DNA from: Thermoanaerobaculia bacterium
Lineage (GTDB): Bacteria; Acidobacteriota; Thermoanaerobaculia; Multivoradales; J023
Direction: 5' to 3'
Length of the DNA stretch: 64,000 nt
NCBI GenBank assembly: GCA_030431255.1
Contig: JAUIJL010000001.1
Coordinates: forward strand, 434,001 to 498,000
In this document: positions 1 to 64,000 of the stretch, piece after piece
Layout of the letters: each line of letters opens with the position of its first letter
Numbering within the stretch: the first letter of the stretch is position 1
The notes under the pieces: generated by a model
The model's database searches: none
Told to the model about the DNA's origin: nothing
Seen by the model: only the letters and a program-made list of their open reading frames with translations
Program-made: the position numbers and the translations under genes

Positions 1-1023
1 ACCCGTTTCCATCCGGGCTCGGGGTTTTTTCAAGGCTGTGATGTGGCGGAGACCTTTGAGGCTGAGGATAAGAATCTGCGCAGCGGCCTGGTGAATCAAC
101 GTGTGCTCGACGTTCTAGGCGGTGCTCAAGAGACGCGGAATCGTCCACCGATTTTCGCTTTCTTACACTATTTCGACGCCCATGAGCCCTATGCGCCACC
201 GGAGCCTTGGCTCAGCCGCTGGCATCCCGGCCTGGACCGTCCCCTTCCGGAAGAGACCTCGGAATTTTTACAGCAGCATCGAGCCCCAGAGCATCGGCTC
301 AGCCCGGAGATGCTCGACTATTTGCGCGGCCTTTACGACGGCGCCATTTCCTACCAAGACGCGGCGCTCGAAGCGTTGCTCGTGGGCCTGGAGAGCTTGG
401 GTCTTTCGGATGACGTCCTCCTGCTCGTCACCTCGGACCACGGTGAGGAATTCAAAGAGCACGGGGGGCTGTCCCACGCGGTGCGGCTGCACGAGGAGCT
501 AGTTCAGGTGCCGCTTTTGGTCCGCTGGCCCGGGCGCGTCGCGGCCGGCACAAAGGTGGACCGAGCCGTGCAGACCGTGGACATCTTTCCGACCCTGGTC
601 GAGCTGGCGGGATTGCCGGTGCCGGAGGGTTTGGTCGGCCGGTCGTTCGCCCCGGAGCTGCTGGGCTCCTCGAGCCCGCCCGGGAAGGCGACGAGCCCGC
701 GACAAGAGCGCATCGATCGACTCGAGATCGTCGTGCACCAGCAAAACGCCAGTACCTGGGCGCTGTCGGCGACCCTGCCTCGCGGTCGATTCAAGATTTA
801 CGTTTTTCAGGGCGGGGCGCCGATCCTGTTCAAGCTCGACGACGATCCCCTGGGTTTGCGGCCTCTGGACGAGGAAGGGTTCGAAGCCGAGACCGCGGAG
901 CTGCTCAAGATTGCGTCGGCTTTGGGGGTCGGCGGCCGAGAAGACGCCGTTTTTGAGCCGCAGATGGGTGAGCGGGACCCCGAAATGGTCGAGCGCCTGA
1001 AAGCGATCGGTTATATCGAGTAG
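1..1023 (+). CDS. Sulfatase (alkaline phosphatase superfamily), 5'-truncated by window edge
   Basis: Frame is open from base 1 (TRFHPGSGFFQGCDVAETF...); motifs FLHYFDAHEPYAPP, YDGAISYQD, LLLVTSDHGEEFKEHGG, VPLLVRWPG typical of sulfatases. Confidence 0.85.
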   Translation, partial: TRFHPGSGFFQGCDVAETFEAEDKNLRSGLVNQRVLDVLGGAQETRNRPPIFAFLHYFDAHEPYAPPEPWLSRWHPGLDRPLPEETSEFLQQHRAPEHRLSPEMLDYLRGLYDGAISYQDAALEALLVGLESLGLSDDVLLLVTSDHGEEFKEHGGLSHAVRLHEELVQVPLLVRWPGRVAAGTKVDRAVQTVDIFPTLVELAGLPVPEGLVGRSFAPELLGSSSPPGKATSPRQERIDRLEIVVHQQNASTWALSATLPRGRFKIYVFQGGAPILFKLDDDPLGLRPLDEEGFEAETAELLKIASALGVGGREDAVFEPQMGERDPEMVERLKAIGYIE

Positions 1024-1219
1024 GCAAGTGTCGAACATTCGGAGCTTCAACCGGTGGATACTTTAGCAGTACCAGGAAAATATTCGTTGGTTTCGGAAGG
1101 GGCTTGAGAAAGGTGACCAATGACGAGATCTGAAGCGATTGCAAATACACAATCCCCCTCCCAAAATTTGGGCGACTTACTTTCTAATTCTGTGAGGCAA
1201 CCGGCGGCGGAAAACTGCT

Positions 1220-2203
1220 CTACCTGGGCTTGGGCGATCTCAGCGAGTGCCCCGCCAAGGTCCAATCGGGCTCTACGAACGGCAATCCGGGCGGAAAGGA
1301 GTTTTCGGGAAACTCGACGTTCCGTTCTCCGTCTCTCAGACGCTTCGACGCCTCACAGTAGGCCGCCAAGATCAGCGCAAAGGCTGCTCTCATTTCCTGG
1401 CGGATCCTCTTGCGAAAGGCGTGGAAAAGCGGTTGTGGCGATTTCTTGAGCTTTCTAGGATAGTCGTGGGGATCAACGGCGAGCACAGCCGCGGCCCCCA
1501 GGGGAGCAGTGCCGTTCGCGGCGTGATTTGCCGCGGTTTCCTCTTCGATGTCTCGAATGATGTCCAACACGAGATCGCGACGGGACTCCTGGCTCAGATG
1601 GGTCCAGCAAGGCAACGGTGCAATGGGCAGCTCCAGGTGCTCGGTGAAATCATCGAGGGTGACGTTCTCGTCTTGTCGCCTCGCACGATAGTACCCGGAA
1701 CGGTCGATCCAGATACCCTTGAGGGGCTCACCTGTGATCAAGGCGTCGAGGAAGTTGACGCCGGGCCAATCCAGTGGGCCGGACACAAGTCCTTCTTTTG
1801 CGCCGTGTTTGAGGTGGTAGACGAGTCGCTGGATTTGAGCTTCGGGCTCTTGGGAAACCTCCGAAGAGTGGTATCGATCGGGAAAAGTACGAGTCTCCCA
1901 GTCGTAGAGGATGCCGGTCTCGAAGGACAGCTTGCGAGTGAAGTGAGCCATGAAATCAGCCTGAATCTTCACGGTGGGAGCCTGTAAGTGGAGGTGAAAG
2001 TGATTGCTGGCGAATGCGCCACTGTAGACTTCGACGGGGTATTTTTCTCGGGCTTTGGCGAGCGCTCCGATAATGATCTGGTTGAGACGCGGGCTGGGTT
2101 TGAGCAGGTGGCGGCCTTGGATGCAACGATTCATGACAGCTACACCGGCGTTGGGTCGAGTCCAAAGGCGTGGGAGTCTAGACATGGCTCGCCCCTCTGT
2201 CAT
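1220..2203 (-). mobile_element. REP-associated tyrosine transposase-like (RAYT / Y1_Tnp, IS200-like) protein
   Basis: NRCIQGRHLLKP, ASNHFHLHLQAP (HUH-type HxH), FMAHFTRKLSF, followed by YHSSEV and RLVYHLKHGAKEGLV. Confidence 0.75.
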
Positions 2204-2451
2204 CGGTTTCCGTCAGAGGTGTCTGAGACTCATCGGCGAGCCTGGATGGGTAAAAGATGGCGATTGTTTCCGTCATGTCTGTCTCCTGAGTAGAAGTTCG
2301 TGTGTAAAAGGCACATGCCTCTACTCAAGGAGGGACGGAGAATTGATTCGCAATTCTGCAGGGCAGAGATTGTGATCAAGAATGTCGGCAGGAAAGGGCG
2401 ACGGTGTCGATCCGGCATTGTTTGCCGGCTGGCACCGTTGCTCGCGCGAAA

Positions 2452-2537
2452 GAACATTAACCTGGCCCGTGTCTCGCCCTTATTGGGGAACATCAACCTG
2501 GCACCTGGACGATGTTGGAGAACATCAACCTGGCACC
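2452..2537. repeat. Three imperfect direct repeats of GAACATCAACCTGGCACC (2452, 2488, 2520)
   Basis: Read directly: gaacattaacctggccc / gaacatcaacctggcacc / gaacatcaacctggcacc. Confidence 0.8.
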
Positions 2538-2602
2538 CCATCGAAGACACCTCAACTTCGTCGTCTTGAAGGCCCCAGCTTCGACTTAACCGGCGAGCGA
2601 GC

Positions 2603-3163
2603 TCAAGACATACGCTCAAGCAACCAGGCGCGGGCGAAAGTCCAATCCCGCTTTACCGTCGCGAGGGAGATCCCTAGAAGCTTCGCGGTCTCGGCAAGGC
2701 TGAGGCCGCCGAAATAGCGCAGGTTCACGACTTCGGCGAGCCGGGGCTCGTCCTCGGCCAGGGCGTCGAGGGCTTGGTCCAGAGCCAGCAGGTCGAGGTC
2801 CGGCTCGTCGGTGGCGATGGCAAGGTCTCCAATGGTCACTCGCTCCGCCTCGCCGCCCCGTTTCAAGGATTGGTGACGACGGGCGTGGTCCACCAAGATG
2901 CGGCGCATGGCGCGGGCCGCGGAGCCGAAGAAATGCGCTCGGTTCTGCCAATGCTCATCCCCCGGCATGAGACGTAGATAGGCCTCGTTCACAAGAGCCG
3001 TCGTCTGCAGAGTGTGACCGGGACGCTCGCCGACCAGCTGGCTTCCGGCGATGGCCTTGAGCTCGCGATAGACCCGCTCGTAGAGCAAGCCGCGAGCGTC
3101 ATCGCCGCCGGACTGCACGGAGCGCAAGAGGTGGGTCAGGTCGTCGAGGTCGAGATCGCTCAT
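2603..3163 (-). CDS. ECF-family RNA polymerase sigma factor (Acidobacteria/Planctomycete ECF-like)
   Basis: LLYERVYRELKAIAGSQL...HTLQTTALVNEAYLRL, HFFGSAARAMRRILVDHAR, LRYFGGLSLAETAKLLGISLATVKRDWTFARAWL. Confidence 0.9.
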   Translation of the reverse strand: MSDLDLDDLTHLLRSVQSGGDDARGLLYERVYRELKAIAGSQLVGERPGHTLQTTALVNEAYLRLMPGDEHWQNRAHFFGSAARAMRRILVDHARRHQSLKRGGEAERVTIGDLAIATDEPDLDLLALDQALDALAEDEPRLAEVVNLRYFGGLSLAETAKLLGISLATVKRDWTFARAWLLERMS

Positions 3164-3231
3164 CGTCCGAGCATTCTAGCCGGATCTGCGCTCCTATCTG
3201 GCTTCGGCCCGTTGTCGAAATCCGCTTGTCG

Positions 3232-5850
3232 CTACGAGGTTCCGCGATCCAAGGAGGCGATCAGCTCCCGCAAGCGCGAGCTCTCCTCGGAGCCCTCCGA
3301 CGACAGGTCGAGGGCTTCCCGAGCGGATTGGAGGGCCCGAGGGTGGTTGCCTACGGCTTCGTACGCTCTAGCCAACAGCGCAAGGGCTTTCTCGTCCTTG
3401 CGATTCGTATCCTGGACGGCTCTCAGGGCCAAGGCGAGAGCTCGATCCGGATTTCGAAGGCCGCCGGCGACAGGGGATAGCAGCACCTCGGCGTATTCGA
3501 GGCGGTCTTCGGTCCGGGCCATCGGCCCTTGGCAGACCTGCTCCAGAGCCTCGGCGAAGCGTCTCAGGTAGGCCTCGTATTTCTCTGGCGCACCGGTTTC
3601 CCCGTAGAGAATGACGACGTTTTGAAGCCCTTCCAAGGTGCTCGGATGGAGCTCACCGAGGGTGCGTCGCTTCACCTCCAGGTTTTCGAGCAAGAGCTTC
3701 TCGGACTCTTCGTATCGCCCCTGTTTGAGATAAAGCCAGCCGAGGTTGTTGACCATGATCAAGGTGCTCGGATGCTCGTCTCCCAAAATCCGTCGCGACG
3801 GGCCGAGCCCTTCTCGGAGCAGCTTTTCCGCTTCCTCAGTACGGCCCCATCCGAGATAAAGCGAGGCGAAGCGGTTGATGGCGTTGACGGTCCGTGGGTG
3901 CTCGTCACCGTAGTGGGCTCGATTGAAAGCCACCACCTCTCGGTGGATTTTCTCCGCTTCCTGCCAACGTTTCGTATAGCGATAAACGATGGCCAGTCTG
4001 GCGAGCACCCGCATGGTGTCGGGATGCTCTTGACCCAGAAGAGCTTTCCGATCCCCATGAACGCGCAAGAAAAGCTCTTCCGCTTGTCGGTAATGTCCGG
4101 CTTGCTGGCGGATGATCGCCAGCTCTTCGATGGCCGAGAGGCCGAGCTCGTCGACGGATTCCACCTCCACCGCCGCGAGCTTCGACAGCCCCTTCCCCCA
4201 AGCCCCTTCAAGAGCCTTCTCCGCATCGTCGAGACGCCCTTGACCTCGGTAGAGGGTTCCGAGCTCGAGATGGAGGGCTCGGGTCACGGCGGCTTGTGGC
4301 CCTAGGTGGCGGCTGAACAGCTCGAGGGATCGGAGCAGGTGTGGCTCTGCGGCGGCGAGCACCCCGAGGGAGCTGTAAGTTCTGCCGATGGTCCGGCGCA
4401 GCGACGCCTCCACCATGGGCTGATCGGAGAACCGACCCTCGACATTCTGAGCCGCTTTGTCGAGCACTTCGCGCATGGTGACGTCGATCCCTTGACGTCC
4501 GGGGGCCACCGCGGCGAGCAAATCGTCGTTCAAGAAAGCGTTGACCTCGTCGGCGATCGCGGCATGGACGCGCGCTCGCTCCGCCTCCTGGCGAGCGCGG
4601 ATCATGCCGACCGAGGTGCCGATGGTACCGATCACCAGAGCGAGCAGCGCGAGGCAGGCGACGGCCAACAATAGAGCATGTCGGCGCACGAATCGGCTGA
4701 GCTGATAGACGGTGCTGGGAGGTCGCGCGGTGATCGCCTCATGGGCTCGGTATCGCCGGAGGTCGGCCGCCAGCTCGAAGGCACCGCCGTAACGTCTCGT
4801 TCGATCTTTCTCCAGGGCCTTCAGGGTGATCCAGTCGAGGTCACCGCGTAGATGGCGGACGAGGGAGTCGGGATCGGTCAGACGACAGCTTGCCCGGTGG
4901 CCGGCCTCTTTGTCGCTTTGAATTCGGGTGCTCGGCGGTTTTGGATCTCGGCTGGCGAGGGTTTGTTGTATCTCGCCGAGGGGCGCGCTTTGGAAATCGA
5001 AAGGGCGGAGACCAGTCAAAAGCTCGTAGAGCAGCGCCCCCAGGGAGTAGACATCGGCTCGGGTGTCGACGTCCAATCCGCTGCCCTGGGCCTGCTCGGG
5101 GCTGACGTAACCCGGTGTGCCCACGAATCCCCCGAGCCGGGTGTGCAGGGTGATGTCGCTGAGCCGCTGATAAAGCATTTTCGCGACCCCGAAGTCGATC
5201 ACTTTGGGGGTAGCCTTGCCGTCGGCCTCTTCCACCAGGATGTTGGAAGGTTTCAGGTCTCGGTGGATGACGCCTTTTTGGTGGGCGTGCTGCACCGCCT
5301 CACAGACCTGGATGAAGAGCTCCAGCCGCTGGTCGATCGAGAGCCGGCGTTGATCGCAATATTCGAGCAACAGGGCACCGGGCACGTATTCCATGACGAA
5401 GAAGGGGCGTCCATCTCCGGTGGATCCGGCGTCGAGGATACGGGCGATGTTGGGATGGCTCATCAGCGCCAGGGCTTGACGCTCCGAGTGAAACCGACCC
5501 AGGGCTTCCCGGCTGTAGGTCACCCCCTTGATCAGCTTGAGGGCCACCTTCCGGCGAACGGGCTCCATTTGCTCGGCGACGTAGACGATGCCCATGCCGC
5601 CTTCTCCCAACCGTTCAAGCAGGCGATAAGGGCCGATTTTCTGGGGCTCCGGTGGTCGCAAAGCCGGCGAATCGAGGGTCACCGGACAGAGCTCGGGACG
5701 CTCGTGGGCGGCGAGCAGAGCCCGGATGCGGGGCTCGAGATCCGGTGCCCGTTCGGCGATTCCATGCAGGAAGAGCCGCCGCGCATCCCCTTCGAGCTCC
5801 AAGGCCTGCTCGAAGAGGCGACGTTCGGAATTCAGGGCGGGTGTGTCCAT
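3232..5850 (-). CDS. Serine/threonine protein kinase with C-terminal TPR repeats
   Basis: Start taken at MDTPALNSERR (5850); IGPYRLLERLGEGGMGIVY, VIHRDLKPSNIL, DFGVAK, GTPGYVSPEQA; TM segment; repeated TPR motifs (ARLAIVYRYTKRWQEAEKIHREVV). Confidence 0.92.
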   Translation of the reverse strand: MDTPALNSERRLFEQALELEGDARRLFLHGIAERAPDLEPRIRALLAAHERPELCPVTLDSPALRPPEPQKIGPYRLLERLGEGGMGIVYVAEQMEPVRRKVALKLIKGVTYSREALGRFHSERQALALMSHPNIARILDAGSTGDGRPFFVMEYVPGALLLEYCDQRRLSIDQRLELFIQVCEAVQHAHQKGVIHRDLKPSNILVEEADGKATPKVIDFGVAKMLYQRLSDITLHTRLGGFVGTPGYVSPEQAQGSGLDVDTRADVYSLGALLYELLTGLRPFDFQSAPLGEIQQTLASRDPKPPSTRIQSDKEAGHRASCRLTDPDSLVRHLRGDLDWITLKALEKDRTRRYGGAFELAADLRRYRAHEAITARPPSTVYQLSRFVRRHALLLAVACLALLALVIGTIGTSVGMIRARQEAERARVHAAIADEVNAFLNDDLLAAVAPGRQGIDVTMREVLDKAAQNVEGRFSDQPMVEASLRRTIGRTYSSLGVLAAAEPHLLRSLELFSRHLGPQAAVTRALHLELGTLYRGQGRLDDAEKALEGAWGKGLSKLAAVEVESVDELGLSAIEELAIIRQQAGHYRQAEELFLRVHGDRKALLGQEHPDTMRVLARLAIVYRYTKRWQEAEKIHREVVAFNRAHYGDEHPRTVNAINRFASLYLGWGRTEEAEKLLREGLGPSRRILGDEHPSTLIMVNNLGWLYLKQGRYEESEKLLLENLEVKRRTLGELHPSTLEGLQNVVILYGETGAPEKYEAYLRRFAEALEQVCQGPMARTEDRLEYAEVLLSPVAGGLRNPDRALALALRAVQDTNRKDEKALALLARAYEAVGNHPRALQSAREALDLSSEGSEESSRLRELIASLDRGTS

Positions 5851-6036
5851 AGCGAAGAGCTGTCCTGATCCACTGAATATTCCACTCGCTCCCATCGGTC
5901 GTATCCACTCCATAGACCGCTTCGGGAATCGAGCTAAAAGAATCTCGTCCTCGGTGAGCCATTCACCCAGCGAGTTGCGCATGGGGTTCAGAGGCTTCCA
6001 AGAAGCCACTGATACTGAACCATGAGGAGATATGTG

Positions 6037-9000
6037 ATGTCGATGATTGTACAGGGTCCGGCTCATTCCGGGGCTTCGACCGAAACCACGTGTGATGTGA
6101 AACCTTGGACTTGGGAAGCCTTCGACCGTGCCGAGACGGTTTGGGGCCTCTTCGAAAAGAAGGCCCTAGAGCACCCCGACAAGACGGCGGTGATCGACGG
6201 TGGGGCGGAGATCGACTACGAGCACCTGAGGCGGCGGGCGATTGAAATCGCCGCCGAGCTCGTGGCGCAGGGCGTCGAGCCGGGGTCGCTGGTGGGCGTG
6301 TGTATGGGCCGCGGCTGGGAGCTGACGGCGACGTTGATGGGCATCTTGCGAGCGGGCTGCGCTTACGTGCCCCTCGATCCGGCTTATCCCCAGGAGCGGC
6401 TCCGCTACATGGTGGAGCATGCCCGTTTGGCGGCAGCCGTCGTGGACGACGACACGCGTGCCGAGCGCTGCGTTGGGTCGTCGGCCCCGGCAGCGCTGAA
6501 GGTCATACACCTCGGCCGAGTGAGCGCCCGGGCCCGCGCTCTCTCCGCGGACGCCCCATTCGCGGACGCTCCATTCGCCGGCGCCCCCGTCGGAGTCCCA
6601 GTCGGGCCTTCGCCGAGGGATCTCGCCTACGTCATTTACACCTCCGGATCGACAGGTCGACCCAAGGGCGTCGCGGTCGAGCATCGAAGCGTGGTCGCCT
6701 TGAGCCGGTCCATGCGCACCCTGCTGAGCGACGAGGAGCTGTCGGGAGTGCTGGCGTCGGCGTCGATTTCTTTCGACGCGTCAGTGATGGAGATTTTGGG
6801 TACTTTGACCCTGGGCGGCACCGTGGTTTTGGCGGAGAACGTGCTGGCCTTGCTGGAGCTGCCGGCCGCGGATCGGGTGAAGACCTGCGTCATGGTGCCG
6901 TCGGCGATGAAAGCTTTGCTGGCGGCCGGTCGCCTGCCCGAGAGCCTGCGCTGTGTGGTCTTGGGGGCCGAGGTGCTCACACCGTCTTTGGTGAGCGAAA
7001 TCCACGCGCAGGACCCGAGCCGGCGCGTGATCAACGTCTACGGGCCGACGGAGGATACGGTCTACGCGACGACCGCCGAGATCCCCGTCGGCGCGGAGAC
7101 GACGACCATCGGTCGGTCGGTGCCGGGCTCGCGATCATATGTTTTGGACGATTCCTTGCAACCAGTGCCCGATGGAGCCGAAGGGGAGCTCTACCTGGCA
7201 GGCGACAAGCTGGCGCGGGGATACCTGCACGAAGAGGACCTCACGAGAGAACGGTTCTTGGAGGTGGAGCCAGGCGGTGCGGTTCCGGAAGAGCGGCTCT
7301 ATAGAACCGGAGATTTGTGCCGGCGTGGGCGGGACGGGCGGATCGAATTTTTGGGTCGGATCGACCAACAGGTCAAGATCCGCGGGCATCGGATCGAGCT
7401 GGAGGAGATCGAGTCGACCCTGGAGTCGATGGATGGTGTCGACGGCGCCGCCGCAGCGGCGGCGGACGGTGGCACGGGCCGTAAGGTGCTTGTGGCCTAT
7501 GTGGTGAGCCGGCGCGGAACCGTGACTCGGGAGGCAGCTAGAGCGTATGTGGCGGAGCGTCTGCCCGGTTATATGGTGCCCCAGGCGGTCGTGCTCTTGG
7601 ACGAGCTGCCGCGCTTGCCCAACGACAAGCTTGATCGATCGAGGCTATCGGAGCTGGGGATACCGACTTCGGAGCCCGGTCGGTGTTCCGGCAGATCGGA
7701 AGCTCGAACGGCTCCTGGTTCTGGGCGATCCGAGCTCGTGGACCGCCTGGCCGGGCTCACCCGGGCCGAGCAACACGGAATCCTGCTCGCGACCGTCCGG
7801 CGGGAAATTGCGTCCTTGCTCCGCTTTCCGAATGTCGATCAGGTCCAAGCCGACGAGCTTCTGGACGACCTCGGCCTCGATTCCTTGACCAAGGTGGAGC
7901 TGAGCGCGCGGCTCGGCGGGCTCTGCAGTCGGAAGCTACCGGTGTCGGCGGCAGCGAAGTGCGCCACTCCCGCGGCGGTGGCGGATCTCCTGCTGGAGCT
8001 GACCGGCAGTGGCACGGCGCAAGGCTCGACCCAGTCGTCGCGGGATCGATCGGTGGATACCCTGGCCGGCTTCCAGACCCAGATCCAGGGGTGTTACCCA
8101 CCGTTTCTGGCCGGCAAGGCTCCGGCCTGGTCGGCGACCGACAAAGGCACCCTCGTCCAGCAGCTCAAGCAGCTGGTGAGCCGGCCGGGAGATCCATTCT
8201 GCAAGTTGGTGCGCACCGGTAGCGGTCATCGCGGTGTGGTCGCCGACGTGGACACGGATCGAGCCCGCGAGGCGATCATCTGGACCACCAACCTCTACCT
8301 CGGATTGAATCGCGATCCAGAAGTGATCGCGGAGGCCCGATCCGCCGTCGAGCGATTCGGTACCGGCATGGGAACGTCGGCCGCTGCGTCCGGCATTACC
8401 GATGTGCATCAGGAGTTCGAGCAAGCCTTTGCCGACTTGGTGGGCAAGCCGTCCGCTTGCTTATTCCCCACGGGTTATACCGCCAATATGGGCGCGGTTG
8501 CCGGCTTGCTCGGTCATCAGGACGTCATCGTCATGGACCAGCTCTGCCACGCCTCCATCGTCGACGGGGCGCGGCTGTGCGGAGCCACGATCCGCACCTT
8601 CCAACACAACAATCCCGCGGATCTGGAGGCGGTTCTCCGGACCGAAGCGTCGCCTTATCGCACGGTTCTGGTGGTCCTCGAAGGCGTTTACAGCATGGGG
8701 GAGGGGGCGGCACCGGTCTCGGAAATCGCCCGCATCGCCAAACGATACGGCGCCCTCGTGCTGGTGGACGAAGCTCATTCCTTCGGCTTCTACGGTCGGC
8801 GTGGGGCCGGCATTTGCGCCGAGCAGGGGGCGACGGAGCACGTCGACTTCATCATGACCACCCTGAGCAAAGCGCTCGGAAGCCTGGGTGGGGTCGTGGC
8901 CGCCCGGGAGGAGCACGTGGCCCTGCTCAAATCGTCCTCCAGGGCCTTTATTTTCCAGGCGTCCACTAGCCCGGCCGACATCGCCGCGGCCTTGGCGGCC

Positions 9001-9768
9001 CTGCGTCGACTGAGCATCGACGACAGCTTGCGCGAGCGCCTTTGGGACACCACGGCCTACATGCGGAAGCGCTTCTCCGAAGCCGGATACGACCTCGGGA
9101 CCGGCGACGGGCCCATCGTCACACCACACTTTCACGATAAGGAAAAGCTGTTCGCGATTGTCAACGGTTTGTTCGAGCGCGGGGTTCACACCTCGGCGGT
9201 GACCTATCCGATCGTGGAAAGCGGACGAGGGCGGCTGAGGTTCATCTGCTCCGCCGCCCACTCTCGACAGGACGTGGATCGCACGCTCGAAGCCTTGATC
9301 GACGCGGAACGGGAAGCCGAAGCGCAGCAGTCGGTGATCGCGGACTGCGCCGCAGACGGGCCTTCGGCAAAGCTTGAGGCGGAGCGGGTGTGGAAGCAGG
9401 TGCATGGGTGGACCGAGGCCTTCGCCGGCTATCTGGAAGAGTGGGTTCTGAAGGTTCCGGATCAAACGCCGAATGTCGCGGTGTCCTTTCGAGCGATTGA
9501 AGCCGAGAACGTGATTTCGATCAACCTCCATGAAAGGACCATAAGGGTTGGAGATCCCACACCCACCGACGCATCCTCTTGCTCATTGCTGCTCACCGAC
9601 CATCGGGCGGTCGCCGCCTTGTGCTCGTCGAGCGTGCAGGGGTTGTTGGACCACATGCTCAAGGGCACGTGCGTGTTGAATGGGCAGGTCGAGGCGTTCG
9701 TCTGGCTGATCGGGCGAATGACCGAGTGGAATCGGGTGAGCGACAATCTGGACGACATCCACAAATAG
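6037..9768 (+). CDS. Fusion: amino-acid adenylation domain - carrier protein - alpha-oxoamine synthase (PLP) - SCP2-like domain
   Basis: A-domain YVIYTSGSTGRPKGVAVEH, NVYGPTEDT, LYRTGDLCRRGRDGRIEFLGRIDQQVKIRGHRIELEEIE; carrier DDLGLDSLTKVEL; AOS PTGYTANMGAV, DQLCHASIVDGARL, VDEAHSFGFYGRRG, TTLSKALGSLGG; C-term VSFRAIEAENVISINL...LLDHMLKGTCVLNGQVEAFVWLIGRM resembles SCP2. AGGAG upstream of the ATG at 6037. Confidence 0.88.
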   Translation: MSMIVQGPAHSGASTETTCDVKPWTWEAFDRAETVWGLFEKKALEHPDKTAVIDGGAEIDYEHLRRRAIEIAAELVAQGVEPGSLVGVCMGRGWELTATLMGILRAGCAYVPLDPAYPQERLRYMVEHARLAAAVVDDDTRAERCVGSSAPAALKVIHLGRVSARARALSADAPFADAPFAGAPVGVPVGPSPRDLAYVIYTSGSTGRPKGVAVEHRSVVALSRSMRTLLSDEELSGVLASASISFDASVMEILGTLTLGGTVVLAENVLALLELPAADRVKTCVMVPSAMKALLAAGRLPESLRCVVLGAEVLTPSLVSEIHAQDPSRRVINVYGPTEDTVYATTAEIPVGAETTTIGRSVPGSRSYVLDDSLQPVPDGAEGELYLAGDKLARGYLHEEDLTRERFLEVEPGGAVPEERLYRTGDLCRRGRDGRIEFLGRIDQQVKIRGHRIELEEIESTLESMDGVDGAAAAAADGGTGRKVLVAYVVSRRGTVTREAARAYVAERLPGYMVPQAVVLLDELPRLPNDKLDRSRLSELGIPTSEPGRCSGRSEARTAPGSGRSELVDRLAGLTRAEQHGILLATVRREIASLLRFPNVDQVQADELLDDLGLDSLTKVELSARLGGLCSRKLPVSAAAKCATPAAVADLLLELTGSGTAQGSTQSSRDRSVDTLAGFQTQIQGCYPPFLAGKAPAWSATDKGTLVQQLKQLVSRPGDPFCKLVRTGSGHRGVVADVDTDRAREAIIWTTNLYLGLNRDPEVIAEARSAVERFGTGMGTSAAASGITDVHQEFEQAFADLVGKPSACLFPTGYTANMGAVAGLLGHQDVIVMDQLCHASIVDGARLCGATIRTFQHNNPADLEAVLRTEASPYRTVLVVLEGVYSMGEGAAPVSEIARIAKRYGALVLVDEAHSFGFYGRRGAGICAEQGATEHVDFIMTTLSKALGSLGGVVAAREEHVALLKSSSRAFIFQASTSPADIAAALAALRRLSIDDSLRERLWDTTAYMRKRFSEAGYDLGTGDGPIVTPHFHDKEKLFAIVNGLFERGVHTSAVTYPIVESGRGRLRFICSAAHSRQDVDRTLEALIDAEREAEAQQSVIADCAADGPSAKLEAERVWKQVHGWTEAFAGYLEEWVLKVPDQTPNVAVSFRAIEAENVISINLHERTIRVGDPTPTDASSCSLLLTDHRAVAALCSSSVQGLLDHMLKGTCVLNGQVEAFVWLIGRMTEWNRVSDNLDDIHK

Positions 9769-9794
9769 ATGAACGACCGGGACGGCAGGGTCCT

Positions 9795-9890
9795 CCCGTG
9801 AACATCAACGTGGCACCTGCCTTGAACATCAACGTGGCACCTCCCGTGAACATCAACGTGGCACCTGCCTTGAACATCAACGTGGCACCT
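9795..9890. repeat. 4 x 24-bp tandem array (CCCGTG/GCCTTG alternating + AACATCAACGTGGCACCT)
   Basis: Units at 9795, 9819, 9843, 9867, identical over the 18-bp core; one more core copy at 10173-10189. Confidence 0.95.
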
Positions 9891-9989
9891 GCAAAAACGC
9901 CACCGGTTTCCGAGGTAAGCTAGAGCTGTAGCTTTTGAAACCGCCGATGCAACTCGGTAGTAGCCCAAAATAAAATTTAGGAGATCCAA

Positions 9990-10070
9990 ATGCAGGTTTC
10001 GACCCACCTCAAAGCAGGCGACTACGACAACGATAATCTGGACGACACACCCATGGACATCCACAAATAG
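9990..10070 (+). CDS. Candidate small peptide, 26 aa: MQVSTHLKAGDYDNDNLDDTPMDIHK
   Basis: AGGAG 6 nt upstream of ATG (taggagatccaaatg); C-terminus DNLDDTPMDIHK parallels the end of the upstream enzyme DNLDDIHK. Too short for the supplied ORF track. Confidence 0.55.
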   Translation: MQVSTHLKAGDYDNDNLDDTPMDIHK

Positions 10071-10240
10071 AGTCACATGTCCCGGAACGGCTGAGGCCGT
10101 CCCACCCACGAATCGGCAACAGAAGGCCCCGACCGCGGGGTCCTAATCATTGGTTCGTCGAAGAGAGGACGAAACATCAACGTGGCACCGTTCTATATCG
10201 TTTTGGCATTGCCGAGATGCCGACCGGTTGAGACTATGGA

Positions 10241-10771
10241 ATGATGGTGTGGCAAAAACCGACGAGGAGCAAGCTCTTGAATCCACGAATCTTCCTGGTC
10301 ATAGTCCTTCTCTTCGCGCTCGCCTGCGCCACGAGCGACGGGTTCAGACCCGGCCTCATTCGACTTTCGTCGCTCCCTGATCCGGGCGAAGAGGCGCGCG
10401 AGCTGTTCGAGTCCGGGCACGCGCCGGCGAGCCCTTCCGCTGGAACCTTCCAGCTCTACGAGGTCTACTACGATGGGGCCGAATTCACCCTCGGTGTGGA
10501 TGGAGACTCGGCACGGGTCGTTTCTGTTTCGACCATGGATCCGTCATTCGTGACCAGAGAGGGCATTCGGGTGGGCAGCACACTGAGTGAGGTGCTTTCC
10601 GCTGGAGGCTCCAGCCCCGAATACAAGCAGGGTAGGGGTGGATACGTCAGCGAGCTACCCTCGGGGTGGCTGATCGGATACGTCGTGATCTCGGGCAGTC
10701 TCCGGGACGGCTACGTTAAAGGGGGGCTCCAAGACGACGCCCCGGTCGGATCGATTTACAAGACAGAGTAG
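10241..10771 (+). CDS. Hypothetical exported/lipoprotein-like protein
   Basis: Hydrophobic N-terminus NPRIFLVIVLLFALACATS; no family recognised. Confidence 0.6.
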   Translation: MMVWQKPTRSKLLNPRIFLVIVLLFALACATSDGFRPGLIRLSSLPDPGEEARELFESGHAPASPSAGTFQLYEVYYDGAEFTLGVDGDSARVVSVSTMDPSFVTREGIRVGSTLSEVLSAGGSSPEYKQGRGGYVSELPSGWLIGYVVISGSLRDGYVKGGLQDDAPVGSIYKTE

Positions 10772-10792
10772 TTGTAAAAGGAGATTCTATTC

Positions 10793-12538
10793 ATGCAGCG
10801 TCCCATCCGCTTCTGGAGCACTTTCGCGCTCGCGGCCCTGGTGGCTTCGGCCGCTTGGGCGAGCCCAACGACCGGCGTTCAGCCGATCAGCTTTCAAAAA
10901 AGCGTCGAGTCACTCGCCCTCGTTCCTCTCAAGACCGCGCCCGTGCCCGATCTCGACGCTGCCCGTGCGGAGGATGCGATCCGCGAGGCCGGCCGGAATC
11001 CGGGTCCCTATCGGTTCGCGGTCAAGTCCGCGGTCGACTTCCACCCGTCGGTCGACGGTAAATGGGATCAGCTCGACGACGGCTCGAAGCTGTGGCGTCT
11101 ACGCATTGCCTCGCCCGGCGCGTTGTCTCTAATTCTGACCATGGACCGTTTTGAGGTGTCCGAGGGCGCTCAGCTTTGGGTCTACAGCCCGGACGGTCGG
11201 CATGTGCTCGGTCCCTACAGTCGGGAGGATGCCCAGGCGGGACGTCTTTGGACGCCGGTCCTGCGGGGTGATGTGGCGGTGGTCGAGCTTCACGAGCCCA
11301 CGGGCAAGATCGGCCGGTCGGACATTCGCATCACCCAGATTTCCCACGGCTACCGTGGCGTCTTCGACACTGCAAAACAAGGCGCCTGCAATATCGACAC
11401 GGTCTGCCCGCAGGCCGGTCCCTGGGACAACCAAGTGCGCTCGGTGGTCATGTACGGCGTCAACGGCAGCGGATTCTGTACCGGAGTCTTGGTCAACAAC
11501 ACGGCCCAGGACGGCACGCCCTACGTGCTGACCGCCGACCACTGCGGGCCGAGCGGCAACTTCCCCGATCTGACCTTCTATTTCAATTTCGAGTCTCCCA
11601 CTTGCGGAGCGCTTTCCGGTGGCTCCATGGGGCAGTCGCTGCAAGGCGCCACGGTCATGACGTTCAATACCATCACCGACATGGCGCTGTTGCGTTTGAA
11701 TTCGTCGCCTCCGGCTGCCTACAACGCCTACTACGCCGGTTGGGATGCCTCCAGCTCAGCGCCGCCGAGCGTGGTTGCCGTTCACCACCCGAGGGGTGAC
11801 GAGAAAGCGATCAGCTTCGAAGGCGACACCCTGATCAGTGATTGGTGGACCGATCCCAACCAGCTCACCCACTGGCAGGTGTCGGATTGGGATTCCGGCA
11901 CCACCGAACCGGGTTCCAGCGGATCGCCGATTTTTAAGCAAAGCAACGGCTTGGTGGTCGGCACGCTCTCCGGTGGAGGCGCCGCCTGCGGCAATGATGA
12001 ATCGGATTGGTACGGCAAATTCTCCGAGCAGGTCGCCCGCAGCAATATCGAGCAATTCCTCGATCCCCTCAACACCGGCCAAACCACGCTGAACGGCATG
12101 GACCCGAACGGCGGTGGCGGCGGTGGCGGCGGAGGCGGTGGCGGCGGTGGCGGCGGCGGTGGCGGCGGTGGCGGTGGCGGTGGCGGCGAATGCGTCGAGT
12201 CGTCCACAGTCCGCTGTCTCAACAACGGTCGTTTCGCCGTCTCGATCCGCTGGGCTGATTTCTTGGGTGCGGAGGGTGACGCCACCATCGTCGACGACTC
12301 CGACGATTCGAGCTTCTGGTGGTTCTTCGCCGCCGACAACTGGGAGATGATGGTGAAGGTGCTCGATGGCTGTAGCTCAAACAACCGCTATTGGGTCTTC
12401 GCCGCCGCGGTCTCCAACGTTGAATTCACGCTCACAGTGACCGACACCGAGACCAATCAGACCAGAACCTACTTCAATAGACTCGGCGTTTCGGCGCCGG
12501 CGATCACGGACACGGACGCTTTCGCCACCTGTCCTTAG
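10793..12538 (+). CDS. Secreted trypsin-like (S1/lysyl endopeptidase-like) serine protease with poly-Gly linker
   Basis: Signal peptide; GFCTGVLVNN, YVLTADHCG, TDMALLRL, TEPGSSGSPIF (Ser), 26-residue Gly run then a C-terminal domain; AAGGAG RBS. Confidence 0.88.
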   Translation: MQRPIRFWSTFALAALVASAAWASPTTGVQPISFQKSVESLALVPLKTAPVPDLDAARAEDAIREAGRNPGPYRFAVKSAVDFHPSVDGKWDQLDDGSKLWRLRIASPGALSLILTMDRFEVSEGAQLWVYSPDGRHVLGPYSREDAQAGRLWTPVLRGDVAVVELHEPTGKIGRSDIRITQISHGYRGVFDTAKQGACNIDTVCPQAGPWDNQVRSVVMYGVNGSGFCTGVLVNNTAQDGTPYVLTADHCGPSGNFPDLTFYFNFESPTCGALSGGSMGQSLQGATVMTFNTITDMALLRLNSSPPAAYNAYYAGWDASSSAPPSVVAVHHPRGDEKAISFEGDTLISDWWTDPNQLTHWQVSDWDSGTTEPGSSGSPIFKQSNGLVVGTLSGGGAACGNDESDWYGKFSEQVARSNIEQFLDPLNTGQTTLNGMDPNGGGGGGGGGGGGGGGGGGGGGGGGGGECVESSTVRCLNNGRFAVSIRWADFLGAEGDATIVDDSDDSSFWWFFAADNWEMMVKVLDGCSSNNRYWVFAAAVSNVEFTLTVTDTETNQTRTYFNRLGVSAPAITDTDAFATCP

Positions 12539-12561
12539 TCGTCACTCAGACCGCAGAGCCC

Positions 12562-12594
12562 AAAACCGGGTCGTCCACTGGACGATCCGGTTTT
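12562..12594 (+). terminator. Rho-independent terminator-like hairpin after the protease gene
   Basis: AAAACCGGGTCGTCC-ACT-GGACGATCCGGTTTT, 15-bp stem with one G-T wobble. Confidence 0.7.
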
Positions 12595-12811
12595 GTCGTA
12601 TTTGACGACTGGTTTTGTCGTCTGTCGGCGCAACAAGCCTTGGTGGCCCCAGACGGGCCGACCACGATTCCCTTCTTTCCCCCTTTTCTGACCAATCGCC
12701 AAGCCTTCATCGTGGGTCTGACCCAGCCCGCGCCAGGCCCCATCAGCCAACCCGTGCCCGGTTATCTTTCGACGGCACCCAACGGAACGGGGGCAGGCGT
12801 TCGGCGCGTTC

Positions 12812-12961
12812 ATGGGTGATCAATTCAACGCCTTTTCCGGCACCGCCGACAAGCAGCTCCTAGTGGAGCCGGGATTCGGCCATGTCGATCATTTCTTCAC
12901 CCTACAGCATCGACATTTCGTCGAATTCCCGATTCTGCACTGGCTCCAGGACCTTTGGTGA
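12812..12961 (+). pseudogene. C-terminal remnant of an alpha/beta hydrolase
   Basis: 50 codons: ...GTADKQLLVEPGFGHVDHFFTLQHRHFVEFPILHWLQDLW*, a GHxD-type C-terminus without the catalytic N-terminal part. Confidence 0.45.
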
Positions 12962-12982
12962 GTCGGTCCAAGAATCCATCCG

Positions 12983-13964
12983 CTACTGACAGGTGGAATC
13001 CAGGGCGACGGCGGCGCTGGCGAGGCTGAATCGCCCCTGGGCCCGCAGGCGCGGAACCATGACCGCTTGCTGTTGCACGAGCGGACCCGGCAGGAGGATG
13101 CACGCCACCAGCTCTTGGAGCCGGGTCTCGACGAAGCCGGCGCCGGCATTGGGATCGATGCTCAAGGTGCGCAAGACGGTCGGAGTCCCCTCGAGAAAGA
13201 CCTCCCCGAGCTCGGTGCCCGTCTCGTCGTAGGCCTGGGCCTCCAGGTAGCGGCAGAAATTGGCGTGTTGAGAGGCTTCGCCGCAGGTGAAACCGTTCTC
13301 TGGGAACGCTCCGAGGGAAAGCGGGTCGAGCCACAGCAGGAAGCTGGTTTCCGTGCCGGCGGGTTGGCCGGCCAGGAATCGACCCCGATAGGTGGAGGGC
13401 AGGGGGGCTCGGTCGTCGGCGCCGAAGCCGTAGAAGGTGCGGGTGGACCCCATGAAACGCTCGGCGTCGGCGCGCACGTGCACGGCCGCCACAGATTGCG
13501 CCGCGTCGCCGGCGGGGTCGATCAAGATCAAGTCGCCCCACAGCACGTTGTCGTTGGCGGCGAGGCCGACCCCGCCGTCTTCGAAGTAGCGGATGTCGCC
13601 GTCGTGCACGGTGTCGTCCCCGGGATAGGTGAAGAAGGGGGAGCAGCGGTTCATGGCGTCGACGGTGAGATAACCCGTGGCCCACGGAAAAGGCCGCCAA
13701 CGGCCCGGGAGGCAGGGCGGCGAAGGTTTTGGCCCCGGAAGCGGGCCCCCCGGTCTCGCTACCTTCGGCGGCGTTCCGTTGGGTTTCGAGCAGCTCGGCG
13801 GCTTCGCTTTCGGTGGCAGCGGTTTCGGCGATTCGAGCGTTCTGCCGGCCGAGGCCACCCATCAGGGCGTAACCGGCGGCGACGAGCAACAAAGCCGCGG
13901 CCCAGAAGGCTACGGGCTGCCGACGCATCAGCGTCCATTCATGGCGTACGATAGTCCAAATCAT
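12983..13964 (-). pseudogene. Frame-disrupted chimera: DUF3526-like ABC permease N-terminus fused to the C-terminal part of an unrelated hypothetical protein
   Basis: MIWTIVRHEWTLMRRQPVAFWAAALLLVAAGYALMGG starts at 13964 (ATGA overlap with preceding ORF); after PLAAFSVG reading continues only in another frame (GYLTVDAMNRCSPFFTYPGDD...). Confidence 0.55.
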
Positions 13965-14649
13965 GCCTCGGCACCTCCGGAGATTTGGTTTTTGCCGGGG
14001 TCTCCGCCGGTCGTCCACGCTCCCTCGAAAACCGCTGTTTCCCGGGAAACCCGCTCTCCCGCGATCACCTGCAGGCGTCCGCCGGCACCGAAGGCGAGGG
14101 CACCGGCGATGCCGAGCCAAACGGCGGATCCTAGGTAGGCGTCGACACCCCGGTCGAGGGCGGCCAAGGCCGGACGGGGCTTGAAGGCGTAATGGCCGAA
14201 ATGGGCTGCCGAGTGGGGATTGCGCGCCCCTTGGCCGAGCCACGCCTCGTGTCGGCGGCGCGGGCGGTATCGATGGCTTGTTGGGCCTCGCGGGTTTCCA
14301 GTCGCCCGGCGGCCAGCCCTGCGACCAACAGAGCCGGCACGCAGACGGCGAGAAAGCGGAAGCGACCGTCTTCGAGCCCTGTGAGGCTCGGATAGAGCTG
14401 CACTTGCTCGGGGATGTAAGCCAACCGGCGTTTGGTTTCGAGGGGCTGCGCGGCGACGTCGAGCCCGTCGACCAGGGCTTGGCCCGACGATGGTTCGAGA
14501 AAGCCGAGAAAGAGGTGGATGGTGGTCGATTTGCCGGCTCCATTGGCGCCGAGCAAACAAAATACCTCCCCCGGCTCGACGCTGAGGTCGAGCCCGGACA
14601 GGGCTTCATGGCCGTTGAAGCTCTTCGAGAGAGCGACGGCTTCAAGCAT
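13961..14649 (-). pseudogene. ABC transporter ATPase N-terminus (Walker A only) spliced to a DUF3526-like permease remnant
   Basis: MLEAVALSKSFNGHEALSGLDLSVEPGEVFCLLGANGAGKSTT...YPSLTGLEDG then RFRFLAVCVPALLVAGLAAG; no ABC signature/Walker B; another frame gives FGHYAFKPRPALAALDRGVDAYLGSAVWL. Confidence 0.6.
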
Positions 14650-14899
14650 GGTTTTCTCCTAGAAAGCGGATGGCGTTTCGACTTGCAATCGAAAAGAGAC
14701 AGCTGGGCTCGCCTCGACCAACCCGAGCTTTCGGGCTACGGGCCTACGACGAGATCGAGGCTCAGGGCAAAGGTTTCCAGACCGACCGGAGCTGTCGCTC
14801 GGCCGCGGAACGGCAGGGGCTTCCGATGAACATCGGAAATCCGAGCCGTCGGCCCCATTCAGGGAGGAAAGGTCCTGTCAGGGGGTGATGGGGAAGCGA

Positions 14900-15253
14900 T
14901 CAGGAATGGGAGCGAGGCGGACCGCGCAGAGGGGGAGCAGTGAGCGCGGGAGCAGGGGCGGAACGGGGTGGGCTCGCCGAACGAGCTTCGGACACCGGCT
15001 CCAACTGGAGTGTCGCGGTGATCGAGCTCGTGGTCAGGGCATGGATTTGGAGGTGGCAGGCCACGCAGTGATGCTGGTCGCCGGCCGGCTCGTTCAGATG
15101 GTCGTGCCCGAGCCCTGAAAAGCTCGCACCCAATAGGAAAGTGACGAAGACGAGGGAAAGAACCCAGCCGAGCCGAACACCGGCCCGTGGGGAGCCGAAG
15201 ACCCGTGAATGCCGGGTCTGCTTTGGGTGTTGGAAGCCGGGCGTCTGCGTCAT
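14900..15253 (-). CDS. Small His/Cys-containing exported protein (DUF2946-like)
   Basis: TM segment WVLSLVFVTFLLGASFSG then GHDHLNEPAGDQHHCVACHLQIHAL. Confidence 0.5.
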   Translation of the reverse strand: MTQTPGFQHPKQTRHSRVFGSPRAGVRLGWVLSLVFVTFLLGASFSGLGHDHLNEPAGDQHHCVACHLQIHALTTSSITATLQLEPVSEARSASPPRSAPAPALTAPPLRGPPRSHS

Positions 15254-15257
15254 ATCG

Positions 15258-15276
15258 CTAATGATAGGTCATTATC
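15258..15276 (-). promoter_or_regulatory. Fur-family-box-like palindrome
   Basis: GATAATGACCTATCATTAG compared with the classical 19-bp Fur consensus GATAATGATAATCATTATC (about 15 of 19 positions by eye). Confidence 0.45.
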
Positions 15277-15280
15277 ATGA

Positions 15281-15298
15281 CAAGGTCAATCGACCTTG
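15281..15298. promoter_or_regulatory. Perfect inverted repeat CAAGGTC-AATC-GACCTTG next to the Fur-like box
   Basis: Read directly. Confidence 0.5.
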
Positions 15299-15548
15299 TG
15301 AGTAATTGCGCACCGGTTTGGTGTCCATTGCTTGCGAATCGTGCTGGGCCCGGGTCTCCTGGCCTTGGCCTTGGCGCCGTTGGCTCTGTCGTGGAATCGT
15401 CATCGCTAGGTAGCAGAGATCCGGAGCGTGTCACGCTTTTCAGCGCACGACGACGAGACCGCCGAGCGAACGGAATTACGGGTTAAGATCCGGCCCACGC
15501 GGAGACACCGGACCCGGTGTCGAGCATCCCGAGGAGCCCCGTTCTTAG

Positions 15549-17588
15549 ATGAGCCGAGAGGCAGCCGTCCGAGAGCTATACGAGCAGACCGTGGCCTTGA
15601 CCGACGGTCAACGGTCGAGCCTGCTCGAATCCAGCGATTTCGACCCTGTGGTCGCGACCCGAGCCCAGCAATTGCTGACCGCGGCCACGCTGCTGTCTTC
15701 CGGACGGGCGGCTCCGACACCCAAGCCGCCCGACACACCGCCGGCCAAGGTCGGTCGTTACGAGATTCTGGGAGTGCTCGGTCAGGGGGGATTCGGCATT
15801 GTCTACAGCGGTCGCGACACCGTGCTCAAGCGTCGGGTGGCGATCAAGATGTGTCTCTCGGACGACGAGGAGCTGCGTCGACGATTCGTGCATGAAGCGG
15901 AGATCTCAGCCGCGCTGCAACACCCGAATGTGGTGACGATCTACGATTTCGGCGTCTCGGACGGCTTGCCCTACCTCGTGCAGGAGCTGCTCTCCGGCGA
16001 GGATATGTCGGACACCATCCGCGACAGCACGCCGGCGGACCTCGATCTGGACCTGCGGATACGAGCTTTGTTGGGAGTGGCCGAGGGCTTGGCCCACGCC
16101 CACCGCCATGGGGTGGTGCATCGGGATATCAAACCGAGCAATGTGCGCTTGACCGACACCGGTGGCATCAAGCTACTGGACTTCGGAATCGCCCAGCTTC
16201 TGCACCGCCATTCCGACCTGAGCGTTGACGAGAGCGTTGCCGGCACCGTCGGATATTTAGCGCCGGAGCAGCTCAACGGCGAGGCGGTGGGTAAATCGGC
16301 GGACGTATTCTCCTTCGGCGCTCTGGCCTTCGAATGGTTGACCGGTAAGCGGGCCTTTCCCGGTGTTTCCTTTGCCGAGGTGGCCTACGGCTTGCTCTTC
16401 CACCCCGTGGAGCTGGATGAGCTACGCCTTGCGGGAGTGCCGGAAGGCCTGGTCGCGGTGGTCGAGCGTTGTCTGCGGAAAGACGCCGCGGAGCGTTACG
16501 AGGATGCCGCCTATTTGGCTGACGACTTGCGTGATCTGCACCTGGGCGGGACCGTCGATCCCACGTCTGATCCCACGTCGTCCTCTCAGGTCCCGGTGGA
16601 TGTTGACATGTCGCAGACCCCCGCCAAAAAGCCGGGCCCGGGCCGGTGGATCGCAGGGCTCCTCATGGCCGTCGGAATGGTCTTCGGGCTTTGGCGCGGG
16701 CTCGAAGAGCCGGAGCGAGCCGAGGATGGGTCGACCGGCGGGGTCGGCTCGACCCAAGGCACCGAGTCTGCAGCGCTGGGTTCTCTGACGCCTGAGCCTT
16801 TGCCTGGGCCGAGCGAGCCGACGGGCACGAATCCGGCGGATCCGCCGCCGGGCAATGCCGTCGAATCTGAGATCCTCGGCGAGGAGGAGGTTTCGTCTAA
16901 GGCGCCTCAACCGGCTCGAACCGATCCCGAGCGCCCGCCGCCCTCTGATCCGTCACCGCCGGTGGAGCAACCCGTGGAGCAGGAGCCACCGGCTCAGAGT
17001 GCGGAACAGACCACAGAAAAGACCACGAAGGTCGACCAGCCCGAAGCGGCGACGGCAGGAGCAGCGCGCGAAATCGCCGTCGCCGAGAGCCCTGAAGGGG
17101 AGGGCCCAGGCGATCCGAAATCGCCGGTGGAAACCTCCGAGATCAAAGCTCGAGCCGTGATGGCCCCACCGCCGGTGGCAGAACCCGAAGCGGCCGACCC
17201 GTCTCTGGTTTCCGCAGACCCCAGCTCTGCGGTCCCTTCAGAAGCGACCCCGCCGGCCAAAGGGCGGGTTGACAGCGAGCTCGAAAGCCCTCAGCTCTAC
17301 ATGGAAGGTCAAGCCGGGGTGATCCCGCCCCAACCGATAGATGCTCCGAGCGCGGAATACCCCCGCCGAGCCCGTCGTCGACAGATCACGACCCAGGTGG
17401 TGGTCGCCGTGCTGGTCGACGCCCAGGGTCGGGTGACCCGCACTTTGTTGGAACGACGGGATCGTAGCGAGCTGGGCTTCAACGAAGCGGCGGAAACCGC
17501 GGCCCGAGCCACCCGATTCGAGCCCGCCACCCTGGACGGCGTTCGCGGGTCGATGTGGGCTCGCCTGATCTACAACTTTAAGCCGTAG
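15549..17588 (+). CDS. Ser/Thr protein kinase with TM, Pro-rich linker and C-terminal TonB_C domain
   Basis: VGRYEILGVLGQGGFGIVY, VVHRDIKPSNVRL, DFGIAQL, TM GRWIAGLLMAVGMVFGLW, then P-rich; C-term PIDAPSAEYPRRARRRQITTQVVVAVLVDAQGRVTRTLL...FNEAAETAARATRFEPA. Confidence 0.85.
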   Translation: MSREAAVRELYEQTVALTDGQRSSLLESSDFDPVVATRAQQLLTAATLLSSGRAAPTPKPPDTPPAKVGRYEILGVLGQGGFGIVYSGRDTVLKRRVAIKMCLSDDEELRRRFVHEAEISAALQHPNVVTIYDFGVSDGLPYLVQELLSGEDMSDTIRDSTPADLDLDLRIRALLGVAEGLAHAHRHGVVHRDIKPSNVRLTDTGGIKLLDFGIAQLLHRHSDLSVDESVAGTVGYLAPEQLNGEAVGKSADVFSFGALAFEWLTGKRAFPGVSFAEVAYGLLFHPVELDELRLAGVPEGLVAVVERCLRKDAAERYEDAAYLADDLRDLHLGGTVDPTSDPTSSSQVPVDVDMSQTPAKKPGPGRWIAGLLMAVGMVFGLWRGLEEPERAEDGSTGGVGSTQGTESAALGSLTPEPLPGPSEPTGTNPADPPPGNAVESEILGEEEVSSKAPQPARTDPERPPPSDPSPPVEQPVEQEPPAQSAEQTTEKTTKVDQPEAATAGAAREIAVAESPEGEGPGDPKSPVETSEIKARAVMAPPPVAEPEAADPSLVSADPSSAVPSEATPPAKGRVDSELESPQLYMEGQAGVIPPQPIDAPSAEYPRRARRRQITTQVVVAVLVDAQGRVTRTLLERRDRSELGFNEAAETAARATRFEPATLDGVRGSMWARLIYNFKP

Positions 17589-17593
17589 GGTCC

Positions 17594-20515
17594 TCAGAAT
17601 CTCAGCTCGATCGAGAATCGAAGACGTCTGGGCTCTTGAAGGTCCGCCAACCCCCTGGGCAGGCCGAAGCCCGGCAGGTCGATATCTTCTTCCACGCCGA
17701 GTTGCGTCTGCTCGTCGAGCAGGTTGAAGACCTCGAGCTTCGCCAGGATCTCGAGCCGGCTGCGGGTTTCGATGGCCGCGGTCAGGCTCACATCCCATTG
17801 CAAGACGTCGTCCAACCGCCGGCTGCCCCTCGGGTCGAGGAAGATGATGGCTCCCTGTTGGGTGTCTCGGCGTTCCGCTTGCCAAGGTGTGCCGCTCTCG
17901 TAGGTCAGCGCGTTGCCCACGGTGAGGACCGTGCTCGACAGCGGAATCTCGTAAAGGCCGAAGATCCGCAGACGATTGGGGCGGTCGTAGGGCGCTCGGC
18001 CGTAGCGATTGATCACGTTGCCGTCGCTCAAATCCGTGAAATCGAGAAACGTGGAGTCGCCCCGGCGGCTGAAAAGGTTGCCCTCGGTTTTGCTGCGGGT
18101 CAGCGACGCGAGCATCTGCCAGCGATCGGCAAAGCGTTTCTGCACCAGCAGGCGGACGGCTTGGTGTCGACGTTCCCCTTGCTCGACATTGATGACCTGA
18201 TCCGCGCGCTCGTCGAAGAAAATGACATCGTCCCAAAAATCGTCCCAGCGTCTGGAAATGGCGTGCAGCTGGAGCGAGACCGTGTCGCTCAGGCGTCGTT
18301 CGAAACCGAGCCCCCATTCGTCCATGCGGGTTCGTCGCAAATTCGGATCCAGCTCCGCCTCTTGGAACGGCTCGATCTCGAAGCTCTCGAGAAATCCCCA
18401 ACAGGGGGAGCCGAGGTCGCCGGCGTCGGCGCCTTCGCACGACGGATCGCCGACCTGCCAGACGTAGAGCGAGGCTCCGGAGAAGAGGTCCGACCGCAGG
18501 AAGCTGTCCGTGAAGCCCTGGGGAAAGGGCTCGAAATAGCGACCGGCAAATAACGAGTAGAGGGTGGTGCCGTCGCCCGTGGCGTCGTATTTGACCCCCA
18601 GGCGCGGGGCGACGCCCTGATGGTCGGTGAGATCACGACCCTCGATTTCTTCGGTGATTTGACGCTCCCACCGCACACCGACGTCGAAGAGCCAGCGTCC
18701 GAAAGTGACGGCGTCGCCGACATAGATCGCGGTGTTGGCAGATCGGCTGCGGGAGCCGGGAATGTCCGGGATATTGAAAAGCAGAAATGGGGAGAAGGTG
18801 CCCTGTGCGGGATCGAAGGAGCTGCAGCGGCCGCCCGCGAGGCATTCCTCCGATAGGCCGAGATCGAGAAAAAGCTGGCTCGTCACCGGTTGGCCGGTTT
18901 CTTGATCGACGCCTTCCAACCCGCTGAAGCGCAGGTTTCGCTCCGATTCGCTGTATTGAATGTCGAGCCCGAGGCGCAGGTCGTGGTCCACCTTGTCGCC
19001 GCTTTTGAACCATGAGAGGGCAAAACCTCCCTGGCGCCGAGGGCGGGTTTCTCGGCCGACATCGGTGAGACCGTTGTAGATGGTCAGCTCATCGAAGACG
19101 TCGTCCAGCTCGACCTCGTCGAAGTTAGGGCCCAAGCGGGTGATGTCGGCGTGCACGGCGTCGCCGGTGAGGCCGGTCCGACGACCCGGGTCCCGTCGCA
19201 ACGTGCGATCCTGGAGGGCGATCGAGGCGCTCGCGGTCCACGACGGACCGAGCACGCCGGTCCAATCGATCTTCTCGAAGTGACCGCTCTGCCGGAGCCG
19301 AGAGATCGCCGCCAGATCTCCGGCGATGGGCACGATCAGCGCGTCGAATGCGCTCGTCGCCGGTTTGCCCGTGGTGTTTTCGGCGGCGTCGAGCAGGGGT
19401 GAGAACGCCAGGGAGGCGGCGGAGTCGACGGCGTATTGGCCTTCGATCGTATGGCTCTCGCCGATCCGCCCGCCGAAGCGAAAAAGGGCCGATTCCACCG
19501 CCACGCCCGCGTCCCAAAAATCGCCGGCCAAGGTGGGGCGGGAAAGGGTCGATTCACCGTCCTGGCCGGCGGCGAAGTACCAGGCGCGATTGGCAAATAG
19601 CGGGCCGGAGAGGGTGACGGCGGAGGTTTGATCGTCGCCGGAGCCCTGATTGGCCGCGTCGATGTCCAGGGCCAAGGTTTCCGAGCCCGGTCGAGACGCG
19701 TAGTCGGAACGCCCGGAGCTCGGCTCCACCTGCCAGCGAGCGGTGCCCCGATGTCGACCGTCGCCGGTGCGCGTCACCACATTGATCACGGCTCCGGACA
19801 CACGCCCGAGCTCCGCGGGCATGCCGGCGGTCACCACCTCCACGGACTCGACCGCTTCATACGCGAGATTGAGGCCGAATAGGCCGGTCACGGCGTCGGT
19901 GGTGTCGACACCGTCGATCAAGAAGAGGTTGTTGCTGCGCAACGCGCCGCCGACATTCGGATTGCCGTCTTGGCCGCCGCCGACGTCCGGCAACAGCAGG
20001 GCGACACTTTGGTAGAAGCGCTCCACGGGCAGCACGTCCAGGAACTCCCGGCGGACCACGGATCTCACCCGCGTGTCCTGGGAGTCGACCAAGGGAGCCA
20101 GGGCCACCACTTGCACGCTCTCCGAAGGGCCGGACAGCACAGCCGCGGGGTCGACAGCATTGCCGCCTTCCGCTTCGTCCAGCTTCAGATCCACTCTCGT
20201 GGTGCGACCCACATAGACCGCCACACCGTCGCGCCGGTCTTGCAGGCTCAGCAACTGGGCGCTGACGTCGTACCCGCCGGGGCGCAGAGCGGGGAAGCGG
20301 AACCGTCCGGTTTCATCGGTCAAGGCCCCGCGCCGTCCATCGGGTCCCTCCAAGGTGATTTGAACCCCCGGCACCGGGCTCAGCTCGGCGTCGACCACCG
20401 TGCCGGCCAGATTTCCGGTTTGGGTGCCGTCGGCGGCGGCTTTCCTTGGGCCGACGGCGATCAGGAGGAGCGCCGAGACAACGAGGATGAGGACAAGGCG
20501 ATAGGGAATTTGCAT
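17594..20515 (-). CDS. TonB-dependent receptor with N-terminal carboxypeptidase-regulatory-like domain (Oar-like)
   Basis: GTVVDAELSPVPGVQITLEGPDGRRGALTDETGRFRFPALRPGGYDV; plug-like NNLFLIDGVDTTDAVTG; beta-barrel C-terminus; start chosen at MQIPYRLVLILVVS. Confidence 0.88.
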   Translation of the reverse strand: MQIPYRLVLILVVSALLLIAVGPRKAAADGTQTGNLAGTVVDAELSPVPGVQITLEGPDGRRGALTDETGRFRFPALRPGGYDVSAQLLSLQDRRDGVAVYVGRTTRVDLKLDEAEGGNAVDPAAVLSGPSESVQVVALAPLVDSQDTRVRSVVRREFLDVLPVERFYQSVALLLPDVGGGQDGNPNVGGALRSNNLFLIDGVDTTDAVTGLFGLNLAYEAVESVEVVTAGMPAELGRVSGAVINVVTRTGDGRHRGTARWQVEPSSGRSDYASRPGSETLALDIDAANQGSGDDQTSAVTLSGPLFANRAWYFAAGQDGESTLSRPTLAGDFWDAGVAVESALFRFGGRIGESHTIEGQYAVDSAASLAFSPLLDAAENTTGKPATSAFDALIVPIAGDLAAISRLRQSGHFEKIDWTGVLGPSWTASASIALQDRTLRRDPGRRTGLTGDAVHADITRLGPNFDEVELDDVFDELTIYNGLTDVGRETRPRRQGGFALSWFKSGDKVDHDLRLGLDIQYSESERNLRFSGLEGVDQETGQPVTSQLFLDLGLSEECLAGGRCSSFDPAQGTFSPFLLFNIPDIPGSRSRSANTAIYVGDAVTFGRWLFDVGVRWERQITEEIEGRDLTDHQGVAPRLGVKYDATGDGTTLYSLFAGRYFEPFPQGFTDSFLRSDLFSGASLYVWQVGDPSCEGADAGDLGSPCWGFLESFEIEPFQEAELDPNLRRTRMDEWGLGFERRLSDTVSLQLHAISRRWDDFWDDVIFFDERADQVINVEQGERRHQAVRLLVQKRFADRWQMLASLTRSKTEGNLFSRRGDSTFLDFTDLSDGNVINRYGRAPYDRPNRLRIFGLYEIPLSSTVLTVGNALTYESGTPWQAERRDTQQGAIIFLDPRGSRRLDDVLQWDVSLTAAIETRSRLEILAKLEVFNLLDEQTQLGVEEDIDLPGFGLPRGLADLQEPRRLRFSIELRF

Positions 20516-20537
20516 GGTTGGAGCCTGGGTGGCCTCC

Positions 20538-20903
20538 CTAGGAAGCTCGCAGGATTTTCTCCATCTTGCGTCCCTTCGCGAGCTCATCCACCAACTTGTC
20601 TAAGTAGCGGACCTGTCGGGTCAAGGGCGTTTCGATGTCTTCGATTCGATAACCGCAGATCACACCCTTGATCAGACTCGCATTCGGGTTGAGCGTCGCT
20701 TCAGCGAAGAATTGCTCGAATGTCACGTCACTGTCGGCCAACGATCGCACCTTGGCCTCGTCAAACCCCGTCAGCCAGGAGATGACCTGGTGAAGCTCGT
20801 CCAGGGTCCGCCCCTTCTTTTCGACTTTCGTCACGTAGTGGGGATAAACGGAGGCGAATTTCATGTCGGCGATTCGCTGATCGTGTTCTGGCGTGGTGGT
20901 CAT
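20538..20903 (-). CDS. DUF2200 family protein
   Basis: [49 protein letters not shown]...[41 protein letters not shown]. Confidence 0.85.
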
Positions 20904-21059
20904 AGTCGGGTACCGAGGTCGGTTGGGTGGGAAGGTGGGCACGTCTCGCCGTGCATTTTTCAGAGTGTATCTTCTTCGTGTTCATCGAGACGAATTGGAT
21001 AAAATGGGTCTCGGAATTTCGCCATCGCTATCCTCAAGCTTTTGCACTGAGACTTCTTC

Positions 21060-21620
21060 TTGCGAGCTCGATTCTCAACAATCCGCTTCGCCTTGCTGCG
21101 CAGCGATGAGCGGGCCGATGACGTGTCGGCCCTGCGTCGGCTAGCTTTTGCCGGTCGATTCGGACCCGAGGACCTCGCGCAGGGCATCAGCGATCCCCGC
21201 GAGAGCCGGGCCCGAGTCGTTGTCGCCGAAGGGGAGAGGGCTCTCGTCGGCTCCGTCCGTTTGATCCCTCCTGGCCCCGGGCCGCTTCTTTATCCCACGA
21301 CACGCTTCGTCGGAGATGTCGGCACCCTGGCTCCGGACCCGGTCCGAGCGGAGGCCGGCTGGGGATGTGTGCACCCGGAGCACCAGGGCACAGGGCTCTT
21401 TCGTCGGCTCATGAAAAGGACGATTTCAGTCGCCCGGAGCTTCAAGGCAGAAGCTCTCATTCTCGCCACTCGACGAGAGCACTCAGCGTTCTGGCGATCG
21501 CTCGATTTCGAGGTGACCGGCGTTTCCTATCGCGGCGCGTTCTCTGGGGCCGACTATGTTGTGGTGTCGGTGGATCTGCTCCGAATCTCAGGGAATCCCG
21601 TCATTTGCCGGAGGGTTTAG
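21060..21620 (+). CDS. GNAT-family N-acetyltransferase
   Basis: VGDVGTLAPDPVRAEAGWGCVHPEHQGTGLFRRLMKRTI...SFKAEALILATRREHSAFWRSLDFEVTG. Confidence 0.65.
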   Translation: MRARFSTIRFALLRSDERADDVSALRRLAFAGRFGPEDLAQGISDPRESRARVVVAEGERALVGSVRLIPPGPGPLLYPTTRFVGDVGTLAPDPVRAEAGWGCVHPEHQGTGLFRRLMKRTISVARSFKAEALILATRREHSAFWRSLDFEVTGVSYRGAFSGADYVVVSVDLLRISGNPVICRRV

Positions 21621-21786
21621 AATCGAGCTCTCTATCGTTCAGACCCGATGACACCGGCTCGCCCGATCCGGGGAGCGAGCGCAAAGGAGATGTCGTGACC
21701 AGGATGCATACGAGACGGGAACCCTTGCCGGAGCAGAGTCAGAAGCCGGAGCCACAACAGGCCTCGGCCCGACGATCCATCGCACG

Positions 21787-22088
21787 GTGCAACAAGTGTT
21801 GGCGGGGCAAGATCGCTTGATCGAGCTGATCAAGAAATACGACATCAAAATGGGCTTCGGCACGGATTTCGTATTCGGTAGCTACAAAAGCCTGGTCCGA
21901 GAATTCATCGCCCGGACCCAATATTTCTCTCCGGCCGAGATCCTCATCCAAGCCACCTCCGAAAGCGCGGAAATCATCCGCATGGCCGGCAAGCTCGACC
22001 CCTACGACTCCTTCGGCGAAATCAAAGAGGGTTGGCTGGGGTGATCATGAAAGACGGTAAGTTGGTCAAGAATACGCTCGGGAAGTGA
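21787..22088 (+). pseudogene. C-terminal remnant of a metal-dependent amidohydrolase, with internal deletion/frameshift
   Basis: MGFGTDFVFGSYKSLVREFIARTQYFSPAEILIQATSESAEIIRMAGKLDPYDSFGEIKEGWLG* then VIMKDGKLVKNTLGK* in another frame. Confidence 0.65.
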
Positions 22089-22396
22089 GCCGGGCACCTA
22101 CAACACCACGCTCACCATTCTGGTGCCCGACGCCACCAACGTCGACGTGCCGATTACGATGACCGTTCCGAACACGCCTCTCACGGCGCCCGCCAATCCG
22201 TTTCCGGTCAATGGTGCCACCAACCAACCCCTGGCCTTCACCATGGATTGGACCGCATCGGACCCGGATTTCGGTCAGGTGGTGACCTACGACCTCTATT
22301 TTTCGACCAGCCAGCCCCTGGTCAACACCTTGGTCCGTGATTCCGCCGGGACCCCGGGTCGGTCGGCTTTTCGCCGGACGACTCGTGGTTCAACGG
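22089..22396 (+). pseudogene. Fragment of an Ig-like/fibronectin-like surface protein
   Basis: PGTYNTTLTILVPDATNVDVPITMTVPN...PANPFPVNGATNQPLAFTMDWTASDPDFGQVVTYDLYFST; no start, truncated at the palindrome. Confidence 0.5.
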
Positions 22397-22440
22397 ACCT
22401 TCAGGTGGTTCAGTGATGGTTCACTGAACCACCTGAAGGT
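22397..22440. repeat. Perfect 20-bp inverted repeat with 4-nt loop
   Basis: ACCTTCAGGTGGTTCAGTGA-TGGT-TCACTGAACCACCTGAAGGT. Confidence 0.95.
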
Positions 22441-22554
22441 GGAGGAAGTACCGAATTTCTGGAGCTTTGGGAGGTTTGGAGGCTTGGCATGCGCCGTGCA
22501 ATCTCGGTCTTTCGAGCCCGCATGAGGCGGGCTCGAAACAGAGAGGAAGCACCC

Positions 22555-23409
22555 ATGTCCGTCCAAATCTTGTCTCAGAACGCCGCGCCCGGAAAGCAAG
22601 TGAAATTCAACTTCTCCGCCGAGGTGGTGTCCTATGTCATCGGCATCAGCTACTGGTATTTCGAGTACGACAAATCCGATCACCAGACCAAAGAAATCTC
22701 CCTGAATATCGACTCCAGCAGCAACGGCGATGTGGTCTACGCGACCCCCAAAGCCGTGCTCTCCGGCCAGGGGCATGGTCTGAATTCGAGCTCGACCGTC
22801 AACATGAGCTGCATCGCCGTGTTGAAGGAAGCTGAGAGCGACCTGGTTCTGGCGAGCCTCCCGGGTCTGGCGAATGGCTCCAAAAGCACCCCGATCACGA
22901 CTCCGGTGCCTTCGAGCATCGACGCTGGGGTGGTCAACGGGTGGTATGCGGAATACGGGGCGGGGCATCACGTCAAGACTTTCCAAACCAGCGTTCAGAC
23001 CATCGTCAACGGCTCGCTGACGACCCTCGAAAGCACGATGGTGATGAAGGACAATACGGGCCACTCCGCGTCCAATCCGACCCTCGACGCCGGGCTGATC
23101 GCCTCTTCGAGCCCGGAGCTGATCGCCGGGTATCTCCAACAAGAGCAGACGGGCAGCCCGCTCCAGGTCTCGTTTCCGGGAGTGAGCAACCTGAGCAGCG
23201 TGGGGGTCATGCTGCAGAGCCTCACCGTCAGCTACGGCACCAACACGGATCACGACATCAAATTCATCGGCGGGGGCACGACGGGCTGGACCGTCAACGG
23301 CAACACCGTCACCCTCAACAACGCGCAGGGGCTGATGAGCGATGGAAAGCACAACCAGGACAGCTCGCTGTCCTCGGTGTCGCTGATCGTCTTGGCGGTC
23401 CCGGCCTGA
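22555..23409 (+). CDS. Hypothetical protein, no recognisable domain
   Basis: Start at MSVQILSQNAAPGKQVKFNF preceded by GAGAGGAAG; followed by a terminator. Confidence 0.7.
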   Translation: MSVQILSQNAAPGKQVKFNFSAEVVSYVIGISYWYFEYDKSDHQTKEISLNIDSSSNGDVVYATPKAVLSGQGHGLNSSSTVNMSCIAVLKEAESDLVLASLPGLANGSKSTPITTPVPSSIDAGVVNGWYAEYGAGHHVKTFQTSVQTIVNGSLTTLESTMVMKDNTGHSASNPTLDAGLIASSSPELIAGYLQQEQTGSPLQVSFPGVSNLSSVGVMLQSLTVSYGTNTDHDIKFIGGGTTGWTVNGNTVTLNNAQGLMSDGKHNQDSSLSSVSLIVLAVPA

Positions 23410-23459
23410 TCCTTGGCCGACTGACTCCCTTGCCGACGGATTCCTTCAACGACCGACCC

Positions 23460-23497
23460 GCGACCCGCGGCTGCCCGCCGCGGGTCGCTTCGTTTTT
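23460..23497 (+). terminator. Rho-independent terminator
   Basis: GCGACCCGCGG-CTGCCCG-CCGCGGGTCGC followed by TTCGTTTTT. Confidence 0.8.
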
Positions 23498-23525
23498 GGG
23501 GGCTCGCGGCCGAGGAGCGCGGTAC

Positions 23526-23795
23526 TCAAGCCCCCGACCGTTTGAGCCGGGAGAGCGCTCGTCTGGACTCGAGAAGGCTGGGATGCTCGGCCGGCAGCAG
23601 CTCGGAGCGGAGCCTTACGGCTCGATCGAGCGCTGCCAGTGCCGCAGGCAAATCCTCGTGGACCAAACCGGTAGTGTCGAGGCTTTGCCCCGGTGCTCTG
23701 CGCAGCTGACGGCGGGCGACGGCTTTGAGCTCACGGTATATGGGATTTCGGCTGGGCGCCTGCCGAAAATACCCGCTCTCCGGAGCAGGTGTCAC
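23526..23795 (-). pseudogene. In-frame relic: ECF sigma N-terminal piece fused to the C-terminus of a TPR protein
   Basis: PIYRELKAVARRQLRRAPGQSLDTTGLVHED (compare YRELKAIAGSQLVGERPGHTLQTTALVNEA at 2603-3163) then LPAALAALDRAVRLRSELLPAEHPSLLESRRAL. Confidence 0.6.
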
Positions 23796-23932
23796 GTCGG
23801 GTAGGCAGGGAGCGGGCCTCAGATTCAGGCGAGGTGGAGCAGCCGGTCGGGCTCGGCCGGAGGGCTGGAGAATCGTGATAATTTGCCCTGGGTTTTCTCT
23901 CTAATCCCGTCTGTGAGCGGCTTGTTGTCGCT

Positions 23933-26317
23933 TTGGAGGAGCTGTCGTTGACCGACGATCTACCGCGGGTCGACCTCGGGCCTTATCGGTTGGAAGTGTT
24001 GCTCGGCCGCGGGGGCATGGGCACGGTGTATCGGGCCGTGGATAAGCGGCTCGGGCGGCGGGTGGCGGTCAAACATCTTCCGCCCGAAGCCGGAGGTGAC
24101 GAGCATCGGCGCCTTCGGTTCCGTCGGGAAGCGGCGATCCTGGCACGGCTCAGCCATCCGGCGGTGGTGCAAATCTTCGACCTCATCGAGTCTGAAGAGG
24201 GCGACTGGATCGTCATGGAGCTGGTGTCCGGCTCAACTCTCGCCGAGCTGGTGAGACAAGGACCCCTGCCGATCGCCCGGGTGCTGGACATCGGACAGCA
24301 GGTGGCGAATGGATTGTCCGAAGCCCACGACCAGGGCATCCTTCATCGGGATCTCAAGGCGTCGAATGTGATCGAAGGCGGCTCGGGCGTCAAGATTCTC
24401 GACTTCGGATTAGCGAAGTGGTCTCCCATGGAACCTTCTTCGTCGACGGATCCGGCGGTAGGGACGGTAGGGACGCCGCTGGGACCTGAGCCGGGGGATT
24501 CGCCCCAGGGTTATTCGACGCCAGGCTATTCGACCCACTCGCTCTCCGCCACGGGGCAAATCGCCGGCACGTTTCAGTCCATGTCCCCTGAGCAGGCACG
24601 AGGGCTGCCCTTGGATCGCCGCTCGGACCTCTTTTCCCTGGGATTGCTGCTCTACGAGCTGACCGTCGGTCGGGCCGCATTCCACGGGGAGACGGGGCTC
24701 GACACGCTGTTGCAGATCACCGGACGTCCTCATCGACCGGCGATCGAGGCGCGTCCCGACACGCCTCCGACGCTTTCGGCGTTGATCGATCGACTGCTGG
24801 AGAAGTCGCCGGGGGATCGTCCGCCCGATGCGGGAGCCGTCGCCGGGGAGCTGGCTCGTTTGCGGCGAGATTTCGAGCAAGCGGTCGGCAGGCATGGCGG
24901 GTCTGCCGCATCGAGTTGGTTTCTGCGTCGGCGGTGGATCGTCGGCACGACTCCCATGGTCGCACTGGTCGCACTGGTCGCACTGGTTGCACTGGTCGTC
25001 GGTGGAGTGACGGTCGCCGCCTTCGACGGCAACCGGTGGGACCCTTTTGCCGCTCTCCTCGGATCGACCCCGCCTGCATCCGTCGCTTCGGAGGCCGACG
25101 GAGAGGCACCGAGCTCCTACGGCGCCTTTGAGCGGGGGATGGCATACCTCGATCGATTCGATCAGCCGGATCATCTGTCCAGCGCGGTGGCGGCCTTTGA
25201 AGAGGCTCTGGCCTTGGACGAAGGCTCAGCCCCGGCCCATGCGGGCCTAGCGTTGGCTTATTGGCGGCGTTTTAAAGAGAAGCGGGATCCCCTCTGGCTG
25301 GAGCAGGCCTTGCCCCTGGCCGAGCGAGCGGTGGGGATCGACGAGCACCTAGCCCTGGGTCATATCGCGTTGGGCACCATCTACGGGGATTCCGCACGTT
25401 ACGCCGAGGCCCTCGAGCAGCTCGAGATCGCCCTGCGGCTCTCTCCGAACCACGCCGATGCATACCGCGGAATGGGAGTGGCCCATTCGGTGGAAGGCAA
25501 GTTTTCCGAAGCGATTGCCGCCTTTGAGCGGGCGGCTCGGCTCAAGCCGCAGGACGCCGGTCTCTATGCCCGTCTCGGCACGATTTACTACCGCCAAGGC
25601 CGGCTCGAGGAGGCGGAAGCGCAATACCTGAAGAGCATCGAGCTCGCTCCTTACGGCATCTACGGCTACCGAAATCTCGCCGCGGTCTACTACATGCAAG
25701 ACCGCTTGGCGGAGGCCGCGGATACTTTGCAGAAGGCCTTGGCCATCGAGCAACGGCCGTCCCTCTACTCGAATTTGGGCATGATTCTCTTTGCCCAAGG
25801 CCTATATCGTCCCGCCGCCCGCGCCTTTCAAGAAGCCTTGGATCGCGGCGGCGCCGGTTTCTATTTGTATTGGGCGAATCTGGCCGACGCGTATCGCTTG
25901 GCCGCGGGAACCGAGGACGAAGCCGGCAAAGCCTACGCACAAGCGATTCGCTTGGCCCGCGGGGAGCTTCGGGAGCGGCCTGAGCATTCGAGCCTGAGGA
26001 GCCGGATCGCTCTCTACTTGGCCAAGCGTGGGGATTGTACCGAGGCTTTGGCTGAGCTGGATCTCTTGGAACAGGTCCCCACCGATGCGACGGATCACTA
26101 TCGGCGGGCGGTGACCCTCGAGGTGTGCGCGCGGCGTGACGAGGCCCTCGACGCCCTCGGTGAAGCCCTCGGGGCGGGCTTTTCCGCGGCTGAGGTGGCC
26201 CGAGATCCGGAGCTCTTCGAGCTGCGCTCAGATCCCGGCTATCACCGTCTGTTGACCGAGGATGGAGGCCGGGCCTCCGGCGCGGGCTCATCGGCCACCG
26301 GCGCCTCACCCGCCTGA
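23933..26317 (+). CDS. Serine/threonine protein kinase with TPR repeats
   Basis: LGPYRLEVLLGRGGMGTVYRAVD, ILHRDLKASNVI, DFGLAKW, QSMSPEQARG; TM; many TPRs. Confidence 0.9.
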   Translation: MEELSLTDDLPRVDLGPYRLEVLLGRGGMGTVYRAVDKRLGRRVAVKHLPPEAGGDEHRRLRFRREAAILARLSHPAVVQIFDLIESEEGDWIVMELVSGSTLAELVRQGPLPIARVLDIGQQVANGLSEAHDQGILHRDLKASNVIEGGSGVKILDFGLAKWSPMEPSSSTDPAVGTVGTPLGPEPGDSPQGYSTPGYSTHSLSATGQIAGTFQSMSPEQARGLPLDRRSDLFSLGLLLYELTVGRAAFHGETGLDTLLQITGRPHRPAIEARPDTPPTLSALIDRLLEKSPGDRPPDAGAVAGELARLRRDFEQAVGRHGGSAASSWFLRRRWIVGTTPMVALVALVALVALVVGGVTVAAFDGNRWDPFAALLGSTPPASVASEADGEAPSSYGAFERGMAYLDRFDQPDHLSSAVAAFEEALALDEGSAPAHAGLALAYWRRFKEKRDPLWLEQALPLAERAVGIDEHLALGHIALGTIYGDSARYAEALEQLEIALRLSPNHADAYRGMGVAHSVEGKFSEAIAAFERAARLKPQDAGLYARLGTIYYRQGRLEEAEAQYLKSIELAPYGIYGYRNLAAVYYMQDRLAEAADTLQKALAIEQRPSLYSNLGMILFAQGLYRPAARAFQEALDRGGAGFYLYWANLADAYRLAAGTEDEAGKAYAQAIRLARGELRERPEHSSLRSRIALYLAKRGDCTEALAELDLLEQVPTDATDHYRRAVTLEVCARRDEALDALGEALGAGFSAAEVARDPELFELRSDPGYHRLLTEDGGRASGAGSSATGASPA

Positions 26318-26911
26318 TCGAGCCGCTTCGACATAGGTATCGTCGCCCGTTTCGGAATCGCCCACCACCATTTCCGGATCCACCCGATAGAAGCGGGCCA
26401 TGTCGTTGAGTGGGCCGACGGTCAAAAGGGCCCGGAATTTGAACCGTCCCGCGTTGGAGATGTGCACCAGGCTTCGGTCGCCGGGCCAGACGGCAGACCA
26501 ACCGGAACCGATCCCATAGGAGACGCTCGGCACGGTGCTGGGCTTGAAGATCGTGGACACCAGCGTCGGCACCATGGTGGAGCTGTCTTTGGGCTCCACG
26601 ACCACCGGGGAGAAGTTTTCCCCTTCGCCGACCGCTGAGGTGAACAACACCTGCAAGCTGATGGGCCGTGGCTTGTCGGCGGTGGGCTCAGCCGACCAGT
26701 CGCTGAAGTCGTAGACGCGAAATTCGAGGTCGCAAGCTGTGTGCAGGTGTTTGGGATTGCCGGCCGAAATCAACAGTCCGCCCGCCTTCGGCGACATCGA
26801 ATCATTCACCAGGTTCAGCTGCAGGGGATACACGCCGTCCCGAACGCTGACCACTGGCTGAGTATGCCAGTTGAAACCCAGCTCGAAGGCCAATTTAGCT
26901 CTTTGTGTCAT
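26306..26911 (-). CDS. Hypothetical protein divergent from the sigma54-type regulator
   Basis: 201-aa ORF FELGFNWHTQPVVSVRDGVYPLQLNLVNDSMSPKAGG...; no family recognised. Confidence 0.6.
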   Translation of the reverse strand: MTQRAKLAFELGFNWHTQPVVSVRDGVYPLQLNLVNDSMSPKAGGLLISAGNPKHLHTACDLEFRVYDFSDWSAEPTADKPRPISLQVLFTSAVGEGENFSPVVVEPKDSSTMVPTLVSTIFKPSTVPSVSYGIGSGWSAVWPGDRSLVHISNAGRFKFRALLTVGPLNDMARFYRVDPEMVVGDSETGDDTYVEAARSGG

Positions 26912-26978
26912 CTTTGTTCTCCCATGTTGGTTAGGTTCCGGCCGGTTCGGTCCATGTCCGGGATGCTATCTTCCTCTC

Positions 26979-28613
26979 ATGTCTTCGCCATTCGAGCCCG
27001 ATCGACCGAGTCGAGAGCCGGGGCACAGCACCGAGACCGATTTCGGGGATCCCCTCAGCTCCTTCGGTCACGACCCCTTCGTGCCCGGCCTCACGGTGCT
27101 TTACCATGCCGATCTTCATCGAGTGGGTGAGCGAGCTGTGCTTTTGGACTTGGTGAGCAGAGGTAGCGGGACGGTCGAGCTCTCTCGCCGTCGGCCCGAC
27201 TTTGCCCCGCCGGCCGGGGGCTCCCGACGGCCCCTGGAGCATTCCGGCATCAGCCGTCGACCCATGGTCCTGCGTCGCGGGGTGGACGGCGGTCTGAGCC
27301 TGGACACCAGCGGCACCCGCACGCCGGTGGCGGTCAACGGCGATCCCGTTCGCGGAGCACGCGACATCTCGAAAGCCGAGCTCGATCATGGTGTAGTGCT
27401 GCTGCTGGGCATCGGCGTGGTGGTGTTGCTGCATCGTCTCGACCCTGTGGTCTTGCCGGATCTGCCCACCTACGGCCTGATCGGTGAAAGCTCGGCATTA
27501 CAGCGGGTCCGGGCGGAGGTCGGCAAGGTGTGCGACCTCGCCGTACCGGTGCTGTTGCGGGGTGAGACCGGAACCGGCAAGGAATTGGTGGCCCGAGCGA
27601 TTCACGACGCCGGATCCCGGCGGGATCGCCCTTTCGTGGCGGTCAACATGGCCGCCCTGCCGCCGTCCTTGGCCGCGGCCGAGCTCTTCGGCTCGGAACG
27701 GGGGGCCTTCACCGGCGCCGATCGCCGTCGTCAGGGCCTTTTCCAGCGTGCCCATACCGGCACGCTCTTCTTGGACGAGGTGGGCGAGGCGCCGCCGGAA
27801 GTCCAAGCCATGCTCCTGCGTACCCTGGAGACCGGCGAGGTGCGCTCGGTGGGCTCGGAGGAGGCACGCAACGTGGACGTGCGATTGATTTCGGCGACGG
27901 ACGCCGACCTCGAGGAGGGTATTGCCGAGCATCGATTCAGGGCTCCTTTGTTGCACCGTCTCTCCGGGTTCGATTTGCGATTGCCGCCGCTGAGGCAGCG
28001 GCGGGACGACTTCGGCAGATTGTTGAAGCATTTTTTGTGCCGGGAAATGGAAGCGGTAGGGGAGGAGGCTCGCCTTCACGCTTCCCGATCGCTCCGCCCT
28101 GGTATGCAGTGGCTTCCGGCCGAGGCGGTGGCCCGGATGGCCGTCTACCCGTGGCCGGGCAATGTGCGGCAGCTGCTGAACGTGGTTCGTCAAATCGTCA
28201 TTGCCGGTCGTGGGGAAGCGCGGGCTCGCTTGCCGGAAGCGGTGGAGATCCTGCTCGCCGGCGCGCCGTCGTTCCTGGACGGGCAGACCGTCACGGAGAC
28301 GCCGCAGCCGAGCTCCGAGCCGGCTTCGCGCGCCCTCAAACCCTCGGAAATCGACGACCAAACCCTCGTCGAGCTGCTGCGGGCCCATCGGTTCAATGTG
28401 CGCGCCGCCGCCGCCGCGGCCGACATTTCTCCCACCTCCCTTTACGCCTTGATAGAAGCCTGTCCGCTGGTGCGCAAACCCGCCGATCTTCAAGCGGATG
28501 AGGTGGCGGCGAGCCTCGAGCGCGCCCAGGGTGATGTCGACGCCGCGGCCATGGACTTGGAAGTCTCCAGCCTGGGGCTGAAGCGCCGACTGAAAGAGCT
28601 GGGCCTGCGCTAG
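26979..28613 (+). CDS. Sigma-54-dependent transcriptional activator (AAA+ with FHA-like N-terminus, Fis-type C-terminus)
   Basis: LIGESSALQRVRAEV, LLRGETGTGKELVARAIH, ELFGSERGAFTGAD (GAFTGA), LFLDEVGE, PWPGNVRQL. Confidence 0.85.
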   Translation: MSSPFEPDRPSREPGHSTETDFGDPLSSFGHDPFVPGLTVLYHADLHRVGERAVLLDLVSRGSGTVELSRRRPDFAPPAGGSRRPLEHSGISRRPMVLRRGVDGGLSLDTSGTRTPVAVNGDPVRGARDISKAELDHGVVLLLGIGVVVLLHRLDPVVLPDLPTYGLIGESSALQRVRAEVGKVCDLAVPVLLRGETGTGKELVARAIHDAGSRRDRPFVAVNMAALPPSLAAAELFGSERGAFTGADRRRQGLFQRAHTGTLFLDEVGEAPPEVQAMLLRTLETGEVRSVGSEEARNVDVRLISATDADLEEGIAEHRFRAPLLHRLSGFDLRLPPLRQRRDDFGRLLKHFLCREMEAVGEEARLHASRSLRPGMQWLPAEAVARMAVYPWPGNVRQLLNVVRQIVIAGRGEARARLPEAVEILLAGAPSFLDGQTVTETPQPSSEPASRALKPSEIDDQTLVELLRAHRFNVRAAAAAADISPTSLYALIEACPLVRKPADLQADEVAASLERAQGDVDAAAMDLEVSSLGLKRRLKELGLR

Positions 28614-28662
28614 ACATCTGCCGAGCCGTTTTTTCACTGATGAGTCGGGTGCTTCCGTTTGC

Positions 28663-28688
28663 GGGCGGGGGCAAGCCCCGCCCCTACG
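28663..28688. repeat. REP-like hairpin element GGGCGGGGGCAAGCCCCGCCCCTACG
   Basis: 7-8 bp GC stem plus CTACG tail; shares frame GGGCG....CAAGC..CGCCCCTACG with 39749-39774. Confidence 0.6.
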
Positions 28689-28734
28689 CCCGAGCGGGCA
28701 GATCCACCTGTTGGGCGGAGCTCAAGTCGTCCAG

Positions 28735-28766
28735 TGAACGTTCAATAAGCATTTATTGAACGTTCA
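28735..28766. repeat. Perfect 14-bp inverted repeat with 4-nt loop
   Basis: TGAACGTTCAATAA-GCAT-TTATTGAACGTTCA. Confidence 0.95.
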
Positions 28767-28944
28767 TGGGTCGTCTCGCGTTGCCTTTTGAAGGCTTTTC
28801 TTGCCCTTCAGCGGGTTTTTTCAGGCCGGCACGGGCCTTGAAAGATAGATCCCCGACAGCAACGTCCTCGACAGTCACAGTCCTCGACAAAAACCCTATA
28901 AAACCTGGGTTGGAAGACTCAGGTGCTAAAGGAAAGGAAATCCT

Positions 28945-29670
28945 ATGAAGAAACAACTGTTGCCCATCTTGCTCAGCCTCTCCTTCATGGCCTCGATCGT
29001 CGCGTTGCCTGCCGGCGCGGACCACACCACTCCCATCTATACCTGGAGCGAAGACGAGCAGCCCAAATCGATGGGATCCGCCTATGAATGGTTCTGTGGC
29101 TTTAAACACATCCAAGGAAAGTTCGAGGGGGAAGGAGAAGGTATCTTTCTCAGCATCGACGAGGTGAATGGTTCTGCTCAGTGGGCGATGCAAGGTCGCT
29201 CCGAAACCCACGGCCTCTACGCCGAAGCATTCTGTATCCCGGCTTCGGTCCCGCCCAAAGGCTACAGCTGGGCCCAAGGCCAGCCGCCGGTCAAGATGGG
29301 CTCAAATCAGGGGCAAGTGTGCGCGCTGACTGGTGTGGGTGGCAAATTCGAGGGTGAGGGGGAGATGGTGGAGGTTTCGGTAGACAATGGTCAGTGGGTC
29401 CTTTACGGCAAGTCGAACCAAAAAGGGGTAAACGCCACCGCCGCCTGCTTCAAAACCACCGCGAAACAGAGCTTCCACAGGTGGAATGAAGGAAAGCCCA
29501 GCTTAGTTCTAGGTAGCGCGCTCGACCGCCAATGTTTCCTGCTCTCCATGCAAGGTAAATTCGAAGGCTCCGGGGAACAGGTCTACTTATTCTTTGAGCA
29601 AGGTAGTTGGCGTCTATATGGGGTTTCGAACCAACACGGAGTGTCCACATCGGCCGTTTGCATCGATTGA
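28945..29670 (+). CDS. Secreted protein made of three ~70-aa tandem repeats with paired cysteines
   Basis: Signal peptide; repeats built on MGS...C...GKFEGEGE...NGQWVLYGKSNQ-GV-A-AC. Confidence 0.75.
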   Translation: MKKQLLPILLSLSFMASIVALPAGADHTTPIYTWSEDEQPKSMGSAYEWFCGFKHIQGKFEGEGEGIFLSIDEVNGSAQWAMQGRSETHGLYAEAFCIPASVPPKGYSWAQGQPPVKMGSNQGQVCALTGVGGKFEGEGEMVEVSVDNGQWVLYGKSNQKGVNATAACFKTTAKQSFHRWNEGKPSLVLGSALDRQCFLLSMQGKFEGSGEQVYLFFEQGSWRLYGVSNQHGVSTSAVCID

Positions 29671-29723
29671 TGCCCGAAGATCTTTTAGTTTGAACGCGGA
29701 ATCACCGACCAAGGAGATCAAAT

Positions 29724-30236
29724 ATGCCTATCCATGACTACATCATCGATCAGCTACCGGAAGATGTCCAAGCGATCATCGAAAATTACGAAGGCTTCAC
29801 CGACATCGACGACTTCATGAATGGGGTTCTCAATGACCAACACTGGTTTTATGAAGCGACCATCCAAGGCTGGATCTATCAGCTACTTTATTCCGGCTAC
29901 CAGACGACATTTCTTTTCTTCCTCGAGCAACCCTACAACACCGCGGCCGCCCAGGGAGGCCGTAGCGACATCACATTTGTCGAGCACGGGCCTTGGATAA
30001 CCAGCGCTATTGAGGTTAAGTCGGATTTCGTTTACGAATCCATGCTGGTAGATATGCAGGTGCTGAATGCCCAGATAAACGCGGGAAACATCGCCTCGGG
30101 TTACGGCATCTTCTGCGCCTCGAGCGAAGCGCAAATCCAGGACTGGCAGACGAAATTTGCCCAGGAGCCCGACCTCACCCTCAACTTCCAGAACGGAAGG
30201 CTTTTTTCCGTGGGAATCGTCGGCGAGCCCAGGTAG
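29724..30236 (+). CDS. Hypothetical protein with PD-(D/E)XK nuclease-like motif
   Basis: SDITFVEHGPWITSAIEVKS (D...ExK); AAGGAG RBS. Confidence 0.5.
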   Translation: MPIHDYIIDQLPEDVQAIIENYEGFTDIDDFMNGVLNDQHWFYEATIQGWIYQLLYSGYQTTFLFFLEQPYNTAAAQGGRSDITFVEHGPWITSAIEVKSDFVYESMLVDMQVLNAQINAGNIASGYGIFCASSEAQIQDWQTKFAQEPDLTLNFQNGRLFSVGIVGEPR

Positions 30237-30309
30237 GCCGGCGAGCCTTCGATTCCTCCATCCCGTCGGGAGGGATGACTCCTATTCCGTCCGATTCCGT
30301 TCCAAGCTG

Positions 30310-30699
30310 CTACCACCGTACCTGACCTTCGGCCAAACCGATGGCCCGCTCGAGGGTCGACAAAACATGGTGTCGGGCGTCCGGATCGATGCCGTCCAAG
30401 AATTCGCCCTGAATTTGAAAACCCGACTTGCGACCGGTCGGCAGGTCGACCTCGTAGGTCACGTGCACGAAATGGCTGGCCGGATCGGGGTCGTCCGGTG
30501 CGGCCGCCAGGTTGTGGATGAAGATCGACCGATCCGACGCCCGCTGCCAGCTGATCCGCGTGGTGAGCCCGAAGTCGTCCGTATACCAGGGGCTCCACTC
30601 GTGCTCTTTCAGGTGAAAGCCTTTGAGCGGCAAACGCCCTTCCGCGACGGCCTGTTCCGGCCCCATGACCTCGAAATGCTCACCGGTCTTTCTTGACAT
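30310..30699 (-). CDS. Hypothetical protein, divergent from the RiPP-like operon
   Basis: 129-aa ORF; no family recognised. Confidence 0.5.
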   Translation of the reverse strand: MSRKTGEHFEVMGPEQAVAEGRLPLKGFHLKEHEWSPWYTDDFGLTTRISWQRASDRSIFIHNLAAAPDDPDPASHFVHVTYEVDLPTGRKSGFQIQGEFLDGIDPDARHHVLSTLERAIGLAEGQVRW

Positions 30700-30838
30700 A
30701 CTGTCTCCAACTGGTTACAACCTTCACGTATTCTCTCGTATCGTTCCGCATCGAGCCACCGCCAAAGGCTCGAAAAAAACGAGACGGGCCCGGTGCCCGA
30801 CCTATGCGGACATCCCTCTCAACCGAAGGAGACACGAC

Positions 30839-30994
30839 ATGAACCCGAAGCAAGTGACCCCGCAGGATCTGAAAGCCCAGGAAGCCGGTCCGATCCAGAC
30901 CCGAGATCATGAGCTGAGCACCTGTCCGACCTGCGTCTCGGGCATTGAAGCGTCTACCCTCGAGAAGAACTATCTCGAGATTCTGAAACGCTGA
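30839..30994 (+). CDS. Candidate RiPP precursor peptide (51 aa) MNPKQVTPQDLKAQEAGPIQTRDHELSTCPTCVSGIEASTLEKNYLEILKR
   Basis: Strong GAAGGAG RBS; CxxC core-like motif; directly upstream of a DUF692/MNIO gene. Confidence 0.75.
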   Translation: MNPKQVTPQDLKAQEAGPIQTRDHELSTCPTCVSGIEASTLEKNYLEILKR

Positions 30995-31004
30995 TCCCCA
31001 CATT

Positions 31005-31040
31005 TCCGGCCCCGTGTCCGCATGCGGACGCGGGGCCGGA
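31005..31040 (+). promoter_or_regulatory. Strong hairpin between peptide and MNIO gene (possible attenuator or mRNA-processing element)
   Basis: TCCGGCCCCG-T-GTCCGCATGCGGAC-G-CGGGGCCGGA, overlapped by alternative hairpin CGGATC-TTC-GATCCG. Confidence 0.7.
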
Positions 31041-31123
31041 TCTTCGATCCGCATCCGAAGCTCACCATCCAATTCCGTTCTCGATTCCAGCCCGGCGAGA
31101 CCGCACCTCTCCAGGAGACCTCC

Positions 31124-32041
31124 ATGGGTTTGAGCGACCCCATTTCTGAGATTCCACGCTTGGGCGTGGGTCTATCGTTCCAGGACACCCTCTCCAATTT
31201 CGTGTGCGAGCACTTGGATGCGTTCGACTACCTGGAGGTCGTTCCCGATTCCCTGTGGGACGATCGTGGCCGGGGTGCCCGACCGCGCTATGAAGAGAAA
31301 CAAGCTTTCCTCGACTTGCTGGGATTCGTCGCTGAGCACAAGCCGATCATCGGTCACAGCATCGGCCTGTCCATCGGCACCGACGACGACATCGATCCCG
31401 AGCACGTCGAGCAGATCGCCACATGGCAGAAGCGCTACCAATTCCCTTGGCATAGCGACCATCTGAGCTTCAACCGTTTGGACCACGCCAGCGGCCATTC
31501 CATCGACGTCGGCTTCACCATGCCGGTGCCATACGATTCCGCGGTCCTCGATCTGCTGGCGAGCAAAGTCGACACCATGCAGCGCCGGGTTCCGGCTCCT
31601 TTCCTGCTGGAGAATAATGTGTATTATTTCCAGATTCCCGAGCAGGAGATGACCGAGGCGGAGTTTCTCAACCGGCTCACGGAGCGCACGGGCTGCGGCC
31701 TGCTGCTCGACCTGCACAATGTGTATGTCAACTCTCGCAACCACGGCTTCGAGCCCCGGGAATTTCTCGAAGGCTTCGATCTCACCCGAGTGGTGGAGAT
31801 GCATATCGCCGGTGGCTTGAGCGTGGAAGGGGCCTATCTCGACGCCCATTCCGGCCCTTGTCCCGAAGCGGTGTGGGATCTGCTGGATTGGGTCATGCCG
31901 CGGGTGCCGAACCTCGGCGGTGTGACCTTTGAGGTGTTCTCCACCTACTATCCGAAAATGGGACCCGAGCGATTGCTCGAGGAGCTGGCCCGAGCGCGCG
32001 AGGCCACCGCCGATCATTTCGCCGCCACCGCGGCCTGTTGA
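31124..32041 (+). CDS. DUF692 / MNIO (multinuclear non-heme iron-dependent oxidative) enzyme, MbnB/TglH-like
   Basis: LGVGLSFQDTL, FDYLEVVPDSLW, IGHSIGLSIGT, WHSDHLSF, LLENNVYYF, TGCGLLLDLHNVYVNSRNHG, VVEMHIAGGLSVEGAYLDAHSGPCPEAVWDLLDWV; start at MGLSDP with AGGAG. Confidence 0.9.
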   Translation: MGLSDPISEIPRLGVGLSFQDTLSNFVCEHLDAFDYLEVVPDSLWDDRGRGARPRYEEKQAFLDLLGFVAEHKPIIGHSIGLSIGTDDDIDPEHVEQIATWQKRYQFPWHSDHLSFNRLDHASGHSIDVGFTMPVPYDSAVLDLLASKVDTMQRRVPAPFLLENNVYYFQIPEQEMTEAEFLNRLTERTGCGLLLDLHNVYVNSRNHGFEPREFLEGFDLTRVVEMHIAGGLSVEGAYLDAHSGPCPEAVWDLLDWVMPRVPNLGGVTFEVFSTYYPKMGPERLLEELARAREATADHFAATAAC

Positions 32042-32062
32042 GCCCAGAGGTTTGGCGCGGGA

Positions 32063-32701
32063 ATGACACTCCACGGCTTTCAACAGGCCCTCTCCGAGCT
32101 GGTTCTATCGTCGGATCTGCGATCCCAAGTCGCGGATCGGGGAGCCGACGCCCTCGGCGCCTTCGATCTGGATCCTAGAGAGACGCGGCGGCTGCTGTCG
32201 ATCGCCGAGCAATCGGGCTTGGGCACCGGTATTCTGATCCACCGTTCTTTCCGCCTCAGCATGTTGGTGCGCTCGCTGCCGCGAGCCTGTGAGCTGCTCG
32301 GAGCCGGGCTGTCGGATCTGGTCCACGACTATTGGGACGAGCATTTGCCTCTGCACTACAACTTTGTTTGGGAGTCGTGTCGGTTTGCCGGTTACCTGAG
32401 GCGGCAGTTGGAAGACGGCTCGTTGACGGAGCCGCTGTTGAGCGACCTCTTGCGCATCGACCTGGCGTCCATGGCCTTGCGGCGGGGTTTGCAGCCCGAG
32501 CAAGTCGCGCTGGATCCGCGGCCCGGAGCCGGCGACCTCTTGGAGGCATCGACTCCGAATCGGCTGGTCTTATTCTGTGGCCACGACCCGCGAGCGCTGC
32601 TGACCGGCGACGACCCAGGGGCGGCGAGCCCGTCGAGAGGGGAGTATCGGCTGGTCATCAGCCGACAGCCGGGCGGCGATCTCGAATTCGAATCGGCCTG
32701 A
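32063..32701 (+). CDS. MNIO partner protein (MbnC/DUF2063-like RiPP recognition protein)
   Basis: Position directly after the MNIO gene; N-term LHGFQQALSELVLSSDLRSQV and later LPRACELLGAGLSDLVHDYW similar to such partners. Confidence 0.65.
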   Translation: MTLHGFQQALSELVLSSDLRSQVADRGADALGAFDLDPRETRRLLSIAEQSGLGTGILIHRSFRLSMLVRSLPRACELLGAGLSDLVHDYWDEHLPLHYNFVWESCRFAGYLRRQLEDGSLTEPLLSDLLRIDLASMALRRGLQPEQVALDPRPGAGDLLEASTPNRLVLFCGHDPRALLTGDDPGAASPSRGEYRLVISRQPGGDLEFESA

Positions 32702-32719
32702 GGCGGTCCATCCTCGGCC

Positions 32720-35164
32720 ATGAAGCTCCCGCAGCGAAACGTGCTCGACCGCCACAGATGGTCGGTCATCCTCACCTTGGCGATCCTCACTTTGGCCGTC
32801 GGTCTCGGGGCGGGCGCCGTCGGCTTTACCGTGCTCGACCGGGTGTTGCTCAGGCCGTTGCCGTTTCCCCAATCGGAAACCCTCTACGCCCTGCACCACA
32901 CCGCCCCCGGTTTGAATCTTGCACGCCTCGAGCTGTCCGACGCCACCTATTGGTTGTATCGCCAGAGCCGGACCCTGGACGGCTTGGGAATTTACCGAGT
33001 CACCGACGTCGACGTCACGGGAGATTGGGCGCCCGAGCGGTTGACCGCAGCCCTGGTGTCCGCGGAGCTGCTGCCCATGCTCGGGGCCGTGCCGGTCCAC
33101 GGTCGGGGATTCGTCGACGAGGAAGAGGTGCCCGGCGGCATCGACGCGGTGATGATCGGAGCCGGCTATTGGCGTCGGCGATTCGGCGGTGAAAACGAGA
33201 TCTTGGGCCAACGCCTCATCGTCGACGGCCGGCCACGCACGATCGTCGGAGTGCTGCCGTCGACCTTTCGCTTTCCGTCGTCCGAGGTCGATTTGTGGAT
33301 GCCCCTGGCCCTCGATCCAGAGACCGCCGTGGGGGCCCGTTTCGAATTCTCGGCCGTCACCCGTTTGCCCTCGCGGTCGGCGGTCGATTCGGCACTCGGG
33401 GATTTGCGCGGCCGACTGCCGCGCCTGGTGGTGGACTACCCGCAATCGCGCTGGACCGAGGCCTTGCTCGAATCCTCGGACCTGACACCGGTTCTAATAC
33501 CGCTCAAGGACGAGCTGGTGGGAGGTCTGAACGACTATCTTTGGGCCCAAGCGGTAGCGGTCGGCCTGCTGCTGCTGGCCGCCTGCCTGAACGTCGCGAC
33601 CCTGCTCTTGGTGCGGGCGGAGGATCGACGGCCGGAAACGGCCCTGCGGGTCGCCCTCGGTGCCGATCGTCGACAGCTTTTGGCACACCACTTGAAGCCG
33701 GGGCTGGGGATCGGTGCGGCGGCAGGAGTGCTGGGCCTCGGGTTTGCCGTCATTGGGCTGCACCTTTTGGCGACCCATGGACCTGAAATCTTGAGCTCGA
33801 CGCGTCGCCTGACCGCCGACGGACGGACCGTGCTGCTGACCCTGGGCGTGGCCCTCGCGTTGGGCACCGCCCTGGGTTTGCTCACCGGATTGCGCGGGGT
33901 GGAGGATCCGGCTCGATGGCTGCGCTCCGGCGGCGCGACCCCGGCCCAACAGCGGGAGCGAACGGTGTTGGTGGTGCTTCAAGTGGCGGTCGCCACGGCA
34001 TTGTGCACGGGGGCCGCCACCCTGGGCGTCGGTTTGATGGAGCTGCGCCGCGTGGACCCGGGCTTTGAGGTCAACCATGCGCTGAGCTTCGATCTTCGGC
34101 TGCCAAAGGCCCGATACGCCGACGCCGACGCCGTGGCGGCCTTTTACGGCAGAGCTCTCGAGAGTCTGGCAAGCCTGCCAGGAGTCGCGTCCGTGGGTGG
34201 CGTCCACCGCCTGCCGCTCACCGGGGGGGGAAGCACCAACGGCTGGACCGCCGAGGGCGCGACCCGCGGACCCGACGAAGGTCCGGCCGTTTTCGCCACC
34301 CGATGGGCGTCCGAGGGGTATTTTCAGGCCATGGACATCCCCCTGCTCCGGGGGCGTGCCTTCGAGCCGGCGGATCGCGAGCTGGTCAGGCCGGTGGCGG
34401 TGATCAGCCACGCTTTCGCGACCCATTTCTGGGGCGACGAGGATCCATTGGGCCGTCGCATCGCCCTCGGCACCGGCGAAAACGGTCCGTGGTACACGGT
34501 GGTCGGCGTGGTCGGCGACGTCCGGGATCGCAGCCTGAGCGGGCCTCCGGAGGCCATGGCCTACCTGCCCCTGATCACCCATTTACCCCGCCGAGAAGCA
34601 GCCTACGCGCCGTCGCAGCTGAGTCTGGTGCTGCGGGGCGGGGTCGGTGGCTCTGGTTTCGGTCCGGGCTTCCAGCCCGCGATACGTCAGCTTATTTCCG
34701 AGCTCGATCCCGAGCTGCCGATCAGCCGCATGGGACCCTTGGAACACCTGGCACGGAACGATCTCGCCGCTTCGCGTTTTGCCCTGACGCTGCTTCTCGC
34801 CACCGCTGGGGCCACCGGAGTGCCGGCAGTCGTCGGTCTATTCGGCTTGATCGCCTATTGGGTCCGCAGCCGGCGACGGGATTTCGGCGTGCGCCTGGCC
34901 CTCGGAGCCGATCCCAGGCGATTGCTGTGGCAGGTGCACGGCAAGTCCTTGAGGCTCACCGCGATCGGGGTCGTCCTCGGCTTGGTCGGAGCCGGCGTCG
35001 CCGGCGGTTATGTCGAGCATTTGATCTACGGGGTGCGCGCGATCGAGCCCTGGATCTACCTGACGGTGGCGCTGCTCTTCCTGCTCACCGCCCTGGTCGC
35101 CGGCCACGGGCCGGCCCGCCATGCGGCCAAGACCGATCCTCGGCAGGCCTTGCGCCAGGACTGA
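32720..35164 (+). CDS. ADOP/MacB-like ABC transporter permease (FtsX domains)
   Basis: VLDRVLLRPLPFPQSETL, SAELLPMLGAVPVHGRGF, VVGVVGDVRDRSL, VRSRRRDFGVRLALGADPRRLLWQV, DPRQALRQD; no ATPase fused. Confidence 0.88.
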   Translation: MKLPQRNVLDRHRWSVILTLAILTLAVGLGAGAVGFTVLDRVLLRPLPFPQSETLYALHHTAPGLNLARLELSDATYWLYRQSRTLDGLGIYRVTDVDVTGDWAPERLTAALVSAELLPMLGAVPVHGRGFVDEEEVPGGIDAVMIGAGYWRRRFGGENEILGQRLIVDGRPRTIVGVLPSTFRFPSSEVDLWMPLALDPETAVGARFEFSAVTRLPSRSAVDSALGDLRGRLPRLVVDYPQSRWTEALLESSDLTPVLIPLKDELVGGLNDYLWAQAVAVGLLLLAACLNVATLLLVRAEDRRPETALRVALGADRRQLLAHHLKPGLGIGAAAGVLGLGFAVIGLHLLATHGPEILSSTRRLTADGRTVLLTLGVALALGTALGLLTGLRGVEDPARWLRSGGATPAQQRERTVLVVLQVAVATALCTGAATLGVGLMELRRVDPGFEVNHALSFDLRLPKARYADADAVAAFYGRALESLASLPGVASVGGVHRLPLTGGGSTNGWTAEGATRGPDEGPAVFATRWASEGYFQAMDIPLLRGRAFEPADRELVRPVAVISHAFATHFWGDEDPLGRRIALGTGENGPWYTVVGVVGDVRDRSLSGPPEAMAYLPLITHLPRREAAYAPSQLSLVLRGGVGGSGFGPGFQPAIRQLISELDPELPISRMGPLEHLARNDLAASRFALTLLLATAGATGVPAVVGLFGLIAYWVRSRRRDFGVRLALGADPRRLLWQVHGKSLRLTAIGVVLGLVGAGVAGGYVEHLIYGVRAIEPWIYLTVALLFLLTALVAGHGPARHAAKTDPRQALRQD

Positions 35165-35165
35165 G

Positions 35166-35230
35166 TCTTCAGGGAGTGTCTTCAGGGAGTGTCTTCAGGG
35201 AGTGTCTTCAGGGAGTGCGTTCAGGGAGTG
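35166..35230. repeat. 5 x 13-bp tandem repeat TCTTCAGGGAGTG
   Basis: Four identical units plus one CGTTCAGGGAGTG unit. Confidence 0.95.
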
Positions 35231-35338
35231 TTGATATATTGCTCCCACGAAGCCGATGGTCCGCGAGCCGCTGAGCCCGGCCGATCAGAATGACGGATTT
35301 TTCAGAATGAGGATAAGCATGAGCGCAGGCTTTAAAGC

Positions 35339-36070
35339 ATGAACGACGAGCATGAGCTGAATCAGAGTCTTGCGGTTTTGATTGACGCCGACAACGCACG
35401 GGCCTCGGTCATCGACCCTCTTTTGGCAGAAGTGGCCAAATACGGGGTTGCCAGTGTGAAACGAATTTACGGCGATTGGACGACGCCGCAGCTGGGAAGC
35501 TGGAAAGCAGTGTTGTTGGAGCACTCCATCCATCCCGTCCAGCAGTTTCGCTACACGGTAGGAAAGAACGCCACCGACAGCGCCATGATCATCGATGCGA
35601 TGGATTTGCTCTTCACGGGACGATTCGACGGATTCTGCCTGGTGTCGAGCGATAGCGACTTCACCCGGCTGGCTTCGCGGATTCGGGAAGAAGGAAAGCG
35701 AGTCTACGGCTTCGGCGAGAAGAAGACCCCTCGACCGTTCGTCGCGGCTTGCGACAAATTCATCTATTCGGAGGTGCTGCTGGCCGACGCGTCCACCGAT
35801 GCTCCGTCCAAGGGCAAGAGCGGAAAAGAGCTGCGCGGTGACACTCATCTGGTGAGTCTCCTGCGCACGGCCGCGGATGCCGTCTCCGATGACGATGGTT
35901 GGGCCCATCTGGGAGCCCTGGGAAGCCATATCGCCAATCAGGCTCCGGATTTCGACCCCCGAAATTACGGTTTTAAGAAGCTCAGCGATTTGGTGGTTGC
36001 CATCGGCCTCTTCGAGGTCAGCCGGAAGTCGAAGAATATTTTGATTCGCGACGGACGGAAGCGGGCCTAG
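35339..36070 (+). CDS. NYN-domain RNase-like protein with C-terminal OST-HTH/LOTUS domain (LabA/DUF88-like)
   Basis: LAVLIDADNARASV, NATDSAMIIDAMDLLF, GFCLVSSDSDFTRLASRIREEGKRVYGFG; C-term SHIANQAPDFDPRNYGFKKLSDLVVAIGLFEV. Confidence 0.9.
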   Translation: MNDEHELNQSLAVLIDADNARASVIDPLLAEVAKYGVASVKRIYGDWTTPQLGSWKAVLLEHSIHPVQQFRYTVGKNATDSAMIIDAMDLLFTGRFDGFCLVSSDSDFTRLASRIREEGKRVYGFGEKKTPRPFVAACDKFIYSEVLLADASTDAPSKGKSGKELRGDTHLVSLLRTAADAVSDDDGWAHLGALGSHIANQAPDFDPRNYGFKKLSDLVVAIGLFEVSRKSKNILIRDGRKRA

Positions 36071-36098
36071 CCGGATCGGGCGCTCCAACGGATCCTGC

Positions 36099-36803
36099 TC
36101 AGCTTTTTGCGGAATTGTTCCACTGGATGAAGCCGCCGAGGGTGACACCCTGGGTCTTGAAATAGGCCTGGGCATCGGCGTACATGTCGGCGCGTACCAA
36201 GCTCGGGACGACGATGGATTTGGCCGCTGCATAAGCCGTCCACGGGGTGCCGACTGCTGTGTAGTCGTTCTGGGTTTCTTTGCCGGTGGTGTAAAGCTGG
36301 GGTGAGAGATAGTCGATGCTCGGATCGTTGAAGAAGGCTTGCATGAGCGTCGGTGCGTCCTTGCAGCCGTAGGGCTCGGAATGGCTGATGGTGACCAACA
36401 GACTGAGGTTTCGCGCTTTGATCTTTGCGAAGGCTTCGGTGAATGAGGGTGCAAGCCCTTGGTCTTCACAAACTTCGATGTCGAAAGCGAGACCGTCGTA
36501 GCCGACGACGTCGTCGAGGGAGTCGATTACCGCTTGAATCGTCTGGCTCGACCAGCCTCCGGCCTCATTGCCGCCGCCGAGGCACAAATATTTTGCGCCG
36601 ACCATCTTGTCGACGAGCTTGGCGCTGTCCTTCAGGGCTGTGGTGATATTCGAAAAGCCCATGAAAGCGATCGCCATATTCGCCCCCTGGGGAGGTGTGA
36701 CCGTTTCCCAGCCTTCGTCCCAATACCCGATGACCCCTGAGTCGTCGGAGTCGGGGGTCTCAGGCTGGCCGGCGGCCGTGGTTGGTGTCGTTTTGGTCGT
36801 CAT
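36099..36803 (-). CDS. GH18-like (chitinase-fold) protein
   Basis: SGVIGYWDEGWE, NMAIAFMGFSNI, YLCLGGGNEAGGW, VVGYDGLAFDIEV, IDYLSPQLYTTG. Confidence 0.65.
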   Translation of the reverse strand: MTTKTTPTTAAGQPETPDSDDSGVIGYWDEGWETVTPPQGANMAIAFMGFSNITTALKDSAKLVDKMVGAKYLCLGGGNEAGGWSSQTIQAVIDSLDDVVGYDGLAFDIEVCEDQGLAPSFTEAFAKIKARNLSLLVTISHSEPYGCKDAPTLMQAFFNDPSIDYLSPQLYTTGKETQNDYTAVGTPWTAYAAAKSIVVPSLVRADMYADAQAYFKTQGVTLGGFIQWNNSAKS

Positions 36804-37220
36804 GTCGCCTCTCATGCCGTCAAGGGGTGGGTTGTCTTTCCGAGGATCTTCGACCCTAGTCTATCCAAAGCAACATGAAGCACACCGAATCGCGCACATC
36901 GCGATTGTATATCGAGAGTTGAAGGTCTGTGGATTCTCTTCGGCCGTATCTGAGCGCGGATTACCCAGAGGATACTAGAAGTGGGTAGGAGGGTTCCCGA
37001 GGACGGAGCTGTGTGGTAGCCGAGAAGCCTTGAGCTCCTTGACGACAGGGGGTTTCGGCTGCAATCGGCCAGTTGGCCCGGGTCTTGCTATTTGTCGGGA
37101 TGTGGAGTTGGAACGTGGCGTTGGAAGTCACCGACGCCGAAGAGCTCGAAATGAGCCGTCATGGACGGAATCGATATGAAGCCGGGCCACCCGTCAAGGT
37201 CGTCGGCGAGGATCCAATAG

Positions 37221-37257
37221 ACCCGTCTCGAAAGCCGCGTAGGTAGTCGAGACGGGT
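37221..37257. terminator. Terminator-like hairpin
   Basis: ACCCGTCTCGA-15 nt-TCGAGACGGGT followed by TGTTCTT. Confidence 0.5.
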
Positions 37258-37291
37258 TGTTCTTATCTGGGCCGGTACCCCTGCCGAGAAG

Positions 37292-37331
37292 CTGGACGAC
37301 GAGCACACCGTCTGGACGACGAGCACACCGT
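37292..37331. repeat. 2 x 20-bp direct repeat CTGGACGACGAGCACACCGT
   Basis: Read directly. Confidence 0.9.
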
Positions 37332-37366
37332 GTTGGGTGAGTAGACAGATCGAATCCCATAAGAAG

Positions 37367-37394
37367 AGGCCCGCGGTCCGGAGACCACGGGCCT
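37367..37394 (-). terminator. Terminator for the ChW-repeat gene
   Basis: AGGCCCGTGGTC-TCCG-GACCGCGGGCCT on the minus strand, then CTTCTT. Confidence 0.6.
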
Positions 37395-37416
37395 TTCACG
37401 CTTCTGCTTGGAAGCT

Positions 37417-39114
37417 TCAGGGGCAACCGACGAGCTTGACCTGAAGGGCTTCCATGCGTCGGCTCTGACCGGTGGTGCCGGCGGTGGCGCCGTTGCTGAC
37501 CCAACCGTGCCAACCCTGACCTTTGACATGGGCGCGGTATTGAACACTGCAGCCCGCCGGCGGATTGACCAGCCAGACCTTGATCGCTTCCATGCGCCGG
37601 CTCTGACCGGTGGTGCCGGCGGTGGCGCCGTTGCACACGGAGCCCATCCAGCCGTTGCCTTTGACATGAGCTTGGTAGCAAATCGAAGTTCCGGAGGGCG
37701 GGTTGATCAACTTGATTTGGGCCGCCTCCATGCGTCGGTTCTGGCCGGTGGTGCCGGCGGTCGCGCCATCGAGCACCCAGCCGAGCCAACCCAGGCTCTT
37801 GACGTGAGCCCGATACTGCACATGCATATTTTCGTCCCGGATGGTGACCCAGCGGACTTGCTCATCCCAATTCGTGCAGCCGTTCTGGACCGCCAGCTTC
37901 ACTCGATAGACGGTGCCGCCACCGAAGTCGGTGAAGTTGTAGTGGTTGGCGAGATTGACCGAGCCGACCTGACCACTGAACCAACTGGACCAGTAGTTGC
38001 CGGACACGGTGTTGCTACCCACAGAGTTGGTGCGATAGATCTCGATGAAGTATTGGGCCTCATTCTCGCTGGCGCTGCCGTTGAGCACGACGTTAGAGCT
38101 GTCGTAGGACGTCGAAGGTAAGGTGAAGGAAGCGGTAGCCTCGCGGCATTCGCACATGGAAAGGGTTTCCATGCGGGAGCCGCCGTTGTCGTTCGCCCAA
38201 TGGGTGGTGTCGAAATAATCCTTTACCCAAATGGGGAAGCCGGGCGCGTTGATGGTGAAGTCACCGAGCTTGGTCACTTTCTTGTCGTTGCTACGCACCT
38301 TCTGGAAGAAAATGTCATAGGGCGGGGTGCAGTAGGAGTCGGTTCGTCCAAGGGAGCCGCGCACGCCGATGGTGTCGGCTTTCTCGCCCCACCACCAATT
38401 GAAGAGGCCTTTCTTCTGGTTCTTGGTCGTCCCGCCGACGGAGGCGTAGAGGCCCCAATTGCCGATCCATTGCTTGGCCTTCATGCGCCGGCTGCCGCCG
38501 GCATAGGTGTAGTGCTGGACCTCGGAATGGCTGCTGCGGCAGCACGACGACTTGGCCGAGTAGCTGTTGAACGTCAGGTCCGTGGAGCCGCTGCCACCAC
38601 TTATCTCATCGAATAGGTAGCCCTCGCGCAACGCATCCAAAGACTCGATGTCCGCTGCGTCGACTTCATAATAACCATGGGGGTAGTAGCGGTAGATGGT
38701 GCCACCGACCTGGACCTCGCCTTGGGGATTCAGCAGGCCGCGGAAGTATGGGTCGTGCACCTGGTGATCATCGGGATCGTTGAATTCGTCGACGCCACCG
38801 GTCTCGTCGAAGATCGCCAGCTCGGTCTCGATCGACATCAGGAGCGATTCAAAGCCGAGCGAAAGGGCGAAGTCTTGAAAGACCGGGGCGTCCCGTTCGT
38901 CGCCCTCGCGTCCTCCGGCCTCGTCCTCGAGCTCCTGCTGGGCGATCAGCTCAGACATCACGGCGGCGAAGTGGTCCGTGCTTTCGAATACCAGCATGTC
39001 TTTATCGATGAGGGGTAGATCGTACCCCTCATTGGGTGACTCGGCAGCGAAAGCCGGCGAGTCGAAGACAATGGCAAGAAAAAGGCATGAGAACAAGGCG
39101 AAATAGCGGCGCAT
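37417..39114 (-). CDS. Secreted protein with three C-terminal ChW (clostridial hydrophobic W) repeats
   Basis: Signal peptide; VQYRAHVKSLGWLGWVLDGATAGTTGQNRRMEAAQIKL, CYQAHVKGNGWMGSVCNGATAGTTGQSRRMEAIKVWL, VQYRAHVKGQGWHGWVSNGATAGTTGQSRRMEALQVKL. Confidence 0.85.
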   Translation of the reverse strand: MRRYFALFSCLFLAIVFDSPAFAAESPNEGYDLPLIDKDMLVFESTDHFAAVMSELIAQQELEDEAGGREGDERDAPVFQDFALSLGFESLLMSIETELAIFDETGGVDEFNDPDDHQVHDPYFRGLLNPQGEVQVGGTIYRYYPHGYYEVDAADIESLDALREGYLFDEISGGSGSTDLTFNSYSAKSSCCRSSHSEVQHYTYAGGSRRMKAKQWIGNWGLYASVGGTTKNQKKGLFNWWWGEKADTIGVRGSLGRTDSYCTPPYDIFFQKVRSNDKKVTKLGDFTINAPGFPIWVKDYFDTTHWANDNGGSRMETLSMCECREATASFTLPSTSYDSSNVVLNGSASENEAQYFIEIYRTNSVGSNTVSGNYWSSWFSGQVGSVNLANHYNFTDFGGGTVYRVKLAVQNGCTNWDEQVRWVTIRDENMHVQYRAHVKSLGWLGWVLDGATAGTTGQNRRMEAAQIKLINPPSGTSICYQAHVKGNGWMGSVCNGATAGTTGQSRRMEAIKVWLVNPPAGCSVQYRAHVKGQGWHGWVSNGATAGTTGQSRRMEALQVKLVGCP

Positions 39115-39748
39115 GTTGAGCTCCTAAACATCCAGGGGTTTAGTGAAATCGAGGCAAGAGTGATGAGTCCAAAAAGGACTGCGAGTCCAGAAAACCTATA
39201 TGGGGTCGGACCCAAGAGGCCCTTTGCCATCTCAGGGTTGCAAAAGGTTTCTTTCAGCGTCGGACTTCACATGAGCAAGGTGCGTGCCAGATTCGTTGAG
39301 GGGATACGAATCCCATGGTCACAACAGACAAAATGAGGTGAGGGGCTGTGAGTTGGCACCCTACCTGGACCTGGTTGAGCTTCGATGATTCGGTTACGGC
39401 CCCAGGATCTCGGCACACAGCGACGAAGTTGGTGACGAGTTTGAGTAGGGGATTACCCATTGGGTATCCAATGGGGGAGGGGCTTACACGGGCCCGAGCC
39501 AGGCCTACCTGCCTGCCGGGCTTTCGCGACCGACATCGCGGCGAGTCGGTGCTTCCTCGGATCGGATTGAAGGATTCGATGGAACCGATGAGTCCTAGCC
39601 GCTCGAAGATTCTCGGAGCGGGCGCTGATCTCATCTTGAGGTGGGCTCGTGGTCAGACCAACTAGGGGCGGAGTGTCAACGTCTCCGAATGTTTCAACGA
39701 GCCCCATGGGGCGTCAACCTTTGGACTGGAGGATCATGACGAGGGTAA

Positions 39749-39774
39749 GGGCGATCACAAGCATCGCCCCTACG
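39749..39774. repeat. REP-like hairpin element GGGCGATCACAAGCATCGCCCCTACG
   Basis: Shares loop CAAGC and CGCCCCTACG tail with 28663-28688; 2 stem pairs covary. Confidence 0.5.
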
Positions 39775-39847
39775 ATCGGAATGCCGGTGACGGGTGCCCC
39801 GTTCGGGGTTGCCTTCCAGCTCTGAGCTCGTGATCGAGAGCGCCCGT

Positions 39848-40546
39848 TCACTTACCGCCGGAATGCCATTGCAGGCCCCAGCCATAGGCTCGGTCGCAGT
39901 CCGCGTGACCGTCGTGGAAGCTCATCAATTTGGTGACTCGCACGGCATCGTCGTCGAAGAATTCGAGCCCGGCAATCGCGGCAAAATTCTTGCCGCTGGT
40001 TTGTCGGCCCATTTCGACCACGATATCGGGATTGCCGGGAGCTTGGACCGTGACGATCGCGTCGGTGTGATTCCAACGGGGCACCCCTTCGTAGATGAAG
40101 GTGTAGATCGTCATGCGCTTGAGCTGGTGCAATCCCTGAGGGTTGAGCAAGATGGACTCGCCGGCCGCCGAGCTGCCGGAGCGGTCGTCACCGGTGTGCC
40201 AGATGAAGGGAGCGGCTGAATAGCAACCTTGGGCAGTCACCCGGTTTTTGGGGCCGCCTCGTCCGCGACTGAACTGCAATCCGTCGATGACGTTCTTTTG
40301 TCCGATGTTTGCAGACAGCAAGGATGCGAAGAAACCTGTTTTTTGAGGGTTGGCGTTCATCTCATAGAAACAACCGAGATCGAGATCTGCATCGGTTTGC
40401 CAATTGAGATTGATAAGGATGGAATCGATGGCGTTCTTAGATTTCAATCGAACGACCTGGCTTTCCCCTTTTTGTTTAAGAAATACAGGAGCTTTTTGCG
40501 CAGTGGATGTGGGTTTCGGCTTTAAGGATTTCGAGTTGCTGATCAT
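39848..40546 (-). CDS. TerD-family (tellurium resistance / CABP) protein
   Basis: SILINLNWQTDADLDLGCFYEMN...VIDGLQFSRGRGG...IWHTGDDRSGSSAAGESILLN...MTIYTFIYEGVPRWNHTDAIVTV. Confidence 0.85.
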   Translation of the reverse strand: MISNSKSLKPKPTSTAQKAPVFLKQKGESQVVRLKSKNAIDSILINLNWQTDADLDLGCFYEMNANPQKTGFFASLLSANIGQKNVIDGLQFSRGRGGPKNRVTAQGCYSAAPFIWHTGDDRSGSSAAGESILLNPQGLHQLKRMTIYTFIYEGVPRWNHTDAIVTVQAPGNPDIVVEMGRQTSGKNFAAIAGLEFFDDDAVRVTKLMSFHDGHADCDRAYGWGLQWHSGGK

Positions 40547-41757
40547 GAAGAAGCTCCCAGGAGGTCAGTTACCCAGGCCGGTTCGGCGGCCTGAATGAAA
40601 ATCGTGATATTCCAAATGAGGTACAGGGCAATCAGGCCATACGCTTGAGTCCTGCCCACCCTTGTGCCGTTTTCTTCCTGCCTCTCCCAAAGAAAGAGCG
40701 CCATCACGAGCACCGTGATGCCAAGGAGCGCGATACGCAGCGGTTGAATGTCGGCGGAGGAGAGACCAGCTACGGTTTGCATATGGATGTCCCCATAGAT
40801 CCATCCATAGATCAAAAGTGGCAAACCGAGAGCGACGCAGATGTCGAAGATGTTGCTACCCACAGCATTGGCAACGGCGTCGTCATAATCTCCTTTGAGC
40901 GCATTGCCCACGGAGATAAAGGTGTCGGGAACGCTGGTGGCTGCCGCACCCAATATCACTGCCGTGAAATAGCCAGGAACGCCCAAAGCCTCGGCGGAAC
41001 GCATCACTGCTTCAGCCAAGAAATAGCACGAGACGCTGAGACTGAGCACAGAAAGGGTCAGCACCGTCCAAGCCGAAGCCGCGGAATATGGACGGTCTCG
41101 AAAGAACAATCCGTTCCAGTCTTGGGTCAGGAGCTTGAGCCACCAAGCTCTTGGCCGCTGGTCGCTCTCGGGGTCCTGCTCATGGTTGATCTGCTCATCC
41201 GCGACCTGCCGGTGGGAGACTTGCTCTTCGGGCTCATCGACGGCGCCGGCCCCAGTCGGCCGCATTTGCCACATCAAGAACGTGAAATAGATCCCATAGA
41301 TCAGCATCAGCAAGCCACCCATCCACCACGACAATACCGTTCCGCCCAGGAATAGGATCAGCGCCACTTCGGCGGCTAGAAAAAAGAGCCCGTCACGGAG
41401 AATCACCGCGCGATCCAAACGGATGAAGGGCAAAGGCTGAGGCATCGCGCGACTCTTGACCGTCACGGCCAAGATGCAAAGAGCCGGAATCACCACAGCG
41501 TTGAAGACGGCGCTTCCGGCGCAGGTGGCGACACCGGCGGAGAAGCCGCCCAAGTCTTGGTAGAGGAATAGCAGGAAGAACGTGGTCAGCAGCTCGGGCA
41601 TGGAGCTGCCGATCGCCTCCAAGGTGGCACCGCGCACTCCGGGAGGCATGCGAAACACATGAGCTCCTAGGTGATACGACGATGTCTCGAACGAATCACA
41701 GGCATATTTGATCAGAACGGAGCAAAGGAGCACCGTCCCCAGGGCTGTTAAAAGCAT
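40543..41757 (-). CDS. Sodium/calcium (CaCA) exchanger family membrane protein
   Basis: MPPGVRGATLEAIGSSMPELLTTFFLL and GAAATSVPDTFISVGNALKGDYDDAVANAVGSNIFDICVALGLPLL (two alpha repeats); ATGA overlap with the downstream TerD gene. Confidence 0.9.
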   Translation of the reverse strand: MLLTALGTVLLCSVLIKYACDSFETSSYHLGAHVFRMPPGVRGATLEAIGSSMPELLTTFFLLFLYQDLGGFSAGVATCAGSAVFNAVVIPALCILAVTVKSRAMPQPLPFIRLDRAVILRDGLFFLAAEVALILFLGGTVLSWWMGGLLMLIYGIYFTFLMWQMRPTGAGAVDEPEEQVSHRQVADEQINHEQDPESDQRPRAWWLKLLTQDWNGLFFRDRPYSAASAWTVLTLSVLSLSVSCYFLAEAVMRSAEALGVPGYFTAVILGAAATSVPDTFISVGNALKGDYDDAVANAVGSNIFDICVALGLPLLIYGWIYGDIHMQTVAGLSSADIQPLRIALLGITVLVMALFLWERQEENGTRVGRTQAYGLIALYLIWNITIFIQAAEPAWVTDLLGASS

Positions 41758-41866
41758 GGGTGATCCATTTCCAATTGGATTTTTCCGAAGAAAGCGGCCA
41801 CAGGAATCCCACACGGAAAGTTCCGTGGCCGACGATCAGACTGTTAAAAAGGGTTATGGAATCAAG

Positions 41867-42340
41867 TCAGGAGCCGAGCAAATCGATTTTGAATCTCAGT
41901 GCTCCGTGGATGGTTGTGGCCTTTTCTTTGAGATGGGCCAACAATGCCCTCTCAACAGCGTCATATTCACCGTCCCCTTCGATCCGCGAGATCAACCAAT
42001 TTCCTTCGGCTTCATCCACCTCTCCGGGGGATTGCTCGTCCTGAAGCAGATGATCGGCGATGGCTTCCACAAAGAAGGGTTGCCATGAGGGCGCATTGGC
42101 TCGGCCCGACACCGCATCGTTCAGATCGAATAGAAAATCTGCTTCTCGACGATCGATCAGTCCGTCTGCATATAGCCTTTGGCGCAGAGATTCCACTTCC
42201 TCGGCGTCGATGACGCCGTCTTCGAGGATCGATGCGGCAAGCTCTTGCAACGAATTTTCAGTGGTGCTTTCAGTCACGATATGATTCCTTTCTGTGAGTT
42301 GAGGTGAGGCCGGATGGTTAACCTCGATGTGCTTCCGCAC
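41867..42340 (-). CDS. TerB-like / acidic helical protein
   Basis: SILEDGVIDAEEVESLRQRLYADGLIDRREADFLFDLNDAV; located between ter-type genes. Confidence 0.5.
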   Translation of the reverse strand: MRKHIEVNHPASPQLTERNHIVTESTTENSLQELAASILEDGVIDAEEVESLRQRLYADGLIDRREADFLFDLNDAVSGRANAPSWQPFFVEAIADHLLQDEQSPGEVDEAEGNWLISRIEGDGEYDAVERALLAHLKEKATTIHGALRFKIDLLGS

Positions 42341-42358
42341 GAGGTTTCGGGCAATGCT

Positions 42359-42892
42359 TCAGCCATCGATGATCGGCGCCAGCTGATCGAGGGATTTCAA
42401 ACCCTTGAGGGTGCCCGCACGGCTGGTATTGACGATTTTTGCACCCATGGGACTGGAGTTGTCGATGGTCGCGATGACGCAGGCATTGCCGATATCGCCG
42501 GTGACCAGCTTGACCTCGTGATGGGTCCCGGAATCATCCATCAACGTGACGGCCGCGTCGCTCCCTGGAAAACGAGCAGGCTCGCCCTGTTGAACGGCGC
42601 CGTAGTCCCAACAGATGATCCACACATAGCGCATCTCGTCGAGCTTCATCACCCTCAAGGTTTCTTCGTTGTCGCCACCGGCATCTCCAACTCCCTCATC
42701 ACCACTGAGCTGCATGAAAGGGAAGGCGTTTAGGTCGCCGAGCTCCCCGAAGTAGACCATGCCTCTCTCGCCGCTCTTGTTTTCATAAGCGGCTGCCAAA
42801 TCGAAATCCGCAGCAGTGGTCCACTTGAGGGTTACCATGAATTGCTTGATCCCACCGAGGGCAGCCTCTGCACCTTTTTGTTTCAGTTCCAT
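42359..42892 (-). CDS. TerD/TerA-like tellurium resistance domain protein
   Basis: FMVTLKWTTAADFDLAAAYENKSG...FPFMQLSGDEGVGDAGGDNEETLRVMKLDEM; AAGGAG before ATG at 42892. Confidence 0.8.
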   Translation of the reverse strand: MELKQKGAEAALGGIKQFMVTLKWTTAADFDLAAAYENKSGERGMVYFGELGDLNAFPFMQLSGDEGVGDAGGDNEETLRVMKLDEMRYVWIICWDYGAVQQGEPARFPGSDAAVTLMDDSGTHHEVKLVTGDIGNACVIATIDNSSPMGAKIVNTSRAGTLKGLKSLDQLAPIIDG

Positions 42893-43167
42893 CGGAGTCT
42901 CCTTGATCGAGATCCGGGCCATCGGCCCAGCTTTTGGAGCACGTCCATCGTGCTTTCGCCTGCATTGGACACGAGATCCTGAAAAAGGTTGAAAGGAATC
43001 CGATTTTTCTTTTCATGGGCGAGCAGAACCTGGGCAGTCCCGCCTCCCGCATGGTTGCAGGCGCCGGTGGATTGAGGACGTACCGAGATAAGATAGCCAC
43101 TCACGACGGCCCGTTGCCGACTCACCCCCCTCCCTGCGAACGCGGTGCAGAATCAAGAGGTTGTGCC

Positions 43168-43308
43168 ATGAATCCTGGATCCGAGTCCCGAGACATCACC
43201 CGCCTGCTCTGGAGCTGGCGGGCCGGGGACGGCGATGCCCTCGATGAGCTCCGCGGCGGAGCTTCGTCATCTGGACACCCCGCCGTAGTGATGATCAAGG
43301 ATGAGTAG
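43168..43308 (+). pseudogene. N-terminal remnant of an ECF sigma factor
   Basis: MNPGSESRDITRLLWSWRAGDGDALDEL then loss of similarity. Confidence 0.55.
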
Positions 43309-44580
43309 TGAAGGGCAGTCGTCGGTCGAATTGGCACCGGTTCGAAAGGCGTCGGGTAAGCCGACCTGAAGGCCCAAAAATGTCACCAAGAAGGCTCCTT
43401 GAAGTGCCTCCGGAACGCCGAGAACCGCCATCATCGGCCCTGCGAAAAGAACCAGCTCTCCAGGAATTCCCGGTACCCCGAAACCGATAAGGAACACCAT
43501 AGGAAAGCAAAGCAGCAGGTCAAAGAGTCCAAGTGGTAGACCCAGGAGAGACGCCGTGGCTGCGAGAACGACGAAACAACAGGTGAGGGTTCCATTGATG
43601 TTGAAAATAGAGCCGACGGCTATGGTGACCCGGCGAACGGTCTCATCGATTTCGGGAAAAAGGTGGCGGACGAGGTACAGATTAAGGGGTGTCGCTAGAG
43701 CCTCTGAGGAGGTGGCCCAGAGTAGAGGGTAGATTCGGCAAAAGTAGTCGCGGAAGTATGAACGGACCGAGAAGCCCGATCGTAAATACCGGACTCGTGC
43801 CAGCAAGATGCCGTGCCAGCTGGTTGAAATGGTGCCGGTTAGAAGTGAGATCGCAAGGTAGAGCAACAAGAGGTTTTCAGCAGTGTCGGTGGCAAAGTTG
43901 AGCCCAAAGATCTCTGCCGAAGCGAGTCGATCGGCCGGAAGATTTGCTGCCAACACCTCCGGCAGGGTGACGACGTGCAGCCCTACGAGGAAGGTGAAGA
44001 CCGGTACGACTGCGGTTAGAAGCCCCCCAATCTTCTCGAGCAGGTCGGGGAATCGACTGAATTCCTCAACCCAGCGGCGGTTCGTCCGTCGCAGAATCAC
44101 TGCTGCCGCCACCGAAGCGTAGACCGCCCAGAGATAGGGGCTGTGCCACAGCAGCCCCAACAAGCCTTCGCCCGAAGCGCGTAAGGCCTCGAGCGGGAGA
44201 CCGCCGTGGGCGATCCACGGCAGTTCGAAAGCAACGGACACGCAGACGATGGCAAATGAGCACGCGGCTATCCGCACGCGCACGAACCAGAACAAGGCGG
44301 AGATGGCAAAGCCGCCTTGGCGATCAGCTCGCAGCATCTTCAGCAGGGAGGGAGCGAGGATGAGGAAGATCGCCAAGGGGGCTACGCTGGAGTAGCCGCC
44401 CACCACCCACCCGAGCATGGCGGCAAGGACTGGTGCTCCCTCGACCTTTAAGCCGAGGGCGATACCAAGACCGAAGCCGAGAGCCGAAAAAAGTCCCGGT
44501 CGGTGGGTGAAGTGACCTTGAATGACCCTGGCTAGACTCGTCACCGGTCTTCGAATAAATAATTTCGTTTTGAACCGCAA
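43267..44580 (-). CDS. Dicarboxylate/amino acid:cation (DAACS) symporter-like protein
   Basis: Eight hydrophobic segments; SSEALATPLNLYLVRHLFPE, VTIAVGSIFNINGTLTCCFVV, PGIPGELVLFAGPMMAVLGVPEALQ. Confidence 0.8.
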   Translation of the reverse strand: MRFKTKLFIRRPVTSLARVIQGHFTHRPGLFSALGFGLGIALGLKVEGAPVLAAMLGWVVGGYSSVAPLAIFLILAPSLLKMLRADRQGGFAISALFWFVRVRIAACSFAIVCVSVAFELPWIAHGGLPLEALRASGEGLLGLLWHSPYLWAVYASVAAAVILRRTNRRWVEEFSRFPDLLEKIGGLLTAVVPVFTFLVGLHVVTLPEVLAANLPADRLASAEIFGLNFATDTAENLLLLYLAISLLTGTISTSWHGILLARVRYLRSGFSVRSYFRDYFCRIYPLLWATSSEALATPLNLYLVRHLFPEIDETVRRVTIAVGSIFNINGTLTCCFVVLAATASLLGLPLGLFDLLLCFPMVFLIGFGVPGIPGELVLFAGPMMAVLGVPEALQGAFLVTFLGLQVGLPDAFRTGANSTDDCPSLLILDHHYGGVSR

Positions 44581-44821
44581 CCGGAATACGACATCAGATA
44601 GCTCTATGACTGAGAGTTAGTTTAACACGGGCCAGCCCGGGGGAGTTGAAGCGCTACGCGGAAACCGACCCAATTCGTGCGAGAACGCCGTGGCCGAGTC
44701 GGTGATCGGACCCTGCGCGGGAGGCTTGACAGGGCAGCTGCGCCGACGTTAGTTTGACGGCGATTCAAAACGAAATCGTCCATTGTCATGGACTCCTGCA
44801 GCTTGCAACATCGGAGGAGAT

Positions 44822-45646
44822 ATGACCACGAGTGTCGGACCACCACTGGTACGTGACGTCACCGACGAGGAGGTCGCGGCGTACGTCCGTGACGGTTGGG
44901 TATCGCTGCCAGGCTTCGTGGACAAGGATCTGGTCGCCGAAATGCTGGCAGCTTCGAAGTCGCTGATGGGCGAATCGGGCGCAGATTGGGAGCTGCGGCC
45001 CGGAGTGGACATCGATTTCGATCTTTGGCATGACCGCCACTTCCTGGCTCGTGAGGGCATCGAGCCGTTTCGTAACCTCGCGTACGCGCCGCGAATTGGC
45101 CATGCCGCTCAGCGCTTCAATCAGCGTGACGTTGCCATTCGGCACTACCAAGACATGATCGCCGTCAAGCCGCCTGCGGGAACCACGTCGCGGTCAAAGG
45201 CAACTCCTTTCCACCAGGACTTTCCGAATCGACAGTTCGATCGTGTCGGCAATGTGTCCTTCTGGATCGCCTTGGAGGAGATGCCGGCAGAGCGAGGCAC
45301 CATGCGTTTTTGTTCCGGCTCCCATCGTGAGGGGTCCCTAGGTCATAACATCGGCCGCGGCCCAGACGATCCAGACGTTCACGAAGTGTATCCGTGGTTG
45401 GCCGAGCGCTGTCCGCTGTCCGAGCCGCGCGATATGGGCCCCGGCGACGCCACTGCTCACAGCTCGCTGGTGTTGCATTGCGCCCCGGAGAACACGACCG
45501 ACGTTCCCCGCTGGGTCTATATTTCGATGTACATTCCGGCGGACACGCTGTGGACCGGACAACCCTTCAGTGACGCCGGCGTTCAAGGAGAGCTCGTCAA
45601 GGGCCAACCGTTCGATCATCCCAACTACCCGGTGATCTACCCGTAA
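44822..45646 (+). CDS. Phytanoyl-CoA dioxygenase (PhyH) family protein
   Basis: YVRDGWVSLPGFVD, TPFHQDFPNRQFDRVGNVSFWIALEEMPAERGTMRFCSGSH, SSLVLHCAPENTTDVPRWVYISMYIP. Confidence 0.88.
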   Translation: MTTSVGPPLVRDVTDEEVAAYVRDGWVSLPGFVDKDLVAEMLAASKSLMGESGADWELRPGVDIDFDLWHDRHFLAREGIEPFRNLAYAPRIGHAAQRFNQRDVAIRHYQDMIAVKPPAGTTSRSKATPFHQDFPNRQFDRVGNVSFWIALEEMPAERGTMRFCSGSHREGSLGHNIGRGPDDPDVHEVYPWLAERCPLSEPRDMGPGDATAHSSLVLHCAPENTTDVPRWVYISMYIPADTLWTGQPFSDAGVQGELVKGQPFDHPNYPVIYP

Positions 45647-45706
45647 GCGACGTGACGAATGTCCTGAGCAAGAGCCCGCCGCCGGCGGGCCTTGAGGAGG
45701 TACAAA

Positions 45707-46807
45707 ATGCCTGATTTTCCGACACGTCCCGATTTGCTCACGCGCGAGTGGCTTACCCAGATTCTCAAGTCGGCGGACCAGTTGGCCGGCAATCAGGAAG
45801 TCCAGACGTTTTCCGTTCAGCCGATTGGGGTTGGGGTCGGGCATATGGGAAGGGTCGTTCGCACCGAGCTCGATTACGGGGGGGGCTGCTCGGCGGCGCC
45901 TAGCTCCTTAGTCATCAAGTTTTCTCACGAAGTCCAGGCCAACAGAGCCGTTGGAATGGGCCTTCGCCTTTACGATCGAGAGGTCACGTTCTTCAACCAA
46001 ATTGCCGGCTCTTTGGCGGTCCCGCGGCCCGCCTGCTATTTCGCTGCCTACGTTGACGAAACCGGAGACTGCGCCATCGTGCTCGAAGATATGCGCCGAT
46101 TCAGAAACGGTGATGAGCTCGTGGGTGTCAGCTTCGACGAGGCAAAGCAAGTGATTGACGCGCTGACGCCGCTGCACGCAGCGTATTGGGAGAATACGGG
46201 ACAAGAGTTTCTGCGGGATGCCATGCGCGTAGAGTCCAACTGGAATGAAGCGTACTCGACGATCGTTGAGGGGACCTGGGAGAACTGTGTTGAGCAATTT
46301 GGTTATTGCTTTCCTCCTGAGGTCGAGAAGTCGTTGGAGAAGTATGTTGGTGGGCTCCGCCGGCTTCACTTGGTCATGGGTGACCGTGCGCAGACGTTGG
46401 TACATGGCGATCCGAGGATGGATAACGTCATGTTCAATGATGGAGATGAAGGGCCACCGTTGGTGCTGCTCGACTGGCAAACTTTGATGATCACCAACCC
46501 GCTCCACGACCTCGCTTACATTCTCAGCATGAGCGCTACGACCGAAGCTCGGAGATCGATGGAAGACGATTTGGTTCGCTACTACCATTCAAAGCTGACT
46601 GAGCTCGGGGTCAAGGGATATAGCGTCGAACAGTGTTACGACGACTATGATCTGGCGTTGCTCTATATGATGTCGATAGCCATGGTGATGGGAGGTGGCT
46701 TCGATCCTGCGAATGAGCGTGGCAAGCTCCTGGCCGAGGAGGTTCTGCGTCGCGCTTGTGTATGTGTCACGGATCGAGGATTGCTGGAGCGAATTCCTGA
46801 GTCGTGA
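45707..46807 (+). CDS. Ecdysteroid-kinase-like / aminoglycoside phosphotransferase-fold kinase
   Basis: SLVIKFS, YDREVTFFNQIAGSL, CAIVLEDM, TLVHGDPRMDNVMFN, LVLLDWQTLMITNPLHDLAYIL; GAGGAGG RBS. Confidence 0.82.
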   Translation: MPDFPTRPDLLTREWLTQILKSADQLAGNQEVQTFSVQPIGVGVGHMGRVVRTELDYGGGCSAAPSSLVIKFSHEVQANRAVGMGLRLYDREVTFFNQIAGSLAVPRPACYFAAYVDETGDCAIVLEDMRRFRNGDELVGVSFDEAKQVIDALTPLHAAYWENTGQEFLRDAMRVESNWNEAYSTIVEGTWENCVEQFGYCFPPEVEKSLEKYVGGLRRLHLVMGDRAQTLVHGDPRMDNVMFNDGDEGPPLVLLDWQTLMITNPLHDLAYILSMSATTEARRSMEDDLVRYYHSKLTELGVKGYSVEQCYDDYDLALLYMMSIAMVMGGGFDPANERGKLLAEEVLRRACVCVTDRGLLERIPES

Positions 46808-46964
46808 ACAGTAACGCTTGATGGTTTAGTGACCGGCACCGCGTATCGGCGCTGTGGGCAAGACGCACGGGCGGTTAGACACAGCGTCCTGAGTGTGCAA
46901 TTCTATTAGCCAAAAACATGAAGCGTGGGAAAGTGTTTCCGGGTCGATCCACTGATTTGGTTGT

Positions 46965-49295
46965 TTGTGCAAGAAGGAGAAAAGCGTGAATTGTCTCCCT
47001 ATGGCCCTTTCAGTCCTCATGATGCTGCCGCCCGCGGTCTCCTCAGCTCGCGATGCAGACTCTCAGGCGTCGCAGGCAGCCGAGACGCCCGCCGAAGACT
47101 CATCAGCCGATACCTCGACTGTCTTTGAGGACGAGGTCGTCGTAACGGCGCAGAAGCGGTCCGAGAATATCCGAGACGTACCGATCAGCATCACAGCGTT
47201 GACCGGCGAAGAGCTCGAAGATGCCGGCGTTACCAACAGCCTCGAGCTGGGCGCCGTCGTGCCGAGTCTCAAGATCGACCGAGTCGGGTCCAGCACTATA
47301 CCCGCAGTGCGGGGTGTCTCGTCTTACGTCACGACGGCCGGCGCCGACCCCAATGTGGCGATGTACATCGACGACGTCTACGTAGCATCGATGCAGACCG
47401 CGACCCTGGATCTTGCGGACATCAGCCGCATCGAGGTGTTGAAAGGGCCTCAGGGGACGTTATTCGGCCGCAACGCCACGGGCGGAGCCATTCGGATTTT
47501 CACCAAACAGCCTCGTTTGGAGTCTCTGGCCGGTGATTTCAGTCTCAGCTATGGGAGATTCGACAATCTGGTCCTTAAAGGTTACCTTTCCGGTCCGATG
47601 ATTTCCGAGAAGCTCGCCGCTAGCATCACGGCTTATCACGAATCCGGAGAAAGCTACTACAACAACCTAACCCCGGATGTTCCTTTGCAGGATATCGAGA
47701 ATTTTTCCGTTCGGGCGAAGCTCCTGTACACCCCTTCGGACACCACCCGAATTCAGCTTAGCGCCCACAGCGGTGAGCGCAACGACCCTTCAGCCATCCT
47801 TTACTTCCCGCAGGATGGTGTCACGATCGCTCAAGGGGTTCCGGGAGCGATCATTCCGACCCGGCCATACGACGTCGCGACCGACGTCCCGATTTTCGAA
47901 GAGATCAACAGAGAAGGTGTCAATCTACAATTCACCAAGACCAGCTCGGCGGGCGAGCTCAGCGTGCTCGGTGCTTGGAGCCTAGTGGAGTCCGATGGGC
48001 CGGTGTCTCTCATCGCGGCCGCGTATCCTGCCCCCTTCACGGGGTTTCAGGCCGATGTGAACGATCGTACCGAGGCTTGGTCGGGGGAAATCAACTTCGC
48101 ATCGCGGGAATTCGGCAAATTCAGCTTCGTCGCCGGCGCCAACTACTACGATAAGGACGCCATTTGGAATCCCCTCGAAGTCCAGCAGAACCTTCCTGGC
48201 AGCACGTTCGCCGTCAGCATTTTCGCGGGGCAGTCGTCAAAAGCGTTCGCTGTCTATGGTGAAGCCACCTATCGGGCTGCCGACAACCTGACGATTGTCG
48301 GCGGGCTTCGATATAGCGACGAAGAGCGTGGCGCGACCGGATCGGTCGTCGGGGGTCTTCAACCGACTGGGGAGTACTATGACTGGGGGAGCCCTACCTT
48401 TGACAGTGTGACCCAGCGGTTGTCCGTGCTCTACGCGTTTTCACCGAAAAGCAATGCCTATTTCACGTACAGCACCGGTTTCAAGAGCGGTAATATTATT
48501 GCCACGAGCATACCCTTCGGGGTGACGCCCGAGCAGTGTGACGCAGCGAACGCATCGGCGCCTGGAAGCTGCGCCCGTCCGCCGGTGCTGGATCAGGAAG
48601 AGATCGACGCTTTCGAGATCGGCGTTAAATCGGTACCTAGAGCCGGCCTACAGCTCGATGCTGCCGTTTTCTTTTACGAGCTCTCCGATATCCAGATTCA
48701 GTCCTACGAAAATATCTGTTTACAAGAGCCTTGCCCGCCTAACCCCTTGGTTCAGCTGAGTGACTTCACGAATGCCGCGTCCGGCGAGATGTATGGCGCC
48801 GAGGCCAATCTCAACGCGCAAGTGAATAAGGAGTTTCGCATCAGCGCCGGCATCTCCCTCCTCGACGCGACGTTTTCCTCGTTTGACAACGCTTCCTGGC
48901 CCGTGCCCGCTCCAGGCGGTGTCGGCATGATCCAAGTTCCGACTCAATCGGCGAACGGGAATTTTCTGCCGCGAGCGCCGCAGTCGACCCTCCATCTGAC
49001 GGGGACTTATACCAGGACCCTGCCATCAGGTGTGTTTTCTCTGGCGGCAACCGGATACGCATCGGATCGCCTGTACTACGACGTCGGCAACGTTTTTTCC
49101 CAACCGAGTTACGAGACTCTCAGCCTGCGGGCTTCACTTTGGCCGGCCAGGGTGCCCAATATGAATCTGACCCTGTGGGGTAACAACGTCACCGATACTC
49201 GAGTGATCGCGGGCACAATTCTGGGCGACAGCGGCGCCAATCTGTCTTTCCTAGCACCGGCGACGTATGGTGTTACGGTGGGCTTCACCTTTTGA
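46965..49295 (+). CDS. TonB-dependent receptor
   Basis: TonB box-like DEVVVTAQKRSENIRDVPISITALTGEELEDAG, plug and barrel, GTLFGRNATGGAIRIFTKQP. Confidence 0.92.
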   Translation: MCKKEKSVNCLPMALSVLMMLPPAVSSARDADSQASQAAETPAEDSSADTSTVFEDEVVVTAQKRSENIRDVPISITALTGEELEDAGVTNSLELGAVVPSLKIDRVGSSTIPAVRGVSSYVTTAGADPNVAMYIDDVYVASMQTATLDLADISRIEVLKGPQGTLFGRNATGGAIRIFTKQPRLESLAGDFSLSYGRFDNLVLKGYLSGPMISEKLAASITAYHESGESYYNNLTPDVPLQDIENFSVRAKLLYTPSDTTRIQLSAHSGERNDPSAILYFPQDGVTIAQGVPGAIIPTRPYDVATDVPIFEEINREGVNLQFTKTSSAGELSVLGAWSLVESDGPVSLIAAAYPAPFTGFQADVNDRTEAWSGEINFASREFGKFSFVAGANYYDKDAIWNPLEVQQNLPGSTFAVSIFAGQSSKAFAVYGEATYRAADNLTIVGGLRYSDEERGATGSVVGGLQPTGEYYDWGSPTFDSVTQRLSVLYAFSPKSNAYFTYSTGFKSGNIIATSIPFGVTPEQCDAANASAPGSCARPPVLDQEEIDAFEIGVKSVPRAGLQLDAAVFFYELSDIQIQSYENICLQEPCPPNPLVQLSDFTNAASGEMYGAEANLNAQVNKEFRISAGISLLDATFSSFDNASWPVPAPGGVGMIQVPTQSANGNFLPRAPQSTLHLTGTYTRTLPSGVFSLAATGYASDRLYYDVGNVFSQPSYETLSLRASLWPARVPNMNLTLWGNNVTDTRVIAGTILGDSGANLSFLAPATYGVTVGFTF

Positions 49296-49358
49296 GGTGA
49301 GGCGTCGTGTTGAGCCGGCCGGGAAATGCGGCTGGGGCAGGCAGCCACAGGGTGGGTT

Positions 49359-51797
49359 TCAGGCCCGAGAGTCTTCGCCGCGATCGAAGTCGGCCTCGTC
49401 GAGCTCGCCGGTCTGAAACTTCCAAAGCAAGGCGTACTGGCCGTCGAGCTCGATCAGCTCGTCATGGGTGCCCTGCTCCATAATCTTGCCGTTCGATAGG
49501 AACAAGATGCGGTCAGCATGGCGCACGGTCGAGAGACGGTGCGCGATGACGATCGACGTCCGGCCAGTCGATATCCGGCTGATTGAGCGCTGAATCGCTG
49601 CCTCGGTTTCGTTGTCGACCGATGATGTGGCTTCGTCGAGCACCAGGATCGGCGGGTCTTTGAGCACCGCACGGGCGATCGCGAGGCGTTGGCGCTCTCC
49701 TCCCGAGAGCTTCTGGCCGCGCTCGCCAACAACGGTGTCAAAGCCTTCGGGCAGTCTTGAGATGAAGTCGAAAGCCTCGGCCGCCCTTGCCGCTGCCACA
49801 ACTTCCTCGAAATCGGCATCCGGACGGCCGTAAACGATATTCTCGTAAACCGTTCCGTCGAAGAGGTAGGTCTCTTGGCTGACCATGCCGATCGCGTTCC
49901 GCAGGTCGCTGGTCTTCAAGTCACGAATGTCGGTGCCGTCGAGCAGAATGCGACCCTCCGTGAGGTCGTAGAATCGCAAGAGAAGCTTGACGAGCGTGGA
50001 TTTTCCGGCTCCGGTTGAGCCGACGACAGCGATTCGTTGTTGCGAAGGGACGCGGAAATCGATGTCCTTCAGCAGTGTTGCCGGACCAGTGTAGCCGAAG
50101 GTGACGTTCTCAAAGTAGATTTCGCCCGCGACTTTGTGCTTGGGCAAGGCGATGTCGCCGGAAAGGATCCGTGGCTCGATGCCCAGGATCTGGGTCAAAC
50201 GCTCGCCGGCGGCCAGCGCGTTTTCGTAACAGCTGAAGTCGCCACTGAGATCCCTCATCGCGGCTGTCATCCTGCCGACCCAGAATACCTGCACCAGGAG
50301 CAGCGATTTCGGATAGACCCCGCGAAGCGCCAGCACGGCAGCATAGAGCAGCGATACCATCAGGGTCGCGGACAACACGAAATGGGTGGTGTTCGAGTGG
50401 TAACTGCTCAGATTGCTGGCCTTCGCCTTGTCGAGCCGCTCGGCCCTACCGGCAAGAATGAATCGCCTAAGCTCGTCATCCTCCGAGGTAAAGCTCTTAA
50501 TGGTCGACAACCCGGAGAGGGTATTGGCCAGTAGGCGATTCGTATAGTCCTTGCGCTCACCAGCCTTGGCTGCGCGGCGCGTGGACTCTTCGCGAAAGCG
50601 ATTGAAGTTGTAGTAGATGATCGGCAAAGGGGCGAGGGTAAGTATCCCTAAAACTGGAGAAATTACGAGCAGGATACTTCCGAGAACGACGAGGTCCATC
50701 GTCTTATTGATCACGGAATTGGGAACTTGCTCGATGTAGCGGTAGATCTTGGCGCTGTCGTCGTTGATCAGCCCCATCAGCCGTCCGGTGCTCTCGTCTT
50801 CGAGGTAGGACATATCCAGACTTTCGACATGCTTCAACGTGCGGACGCGGAGCGCATGCTCGACCTCACTGGCATAGGCGTGCCAGGCCTGGTTGCGGAG
50901 GTGACCAACTGTCAGCTCGCTGCCTTTTCCCACCAGGAACAGGCCTCCCAGGACTCCAACCTGAATGAAGGGGTTCCGGAGGCCGATCGTTTTGAGCAGG
51001 GGACTGCCTCGGCTGATGACCGTCACTACAAGGTGACCCATCGTAAAGGCGCCGGCAAAGAAGAAAAGGTTGCCGAGTGCGGACAGCTTCGGTGCGCGTT
51101 GATCGTGTTTGCGGCGCGTCTTGACGGATTGAATCAGGCGGGTGAGAGAGCTTTGTTCCCTAGGGTCGGATTCTTCCTTGGAGTGGGCTGGTGCGTTGTC
51201 GATAGCAGAAAGGATCAGCTGGCCGATATCGCCGTTGACGGTGTTGGGATTAAAGAACACCAGGATCCGACCGGAGGTCGCATTCGTTTCGACCCGATGA
51301 ATTCCGGCAACGCCTTGTAGAGTGGTCGCGATGCTCGCGGCCAAGAGGGGACGCCGACGTAACCCAGGCACCTCCCAACGCTCCCGGCCGGGGAGCGCGG
51401 ATCGCCGCTCTACCTTGCTCTGCCCGAGCCCTCCGTTCTGCCCGAGCTCTCCTGGCGATAGCCACGACGAATCGCGGCGGGCACTGGGTGATCCCGCAGC
51501 GGAAGGACGATAATTGCTTGGGGAACGGGTCAAGGCTGCTCTCGCGGAGGCCTTGCTCAGGGAGATGGTGTCGATGGCGGAAAGGATCAGCTGGCCGATA
51601 TCTTCTTTGACGGCGCTGGGATCGAAGAACACCAGGATTTGACCGGAGACGGCGCTCGCTTCGGCTCGATGAACGCCGGCAACTTCTTCTAGAGTGCTCG
51701 CGATGCTCGCGGCCACGCGGGGTCGTTGGCGCAATCCGACCACTTTCCAGCGCTCCCGGCCTGGGAGAGCGGATCGCCGCTGTATCGAGCTCCTCAT
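49359..51797 (-). CDS. ABC exporter (TMD-NBD) with two N-terminal HMA_2-like domains
   Basis: Two N-terminal copies of [11 protein letters not shown]...[26 protein letters not shown]; then [57 protein letters not shown]. Confidence 0.9.
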
Positions 51798-51978
51798 GAG
51801 CGCTCCAATGTCCAGCTTCGGCTGGCCGTTCGCGACCTGATCAATCGTGTCGCCTCAGCATGACTGCCGTAGAATGTGTCCCAAAGAGGCAACCTTATCG
51901 TTCTGCGAAAATCGGCGGCTGGAGAGGCGCCAGGAAAGGCCCGCCGATACCAATAGACCGTCGCACCTCAGGGTTGTT

Positions 51979-52191
51979 TTACTGCCGAGCTTTCGTGGGC
52001 ACATCTTCAGAAGCGGTTGCTTTCTTGTACTCGGCCTCAGCGGCCTCGTCTTCGATGTCTTCGGCAATCTGCGCCGCGAGCCCTTCGAGCTCCTGTCGGG
52101 CTGAAATGAAGCCCTTGATCAAGAATCTAGCGATATCTTTGCCGAAGACGACGCTTAAGACTCCCAGAACGAAATAGACCACTCGGTGCAT
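51979..52191 (-). CDS. Small membrane-associated DUF5132-like protein (70 aa)
   Basis: MHRVVYFVLGVLSVVFGKDIARFLIKGFISARQELEGLAAQIAEDIEDEAAEAEYKK. Confidence 0.6.
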   Translation of the reverse strand: MHRVVYFVLGVLSVVFGKDIARFLIKGFISARQELEGLAAQIAEDIEDEAAEAEYKKATASEDVPTKARQ

Positions 52192-52508
52192 GGTTTCGAG
52201 GCTCCTTCGGGTTGAGCGGATGTCAAGGCTCCGGTCAACGAGAGTATGATGCAAATCAACTGAGATTGGTATTGGGTACAAGCTGAGCGAAGCTAGCAGG
52301 TGCCTGCCCTGAAGTCAATTCTGACGCAGCGGGCTCCCGCCGTGTCTAGTGCTCTCCAGGAGCTCGGTTTTGACTCTACTAACAGAAAACGGATTACACG
52401 AGGCGCTGGGCGGCGATTCAGTACTTTCTTGACCCTACAGAGCTCGAGGTGCTAGCTTCAGAACGTAGGAATAGGTTTTCGGTTCTAACCCAGGAGAGTC
52501 ATTTCCAT

Positions 52509-52700
52509 ATGCACCAAGCCGTCGTTTGCTTTCTGCTGGGCATGGCTGCCCCCTCAATCGTCAAGAAAGCCCGGCCGTACGCGATGGGGTCGTCTGACCG
52601 AGCCTTGCGGGTGATCAGCAGGAAGGCAACACAGATGCGGGAAGATCTAGAGGACTTTGTCGCCGAGGCTGCCGCTGAGGTTGACGCGAAGCGAGCTTGA
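52509..52700 (+). CDS. Small DUF5132-like protein (63 aa)
   Basis: MHQAVVCFLLGMAAPSIVKKARPYAMGS...REDLEDFVAEAAAEVDAKRA; TGATG stop/start overlap with the P-type ATPase. Confidence 0.6.
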   Translation: MHQAVVCFLLGMAAPSIVKKARPYAMGSSDRALRVISRKATQMREDLEDFVAEAAAEVDAKRA

Positions 52701-55123
52701 TGACCGCGATCCCTTTTCCTTTGGCGTCGGTGCGGAGCTCGATTCCCGGAAGATTGCGTCTCGAATTGCCGCAATTCGCTTGGCCGGCAGCCTTCGGCTT
52801 GCTCGGTGAGCTGGTTGAACGCGGGATCGCCATCTCGGCGACCGGTAACCGTACGACAGGCTCAGTGCTCTTGCACTATGACCCGGAGGAGCTCTCTGGG
52901 TTCTCCTTCGCCGAGCAGGTCTTGGCAACTCTTGAGCCGTTGCGCCAGGCTCCGAACGCCGCCGAAGTCGTTCCCGAATCCCGACTGGCTTCCGGTGTAG
53001 GCTGGGAAATCGTTAGTGACATCCCAGGTCGCCTACGCGCTCGCCATCCCAATCTGAGCCTCCATGCCGCCGCCGGCGATCGCGTCAGAATCGGTCTATT
53101 ACAACTCGACGGAGTCATCGCGCACCAGGTGACGGCTGCGACCTCAGGGGTGCTGGTGAGGTATGACCCGGAAAGGTTGTCTCGTGCCGTTTTGCTGTCG
53201 AAACTCGACAAGCTGGTCACCCTAGACGGGGAACCTTCCGAAGAGGGTCTGCTGCCGCCACCATTCGAGCCGGATTTCGCGGCCATCAACCTAGCGGCGT
53301 CAAGCGGTGCCTTCGGGCTTTCCGTCATGGCTTTAGCGGCGCCGATCTTTAGTGGCGCTGCCGTTTTAGTTACCGCGGCGGCCTCGAGCCACATCTTTTG
53401 GAGCGCCGGCAAATCGTTAGTCGTCGATCGGGAGATCAAGGTAGACATCCTCGACGCGGCGGTGATCAGCCTGGCGCTGGCCCACGGTTATGTCGCACCC
53501 AGCGCCTTCATGATTTGGGTCGTCGACGTAGGTGATGTTCTGCTCGACTATTCGGCGAAGTCTTCGACCCGGAGACTGTCTCAATTCTTTGGTAGTCAGG
53601 CGCGCATGACCCGGCGTCTGATCGACGGAGAAGAGATCGACACCTTGGTCTCTGAGCTAAAAATCAATGATGTCATCGTTGTCGAGACCGGTGAGCAGAT
53701 CCCGGTCGATGGCGAGGTGATCGACGGCGATGCGCTGGTCGATCAACATGCCCTCACTGGCGAGTTTGCACCGGTGGAGCGATCGGTCGGCGAGAGCATC
53801 TTCGCCATGACCGCAGTCATGGGCGGTCGTCTCGTGGTCCGGGTGGGCAAGACCGGAGCTGACACGCAGGCCTCGCAAATTGTCGAGATCATCGAGCACT
53901 CGGTCGAGCACAAGGTACGAATGGTAACTCTGAGTGAGAGGTTCGCCGACCAGATGGTGCTTCCTACCCTGGCCCTCGGCGGGATCGGTCGGGTGGTGCA
54001 GGGGCAGGGAGCGATGTTGGCAGTGCTCAACGCCGATTTCGGCACGGGCACCCGCATCGCCGGCCCGCTGGCCATGCTCAATGCTCTCTCGACGGCTGCG
54101 CGCCACGGCATCGTCGTCAAGAACGGTGCTGTGTTGGAGTCGATCCACCTGCTCGACGCTATTGTCTTCGACAAAACCGGCACCCTGACTCAGGAGGTAC
54201 CGAGAGTCGGTCGGATTATCGCTAGCAATCCAGCCTTCTCCGAGGAACAAATCCTGACCTATGTGGCGTGTGCCGAGCAGCGACTGTCTCATCCGATCGC
54301 CCGGGCGGTGATGGCGCGGGCGGAAGAGCTCGGGCTAGAGTTGCCGGCAATCGAAGACTCTGACTATCACCTAGGTTTCGGTGTCGAAGTGACGATCGGC
54401 GGTGATCGCGTCAAAGTGGGTAGCAGGCGCTTCGTCGAGCGTGAAGAGATCGAGATCGACGGCAGCGTCGGCAAGCAGCTCGAAGAGATCTACCGCCGCG
54501 GCAGCTCTGCGACCTTTGCCGTCTTGAACGGTTCGTTGATAGGGGTCATCGAGTTGGAGGCCGATGTCAGACCGGAAGCCGAGCGGATCATCAAGGACCT
54601 CCGCTCTCGCGGCTTGAAGAAGATTTACATGATTTCCGGGGATCAGGAGATTCCGACCCGGGAATTGGCCAATCGTTTAGGGATTGACGAGTTTTTTGCC
54701 GAGGTTCTGCCTGAGGAGAAAGCTCAATACGTCAAAAAGCTCCAAGATCAAGGTCTCAAGGTCGGAATGGTGGGCGACGGAATCAACGATTCTGTCGCCC
54801 TGTCGCAGGCCGACTACTCCGTCTCCCTGCGAGGCGGCGCCGACATCGCAGCCGACACCGCCGACGTGATGTTCATGGATGGCAATCTGGCCAATTTCGA
54901 CGTGTTGCTGGATATCTCGGAGGAGCTGCGAAACAACGTCGAGCGCAGCGTCCTCTTGACTGTTGTGCCGAATACCGTCTGCATCATCGGTGCATTGTCT
55001 GGGATTGTCGGTTTCGGCGCCTCCCTGTTGCTCAACAATGTATTCAACATGGTGGCGGCGGGCAACGGCATGATGCCGATCTACTCCGAGGGAAAAGCAG
55101 AGCGGCGCCTTTCTTCCGTTTGA
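52700..55123 (+). CDS. HMA_2-type heavy-metal P-type ATPase lacking the CPC motif
   Basis: SSIPGRLRLELP and SDIPGRLRARHP in two N-terminal HMA-like domains; TM motif NADFGTGTRIAGPLAML; VFDKTGTLTQEVP; VGMVGDGINDSVALSQADYSVSLRGG. Confidence 0.92.
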   Translation: MTAIPFPLASVRSSIPGRLRLELPQFAWPAAFGLLGELVERGIAISATGNRTTGSVLLHYDPEELSGFSFAEQVLATLEPLRQAPNAAEVVPESRLASGVGWEIVSDIPGRLRARHPNLSLHAAAGDRVRIGLLQLDGVIAHQVTAATSGVLVRYDPERLSRAVLLSKLDKLVTLDGEPSEEGLLPPPFEPDFAAINLAASSGAFGLSVMALAAPIFSGAAVLVTAAASSHIFWSAGKSLVVDREIKVDILDAAVISLALAHGYVAPSAFMIWVVDVGDVLLDYSAKSSTRRLSQFFGSQARMTRRLIDGEEIDTLVSELKINDVIVVETGEQIPVDGEVIDGDALVDQHALTGEFAPVERSVGESIFAMTAVMGGRLVVRVGKTGADTQASQIVEIIEHSVEHKVRMVTLSERFADQMVLPTLALGGIGRVVQGQGAMLAVLNADFGTGTRIAGPLAMLNALSTAARHGIVVKNGAVLESIHLLDAIVFDKTGTLTQEVPRVGRIIASNPAFSEEQILTYVACAEQRLSHPIARAVMARAEELGLELPAIEDSDYHLGFGVEVTIGGDRVKVGSRRFVEREEIEIDGSVGKQLEEIYRRGSSATFAVLNGSLIGVIELEADVRPEAERIIKDLRSRGLKKIYMISGDQEIPTRELANRLGIDEFFAEVLPEEKAQYVKKLQDQGLKVGMVGDGINDSVALSQADYSVSLRGGADIAADTADVMFMDGNLANFDVLLDISEELRNNVERSVLLTVVPNTVCIIGALSGIVGFGASLLLNNVFNMVAAGNGMMPIYSEGKAERRLSSV

Positions 55124-55279
55124 CAGTGGACCTCGATCTGCGAAGGCTCGCAGATGACGTCTCGTCCTTGCAATTTCTTGAAGAAGCGTGCTACAAGTAA
55201 AGTCGCGTGTACTCGGTCGGGCCCAATGATTCAAGTCGCTCTGCCAAGCGACAGAGCCTCTTAATCCAGGAGAGAAGCC

Positions 55280-55594
55280 ATGGCAAAGAATGAGAAGGCT
55301 ACCCAGGACGAAGTCACCCACGAGACCAAGTCTCAATCATCCCCGTTGACTAACGGATTCAAGGGCGTTGCAGAGGTGCTCCTCCCGGGAAGCAGCCTGC
55401 TGATGGATGGTGACATCAAGAAGGGGGCCATCCATACTGTTGGCGGTCTGGCCGGCCGGGTCGTGTTGGGGCCAGTCGGCTGGTTTGCAGCCGCCGCGAA
55501 TTCATATTCCAACTCAGTCACTGGCAAAAACCTCCACGAGCACTTCATAAAACAAGAAGACGCAAAGCAAGACAGCATACAACAACAAGGCTAG
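55280..55594 (+). CDS. Small hydrophobic protein (DUF6072-like), paralogue of 55706-56281
   Basis: AEVLLPGSSLLMDGDIKKGAIHTVGGLAGRVVLGPVGWFAAAANSYSNSVTGKNLHEHF. Confidence 0.6.
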   Translation: MAKNEKATQDEVTHETKSQSSPLTNGFKGVAEVLLPGSSLLMDGDIKKGAIHTVGGLAGRVVLGPVGWFAAAANSYSNSVTGKNLHEHFIKQEDAKQDSIQQQG

Positions 55595-55705
55595 AACCGT
55601 GAGGCCGAGCCTGCGGCCTTTGGGTCGATCTGCAGTCACCTGGGAGTCCGATTCCAGGTTTAGAGATTCCCAATTGGCACATGTTGAAAGGGGAAGGAGC
55701 ATCCA

Positions 55706-56281
55706 ATGACAACTCCCACTGATCAAAGCATCGTCGCCAATGGAGTCAAGCTTCTGGGTGAGATCATTGCACCGGGCGCCAGTCTCGTCATGGATGGCCG
55801 TCTTCGAGAGGGCACGGCGCACTTCGCAGCCGGTCTCGGAGCCCGGCTCTTGCTCGGTGGGCCGGCCCTAGTGCTCGCCTCACTGGCGGTCAGGGCGAAT
55901 TCGTTTTCCAAGTCGGTAACCGACAAGGCGATACACGAGCATTTTAGCCAGAATTCCGCCGTGCCTCCTACAACCGAGGACCACCTTTTGCCCGCAAAGA
56001 AGGTCGTTCTCGAACCGGCGCCGCATGACGATCTCAAGAAAATTGAGGGCATCGGACCGAAGCTGGCTGACTTGCTGCAAAGTAAGAAAATTTGCACTTT
56101 CCAGGCGCTTGCAACAACTGACGTCGAGGATCTGCGTTCTTTGCTGCGTGTCGCCGGAAATCGGTATCGCCTGGCCAATCCCGCCACTTGGCCGCAGCAA
56201 GCTGCACTAGCTGCGGATGGACGGTGGCAAGACCTGAAGGCGCTTCAAGAGGAGCTGAAAGGCGGAAACAGAACCAAGTAA
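55706..56281 (+). CDS. DUF6072-like domain fused to a helix-hairpin-helix (HhH) domain
   Basis: GEIIAPGASLVMDGRLREGTAHFAAGLGARLLLGG...ANSFSKSVTDKAIHEHF; C-term DDLKKIEGIGPKLADLLQSKKICTFQALATTDVEDLRSLL. Confidence 0.7.
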   Translation: MTTPTDQSIVANGVKLLGEIIAPGASLVMDGRLREGTAHFAAGLGARLLLGGPALVLASLAVRANSFSKSVTDKAIHEHFSQNSAVPPTTEDHLLPAKKVVLEPAPHDDLKKIEGIGPKLADLLQSKKICTFQALATTDVEDLRSLLRVAGNRYRLANPATWPQQAALAADGRWQDLKALQEELKGGNRTK

Positions 56282-56405
56282 CGCCCGGGGATAGATAGGC
56301 CGCTGATGGATGGTGACATCGAGCATCCAGCTCTTCACACTAGCGTCCCGGCAGTCTTTTTTGCTCGATCGCGTCGTAAGGCGAGTGCAGCTCGCAACCA
56401 CTCTT

Positions 56406-59400
56406 CTAGTCCACCCAAACGAAACTAGCGCTCACCGGTCCCCAATGACCGGCTGCGTCCCGCGCCCGTACGTAGACGGTGTGGCGACCGGTCGACCAAT
56501 CGCTGATGTCGAGGGCGCCGGACACGTTTTCGGTGGGGCTGTCGAAGCTTCCGTCGTCCGCGACTAGGATCGCCATGGACAGGGCGCCGGCGACCCATGG
56601 TGGATCGTCGACGTAGAGCTCGATCTCGGCGATGTCGTCGCCACCGTTGGTGGAGTCGTCGGCGGTGGTGCTGACGGTGACGGTTTCGGTACCCGCCGTG
56701 CTCACGCTGATCGGCCCCACGTCCGGCCCAAGGGCGGTTTCATAGGGGGTACGGGCGATTTTCGCGGCGTAGAGCAAAGCGTCGCGGTTTTCCGGCCAGA
56801 TCACATTGTCAACCCGGTTGAAGGCGGGCATCAGGCCTTCGCCGACCTCGAGCAGGAGGGCGGCGGCGCCCAGCTCGCCGTGCACCCAATCGTCGGCCGT
56901 GCCGCTCATGGCATAGATGACGTCGGGTGCTTGACCGGCGTCATAGCCGTTTAAGCTCGCCAATTTGTGGCCGATGGCGGATAGACCGGCGAGCTCCGGC
57001 GACGGCAACGCGCTCGAGGCCCAGGGCCAAGCCACGGTGCGGAACGGGCTGTGGAGCTGGATGAAGATGCCGATGGTGCCCGGGTCGGCGGCGGTTTCGG
57101 GCTCTGCTCGTTGATCCGGGATCAGGCTCGAGAGCAAGCTCATCAAGGCTTGGGTTTCGGGCTCCGAGCCGGCTTCGGCACCGCGATGGTGGGAGTCGCA
57201 GGCGTCGCCCGCCCCGCCCACACCGTCGAGCAAACCCCATTGGAAAGGGAAGTTGCGGTTGAGATCGACGCCGAAGGTATGGGCGTCGGTCGGCGGCCAA
57301 GGGCAGGTCGCTGTGGGACGCACATTTTTGCGCCAATGCCATGGCCGGGAGCCGTGGAAGCTCAGGGCGCCGAGCTCCACCATGCGATGGCCATCGGGAT
57401 TGACCATGGGCAAGATCCACACCTCGTGGTGATCGACCAGCCAGGTGATGTCGGCGTCGAGGTCGTAACCGTCCAGCAGGTGCCGGACCAGCCGCATGGC
57501 GAGCTCGGGGGTGGCGATCTCTCGGGCGTGTAGGCACGAGGCGAGCACGAAGACCGGCCGTTGGACGCCCGGATCGAGGGTGTCCAAGCGGGTGATACGG
57601 GCCGCCAGTAAGTCGTCTCCCGGCAGCTCGTCGCCGTCCTCGGTGGTCCATCCGCCGACCGACTTGGCCCAGCTATCGCCGAAATCGACGATCTCCAGCG
57701 TTTGGCCATGCACGCCGGCGAGCTGCAAAAGCTCCTGGCGCAGCTCATCGACCGTCAGATACGCGCCGCCGAATCCGTCCGGCACCACAAAGCCGGTGGC
57801 GAGCTCCGCCACCTCGGCGGCATTGAGGGCCTCCTGGTAAATCCGCAGATCGTCGAAAGTGGCTTCAATGCCGTGGCGTCCGACCTCGTTGGAGCCCAAG
57901 TAGAAGCCGGCACCCGGCAGGATGCCGCCGGCACCGCTCGAGCTTTGAGCCACCAGGCTGCCGTCGAGGTAGATCGACGCGCCGTCGGTGTCTTTGACGA
58001 TCGCCAAGTGATGCCAAGCCGCGTCGTCGAAGCCGATAACGCCTACGGGCACCTCGGAGCTGTGATCCCCGGAGTCGCGCACGCGCACTCGGAGCTCCGA
58101 GCCCACGTCGACATAGGCGGAAACCGCGTGATCGTCCGTATAGCTGCCGCCCCAGGCGAAGAGGTAACCGTTGTGGGCGGTCGGCGGCAATCGGTACCAG
58201 AAGGCGACGGTCAGCTCATAGAGGGGCCGGCTCAAGGTGAACGGAATTTGGAGGCCATCCTCCAGGGTGCCGCTCCCACCGCCGACACCGGCGGTTTGCA
58301 CGGCTCGACCGTCGACGCCGTCGAGATCGACCATCATCCGGGAGCCGAGGGTGCCGTGGCGACCCTGGCCGGAGATGTCGGTGGCCTGGCCGCCGACCGC
58401 GTCATCGGCCGTGTCATCCAGGGGCAGGTGCACGATGGGAGACGGAGCCGGGGCGTTGTAGTCACCGGTCACGGTCACGGTTTGGCCGAGCCGAACGTCG
58501 ACCGTCTGGGGTTCCGGCGAGGCGCGGTCGCTCACCGGCGCGAAAATCACGGTCGCCGGTCCGGGGCCTAGGGTGAGTAGCTCGCCGTGGGTCCGCTGCA
58601 CGGTGTCGGCGTCGGTGTCGAGGCGCCAGGTCGCGTCGCCTCGGACCTCCTCGGGTTGTAATAGCACGCTCAACCGCCCGATGGCCGAAGCTTGGAAGAG
58701 AGAAGCGATCTCCCCGTCGGCGAGAGGCCGTTCCCAGACCAGCAGCTCGTCGAAGGTCGCCGACGTGCCGTAGCTACCGCTCTCATTGGTACCGAGACCG
58801 AGGCCGAGCCGTGGCGCGAAGGGGCCGGTGCCCATGGGATGGCCGGCGACCGAAGCGCCGTCGAAAAAGACCTCGGTGCCGGCAAAGGATTTGACCACCG
58901 CCAGGTGGTGCCAGCCGAGGTCGTCGAAATCCCCGTGGGCCGATGCGGGGGCGGTGGCCAAGGTCGAGGTCGTGTCTTGGCTGTCGTGGACCCGGATGCG
59001 CAGCTCCTTGCCGCGGTCGACGTAAATGGAGATCGAGTCGGGGTCGTGGTACGAGCCGCCCCAATGAAAAAGGTAACCGTCGCCGCCGGCTTGGAGCCGG
59101 TACCAGAAAGCGACCGTGGTTTCGGCATAGCTGTCGTCCGGGGCTAAGTCCGGAACTTGAACGCCGTCGTCGAGATCGCCGGCGGGTCCACCGGATCCGC
59201 CGGCGGTGATCGCCGTGCCCTCGATGCCGGGTTGATCGAGCAAGGTTCGGGTGCCCAAAAGACCGTGCCGTCCGTGGCCGGAGCTGTCGAAGGCGACGCC
59301 GCCGGACGTCTCGTCCAGGCGCAGATGGAGGATCGGATCGATGTGCTCGGGGCGCAAATAGTTGCCGCTGGCCACGGCCGTCATGTTTTCGGTCACGGTG

Positions 59401-62400
59401 AGGCTCACATCCGGCGGCTCGATCCAATCCGCGACTGGGGTGAAACGCACCGAATAGGAGCCCTCGGGCAAGAGGACTTCCTCACCGCTCGGCCGGGCGT
59501 CGATCGGATCCTCGGTCGATAGATACCAGCGACCGCCGATGTCCTCGAAGGCGGGTGTGATCAGGCCACGGACGCGACCTTGTCCGGTGGCGGCGTAGCT
59601 CTGTTGCCGCAGCAGGGGCTCACCGAGCTCCACTTCAATCGTCAGATCGATGGGTGTGAGCAGCCCCGGCACCTCCGAGAAGGTCACTGTCCAAGAGCCC
59701 GGCGGCAGCTCCACGGTGTCGCCGGACGGGTGCCAGATGGGCTGTCCCTCGGGATCGCCGGGATTTTCCTCAAATGCCGGCACGGCCCATTGTCCCTGGC
59801 CGGCGGCGGGCTCGGGGCTGAGCTCGATGGATACCGGCGTGTCGGCGGCTATGGTGAAGAGGGTTTGAATCTCCTCCTCGGTCAAGGCGCGGTCGTAGAT
59901 GCGCACGTCGTCGAAATCGGCGACCGTGCCGTAGGTTCCGATCTCGTTCATGCCGAGGGCGAAGCCGTCCGTGGGCGCCAATGTTCCCGAGCCCATGCCG
60001 TGGCTGCCGACGAGGGAGCCGTCGAAGTAGACCTTGGAGCCGGTTTCGTCTTTCACCAGCGCAAGGTGATGCCAGCCGATATGGTCGAAGCCGGTGGGTG
60101 TGACCTGCAAGACCGACGATTCGTCCGTGGTGTCGTGGACCCGGATGCGTAGGCCCTCGCCGACGTCCAAGAAGGCGGACATGGCGTTGACGTCGTGGTA
60201 GGTGCCACCCCAATGGAAGAGGTAACCGTCGTGTTTGTCGGCCCCCGGCCGGTACCACAGCAAGACGGTGAGCTCACGGCCTTCATCGATGGGGAAGGGC
60301 GGCGTCGAGATGCCGTCCTCGAAGTCTCCATCGGCCGATCCCGGGCCGGAGGTGCCGAGGGCGCCGTCTTGCGCTCCGATCAAGTCGGTGCGGGCCCGAT
60401 CGCCGACGATGCCGTGGCGCTCGAAGCCGGATGTGTCGGGGGTCAGACGTCCGCTTCCGTCCGGCTGGCAGGTGTCTAAAGACCAGAACAGCTGTAGACC
60501 GGTCTCGAGGTGCAGGAGGGTGGTGGGTAGATGGAGGTCCGGCAAGGGGTCGTAGAGGTCGTCGGAGGCCGCATCGTCCACCGCCAACACCACGTCGACT
60601 CGGGAGGCGCTCGACAGCTCGGTCACGTGACCGATGACCCGAATGGTTTGCGGCAGATTCCACGAAGCGGAGGTGAAGAGCAGCTCCGACGGAATCACTT
60701 GAAGCCGGGCCGGATCGTCGCTGTGGATCGTCAGCCGGACGGGCGACGACGGCGGCACCCCGAGGGCGACTTGGAATTGGGCCTCGCCGTCGAGCTCGCT
60801 GACCGCCAAACCGTCGCCGCCGATCACGTCGAGGAAAGGGTCGGAATCGATTTCAAAGGCCTGCACCACCCGGCTCAGGTAGCCGTCCGCTCGCAGCCGG
60901 ATCACCGCGCTGCCGGACTCGGCGTCGGCATCGGGCAGGGCGGTGATGGAGACCGCTCGACCCGCTAAGGCGTTCTCCGCGGTCAGGATGAGGGGCGAAG
61001 GATCCACGAGCTCGAGATCGTCGTCACCTTCGACCTCCACATGGACCCAAACATCCTGGGCGGGAACCGAGCCCAGGGAGACGATAAACGTGGCGGAATC
61101 GCCCTCGGCCACCGAGACCCCGTCGGTGCTGACCAGCATCTCGCCCACGGGCAGTGCCGCCAGATCCTGGGTGGTGGGTTGAATCGGCAAGCCGTCACGG
61201 CCCTCGAAATAAGCAAAGTCGTCGTAGAGGGTATTGCCGTTGCGGCGGCGCTCGGTGTCCGTGGCTTTGTCGTGGAAAACGTTTTGACCGTAAAGATAGC
61301 GAATGCTTACCGGGTCGGTGGGGGCTTGGGCGAGCTCCAGCTGGACCCAATTGCCCGGCTCGCTATCGGAAAGCCTCGCCGAGACGATCTCGAGCTGCCG
61401 CCGTTGTGGACCGTTGCCTACGTCCTCAACCCACGCTCCGTCGGTGACGGTAAATCCTTCCACCGGCGAGCCTGGATCTCCCAGCCTCAGGCGGTTGCCG
61501 TGGTCGTGGTCGACGTGGATTTGCAGGGTCTTGCCCTGGATCTCGACCGTGGACAGACGACCGCCCTCGGCTCCGAGCTGCCAGCCCGGTTGGCCGATGG
61601 CATGCAACAGGGCACGGCTGTAACGATCCGCCATCTCCTGATAGTCCGAGGCCCAGAAATGACCGCTGCCGGTGGTCGGACGGTGGCTCAAGTCCAAGTC
61701 CACGGTGCTGCCGGCCAAGAAGCCGTGAGCGCGCTCGTCGGCCCAGCGCAGCTGCGCCCGTCGGACCGCGTTATAGGCGTCGTCCTTGGTGATGACGTCG
61801 TCGTAAACCCCTCGATTCTGCAGGGCCAAGACGAAGGGCAACGGTCCGCCGTACGCGGTTTCCGGGCGCAGGTCCGTGATCCGACTGTAGAGGGAGTCCA
61901 GACCGGCCATATGCTCATCCGGCGTCACCACGTCGTTGTCGTAGCCGGCGGCCTCATGGGCGTCGAATGCGCCTTGATGCCAGATCACGGCTTCCAAGCC
62001 GCTCACAGCTTCCAAGGCTGCGGCGAAGCGGGTCCAACCCGCAAAACCGGTCGGGTTGTTCCAATGCTGCAGCAGGCCGGTCCAATCCAAGGCGAAGTCG
62101 AGCATCAGCACGGGCACACCGACCGCTTCAACCAGGTTGTTCGCTAGGCGGATGCCGCCGCTGCCGGTGACCGGACCCCAGGTCACCGGGATGTCCTCGT
62201 TGCGAGGTCGGCTATAGGTGAAATCCGCGGGCTCGCCGTAACCCAGACGGTGGGTGAGCTCATGGGCGGTCTCAAAGGGCAACGGCACTGAGCCGTCACC
62301 CTCGTCCTCGGTGAACATCTTGACCATGTTGCTTTGGCCGATCGCGGCGATCACCATGCCGACGCCGAAGCGATTCCCGGCCAGGGCGGCTGCCTGGGGT

Positions 62401-63632
62401 CGATCGACCTTGCGGGCTTCCACCCGGTACCAGCCACCTTGGGGCACCGACGGCAGCAAGCCCGACCAGGATCCTGCGCTCGGCGTGGGGTCGACGGTCG
62501 TCCAAGGGGTAACCGGTGCCAAGGTCTCGGCCTCCACGACACGCGCCTCGACAGCCGTGGTCGGACCGTCGAAGGTGCCGGAGATGGAGAAATCGGCCTG
62601 CCATTGGCCGCCGGCGGCGTCGTAGCGCCGTTGGGCGACGTATTTGTCGGTCGGCGAATCGATGCCCAGGCGGCCGAGGCTCGAGCTCGGTCCGACGTCG
62701 TAGAGGTCCGCAAGATATTGGTGCATGTCGGCACGCTCGGACCCGTCGAGCACCCGATCGTAGAGCCAAGTCGCGGCCATCTGACCGACGAAGGCGTCGT
62801 CACCTTTGAAGGAGCTCATCAAGTAGCTGACGATGAAGCTCTTGTCGGAATTCGACGGGGATCCGAAAGTCGCTTCCTGCCCGTCGATCCACACCCGCAG
62901 CGCCCCGGCCGAGCGGGACACCTCGAGGGAGATCCAAGCGCCGAGGGGCACCCCGGCGGCCTCGGTCAACGACGCGGACCAAGTGTCGAGCCGCAGGAAA
63001 AGACTGCCGTCCGGCTCGACACAAAGGTGGTGTCGAGCGGAGCCAAGGAGGCATTCTCGCGCGGCTGGCGGAGCGATTCTGATCACGGTCCACAGATGAA
63101 AATCCGCTCCCGCGCTGATGGTCACCGGCGAGCTCGACGGCAGCTCTAGGGTCGCCCCTTGGGCCCACAGCTCATTGGAGGGCGATCCGCGATGGCCCTC
63201 GAAGCAAGGCTGATCCCCGGCACAGGTCCGCAATACACACAGCTTTTGGGGGTCGTCCATGCTCCAGCTGAAGGGCAAGACTCGATCGACGGCAAAGCGG
63301 GCACAACCAAAAGCCTCGTGGCTGCCGAGCTCGGGCGGCGCGTCGCCGGCGGTCGTGGCTGGGGCCGGGCAGCTGCCCTCGGCGCCCGGAACGATCGCCG
63401 GAGAGGTGTCGCAGAAGCTCTCGTCTGCGGTCGAGCCCTCATCGTCATTGCCTTGGCACTCGGAGGTATTGCAGGTCGCGATCAGCGCGGCCCGATCCAC
63501 GACCGAGTCCCGGGCTTCGACCGAGATTCGAGCGCCGGGAACCTCCGAGGGCATGGATTGAGCTTCGGCGATGGAAAGTAGAAAAGTTGCAATAAGAAGA
63601 AATGTCAATGAATATCTTTTGTTCCGAGCCAT
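56406..63632 (-). CDS. Giant secreted protein: SASA-type carbohydrate esterase, Calx-beta-like, several LamG domains and M14 zinc carboxypeptidase
   Basis: Signal peptide at MARNKRYSLTFLLIATFLLS; IAAIGQSNM and AVIWHQGAFD (SASA); three internal LamG units (AFWYRL...YLF-WGGSY...AWHHLA-VK----G---Y-DGS); M14 SCLHAREIATPELAMRLV, VNPDGH, DLNRNFPFQW. Confidence 0.88.
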   Translation of the reverse strand: MARNKRYSLTFLLIATFLLSIAEAQSMPSEVPGARISVEARDSVVDRAALIATCNTSECQGNDDEGSTADESFCDTSPAIVPGAEGSCPAPATTAGDAPPELGSHEAFGCARFAVDRVLPFSWSMDDPQKLCVLRTCAGDQPCFEGHRGSPSNELWAQGATLELPSSSPVTISAGADFHLWTVIRIAPPAARECLLGSARHHLCVEPDGSLFLRLDTWSASLTEAAGVPLGAWISLEVSRSAGALRVWIDGQEATFGSPSNSDKSFIVSYLMSSFKGDDAFVGQMAATWLYDRVLDGSERADMHQYLADLYDVGPSSSLGRLGIDSPTDKYVAQRRYDAAGGQWQADFSISGTFDGPTTAVEARVVEAETLAPVTPWTTVDPTPSAGSWSGLLPSVPQGGWYRVEARKVDRPQAAALAGNRFGVGMVIAAIGQSNMVKMFTEDEGDGSVPLPFETAHELTHRLGYGEPADFTYSRPRNEDIPVTWGPVTGSGGIRLANNLVEAVGVPVLMLDFALDWTGLLQHWNNPTGFAGWTRFAAALEAVSGLEAVIWHQGAFDAHEAAGYDNDVVTPDEHMAGLDSLYSRITDLRPETAYGGPLPFVLALQNRGVYDDVITKDDAYNAVRRAQLRWADERAHGFLAGSTVDLDLSHRPTTGSGHFWASDYQEMADRYSRALLHAIGQPGWQLGAEGGRLSTVEIQGKTLQIHVDHDHGNRLRLGDPGSPVEGFTVTDGAWVEDVGNGPQRRQLEIVSARLSDSEPGNWVQLELAQAPTDPVSIRYLYGQNVFHDKATDTERRRNGNTLYDDFAYFEGRDGLPIQPTTQDLAALPVGEMLVSTDGVSVAEGDSATFIVSLGSVPAQDVWVHVEVEGDDDLELVDPSPLILTAENALAGRAVSITALPDADAESGSAVIRLRADGYLSRVVQAFEIDSDPFLDVIGGDGLAVSELDGEAQFQVALGVPPSSPVRLTIHSDDPARLQVIPSELLFTSASWNLPQTIRVIGHVTELSSASRVDVVLAVDDAASDDLYDPLPDLHLPTTLLHLETGLQLFWSLDTCQPDGSGRLTPDTSGFERHGIVGDRARTDLIGAQDGALGTSGPGSADGDFEDGISTPPFPIDEGRELTVLLWYRPGADKHDGYLFHWGGTYHDVNAMSAFLDVGEGLRIRVHDTTDESSVLQVTPTGFDHIGWHHLALVKDETGSKVYFDGSLVGSHGMGSGTLAPTDGFALGMNEIGTYGTVADFDDVRIYDRALTEEEIQTLFTIAADTPVSIELSPEPAAGQGQWAVPAFEENPGDPEGQPIWHPSGDTVELPPGSWTVTFSEVPGLLTPIDLTIEVELGEPLLRQQSYAATGQGRVRGLITPAFEDIGGRWYLSTEDPIDARPSGEEVLLPEGSYSVRFTPVADWIEPPDVSLTVTENMTAVASGNYLRPEHIDPILHLRLDETSGGVAFDSSGHGRHGLLGTRTLLDQPGIEGTAITAGGSGGPAGDLDDGVQVPDLAPDDSYAETTVAFWYRLQAGGDGYLFHWGGSYHDPDSISIYVDRGKELRIRVHDSQDTTSTLATAPASAHGDFDDLGWHHLAVVKSFAGTEVFFDGASVAGHPMGTGPFAPRLGLGLGTNESGSYGTSATFDELLVWERPLADGEIASLFQASAIGRLSVLLQPEEVRGDATWRLDTDADTVQRTHGELLTLGPGPATVIFAPVSDRASPEPQTVDVRLGQTVTVTGDYNAPAPSPIVHLPLDDTADDAVGGQATDISGQGRHGTLGSRMMVDLDGVDGRAVQTAGVGGGSGTLEDGLQIPFTLSRPLYELTVAFWYRLPPTAHNGYLFAWGGSYTDDHAVSAYVDVGSELRVRVRDSGDHSSEVPVGVIGFDDAAWHHLAIVKDTDGASIYLDGSLVAQSSSGAGGILPGAGFYLGSNEVGRHGIEATFDDLRIYQEALNAAEVAELATGFVVPDGFGGAYLTVDELRQELLQLAGVHGQTLEIVDFGDSWAKSVGGWTTEDGDELPGDDLLAARITRLDTLDPGVQRPVFVLASCLHAREIATPELAMRLVRHLLDGYDLDADITWLVDHHEVWILPMVNPDGHRMVELGALSFHGSRPWHWRKNVRPTATCPWPPTDAHTFGVDLNRNFPFQWGLLDGVGGAGDACDSHHRGAEAGSEPETQALMSLLSSLIPDQRAEPETAADPGTIGIFIQLHSPFRTVAWPWASSALPSPELAGLSAIGHKLASLNGYDAGQAPDVIYAMSGTADDWVHGELGAAALLLEVGEGLMPAFNRVDNVIWPENRDALLYAAKIARTPYETALGPDVGPISVSTAGTETVTVSTTADDSTNGGDDIAEIELYVDDPPWVAGALSMAILVADDGSFDSPTENVSGALDISDWSTGRHTVYVRARDAAGHWGPVSASFVWVD

Positions 63633-64000
63633 GATCCGTCCTCCCGCGGATTCGTGGCAGGACCCGGATAGGACGGCGCCGAAGCTGCCCAAACCTGAGG
63701 TCTCTTCGGCGGTTTTGGGGCCGAGCCGATAAATCGCGCGTGACCAAAAAGGGCCCGTCGATTGATCGGGCCTAGTCACTCAATTTGAAAGGAATAGTAT
63801 TTAAGAGCGAGTGTTAAAGTGAGTTACTTCTATTCTAGCGAGTGACATCGTCCAACGATATCGGACACCGGCCCATCTTGCTATAGGACATCTTTTGACA
63901 GAAGCCTAGGACATCAACCGACATCGCCCCTCCTTGGGCTTGGACGTGGATCCACGGAGCGCAGCAGCCGCTCGAACGGGCCACGGTGAAAATTGGCGCA

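Follow-up and report, generated by a model that had tools for sequence, protein, structure and literature searches.

Four closely spaced genes at positions 30839-35164 of a 64,000-nucleotide stretch of Thermoanaerobaculia DNA (the window) raise the question of whether they form a RiPP cluster built around an MNIO enzyme, which of them belong to it and whether its chemistry is new. MNIO enzymes carry out unusual oxidative peptide chemistry within a superfamily that is still largely uncharacterised. The initial annotation described four same-strand genes, and the positions agree: a precursor peptide, an MNIO, a partner protein and a permease follow one another in the same direction, separated by gaps of 129, 21 and 18 nt.

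Enzyme, partner and precursor

The gene at 31124-32041 (+ strand) encodes a 305-residue MNIO (DUF692, MbnB_TglH_ChrH) enzyme. Its assignment to DUF692, made earlier from family motifs, holds: the protein matches PF05114 with an E value of 4.8e-62 and 210 bits (gathering score 25), and its matches in the PDB are 3BWW and TglH (8HCI). The iron ligands of TglH are His71, His107, Glu151, Asp184, Asn187, His216, Asp229, His231 and Glu258 (PMC10880893). In an alignment read by eye, all nine are identical in the window MNIO (H78, H113, E163, D196, N199, H227, D240, H242 and E270). The most likely start is the ATG at 31124, which matches the homologue in genome G970; an extended reading frame opening at 31022 is less probable. 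Among NCBIfam entries, the best models for the enzyme are BufB (NF050167; 169.7 bits, cut-off 310) and HvfB, the latter also matched far under its cut-off. Scores against ApyH (134.6 bits, cut-off 400), ChrH (69.8 bits, cut-off 600) and MbnB (TIGR04159; 22.4 bits, cut-off 325) are lower. Because all five models remain far below their cut-offs, the enzyme is placed in the superfamily and in none of these named equivalogs.

The next gene (32063-32701, + strand) encodes a 212-residue protein that the initial annotation called an MbnC/DUF2063-like partner. The protein has no match in Pfam or NCBIfam, and a PDB sequence search with it returned nothing relevant. Its AlphaFold model (pLDDT 81) has a helical N-terminal domain and a short beta-rich C-terminal part. 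In a Foldseek search of 350,542 chains, the model retrieved TglI (8hci_A) at rank 1 and NGO1945 (3dee) at rank 2, which are the two reference structures for MNIO partners in PMC12452194. The TglI match is modest (E 2.4e-3, probability 1.00, TM 0.51). By predicted fold, the protein is a TglI/NGO1945-like, PME-type 2-like partner that lacks the DUF2063 signature. The earlier description therefore stands for a TglI/DUF2063-like predicted fold, whereas likeness to MbnC is not demonstrable, no MbnC match having been obtained.

Homologues of the partner are encoded 3′ of the MNIO in relatives. That of G970 has 261 residues and reaches DUF2063 with an E value of 0.069 only. Since the window partner is shorter than this homologue and ends in a short beta-rich stretch, its recognition domain is probably reduced, a state described for many type-2 partners in PMC12452194. 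The N terminus of the G970 partner (locus L120, 2414-3199) gives weak matches to NHLP-clan/Os1348 (E 0.0008) and Frankia_peptide (E 0.0038), both under their cut-offs, which may point to a relationship of leader-like helices with partner proteins.

Upstream of the MNIO lies an ORF of 51 codons (30839-30994, + strand; MNPKQVTPQDLKAQEAGPIQTRDHELSTCPTCVSGIEASTLEKNYLEILKR), which starts with an ATG at 30839, a few bases behind an AAGGAG ribosome-binding site, has a stop ending at 30994 and has homologues upstream of related MNIOs. No hydrophobic signal segment is present in the 51 residues, as judged by sequence rather than by SignalP, in agreement with the earlier view of a precursor without a signal sequence. 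A search of NCBIfam with the peptide gave no match, TIGR04222 included. The putative leader spans approximately residues 1-27 and includes a TPQDL motif, and the putative core is CPTCVSGIE, in which the codons of the conserved C-P-T-C-V-S-G-I occupy 30923-30946 (+ strand). In the six-frame translation of the window (125,285 residues), CxxC occurs 111 times and CxxCxSG once, at this peptide. A promoter scan of the + strand, uninformative for such an organism, found none.

Recurrence and distribution of the cassette

The closest MNIO found is that of G970, a genome of the same order, which is 62-63% identical to the window enzyme and lies in a cassette with precursors and a partner. Upstream of this MNIO lie tandem ORFs encoding 48 residues (MEIMMQEVQTTPEQIVKLPDQGECPTCASGADPNIGNALFLDALRDSL) and 47 residues (MEKTTQEAQTPQRIVDTPDPGMCTTCISGTDPYVTTALFQEALQDAR), bearing CPTCxSG and CTTCxSG. 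The SW score of the window peptide against the first (47) was equalled in none of 1000 shuffles, and its score against the second was reached in 13 of 1000. The window and G970 peptides have in common a TP[QE]x[IL]-like segment on the N-terminal side and CxTCxSGx[DE]. Immediately upstream of the G970 cassette is an NRPS gene (locus L126, 58-3261).

More distant MNIOs, in G1074, G221 (44% identical to the window MNIO) and G075 (40%), are each accompanied by a partner and by a CxxCxSG peptide that has no signal sequence. The cores read CDPCRSGLD in G1074, CNACKSGLD in G221 and CAGCKSGFD in G075; further cores are CGGCHSGFD in G1000 and CTACCSGWD, in two tandem copies, in G431, and G1006 has a looser form (CLRCGLGGFD). 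The likeness of the window peptide to these more distant precursors is confined to the core. The initial annotation expected a conserved small ORF upstream of DUF692 homologues and a conserved CPTC. Such ORFs were found, for example in G970, G221, G075 and G1074; the CxxC is kept in relatives, and the conserved core proved to be wider, CxxCxSGx[DE]. Because the same set of genes recurs in distant relatives, the cassette of precursor, MNIO and partner is real and conserved.

In G431 and G1000, a separate partner gene was not seen. Their MNIO ORFs encode 494 and 467 residues, respectively, and the C-terminal part of each is recognised by the profile of the partner (HHalign E 1.4e-13, probability 98%). 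These fusions of MNIO and partner support a joint function. The fused enzymes adjoin peptides of the form LGCxxCxSGxD[IL]RF; at loci L151 (4430-5914) and L153 (2778-4181), such peptides lie upstream of the fusions, two in tandem in L151.

Fifty MNIO domains were placed in a tree, built by a quick method with SH-aLRT support only. The window enzyme and those of G970, G1074, G221 and G075 fall within one supported clade, which also includes the two fused proteins; of its ten rows, eight carry the motif. The remaining two are G197, with a CEACGR variant, and one long-branch row. As the distant clade members have long branches, their exact placement is unsure. The motif label requires 4 changes on the tree, against a shuffled mean of 9.3, and none of 500 shuffles was as low. 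Two motif matches outside the clade proved spurious on inspection. Motif matches in L007 and L039 were discarded because they fall in a Gly/Cys-rich tail that belongs to a larger membrane protein, and those in L080 and L121/L136 for want of a plausible precursor ORF. The L039 protein (4047-5012; 321 residues) lies directly 5′ of an MNIO and is TIGR04222-like by eye.

The distribution of the cassette is patchy. Of 149 genomes in the class, only the window genome and G970 encode so close an MNIO; the cassette is absent from G951, a genome of the same genus that is 95% complete, and a contig scan with the window MNIO yielded distant loci only. Profile searches of the Gammaproteobacteria (the class of G297) and of the phylum of G299 yielded for the most part MNIOs with scores well under those of the close relatives, the exception being G431, by its precursors. 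G431 was also the sole find of the precursor profile among 340 gammaproteobacterial genomes, a match in G342 having been rejected for internal stops, and plasmids searched with the G431 precursor gave no match. A second MNIO of the window genome (locus L041, G000:C44:101100-112000; approximately 5060-5878) has a 79-residue peptide upstream (CELCGHC) and, downstream, a 674-residue glycosyltransferase-like protein with a C-terminal tail that is PqqD-like by eye. This locus is possibly another RiPP type.

Relation to described MNIO pathways

The initial annotation recognised the precursor as neither methanobactin, TglA nor bufferin, and the model scores below cut-off and the missing signal segment agree with this. 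The TglHI pathway (3-thiaglutamate/pearlin) shares with the window system the nine iron ligands, the TglI partner fold and a signal-less scaffold peptide of approximately 50 residues. However, the Cys of its precursor is C-terminal, whereas the window CxxC is internal, and a peptide-tRNA ligase was not recognised among the neighbouring genes examined. The bufferin (BufABC) and HvfB-type thiooxazole pathways share the order precursor-MNIO-partner and supply the best NCBIfam models. By contrast with bufferins, the window peptide lacks a signal peptide and multi-Cys bufferin repeats, its MNIO scores 169.7 bits where BufB requires 310, and its partner is without the Pfam DUF2063 signature. Methanobactin biosynthesis by MbnBC is alike in its MNIO superfamily enzyme, leader-type precursor and Cys core, but the window MNIO scores only 22 bits where MbnB requires 325, and no MbnC match was obtained.

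A nearer counterpart is adjamnio-7. The survey by Antoine et al. 2025 (PMC12452194) describes under this name signal-less MNIO precursors with CxxC in MNIO cluster 7, and links signal-less precursors to type-2 partners. In the open-licence papers searched, no mention of CxxCxSG came to light. The window system resembles adjamnio-7 in its precursor without a Sec signal peptide, its CxxC motif and its place in an MNIO gene cluster, the comparison with this family (representative WP_078758616, from Novilysobacter spongiicola) being by description only. The proposal of a new MNIO class is weakened because such precursors had been described there in 2025; the placing of the system under none of the models for methanobactin, Tgl or bufferins stands. 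That the window system is simply a member of adjamnio-7, new only as to host lineage, has a little under an even chance of being correct. The published description fits, and gammaproteobacterial G431, with its CTACCSGWD precursors, belongs to the same MNIO clade as the window. However, the G431 MNIO is only approximately 29% identical to that of the window, and the window peptide has 51 residues, compared with 66-87 in the wider relatives. The CxxCxSGx[DE] core and the MNIO-partner fusions are features of the window clade that are not mentioned for adjamnio-7 in the accessible part of PMC12452194.

The window system is thus a real variant of a type of peptide cluster already reported. More tentatively, and with the balance tilting against it, the CxxCxSG clade could constitute an uncharacterised MNIO subfamily, partly fused to its partner, whose reaction on the paired-Cys core has no counterpart among known MNIO chemistries and yields metal-binding peptides of a new type.

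Candidate chemistry and limits of the cassette

The three genes probably form a RiPP cassette in which the partner presents a CxxCxSG precursor whose Cys the MNIO would rearrange oxidatively. The precursor would be of the leader type, rather than the signal-peptide type, with a single CxxCxSG core. The partner may bind the N-terminal part of the peptide, around TP[QE]x[IL], and present the CPTCVSG segment to the multinuclear iron site of the MNIO, where iron and O2 would effect the oxidative rearrangement of one or both Cys. Most likely, Cys would be converted into a heterocycle or thiol group comparable to thiooxazole or oxazolone-thioamide, and the outcome would be a small metal-binding peptide. 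Drawn from what is known of the family, leader binding by the partner followed by oxidation of the CPTCVSG Cys would be the best-supported mechanism, with Cys oxidation the most likely chemistry.

A different target is conceivable, given that some MNIOs are known to act on Asp or Asn (PMC13174530) and that the peptides with the motif have D or E directly after SGx. The iron enzyme might modify this residue by hydroxylation or backbone cleavage, leaving the Cys pair to bind metal or form a disulfide. We consider this unlikely: the residue is Glu in the window and Asp in the others, whereas both Cys are invariant in the precursor alignments, and known MNIO reactions take place mostly on Cys (PMC12257519). 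The system could decide between thiooxazole-type and new chemistry on a signal-less CxxC core. It is compact, with one enzyme, one partner and a short precursor holding a single paired-Cys core, and its natural variants (tandem precursors and MNIO-partner fusions) could ease expression.

The fourth gene (32720-35164, + strand) matches TIGR03434 with 652 bits, above the cut-off, which confirms the ADOP-family (MacB/FtsX-like) permease named earlier. Its inclusion in the operon did not hold up. The window genome contains 63 ADOP matches, 37 of them over the curated cut-off, a large expansion, and no transporter lies beside the cassettes of G970, G221, G075 or G197. The permease is therefore treated as a neighbour, probably by chance, and not as part of the cassette. 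A single functional operon of all four genes, with the permease exporting the modified peptide, would accord with the shared strand and the 18-nt gap, yet against these related cassettes and the abundance of ADOP genes it is improbable. Less probable still, and very nearly dismissible, is that the peptide ORF arose by chance, the true MNIO substrate being a different one that is not linked to the enzyme gene: a 51-residue ORF is by itself weak evidence, but this one has a ribosome-binding site, the only CxxCxSG in the window and conserved homologues at the same position.

Among the neighbouring genes, which are only partly annotated, neither a protease nor a dedicated exporter was recognised. 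Downstream of the permease, positions 35339-36070 of the window encode a protein that combines an NYN nuclease domain with an OST-HTH/LOTUS domain. Positions 37417-39114 encode a secreted-looking protein with C-terminal repeats (YRAHVKGxGWxGWVSxGATAGTTGQxRRMEA) that resemble ChW repeats.
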